A stretch of 10,265 bases of DNA from an uncultured Rubrobacteraceae bacterium. Lineage in GTDB: Bacteria; Actinomycetota; Rubrobacteria; Rubrobacterales; Rubrobacteraceae. Below, one piece after another: positions 1 through 10,265 of the stretch. The notes under the pieces were generated by a model. The model ran no database searches. It was not told where the DNA came from and saw only the letters and a program-made list of their open reading frames with translations. Location: NCBI GenBank assembly GCA_902805985.1, contig CADCUW010000576.1, positions 1 through 10,265 on the forward strand. Direction: 5' to 3'. Positions within the stretch are counted from its first letter, which is position 1, and each line of letters opens with the position of its first letter. Position numbers and translations under genes: made by a program.

Positions 1-181
1 GCGAGTCTTCCATCACCGCGCCCACGATATGGCCCCGCTCGTCGGTGCGGACCGGCTCCTCCATCGTGTTCCACGTGATGAAGAACCAGTTGAGCGGGTT
101 CGGGTCCACGATGTCCACGGTGCCCGCCGGCCCGCGGGCCCCCGCTGCCGTCGTGGTCTGCCGCGAGACTCGATCTACCAC
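1..181 (-). CDS. ABC transporter peptide-type solute-binding protein, N-terminal part (runs off window)
   Basis: The minus strand reads from GTG at 181 off the left edge for about 60 residues. The translation contains VDPNPLNWFFITWNTMEEPV followed by RTDERGHIVGAVMEDS. This resembles the start of mature family-5 extracellular solute-binding proteins (peptide/nickel type), where a short strand and a 'yEpLv..d..G.ivp.laes' segment begin lobe I. Such proteins deliver peptides or similar solutes to an ABC permease. The start is supported by an AAGGA-type ribosome site 7-8 bases upstream, and an in-frame TGA lies further upstream. What is odd is the absence of a signal peptide or lipobox: only about 20 residues, rich in Thr, Ala and Gly, precede the conserved part. 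The 5' end may therefore have been lost, or a short start recreated. Family assignment is from motif resemblance only. Confidence 0.5.
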   Translation of the reverse strand, partial: MVDRVSRQTTTAAGARGPAGTVDIVDPNPLNWFFITWNTMEEPVRTDERGHIVGAVMEDS

Positions 182-277
182 CGGACGTTCCTTCCCCTCG
201 ACGCATCTGACTCACTGTCTCAGGGTCAAGGCTACATCGCCCACGTCCCGCGCAGTCTAACCCGCGCGGTCGGGGCC

Positions 278-490
278 TCAGTCTCGCGTCGAAGCGCCCT
301 TCGATTGAGCGACCGGACGACGGGCCAAGCGGACCACGGGGTCCGAGTACTCCTCGCCCGAAGAAGACACGCCAAGGAGATCGAGCGGTAGCAAGGTCCT
401 TACGCGGCCGCTAGGCATCACGAACCGCCTAGAAATCCCCTTCCGCGCCTCGGGTGGGTAACGCCCCGGGACTGTCGAGGGGGCGGTCAC
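278..490 (-). CDS. doubtful 70-aa ORF overlapping the sigma factor stop
   Basis: A GTG start overlaps the sigma-factor stop codon (GTGA), the arrangement expected for a translationally coupled anti-sigma gene. The 70-residue product (MTAPSTVPGRYPPEARKG at the start) has no transmembrane segment, no zinc-binding HxxxCxxC and no family I recognise. Its third codon positions are less GC-biased than the sigma gene's. I think it is more likely non-coding or a decayed anti-sigma start than a real gene. The rest of the 182-486 interval shows nothing else I can support. Confidence 0.18.
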   Translation of the reverse strand: MTAPSTVPGRYPPEARKGISRRFVMPSGRVRTLLPLDLLGVSSSGEEYSDPVVRLARRPVAQSKGASTRD

Positions 491-1092
491 CCGACCGCCA
501 GCGTCCGGAGCTCGGGGCGGGCGCGCAGCTTCCGCAGCCCGAGCCGTGAGCGCCCCTTGACGGTGCCCAGCGGCAGGCCCAGGCGCTCGGACACCTCCAA
601 CTGCGTCAGGCCCTCCCAGTGGAGGAGCGCGAGTACCTCGCGCTGCTCGCGCGGGATGTCCCGGAGGGCTTCGCGCACCCGAGCCCGTTTGTGGTTACCC
701 CAGGCTTCGGAGAAGGCCTCGTTCGGCTGGTTCCTCGGGGCCTCGGCCTCTACCTCCTCCCGCGTCCTGCGACGGCTCGCGGAGGAGCGGAGCCCGTCCA
801 CGCCGCGGTTGTGAACGATGGATAGTAACCAGGTCTTCACGCTGCCCCTGTGGGGCCGGTAGGTGCCCGTCGAGCGCCAGGCTTTCAGGAAGGCGTCCTG
901 GGCGAGGTCCTCGGCGGCCTGCCTCTCGCCCGTCATACGCCAGGCCACGGAGTACGCGGCGCGGGAGTGGCGGTCGTAGAGGGCGGCGAAGGCCCCGGCG
1001 TCGCCTGCCCCCACCAGGGGGATCAGTTCCTCGTCGGCGAGGCGCGCGTAGCGCCTCTCTTTTCCCATGGCGGTCGGCGTCCTGTGCGTCAC
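487..1092 (-). CDS. ECF-type RNA polymerase sigma factor (sigma-70 regions 2 and 4)
   Basis: The 201-residue protein has the two-domain layout of ECF sigma factors. Region 2 spans about residues 22-102 (LIPLVGAGDAGAFAALYDRH, then AEDLAQDAFLKAW, the core-binding and -10 recognition helices). Region 4 spans about 136-192 (LRDIPREQREVLALLHWEGL, then the helix-turn-helix LTQLEVSERLGLPLGTVKGR that reads -35 elements). It would direct RNA polymerase to an alternative promoter set. The GTG start at 1092 lies 3-5 bases after a purine-rich AAGGGGGG; an ATG eight codons in has no such site. Its leader contains a GEMM-like riboswitch ending in that ribosome site. No recognisable anti-sigma factor follows, unlike many SigK-like loci, so control may come mainly from the leader RNA. 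Target promoters cannot be deduced here. Confidence 0.93.
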   Translation of the reverse strand: MTHRTPTAMGKERRYARLADEELIPLVGAGDAGAFAALYDRHSRAAYSVAWRMTGERQAAEDLAQDAFLKAWRSTGTYRPHRGSVKTWLLSIVHNRGVDGLRSSASRRRTREEVEAEAPRNQPNEAFSEAWGNHKRARVREALRDIPREQREVLALLHWEGLTQLEVSERLGLPLGTVKGRSRLGLRKLRARPELRTLAVG

Positions 1093-1095
1093 GGT

Positions 1096-1190
1096 CCCCC
1101 CTTCGGCGGCCCGGCCGCCTCTGCTAGCTAGCGAGAGGCCCGTGGGCTTTGCGCCCCCGCCTCGCGGCGGGTTTGCCTTTGTCGGGAGGC
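1096..1190 (-). ncRNA. GEMM-I-class cyclic-dinucleotide (c-di-GMP/cGAMP) riboswitch in the sigma factor leader
   Basis: Reading the minus strand, the leader contains AAAGGCAAACC, a strong stem CCCGCC-GCGA-GGCGGG with a GNRA tetraloop, then GGCGCAAAGCC, ACGGGCCU, a variable hairpin (UCUCGCUAGCUAGCAGA) and AGGCGGCCGGGCCGCCG. In order and content this matches the GEMM-I aptamer: GGCAAACC, tetraloop hairpin, (G)ACGCAAAGCC with the tetraloop receptor, ACGGG(U/C)CU, P3, and GCCGGGUUGCCG. The closing stem can be extended by CCUCCC (1184-1189) pairing with GGGGGG (1096-1101). The latter is the Shine-Dalgarno, just upstream of the sigma GTG at 1092. Ligand binding would then be expected to hide the ribosome site (translational OFF switch). 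The motif match is direct; the ligand and sign of control are inference. Confidence 0.85.
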
Positions 1191-1330
1191 GGCTACCACA
1201 ACCGCCCTCCCCAAACGATGCTTCACAACTCTAAACCAACCGCCGGACGTGCGCTGTGCTTTCCCGCACCGAACGCCGGGTGCCGACACGTTGGCCCAGA
1301 TGCCCGCGACCACTAGCTGGGCTGGTCCTA

Positions 1331-1537
1331 GGCAAACTTTCCAGAAACCCCTACTGCCGAAGTTCGCGGAACGCCCCTTCTAGAGACTGTCTGAAAAGTC
1401 CCGAAGATCCTCAAAACGGGGCCTCGTGAGACCCTGCAGAGGCCCGGCCAGTTTTGGCGTCCGAACAGCGGCCAAATGCCCGCTCGGAGCCCTACTCGAA
1501 CCCCTTTCAAGTATCTGCGCGCACCCCGGTGGATAAG
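1331..1537 (-). repeat. dispersed hairpin repeat, copy 1, split by a small IS-like insertion
   Basis: On the minus strand the left arm CTTATCCACCGGGGTGCGCGC (1537-1517) aligns with the left arm of the copy at 4169 (TTATGCACCGGAGTGCGTGG). The right arm (1382-1331), GTTCCGCGAACTTCGG then AGTAGGGGTTTCT, aligns with GTTCCGCGAAAACGTCGG then GCGTAGGGGCTTCT of the 4169 copy. Between the arms is a foreign stretch of about 134 bp (1383-1516) with IS-like ends. The repeat starts about 20 bases after the stop codon of the Crp/Fnr gene, in the same orientation. Confidence 0.6.
1383..1516 (-). mobile_element. about 134-bp MITE-like remnant with IS1182-like ends, inside the hairpin repeat
   Basis: One end reads GAGACTGTCTGAAAAG (from 1383, plus strand) and the other reads AGATACTTGAAAGG (from 1516, minus strand). 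These are imperfect inverted ends sharing GA-ACT-TGAAA. They resemble the left end GAGACTGTTTGGAAAA of the IS1182-like element at 5529. Internally, minus-strand CGAGTA followed by GGGCTCCGAG is also found, with a small gap, inside the left end of that element. The stretch encodes nothing convincing. No clear target duplication is visible. It is best read as an internally deleted, non-autonomous copy or decayed remnant. Confidence 0.45.
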
Positions 1538-1556
1538 CAAAGGTGTTGTCGTTGTG

Positions 1557-2264
1557 CTAGCGTCCCTGCTCGGCGACGCGTTGCAGGGCCTCCCGGTCCC
1601 CCACGTGGATGATGCGCCGCCTCAACTCCACAGCCCCCGCCTCCTGGAGCCGCCCAAAGGCGCGGGTCACCGCCACCCGGTTGGCCCCTACCATGGTGCC
1701 CAGCTCCTCGTGGGTGTAGGCGGCCGGCAGCCTGTAGCCCCCGCGGCGGTCCACCACCCCCTCGTCCTCGAGCAGCCGCAGGATCTGTCCGGCCAGGCGG
1801 GTAATGACCTCCTTGTGGGCGAGCTCGGCCATGCGCTCGTTGCTCTGGCCCAGCCGCTCGGCGAGGAGGTCCATCATCCTCAGCCCCACCTCCGGTTTCG
1901 CCAGGACGAAGCGGTCGAGCTCGTTGCGCCCCATGAAGGCAAGCACGCTCGGCTCGACGGCTTGGACGTGTACGGCGTCGTTGGCCCGCAACGCCTCGAA
2001 CCTCCTGACCCACAAGACCGTGCCGCCACCCAGCAGGTCGAGGGTGACCTCCTTGCCGGTGGGGGTGGTCAGGTACACCCTCACCCGACCCTCCAGGATC
2101 AGGAACAGACCGGCATCGTGGGTCTCGGGGCTGTAGAAGTCCTCTCCGCCCCGGACGGAGAATGCGGGGCACCGTTTGGCCAGGTCTTTCAACTCCCCCT
2201 CCGAGAGCGGCTCCAAAACGTCCACCTGCGAAAGGAGCCTCACGCGTCGTTCTTCTTGCGCCAT
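1557..2264 (-). CDS. Crp/Fnr-family transcriptional regulator
   Basis: The 235-residue protein has an N-terminal cyclic-nucleotide-binding-type beta-roll (about 15-125; DAGLFLILEGRVRVYLTTPT at 50-69, then GKEVTLDLLGGGTVL), a long dimerisation helix (about 118-155) and a C-terminal winged helix (HTH about 183-206, YTHEELGTMVGANRVAVTRA). The length is normal for the family. It lacks the Cys cluster of oxygen-sensing FNR (one Cys, at 32) and the full cAMP-contact motif of CRP, so the effector is unknown. I chose ATG 2264. A GTG three codons upstream (2273) is closer to the AAGGGG ribosome site and could be the true start. The stop is followed within 20 bases by a hairpin repeat. A minus-strand TATGAT (2338-2343) could be its -10, but no good -35 is visible. 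Confidence 0.92.
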   Translation of the reverse strand: MAQEERRVRLLSQVDVLEPLSEGELKDLAKRCPAFSVRGGEDFYSPETHDAGLFLILEGRVRVYLTTPTGKEVTLDLLGGGTVLWVRRFEALRANDAVHVQAVEPSVLAFMGRNELDRFVLAKPEVGLRMMDLLAERLGQSNERMAELAHKEVITRLAGQILRLLEDEGVVDRRGGYRLPAAYTHEELGTMVGANRVAVTRAFGRLQEAGAVELRRRIIHVGDREALQRVAEQGR

Positions 2265-2570
2265 CGGTGGCACCAAGCCCCTTCCGCCACGGAACGACGC
2301 GCATGTGCGCCTCTGGTTTGTGGCTTGCAACAATGCAATCATAAAGCACGGCGGCGGTGGGCGCACCGCACGAACGGACCATACTCGCAACCCTCGAGAC
2401 ATCCCTTCCGATGTGGGACGGATGGCGGAGCGCCGCGCATCGCGCACTCGTAGCGCAGGTTACGTAAGCGCCAGAGGCTGGTTGGTAATGTAGAATGAAT
2501 CCTCCGGCGAAGTAGAGATCCCCCTACGCTTGCACAACACGCCGGGGGGCGCCCTTTTTCTTTTTAGGTA
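2265..2570. other. gene-free interval upstream of the Crp/Fnr gene
   Basis: About 300 bases without a supportable gene. It holds a minus-strand AT-rich patch with TATGAT (2338-2343) and a TTGCA direct duplication (TTGCAT, TTGCAA on the minus strand) near 2325-2337, either of which could belong to the crp-like promoter. A GC run followed by a T-rich stretch (CTTTTTCTTTTT at about 2554-2565) has only a weak 4-bp stem. The ORFs here have no family resemblance. Confidence 0.4.
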
Positions 2571-2636
2571 CGAACTTCGTAGACCCCCCTCAGCACGAAG
2601 TTCGGAGAAGTCGCCTTCCACGCACTCTGGTGCATA
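2571..2636 (-). repeat. dispersed hairpin repeat, copy 2, with extra 9-bp palindrome
   Basis: The minus strand reads TATGCACCAGAGTGCGTGGA from 2636, with mini-hairpin GCAC-CAGA-GTGC, then GAAG-GCGA-CTTC, then CTCCGAACTTCGTGCTG. Both the beginning and the end match the 4169 copy, but 27 bases are missing between them. The CGAACTTCG arm pairs with a perfect CGAAGTTCG copy further on (2596-2604 with 2571-2579), giving a 9-bp stem with a 16-base loop. No T-tract follows on either strand, so it is not an ordinary intrinsic terminator. It begins about 50 bases after the stop of the zinc-ribbon gene, same orientation. Confidence 0.7.
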
Positions 2637-2688
2637 GGGACAAGGAGTAGGGCCGGGGTTCCCAAGGCTCCAGGGCTCCGCTAAACCG

Positions 2689-2922
2689 CTACCAAGCCGC
2701 CCTGTCGCCCCCGCGCCCCGCCCGGGCCCCTTCGGCGAGCCTCTCCAGCGACCTCCGCTCGGACTCCTCGAACACCCCGCGGCGGGCGTCGGCGTCGAGG
2801 TAGGGCAGGGGGTCGAGGTGGCCGCACCGTGGGCACCGAAGCGCCTCGGTGCGGCAGTCCCTCCATACGGGCTCGCGGTCCTCCACCTCGCCGACCCGGC
2901 CGCAGTAGCAGGACTCTCGCAC
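2689..2922 (-). CDS. small zinc-ribbon-like protein, function unknown
   Basis: The 77-residue product (MRESCYCGRVGEVEDREPVW at its start) carries Cys5, Cys7, Cys23, Cys30 and Cys33. These include a CPRCGHLD knuckle (30-37), which together with CYC suggests one zinc-binding site. An acidic and basic helical tail (about 43-70, DADARRGVFEESERRSLERL) follows. GTG at 2922 is preceded by AAGGGGG about 8 bases upstream. It lies 43 bases downstream of the PH-like gene on the same strand and probably shares its transcript. Its resemblance to small Rubrobacter zinc-ribbon proteins is from memory. Role unknown; possibly DNA, RNA or protein binding. Confidence 0.72.
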   Translation of the reverse strand: MRESCYCGRVGEVEDREPVWRDCRTEALRCPRCGHLDPLPYLDADARRGVFEESERRSLERLAEGARAGRGGDRAAW

Positions 2923-2965
2923 GCAGTTCGCCCCCTTCTTCTATGCAATGGGCGCAGCCCCGGGG

Positions 2966-3397
2966 CTAGGCTATGCTGGCTGCGTGCGCCTCGACGGCCC
3001 GGTTGATCCGCTCTACGGCGCCCTCGGGGTCCTCGACCTCCACCACCAGCCGCTCGTAGGCCTCGTCCCGCAGGCGGACCACCACCGCCTTATCGGCGCA
3101 CGAGTGGCGGGGGTTGTAGAACCTCACGCCCGGGTCCGGGGCGCGGTGCCCGCCGTCGTTACCGAAGATGCGCGACCTCCAGAAGCCTGGCCGCCCGAAG
3201 GCCCAGCCTCTCCACATCTTCCGCTCGATCTCGGGGTCGGCCTCGGCGCCCGAAACGTGGTCGAGGGGGATGGTGACGGTCGGCGTGTAGGCGGACCACT
3301 TGTCCCGCCTGTTGACGTTGACCACCAGGGTCTTGTTGCGGACATCGAGGGTGTTGCAGACCTCGATCCCTGTGGCCGGTGCTTGCGTAGCGCTCAC
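2966..3397 (-). CDS. hypothetical protein with PH-like beta fold
   Basis: The 143-residue protein begins MSATQAPATGIEVCNTLDVR and contains IPLDHVSGAEADPEIERKMW and, near the C-terminus, VVVRLRDEAYERLVVEVEDP followed by EGAVERINRAVEAH. The pattern of a strand series, an 'IPL.HV.GAEADP' segment and a terminal 'Y.rLVVEVEDPe..v..in' helix recalls small bacterial proteins with a PH-like barrel (from memory, usually annotated hypothetical). Here the middle part (about 60-100, rich in Arg, Gly, Trp and Phe) differs from the 'pGT.iPG...aGtF' segment I expect. GTG at 3397 has an ideal AAGGAG seven bases upstream. It is the first gene of a probable two-gene operon with the zinc-ribbon protein. Confidence 0.75.
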   Translation of the reverse strand: MSATQAPATGIEVCNTLDVRNKTLVVNVNRRDKWSAYTPTVTIPLDHVSGAEADPEIERKMWRGWAFGRPGFWRSRIFGNDGGHRAPDPGVRFYNPRHSCADKAVVVRLRDEAYERLVVEVEDPEGAVERINRAVEAHAASIA

Positions 3398-3408
3398 GGA
3401 GCTTCTCC

Positions 3409-3437
3409 TTGATTGACGCTATTGCTACTAATATGAT
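3409..3437 (+). promoter_or_regulatory. possible plus-strand housekeeping promoter
   Basis: TTGATT (3409-3414) and TATGAT (3432-3437) are separated by exactly 17 bases, in an unusually AT-rich patch. It points away from the 2966-3397 gene, toward 3450 onward, where no convincing plus-strand gene begins. It could drive an unannotated RNA across the 3502-3580 repeat, or be a chance match. Confidence 0.3.
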
Positions 3438-3501
3438 CGCAAGGTTCAGGAACCCGGCGCATCCCCTAAATGTATTATTTATTACTAGTCACTCGGTACT
3501 A

Positions 3502-3580
3502 GGCACGAACGCTGCCGTACCGGCGCGTGCGGATGCCCGGACTGCGTGGAACACTCCGTCCACGCACTCCGGTGAATAGG
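3502..3580 (-). repeat. dispersed hairpin repeat, copy 3, with perfect 7-bp stem
   Basis: The minus strand reads CCTATTCACCGGAGTGCGTG at its start. The core GCGTGGA then pairs perfectly with TCCACGC across the 8-base loop CGGAGTGT. It continues through a diverged middle to GCGTTCGTGCC (3512-3502), matching the GTTCGTGC end of copies 2 and 4. It starts 6 bases after the stop codon of the ester-cyclase-tailed ORF, same orientation. Confidence 0.7.
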
Positions 3581-3585
3581 ACGGG

Positions 3586-4164
3586 CTACGGGGGCATGAC
3601 CCCCAGCTGCCACATCATGCCGAGGTCGTCCCTGACCGCCCAGTGCTCGGTTATCTTGCCGTTTACCACGCGGAACCAGTGTGACTGCCGGGCGGCGACG
3701 CGCTTGCCGGTGGTCGGTTCCCTCGGGGAGGCGGCGGCCCTCGACGAGGCGGGTTGGGAGGTGGCGGGCACGAGGGAAGAGCCCAGCCCCGAGCCGGAGG
3801 GCACGGTCGTGGGGACGGCCGTCGCGTCTGGCACGCCGGTGATCCTCGTGGTGAGCGGCGGGCCGGCCGTCGCGCGGGCGGGCGCCGGCTCCGACCCAGG
3901 GGCGGCCCCCTCGGCCTCCGCCTCGGCCTCTGCCTCGGCCTCTGCCCCCCGAAGCCCCCCGGAGCAAGACCCGCCCTCCTCGGCGGCTCCGTCCTCGGCG
4001 GCGCTGGCTTCCCCGCCCCAGCTTCGGGGTCCGCGGGCTCCGGAGAGGAAGACGAAGAAGACGAGGCGCAGGACGACGAGTAGGGGACGGTCAGCCGCCC
4101 TCCGTGGCCGGCCGCACGCCTGTAGACTCGGTGGGGCGGGGCGGAACGAGAAGGCCGCGGCCAT
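3586..4164 (-). CDS. ORF with SnoaL/ester-cyclase C-terminal tail; probably chimeric or decayed
   Basis: The last 43 residues (3586-3717), PTTGKRVAARQSHWFRVVNG then KITEHWAVRDDLGMMWQLGV, match the C-terminal strands of SnoaL-like ester cyclases. That family is a cone-shaped alpha+beta barrel of usually 130-150 residues; the segment corresponds to 'PPTGK.V......R..dGKI.EHW...D..gm..QLG'. The N-terminal two-thirds of the fold is absent. Instead the frame runs upstream through a low-complexity Ala/Pro/Ser/Glu region, including an AEAEAEAEAEAEG tract, to a hydrophobic stretch (LLVVLRLVFFVFLSGA) near residues 28-43. No start has a convincing ribosome site. Either a rearrangement joined a cyclase tail to a secreted-type leader, or only 3586-3717 is a gene remnant. 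The plus-strand ORFs over the same bases have no family resemblance. Confidence 0.4.
   Translation of the reverse strand: MAAAFSFRPAPPSLQACGRPRRAADRPLLVVLRLVFFVFLSGARGPRSWGGEASAAEDGAAEEGGSCSGGLRGAEAEAEAEAEAEGAAPGSEPAPARATAGPPLTTRITGVPDATAVPTTVPSGSGLGSSLVPATSQPASSRAAASPREPTTGKRVAARQSHWFRVVNGKITEHWAVRDDLGMMWQLGVMPP
3909..3944 (+). repeat. three tandem 12-bp units
   Basis: CCTCGGCCTCCG is followed by two copies of CCTCGGCCTCTG. On the minus strand it encodes the Ala-Glu dipeptide tract of the chimeric ORF. A related TCCTCGGCGGC duplication lies at about 3977-4000. Such slippage-prone sequence fits a linker or a decaying region. Confidence 0.8.
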
Positions 4165-4168
4165 TCCT

Positions 4169-4241
4169 TATGCACCGGAGTGCGTGGAAGTGTTGTTCCG
4201 CGAAAACGTCGGGCGTAGGGGCTTCTCCGAAGTTCGTGCTG
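4169..4241 (+). repeat. dispersed hairpin repeat, copy 4 (fullest copy)
   Basis: TATGCACCGGAGTGCGTGGA starts the copy. The mini-hairpin GCAC-CGGA-GTGC is followed by CGTGGAA, which pairs with TTCCGCG across GTGTTG (one G-U pair). Then come GTCGGGCGTAGGGG and CTTCTCCGAAGTTCGTGCTG. It contains both halves seen separately in the other copies and serves as the reference. It lies about 60 bases upstream of the membrane-protein gene start. No clear plus-strand gene precedes it. Confidence 0.7.
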
Positions 4242-4301
4242 GGCAGCGCCGGGGAAGTATGATGTCCTTGCTACGTGGGCAACAATAGTGGAGGATCCCT
4301 C

Positions 4302-5435
4302 GTGTCGGCAGAAGAGAACAAGGCCATGGTCCTCCAGCGCCTGCGCTCGGGGGGCAGACGCCTCAAGAGCGGATGGCTCCCGATCCTCCAGACGGCGGTG
4401 GCCGCCTGCGTGGCCTGGTTCCTGGCCGTGCTGCTCCTCGGGATAGATCGCCCAACGTTCGCTCCGATAGCGGCGGTCATCGCGCTCGGGCTTGCGGTAG
4501 GCGAGCGCACCCGCCGGGCGATCGAGCTGACCCTGGCGGTGGCCATTGGGGTCGCGATGGCCGACCTCCTCCTGTCCGTCGTGGGCGTTGGCGCGTTGCA
4601 GGCCGGGCTCTTCGTGGTCCTTGCAATGGCGGTGGCCGTGGTTTTGGGTGGGGGCGACCTCGGCGTGAAGGAGGCGGCCATCTCGGCGATGATCATGATG
4701 TTCACCTTCCAACCCCCGGCTGCCGGCTTCCCGATCGATCGCTTCCTGGAGGCGCTGATCGGCGGCGGCACCGCCTTGCTTATCAACGCGCTGCTCCCGG
4801 TCAACCCCGAGCGGATGGTCGAAGAGGCGGCGTTCCCTGTCTTCGCCGAGTCTGCCGCCGTGCTCGAAGAGGTGGCCGCGGCTCTCGATGATGGGGACGC
4901 CGGGCGGGCTCAGAGAGCATACGTGAAGGCCCGAGAGATAGACGCGCGGGTGGCAGGGCTGAAGGAGGCCGTCACGGCAGGCCGGGAGACCGCCCGCCTC
5001 GCCCCGGCCCGGCGCAAGAGCCTCGGGCACATGGACCTCTACACCGGCGCGGCCGATCAGATAGACCTGACGGTGCGCGACGTCCGGGCGCTTGCCCGCG
5101 CGGCGCTCTCCGTGGTCCAGCCCGGAGCCGAAGATCCCGTGCCCGAACGCCTCCCCGCAGCGATTCGCGGTCTGGCCGGGGCGACGGAGGCCCTGGCCGC
5201 CTACCTGCAGGCCCCCGGGCATCCTCCCGACGAGACGCGCCGATTGGCCTTGGAGGCCGCAGGCGAGGCCAGCACGCTGCTCGAGGAGCACGAAGACTTG
5301 GCGAGCAACCTGGGCGTCAACGCGCTCGTCGACCAGATCCACTCCTCGGCGGTCGATCTCATAGGCGGCACCGGCGTGGACCGTGCGGAGGCCCTGCAAG
5401 CCCTGGAAGAGGCCACCGGACGCGCCTCGTGGTAG
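4302..5435 (+). CDS. FUSC / aromatic-acid-exporter-like integral membrane protein
   Basis: The 377-residue protein has an N-terminal membrane half with about six hydrophobic segments (roughly residues 26-47, 50-68, 75-94, 97-115, 122-136 and 146-163) and a long soluble C-terminal half rich in Ala, Glu and Arg helices (165-377). The segment RPTFAPIAAVIALGLAVGER, followed by TRRAIE, is the family hallmark; a positively charged loop and a second basic motif then lead to NALLPVNPERMVEEA. These features match the FUSC/ArAE (DUF939-like) proteins, some of which export aromatic acids; the substrate here is unknown. I chose GTG 4302 because GGAGG lies 7 bases upstream; the frame is open to a GTG at 4275 without a site. 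It stands alone between copies 4 and 5 of the hairpin repeat. Confidence 0.85.
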   Translation: MSAEENKAMVLQRLRSGGRRLKSGWLPILQTAVAACVAWFLAVLLLGIDRPTFAPIAAVIALGLAVGERTRRAIELTLAVAIGVAMADLLLSVVGVGALQAGLFVVLAMAVAVVLGGGDLGVKEAAISAMIMMFTFQPPAAGFPIDRFLEALIGGGTALLINALLPVNPERMVEEAAFPVFAESAAVLEEVAAALDDGDAGRAQRAYVKAREIDARVAGLKEAVTAGRETARLAPARRKSLGHMDLYTGAADQIDLTVRDVRALARAALSVVQPGAEDPVPERLPAAIRGLAGATEALAAYLQAPGHPPDETRRLALEAAGEASTLLEEHEDLASNLGVNALVDQIHSSAVDLIGGTGVDRAEALQALEEATGRASW

Positions 5436-5510
5436 CGAGCACGCTAAGAGCGAGCAGGCCGCCGGGAACGTACCTTCAAGGTCGGGCCTTGCCCAGGTGT
5501 CCGGCCCTTG

Positions 5511-5528
5511 TTCACCCGAGTGCGTGGA
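5511..5528 (+). repeat. dispersed hairpin repeat, copy 5, left arm only
   Basis: TTCACCCGAGTGCGTGGA matches the left arm of the other copies (mini-hairpin CAC-CCGA-GTG) and is cut directly by the IS1182-like left end GAGACTG. I cannot find a convincing right arm beyond the element at 6083. It lies 75 bases after the membrane-protein stop codon, same orientation. Confidence 0.65.
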
Positions 5529-6082
5529 GAGACTGTTTGGAAAATCGAAACGAGTACCGGATCGGGGTTCCGAGGACCGCCAAGACGGGGCAAAGGGGCC
5601 TCTATTGGCAGCTTCTTGGCGCCGAAAACGTCAGGTCGAGAAGCCTTGTACCAGGCCGACGCCGCCACCTGCAATGCCTGTCCCGCGAAGAGCCGATGCA
5701 CGACGAGCCCCCGCGGACGCACGCTGCGCCGCAGCCTCGACGAGACGTACTTCGACCGGGTACGCGGCTACCAAGGGACCGAACCCGACGAGAAGGCCCT
5801 CCGAAAGAGCAGGGTGTGGGTGGAGCCGCTCTTCGCCGAGGCGAAGGAATGGCACGGCATGTTCAGGTTCAGGAGGCTGCGGAAGGTGAACGGCGAAGCC
5901 TTGCTGGTCGCCGCCGGGCAGAACGTGAAGCGGCTACTGACCTTCGGAGGCCGCGGACCCGGAAAGGCGACGCAAGTGGCGGCGCTGCGCCCTCCGGGGC
6001 CACCGCCGACCCACCCCATCATCCTGGCGGCAGGCATCACCGTCGTGCGTAAGCACCTCGCCCAAAACGTTTCTCAACAGGC
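5529..6082 (+). mobile_element. internally deleted IS1182-family element, 554 bp
   Basis: The left end GAGACTGTTTGGAAAAT and the right end, read inward on the minus strand as GCCTGTTGAGAAACG, share CTGTT..GAAA as imperfect terminal inverted repeats. TGGA occurs immediately outside both ends (5525-5528 and 6083-6086), a candidate 4-bp target duplication. Inside is only the C-terminal part of a transposase, so the N-terminal and central coding region has been deleted. The element would need a transposase in trans to move. The left end sits inside the hairpin repeat at the same position as the insertion at 1383-1516. Confidence 0.65.
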
Positions 6083-6089
6083 TGGATGA
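5634..6089 (+). pseudogene. IS1182-family transposase, C-terminal remnant
   Basis: The frame reads GREALYQADAATCNACPAKS then RCTTSPRGRTLRR, the Cys-rich CxxCP....C segment, followed by SRVWVEPLFAEAKEWHGMFR, then FRRLRKVNGEALLVAAGQNV and KRLL. This is the end of IS1182-type DDE transposases: the third catalytic acid lies in the VEPLFAEAK segment and a terminal helix follows. The first two catalytic Asp residues and the DNA-binding domain are missing. The frame is open back to about 5508, but residues before about 5634 come from the IS end and repeat, not from the enzyme. The stop at 6087-6089 lies just past the right inverted repeat. Confidence 0.8.
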
Positions 6090-6202
6090 TTACCTTAAGA
6101 GTCTTCTGGTCCGATAATGTCCGAATCGGCCTCCGACTCCTACCACGAGCAGCTCGACCGCAGACGTGGTCGGAGGGCGCGGTCACCGCGGTGCAGTCGA
6201 CC

Positions 6203-6778
6203 TCACGGGACCGGCGCGCAGAGCCGCCGGGCGGCCTCGACGATCGCGGTGCGGTGGGCGGCGAGGCGGTCGGGGGAGTACGGGTCGCCGTCGGCGGCGG
6301 CGAGCAGGTCCCGGGGACTGAGAAGCCAGCTCGAGGTCAGCCCCTGGACTAGCACGAGCAGGTCCGTGGGGGGAAGCCCGCTCGCCGTGAGGCCGCTCCC
6401 CCCGCCGGCCATCGCCTCGATCTTCTGGGCGTAGACGTCGGACACGTCCGGGCCCGAGGCGGGCCGCTCGAGGTGGCGCCACATGCCCATTCTCAGCGCC
6501 TCGGGGTGCTCTAGCAGGTAATCGAACATCCGCCCCGCGTACCCGGGCAGGTCGTCCTCGGTCAGCGGGACGGCCTCGACGAGATCGGAGATCACGCGCC
6601 GCAAGGCGGCGTTGAACAGCCCCTCCTTGCTCCCGTAATAGACGTAGATGGAGCGCTGGTTGGCCCCGGATGCCTCTGCGATGCGCCCCACACGCGCCCC
6701 GGCCAGCCCGTGCGCGGCGAACTCCTCGATCGCCGCCTTCAGTATCCGATTCTGTGTCGCCGCGGAGTCACGAACCAT
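6203..6778 (-). CDS. TetR-family transcriptional repressor
   Basis: The 191-residue protein has a TetR N-terminal DNA-binding domain: ATQNRILKAAIEEFAAHGLA (helix 1), ARVGRIAEASGANQRSIYVY (helix-turn-helix, about 28-48) and YGSKEGLFNAALRR. A helical ligand-binding C-terminal domain of normal length follows. It is divergent from the SDR gene. Two arms of a perfect 14-bp inverted repeat flank the shared promoter region, the expected place for its own operator. ATG 6778 coincides with the predicted transcription start (minus-strand -10 TAGAAT at 6790-6785), so the mRNA is probably leaderless. It most likely represses itself and the SDR gene; the inducer is unknown. Confidence 0.93.
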   Translation of the reverse strand: MVRDSAATQNRILKAAIEEFAAHGLAGARVGRIAEASGANQRSIYVYYGSKEGLFNAALRRVISDLVEAVPLTEDDLPGYAGRMFDYLLEHPEALRMGMWRHLERPASGPDVSDVYAQKIEAMAGGGSGLTASGLPPTDLLVLVQGLTSSWLLSPRDLLAAADGDPYSPDRLAAHRTAIVEAARRLCAPVP

Positions 6779-6784
6779 GACCAG

Positions 6785-6812
6785 ATTCTAGCAGAATGTA
6801 CCAAGTAAGTAA
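6785..6812 (-). promoter_or_regulatory. promoter of the TetR gene, leaderless
   Basis: The minus strand has TTACTT (6812-6807), 16 bases, then TAGAAT (6790-6785). Transcription would start about 6-8 bases later, at or next to the ATG at 6778. The -35 lies inside the left operator arm, consistent with autorepression. Confidence 0.5.
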
Positions 6813-6872
6813 CTGGTTATTGACAAACGCCGTTCCAGGTCGTAACCTTCGAACTATTCAGTTACTTACTTG
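6802..6872. promoter_or_regulatory. paired TetR operators in the divergent promoter region
   Basis: CAAGTAAGTAACTG (6802-6815) and CAGTTACTTACTTG (6859-6872) are perfect inverted copies of each other, with centres 57 bp apart. The left arm abuts the SDR -35 and covers the TetR -35. The right arm lies just after the predicted SDR transcription start. This placement fits two operators for the adjacent TetR repressor. Confidence 0.75.
6820..6848 (+). promoter_or_regulatory. promoter of the SDR gene
   Basis: A consensus -35 TTGACA (6820-6825) is followed 17 bases later by TAACCT (6843-6848), a weaker -10. The start would fall near 6855, just before the right operator arm. Confidence 0.55.
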
Positions 6873-6883
6873 AGGAGGCGACG

Positions 6884-7654
6884 GTGGGAACCCGGCTACA
6901 AGGCAAGACAGCGCTCGTCACGGGCGCGACCAGCAACATAGGGCGCGCGATCGCCGCGGCGTTCGCCGCGGAGGGGGCTCACGTCGTCGTCACGGGGCGT
7001 AGCGAGAAGCGGGGCGCCGAGGTCGTCGGGGAGATCCGGGCGGCCGGGGGTCGGGCGGACTTTGTCCGGGCCGACCTCGACGGATCGGCCGCAGCCTCCT
7101 GGGGGCTGGCCGAGGAGGCCAACCGGGTGCTGGGCGGGCGCATCGACGTGCTCGTCAACAACGCCGGCATCTTCCCGCCCAATTCGACCGCAGACACCGA
7201 CGGAGAACTGCTCGACCGGGTTTGGGCCGTCAACGTCAAGGCGCCGTACCTCCTGACCGCCGAGGTCGCGCCGCAGATGGCCGCGCGGGGAGGGGGTGCG
7301 ATCATCAACCTCGGCTCCTGGCTCTCGCGCCTGGGCATCCCGGTCGCGACGGCCTACAACGCTACCAAGGGCGCGATGGAGACGCTCACCCGCGATTGGG
7401 CGGCGGAGTTCGGGCCTGCGGGCGTGCGCGTCAACGCTATCGCCCCCGGCGTGATCCAGAATCCGGCGTTCGGCGGCGCGCCCGAGGGCTCGGACCTCGC
7501 GATGAGGGGCACGCCGGCCGGGACCAGCGGTCCGCCGGAGGCCATAGCCCACGCCGCCGTTTACCTCGCCAGCGACGAGGCGGCCTTCGTGCACGGGAGC
7601 GTCTTCGACGTCGACGGTGGGCGCGGCAGCATCGCGGTGGTGGGCACCGCCTAG
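6884..7654 (+). CDS. SDR-family NAD(P)-dependent oxidoreductase
   Basis: The 256-residue protein is a classical short-chain dehydrogenase/reductase with a Rossmann fold. It has the nucleotide motif TGATSNIG (13-20), NNAG (92-95), Asn117, catalytic Ser145 (INLGS), Tyr158 and Lys162 (YNATK), and the family's C-terminal 'VDGG' strand. It would interconvert an alcohol and a ketone/aldehyde using NAD(P)H; the substrate is unknown. GTG 6884 has GAGGAGG about 6 bases upstream. A basic residue after the first strand (TGRSEKR) hints at NADP preference, but this is weak. It is probably repressed by the divergent TetR gene and co-transcribed with the oxidoreductase that starts at 7759. Confidence 0.95.
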   Translation: MGTRLQGKTALVTGATSNIGRAIAAAFAAEGAHVVVTGRSEKRGAEVVGEIRAAGGRADFVRADLDGSAAASWGLAEEANRVLGGRIDVLVNNAGIFPPNSTADTDGELLDRVWAVNVKAPYLLTAEVAPQMAARGGGAIINLGSWLSRLGIPVATAYNATKGAMETLTRDWAAEFGPAGVRVNAIAPGVIQNPAFGGAPEGSDLAMRGTPAGTSGPPEAIAHAAVYLASDEAAFVHGSVFDVDGGRGSIAVVGTA

Positions 7655-7673
7655 GGAACGGAGCACCAGAACC

Positions 7674-7698
7674 CACCGGGCGCGAAGACGTCCCGGTG
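7674..7698 (+). repeat. stem-loop between the two oxidoreductase genes
   Basis: CACCGGG (7674-7680) pairs with CCCGGTG (7692-7698) across an 11-base loop. No T-tract follows, so it is more likely an mRNA-processing or attenuating structure than an intrinsic terminator. Confidence 0.4.
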
Positions 7699-7758
7699 CC
7701 GCTCGTCCGGCTCTACCGCGCGGCGGGCGGATCACCCGGGAACCGAAAGGCGGTTTGC

Positions 7759-8629
7759 ATGAAGCTGGGAATACACTTCGCGAACTTCACGCTCCCGGGC
7801 GGCCCCGGGTCGCTGGCGCCTACCTTGGCCGCCACGGCCCGCGCCGCGGAGGAGGGGGGCGCCTCGGACTTCACCGTGATGGACCACTTCTTCCAGATGG
7901 AGTCCCTCGCCACCGCCCAGGACCCGATGCTCGAGGGGTACACTTCGCTCGGCTTCCTGGCCGGCCAGACCCGGACCATGACCTTAGGCGCCCTGGTCAC
8001 TGGGATCACCTACCATCATCCCGGCCTGCTCGCCAAGACCGTGATCACCCTCGACGTCCTCTCCGGTGGCCGGGCGATGCTAGGTATCGGGGCGGCGTGG
8101 TACGAGCGCGAGCACCGGAGGCTCGGAATGCCGTTCCCGGCCGTGGGTGAGCGGTTCGAGCGCCTGGAGGAGACGCTGGAGATCTGCAAGCAGATTATGG
8201 GGCGACGACGACGGTCCCTACAAGGGCCGCCACTACCGGCTGGAGGAGACGATCTGCTCGCCCCGCCCGGTCCAGCAGCCGGCCCCGAAGATACTCATTG
8301 GGGGCATGGGCGAGCGCAAGACTCTCCGCCTCGTCGCGCGCCACGCCGACGCGTGCAACCTGCTCGCCTTCGACCCGACGACCGTGAGACACAAGCTCGA
8401 CGTGCTGGCTCGCCACTGCGAGTCCGAAGGCCGAGACCCAGCCGGCATAGAGAAGACCATAATCACGGGCTCGGACCCGCTCGACGGCGCGGACGCCTTC
8501 GTCGCCAGCATGGAAGGTTACGCTGAACTCGGGATAGAGAAGGTCTGGGTGGGCCCGCCCGGCCCCGAGCCGGCGGCCTGGGTCGGACGCGTCACCGAGA
8601 AGGTCGTCCCGAGGCTGCGGGAACTGTAG
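7759..8629 (+). pseudogene. LLM-class F420-dependent oxidoreductase, broken by a frameshift near 8200
   Basis: The first frame (7759 to about 8200) encodes MKLGIHFANFTLPGG and then the LLM-class TIM-barrel signatures FTVMDHFFQMES, LGALVTGITYHHPGLLAK, TLDVLSGGRAMLGIGAAWYE and REHRRLGMPFP. After GAGATCTGCAAGCAGATTATG the homologous reading resumes in another frame as WGDDDGPYKGRHYRLEETIC, KILIGGMGERKTLRLVARHA, DACNLLAFDPTTVRHKLDVL, ending VVPRLREL. A loss of two bases (ATG TGG GGC to ATG GGG C) would explain it. The intact enzyme would be a roughly 290-residue F420- or FMN-dependent monooxygenase/dehydrogenase. ATG 7759 has GAAAGG eight bases upstream. The break may be real or a sequencing error; coding bias is otherwise well kept. 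Confidence 0.85.
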
Positions 8630-8708
8630 CGGGGTGATCGCCCGCTACGATGGTGGTCCGTGCCAGCCGGAGGAACCGGGTTCCCGGCGCGTTTCCGGCG
8701 ACCGTCGA

Positions 8709-8758
8709 GGTCGGATCGAGGGCCCCGACGTCGATCCGGTACCTTGCGAGATCCGACC
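8709..8758. repeat. 9-bp inverted repeat in the gap after the LLM gene
   Basis: GGTCGGATC (8709-8717) and GATCCGACC (8750-8758) are perfect inverted copies, 32 bases apart. There is no T-tract. It could be a transcript-end hairpin or a transposon scar. Confidence 0.35.
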
Positions 8759-8797
8759 GCTGCCGTGCAATTCCCCCGGCATCATGCGATGACCCCT

Positions 8798-8831
8798 AAC
8801 TCTTCGCTTAAGCGGAGAGTTAAGAAGAGTT
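8798..8831. repeat. nested palindrome at the edge of a transposase remnant
   Basis: AACTCTTCGCTT (8798-8809) is followed by AAGCGGAGAGTT (8810-8821), a 24-bp palindrome with one mismatched pair. The outer AACTCTT (8798-8804) also pairs with AAGAGTT (8825-8831). It lies directly before the first codons of the decayed integrase, so it is probably a residual or joined IS end. Confidence 0.55.
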
Positions 8832-9306
8832 CGTCGGGGCGCACGACCGGTGGGTGGAGCAGTACAACACGCAGAAACACTGGGCACACGAGCACCGCAA
8901 GGATGCCGGCCGGAGCCCTTCGGAGGTTTTGGGCTTCCTCACCGGCGCTCGTCGCAAACCGTAGGATCTGGAGCGGGCGTTCTTCACGATCAGGTTCACC
9001 CGCGCCCTCGACGTCTCTGGGGACGCCCGCCTGAAACATTGGCGCGTACACGGCGAAGAGGGGCTGGCGCGCAGGGAGGTCGCCCTGTGGCTCGGGACGG
9101 AGAGCCTCACCCTCAGGTACGGGGGCGAGCGCTTCTCCCGCTACGAGGTCGCCTACTCGCCCGGCAGCGGCCACTTGCGGCGGGTCGTCGGTAGCCCAAA
9201 GCATATCGGGACGCCCCACCGGTGGGGACGACCCCAGCCACGGCTCTTCTCCCTCGAGGAAGCCGGGTCCGGTATGGGTCACTGGCGGTTGAGGTCGTCC
9301 CGGTGA
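8824..9306 (+). pseudogene. decayed integrase-core (IS481-like) transposase, C-terminal part
   Basis: One frame reads HDRWVEQYNTQKHWAHEHRK then DAGRSPSEVLGFLTGARRKP, a TAG stop (8962-8964), then DLERAFFTIRFTRALDVSGD, ARLKHWRVHGEEGLARREVA, LWLGTESLTLRYGGERFSRY and finally QPRLFSLEEAGSG. The WxxxYNxxKxHxAH-type motif of the integrase core and the C-terminal 'HWRvYGEEGLA..e..LWL' and 'PRLFsL.eaG' segments resemble integrase-type transposases that I place near IS481. The N-terminal HTH and the first DDE residues are absent and the frame is interrupted, so it is a relic. A perfect 14-bp palindrome (CCCCACCGGTGGGG, 9214-9227) lies inside it. Confidence 0.7.
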
Positions 9307-9364
9307 ACTCGACAACTTCACGCTCGACCCGCTGGGCGTCCCGAAGCCGGCATCCCGAAGCCGC

Positions 9365-9943
9365 TTATTCGATATTCTCGGCCCGGACACGGTCGCTGAC
9401 ACGGTCGCTCCCTTTCCCGTGCGTGGGAGGAGCGCTCTCCAGCGACCCGATCATCTGGCGCAAGAGCTCGCCAAGCTGCCGTTTCTCGGCGTCTGTGAAC
9501 GTTCGCGTCGCCGCCTCGTTCGAGGCAATGGTGCAGGGCACGAGAGAGTCTCGGAGGGAACGGCCCCTGTCAGTGAGGAAGATGTTGATGCGGCGGCGGT
9601 CGCTCGCGTTCCGCTCGCGCCGGACGAGGCCGTCGCGCTCCATGCGGTCGATGGTGCGCACCATTGTAGCGTCCTCGATCGCGACGCCGCGGCTGAGGTC
9701 CCCCTGGGACTGGCCGTCCCGCGCCCACAGGAACATCAGTACGGCCCACTGCCCGACGGAAACCCCGTGAGCCGCCAGGCGGCCCGCCAGCTCCCGGGCG
9801 AACGCCCTGGCCAGGCGGGTGACGAGGTAGCCCACGCTCTCCTCGATGACGAAGGGTTCGTCCCCCGGGGCCTCGTCCCCCGGAGGGGCCGGACCGTCCC
9901 GACTCACCACCACCCTGAATTCGGACTTCGGCGTCTTTCGCAC
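9365..9943 (-). CDS. MarR-family transcriptional regulator
   Basis: The protein (192 residues from GTG 9943, 194 from TTG 9949) has a Pro/Asp-rich N-terminal extension of about 25 residues. A helical dimerisation region (EESVGYLVTRLARAFARELA) and the MarR winged helix follow: VSVGQWAVLMFLWARDGQSQ, GDLSRGVAIEDATMVRTIDR (recognition helix), MERDGLVRRERNASDRRRIN and the wing IFLTDRGRSL. The last is the conserved D-RR-x-x-x-LT-G motif. It should bind a palindromic operator as a dimer and respond to a small ligand. I favour GTG 9943 because a good promoter predicts a transcript starting there. Its target is not obvious: the genes to its left are transposon debris and those to the right lie outside the window. 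Confidence 0.92.
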   Translation of the reverse strand: MRKTPKSEFRVVVSRDGPAPPGDEAPGDEPFVIEESVGYLVTRLARAFARELAGRLAAHGVSVGQWAVLMFLWARDGQSQGDLSRGVAIEDATMVRTIDRMERDGLVRRERNASDRRRINIFLTDRGRSLRDSLVPCTIASNEAATRTFTDAEKRQLGELLRQMIGSLESAPPTHGKGSDRVSDRVRAENIE

Positions 9944-9949
9944 GACCAA

Positions 9950-9978
9950 AGATTAGCATAGCAAATATCAACTGCCAA
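9950..9978 (-). promoter_or_regulatory. promoter of the MarR gene, probably leaderless
   Basis: The minus strand has TTGGCA (9978-9973), exactly 17 bases, then TAATCT (9955-9950). The start would lie near 9943-9944, at the proposed GTG codon. No Shine-Dalgarno is visible. Confidence 0.6.
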
Positions 9979-10265
9979 CCCCGCGTACCGGTACCATTCT
10001 GGGAAACATCGCTAGGCCGGATGGCCCTATCCGGCCTCGTGCAGGCCTATGCGGACTTACAAGATGTTGTGTCGCCCTGTATGTTCCGCGACGTCGTGGG
10101 AGCGATTCGGGGGCCTCAGCAGGGCCGGTCCATGCGAGATCCTGCACGCGCAGTTTGGAGAACCTGCTCTCTGGGACGTACGGTGAATAAGGGGCGGTGC
10201 GTTAGCTGCGGGGACGTTTGGGGTGGCTTCGAAGGTAACAGGGAGCATCGCTGGGCCCGGTGATG
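9979..10265. other. gene-free right edge with one strong hairpin
   Basis: I find no supportable gene here. GGCCGGAT (10015-10022) pairs perfectly with ATCCGGCC (10029-10036) across a 6-base loop, with no T-tract. A weak sixth copy of the hairpin repeat may lie at 10153-10194. Confidence 0.5.
10153..10194 (-). repeat. possible degenerate sixth copy of the hairpin repeat with IS-end remnant
   Basis: The minus strand reads CCTTATTCACCGTACGTCCC then AGAGAGCAGGTTCT. The first part resembles CCTTATGCACCGGAGTGCGT with a 2-3 base gap. The second resembles the IS1182-like end AGAGACTGTTTGG that follows the repeat at 5528. Similarity is low and could be chance. Confidence 0.25.

Follow-up and report, generated by a model that had tools for sequence, protein, structure and literature searches.

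The five repeat copies found in the window, the whole 10,265-bp stretch of DNA analysed here from an uncultured Rubrobacteraceae bacterium, belong to a family that probably (at roughly 63%) forms the junctions in arrays of mobile gene cassettes, and it is these cassettes that appear to be exchanged among Rubrobacter relatives. Judged from sequence comparison, this organization suggests an undescribed route of bacterial gene swapping, with integron-like shuffling that lacks the integron hallmarks tested.

The family is large and patchily distributed, with a host range of Rubrobacteraceae. The genome holding the window (88.6% complete, 5.93% contaminated) contains 148 matches to the repeat core pattern versus 7 to the reversed pattern, and copies are also present in relatives, which bears out the dispersed, intergenic family with palindromic parts proposed by the initial annotation. 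At a threshold of at least 10 bits, a profile of the core identified 139 places in 522,781 bp, made up of 41 stretches that were mostly picked for holding repeat copies, versus one place when the same DNA was reversed. Genomes G003 and G005 carry 59 and 71 copies, and G006, a two-contig assembly of the same genus, carries only two. The core is approximately 20 bp long, is near-invariant in sequence and reads TATTCACCSGAGTGCGTGGA at the proposed cassette joints; a rarer variant, core B, is spelled TATTCACCCAACCTCGTAGA. The tail of the repeat comes in two-arm, one-arm and GCAGGATCCTGCAT types, and the consensus has no terminal inversion. The repeat did not match Rfam at E-values up to 5, nor did it match plasmids, and viral contigs contained no exact core matches. 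No clear empty site was recognised for 265 copies compared with the fetched loci, and no account of such a repeat in Rubrobacter was found among the titles and abstract openings of open-licence papers.

Table 1. Repeat copies, inserted elements and genes located in the window.
Feature	Position (nt)	Strand	Basis
ECF sigma factor gene	487..1068/1092	-	gene call, domain match
c-di-GMP-I-GGC riboswitch of the ECF sigma factor gene	1101..1186	-	Rfam
Copy 1, 3' part (tail AAGGGGCGTTCCGCGAACTTCGG...GTTTCTGGAAAGTTTG)	1331..1382	-	sequence; weak core/tail match 1380-1400 (-)
MITE of ~134 bp within copy 1	~1383..1516		far end by eye, degenerate
Copy 1, core part (TATCCACCGGGGTGCGCG)	~1518..1537	-	sequence
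Crp/Fnr-type regulator, cassette gene	1557..2225	-	gene call, domain match
Copy 2, core type A and two-arm tail	2569..2638	-	core profile (core at 2638)
Two-gene cassette (77-aa and 143-aa proteins)	2689..3397	-	gene call
Copy 3, type A core with an aberrant tail carrying the perfect GCGTGGA/TCCACGC hairpin	3505..3580	-	core profile (core at 3580), folding
Gene matching part of the SnoaL C-terminus, flanked by copies 3 and 4	3586..4164	-	gene call, domain match
Copy 4, core type A and two-arm tail	4167..4239	+	core profile (core at 4167)
FUSC/ArAE-type exporter, cassette gene, between copies 4 and 5	4275..5435	+	gene call, domain match
Copy 5, core only, IS1182-like end right after GTGGA	5507..5528	+	core profile (core at 5507)
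IS remnant, partial DDE transposase (PF13751)	5529..6089	+	domain match; far end open-ended

All five copies reported initially in the window were located (Table 1), but the core spelling they were said to share, CACC-GGAG-TGCGTGGA, is exact in copies 3 and 4 only; the departures are CAGAG in copy 2, CCGAG in copy 5 and CGGGGTGCGCG in copy 1. Copies 1 and 5 are interrupted, the former by a MITE and the latter by an IS-like end, and copy 5 stops at the core because this end begins at 5529. The element that cuts copy 5 is presumably IS1182-like (IS1272 belongs to the IS1182 family), and the one inside copy 1 is presumably a MITE. The ends of the MITE are akin to those of a 142-bp element at positions 331-472 of locus L160, and no inverted repeat of at least 10 nt was found in it. 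A target duplication of 3-4 bp is suggested by eye for IS insertion at the repeat. Both kinds of element, IS-like and MITE, use the repeat secondarily, as a landing site.

Several window genes have homologues beside repeats on other contigs. For the Crp/Fnr-type regulator gene, a DNA homologue (82%) is flanked by repeats in contig C13 (L062), and for the two-gene cassette a DNA homologue (85%) adjoins a repeat where contig C315 ends (L073). The sigma factor and its riboswitch form a unit whose DNA homologue (83%) is flanked by repeats in contig C510 (L067); in the window, the core profile identified no repeat on the far side of this unit. Copies 3 and 4 diverge, pointing away from one another around the gene with the SnoaL piece. 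Each of three adjacent window units has a second copy elsewhere in the same assembly, which may stem from a related strain because of the contamination given above.

Across the family, the segments between repeats behave as units and similarity breaks at the core. Homologous neighbours are in order across the core at 2 of 45 repeats. For gaps without a repeat, the corresponding figures are 10 of 31 close by (p=0.0025) and 9 of 14 in other places (p=7e-6). Conserved gene pairs number 5/65 across the core versus 56/154 where there is no repeat, and 2 of 414 DNA alignments at 65-99% identity cross the core with at least 60 bp to spare. Continuity across the core is seen for L064/L182, L135/L173 and L070/L072. 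These adjacency, gene-pair and alignment tests are free of a selection that applies to the break-point pairs and to a set of column profiles, which were picked via alignments ending near the core. Within that selection, 20 of 31 upstream-gene homologue pairs are similar up to the core and none beyond it, and 11 of 20 downstream-gene pairs are similar after the core and none before it; the other 11 and 9 pairs lose similarity before the tested core region. Column profiles of alignments also place the similarity break at the core. Whole-cassette DNA homologues occur next to unrelated neighbours, and eight of the 11 longest pairs exhibit 80-93% identity. The orientation of homologous genes to the repeat is the same in 61 cases and opposite in three at identities of at least 60%, with 27 same and 7 opposite at 45-60% and 60 and 74, respectively, below 45%. 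A single crossover leaves the variable core letters unexplained, because these match neither neighbour. One attempt at fixed-array synteny, a comparison of array edges, found no shared gene order.

The repeats are clustered, with 52 of the 71 G005 copies lying no more than 3 kb from another copy (10.6% expected), and the direction of the repeat follows the array, not the gene. Adjacent copies less than 5 kb apart in G005 and G004 are same-oriented in 53 cases and opposite in 10, versus 6 and 5 beyond 5 kb; a larger set, which includes overlapping loci, gives 184 same-oriented and 20 opposite neighbours. A single gene makes up 96 of 151 inter-repeat segments, and in these single-gene segments 57 genes run with the repeat and 39 against it. 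A Pfam scan covered 181 of 208 array genes; among the families listed (best 25 of 78 and 25 of 167) the cargo includes cupin, SnoaL, hydrolase and methyltransferase families and regulators. Defence islands were rejected as a description of the arrays, given that PADLOC matches fell in 60 families, each with at most 3 of 99 proteins.

A cassette would begin with the tail of a repeat, of any of the three types, carry usually one gene in either direction, and end at the next core, of type A or more rarely B. At least some cassettes appear to bring their own control region, as with the riboswitch on the window sigma factor. Cassettes would be joined in direct-repeat orientation, and the approximately 20-bp core would be the exchange site. 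For the enzyme and mechanism of movement, we infer that recombination between cores cuts out and inserts cassettes and that the most likely agent is a site-specific recombinase, with RecA acting on short homology as the main alternative. It is a tentative proposal, rather less likely than not, that this is an integron-independent site-specific system for one-gene cassettes, with a dedicated recombinase, cores whose spacers fall into two or more types (A and B) and arrays in the chromosome through which different species share cassettes. If so, this mode of gene storage and trade would have arisen more than once and would help account for the variable gene content of Rubrobacteraceae genomes; there would also be a new recombinase, with its site, to seek.

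The initial annotation had instead likened the repeat to REP/BIME-type elements, which sit at gene 3' ends and terminate or stabilise transcripts, a reading that is now highly improbable. Its placement claim holds in the window, where four of the five copies follow the stop codon of a co-oriented gene at distances of ~20, 51, 6 and 72 nt by independent gene calls, but is weak across the family: the upstream gene is co-oriented at 133 of 226 copies and the downstream gene at 120 of 226, and 3' ends make up 239 of 452 gene ends facing a repeat versus 372 of 804 facing repeat-free gaps. The GGCCCTY motif of a terminator-like stem lies within 45 nt upstream of 38/285 copies, a GC-rich stem of at least 8 occurs in 49/285 versus 27 after shuffling, and convergent gaps are more frequent at repeats (66/226) than where repeats are missing (70/402); a transcript element nevertheless leaves aside that repeat orientation tracks the array and that genes run both ways. 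For two candidate stems, 89.6% of cells are paired versus 27.7-54.1% when slid, yet no pair is altered on both sides, so covariation does not support the claim that the stem is preserved by different means, and the conservation lies in the sequence itself. Of six folded copies, window copies 2 and 3 beat all 200 shuffles, while copy 4 and three others did not. The repeat is not mainly a 3'-end hairpin. Strand-biased insertion of the repeat as a mobile element, in one direction relative to replication and in fast-changing islands with no cassette movement, is also very unlikely. IS200/IS605 elements insert in one direction relative to replication, and a replication effect on orientation may be present because repeat direction matches the sign of GC skew in 10/13 G005 contig groups, with skews mostly below 0.03. 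Against such insertion, opposite repeat directions occur within 20 kb on single contigs, orientations are nearly balanced beyond 5 kb, and the Y1/RAYT transposase (PF01797) is found in 3/36 genomes searched, including 2/9 within the genus, and is absent from the genome holding the window; the core break points and the unconserved neighbours relative to nearby repeat-free gaps would also go unexplained. A Y1/RAYT origin of the repeat was rejected on the same absence from that genome. It is equally hard to credit that short-read assembly fused unrelated DNA at the repeats: the array-bearing assemblies are fragmented, almost all of them carrying a MAG label, but only 2/103 own-genome copies have an exact run of at least 55 in common with another copy, and the contigs with arrays derive from several projects that name their contigs differently.

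The shuffling of one-gene cassettes at short sites is classically exemplified by integrons, whose attC sites carry the paired boxes RYYYAAC and GTTRRRY. The Rubrobacteraceae arrays resemble integrons and CALINs in their directly repeated sites, mostly one-gene units, shuffled neighbours and varied accessory cargo, and the reverse strand of core B, GTTGGGT, fits GTTRRRY. Classical integron remnants, in which attC arrays persist while the integrase has been lost or overlooked, have little likelihood all the same. The integron integrase TIGR02249 is above cut-off in 3/60 genomes searched, these three being from other families of the phylum, and in 0/36 Rubrobacteraceae genomes; GTTRRRY stands at one fixed position in at most 13/285 copies, and genes lie in both directions. 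Integron attC sites are also conserved in structure, whereas this repeat is conserved in sequence with no compensatory pairs. An integron was rejected on the missing integrase and on a core that is not attC-like by box motif. In the excerpted text of a large survey, complete integrons were not found in Actinobacteria (PMC9024848). A stronger contender, though still doubtful, is RecA recombination at dispersed MITE-like repeats, in which 20-70 bp of shared sequence would admit imported DNA without a dedicated recombinase. Profile searches found no dedicated enzyme, and the longest exact run between own-genome copies, while reaching up to 60, is below 31 bp in 70/103. Runs of such length are borderline for RecA, and the shared runs are mostly short. 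Independent insertion of repeats fails to explain the arrays because these are co-oriented and the genes are fixed relative to the repeat. A precedent comes from Neisseria, for whose repeat arrays such recombination has been proposed and whose dRS3/NIME arrays and minimal mobile elements are comparable. In the portion of the source available, dRS3 (ATTCCC-N8-GGGAAT, with inverted ends) is an approximately 20-bp intergenic repeat beside longer repeat blocks, within intergenic repeat arrays of 200-2700 bp, that is an integration target and is proposed to aid gene exchange (PMC3898611). The Rubrobacteraceae core differs in consensus, single co-oriented repeats alternate with genes, and the phylum is another.

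REP, BIME and REPIN elements are also comparable, being short, dispersed, intergenic and partly palindromic, and they too receive IS insertions (PMC1525189). The REP resemblance noted initially stands for the landing-site role but not for BIME inverted pairs, as neighbouring copies are mostly directly oriented with genes between them, or for a RAYT transposase, which the genome holding the window lacks. IS1272 is described, in part of its source, as an insertion sequence that favours palindromic targets (PMC5678879). In Rubrobacteraceae, however, the target duplication seen by eye suggests that the target is not replaced, and the IS is a guest of the repeat rather than its source.

The search for the recombinase that the cassette reading would favour gave no hit among the Pfam families listed for the 181 scanned array genes, and the loci around 17 PF00589 matches contained no core of at least 8 bits. 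The XerC-like integrase L219 has close homologues in G000, G001, G004 (with stops), G006, G008 and G022 and a fragment in G002; it was rejected as the enzyme, having no close homologue in the repeat-rich G003 and G005. Tyrosine integrase genes that may serve as leads are located ~2.4 kb from the first repeat on contig C496 and ~2.6 kb from the first repeat on contig C33 of G005.

The core consensus of the repeat, built from 56 type-1 copies, is TATTCACCSGAGTGCGTGGA, and the same copies give an extended form of about 70 nt (CYTATTCACCSGAGTGCGTGGAAGGnnnRTTCTSCGAACTTCGcsykkAGGGGGTTCTcnGAAGTTCG). The assembly containing the window (4.23 Mb, 707 contigs, 88.6% complete, 5.93% contaminated) holds 148 core matches with at most two mismatches, compared with 7 for the reversed pattern. 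An 18-base pattern is matched in 20 of 60 genomes, and its reversed control gave 6 matches summed over all 60. Every one of the nine genomes of the window's genus is matched (131, 11, 65, 59, 55, 71, 2, 5 and 36 times), and the highest counts per genome in two further genera of the family are 14 and 16. The distribution is patchy, the two-contig G006 of the same genus having 2 copies, and a covariance model of the repeat found matches in 6 of 12 genomes. Among the matches listed for the exact 20-base core, named records are almost all Rubrobacteraceae or actinobacterial and nearly all are titled MAG, apart from the "Actinobacteria bacterium isolate 28" set; single matches also occur in one Thermomicrobiales MAG and one Vibrio. 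The exact core on the Thermomicrobiales-binned contig may reflect either transfer or a binning error. No description of this repeat turned up among the open-licence papers searched.

The tails beyond the core were classed in 285 copies as two-arm (117), one-arm (70), a GCAGGATCCTGCAT tail (29), an IS-like end directly after the core (20) or something else (49). Core types are A in 248 copies, B in 16 and unassigned in 21, with B under-counted by a profile built on A; a separate B-type search lists 58 B-like places, weak ones included. The two types differ chiefly in the middle (CSGAGTGC in A, CCAACCTC in B) and agree in their outer letters. Core B, TATTCACCCAACCTCGTAGA, is interspersed in the same arrays as core A (e.g. 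L167:4819, L061:331), and on the opposite strand it includes GTTGGGT, consistent with the integron box GTTRRRY. The initial annotation had described a dispersed hairpin at gene 3' ends with a stem preserved by different means; two stems are possible on paper, but no pair has changed on both sides, so the claimed preservation was not borne out as covariation, and of the 6 copies folded 2 did better than every shuffled version. The conserved part of the repeat is the core sequence. A terminator-like stem, GGGCCGGGG..CCCCGGCCCTTCTTCTTGCC, lies directly upstream of some copies (e.g. L167:4819, L134:583), and GGCCCTY is found within 45 nt in the upstream flanks of 38 of the 285. The IS-like ends are presumably IS1182-like, judging from their end sequences and a match to PF13751. 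A MITE family is nested in the repeat tail, with ends like GARACTGTYTGRAAA. The right flank, GGAAGG or TGGAAGG, would imply a duplication of 3-4 bp, as judged by eye.

Features in the window and at the fetched loci (L numbers)
Feature	Position	Strand	Remark
Repeat copy 1	1331-1537	-	split by MITE of about 134 bp
Repeat copy 2	2569-2638	-	uninterrupted
Repeat copy 3	3505-3580	-	uninterrupted
Repeat copy 4	4167-4239	+	uninterrupted
Repeat copy 5	5507-5528	+	cut after GTGGA by IS-like end
c-di-GMP-I-GGC riboswitch	1101-1186	-	62.3 bits, gathering 59
Luciferase-like monooxygenase gene	7759-8629	+	apparently in two frames, change near 8200
MITE, about 141 bp	L072:9109-9250		nested in repeat
MITE, about 141 bp	L165:7050-7191		nested in repeat
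MITE, about 141 bp	L160:331-472		nested in repeat
Tyrosine integrase gene	L215:3005-3904		about 2.5 kb from first repeat of array
Tyrosine integrase gene	L072:3343-4395		about 2.5 kb from first repeat of array
Y1 transposase adjoining TnpB gene	L197:3329-4858		G005; IS200/IS605-type pair, about 6 kb from repeat array
Exact core	L122:7580-7599		contig binned as Thermomicrobiales

The best explanation, to which we give a probability of a little over 0.6, is that the repeat is the junction of arrays of mobile gene cassettes. Copies are clustered and neighbours mostly share a direction. The 151 segments between same-direction neighbours 0.25-3.5 kb apart hold, by our own simple gene finder, no gene in 10, one in 96, two in 33, three in 8, five in 2 and six in 2. 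Where homologous genes lie upstream, similarity exceeds the random level as far as the core and is at that level beyond it; for homologous downstream genes it is at the random level before the core and above it after. At a 1% threshold the break falls at the core in 20 of 31 upstream-homologue and 11 of 20 downstream-homologue pairs, with both sides similar in none. These pairs were preselected from alignments ending near a core, and the other adjacency tests therefore matter more. Of 414 alignments, 243 of which contain a core or have one no more than 150 bp away, 2 cross a core with at least 60 bp to spare. Of the 45 cores flanked by homologues left and right, 2 keep the order; among repeat-free gaps, order is kept in 10 of the 31 that lie no farther than 2.5 kb from a repeat and in 9 of the 14 located elsewhere. 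Conserved gene pairs number 5 of 65 across repeats versus 56 of 154 across repeat-free gaps. The exceptions conserved across a core are L064/L182, L135/L173 and L070/L072.

The segments also behave as units. The comparison took in genes lying no more than 700 bp from a repeat at 128 non-redundant loci, after reciprocal rows and any gene close to an IS end had been dropped. Orientation to the repeat is the same in 61 of 64 homologous pairs at 60% identity or more, 27 of 34 at 45-60% and 60 of 134 below 45%; part of this may simply reflect gene and repeat having been inherited together. The 151 segments include 35 cassette pairs homologous at the DNA level, 32 in the same direction. Eleven of the pairs align over more than 600 bp; of these, none has a common right neighbour and 10 lack a common left one, the remaining case being a 39-bp match; under 300 bp of flank was comparable for 4 left and 2 right sides. 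In the window, the ECF sigma factor with its riboswitch, the Crp-type regulator and the pair of 77-aa and 143-aa genes each have an 82-85% DNA homologue in the same assembly that adjoins or stands between repeats. The riboswitch is directly upstream of the sigma factor gene, in a region 83% homologous to one in contig C510. Given the contamination figure, these second copies may belong to a second strain; their neighbours differ whichever strain carries them.

Such arrays could arise if circles were cut out and inserted between two cores, leaving direct repeats after exchange at the short core; types A and B, with their differing middles, would be spacer variants of a recombinase site. The variable core letters match neither neighbour, which suggests many exchanges or conversion at the core. 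The main rival is RecA-mediated exchange at the repeat; no enzyme tied to the repeat was found among the candidates examined. Misassembly at repeats looks unlikely because identical runs are mostly short: only 2 of 103 copies in the window's assembly have at least 55 identical bases in common with another, and 70 have fewer than 31. In single-gene segments the gene points the same way as the repeat in 57 and the opposite way in 39, so repeat direction belongs to the array. Replication direction could conceivably be its cause: in 10 of the 13 contig groups of G005 the repeats follow the sign of the GC skew, which is weak. This agreement and the exceptions crossing a core lower our confidence in the cassette-array explanation.

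A link between the two tyrosine integrase genes and the arrays is possible from their position. The luciferase-like monooxygenase gene appears to be split between two frames, by a frameshift or a sequencing error.
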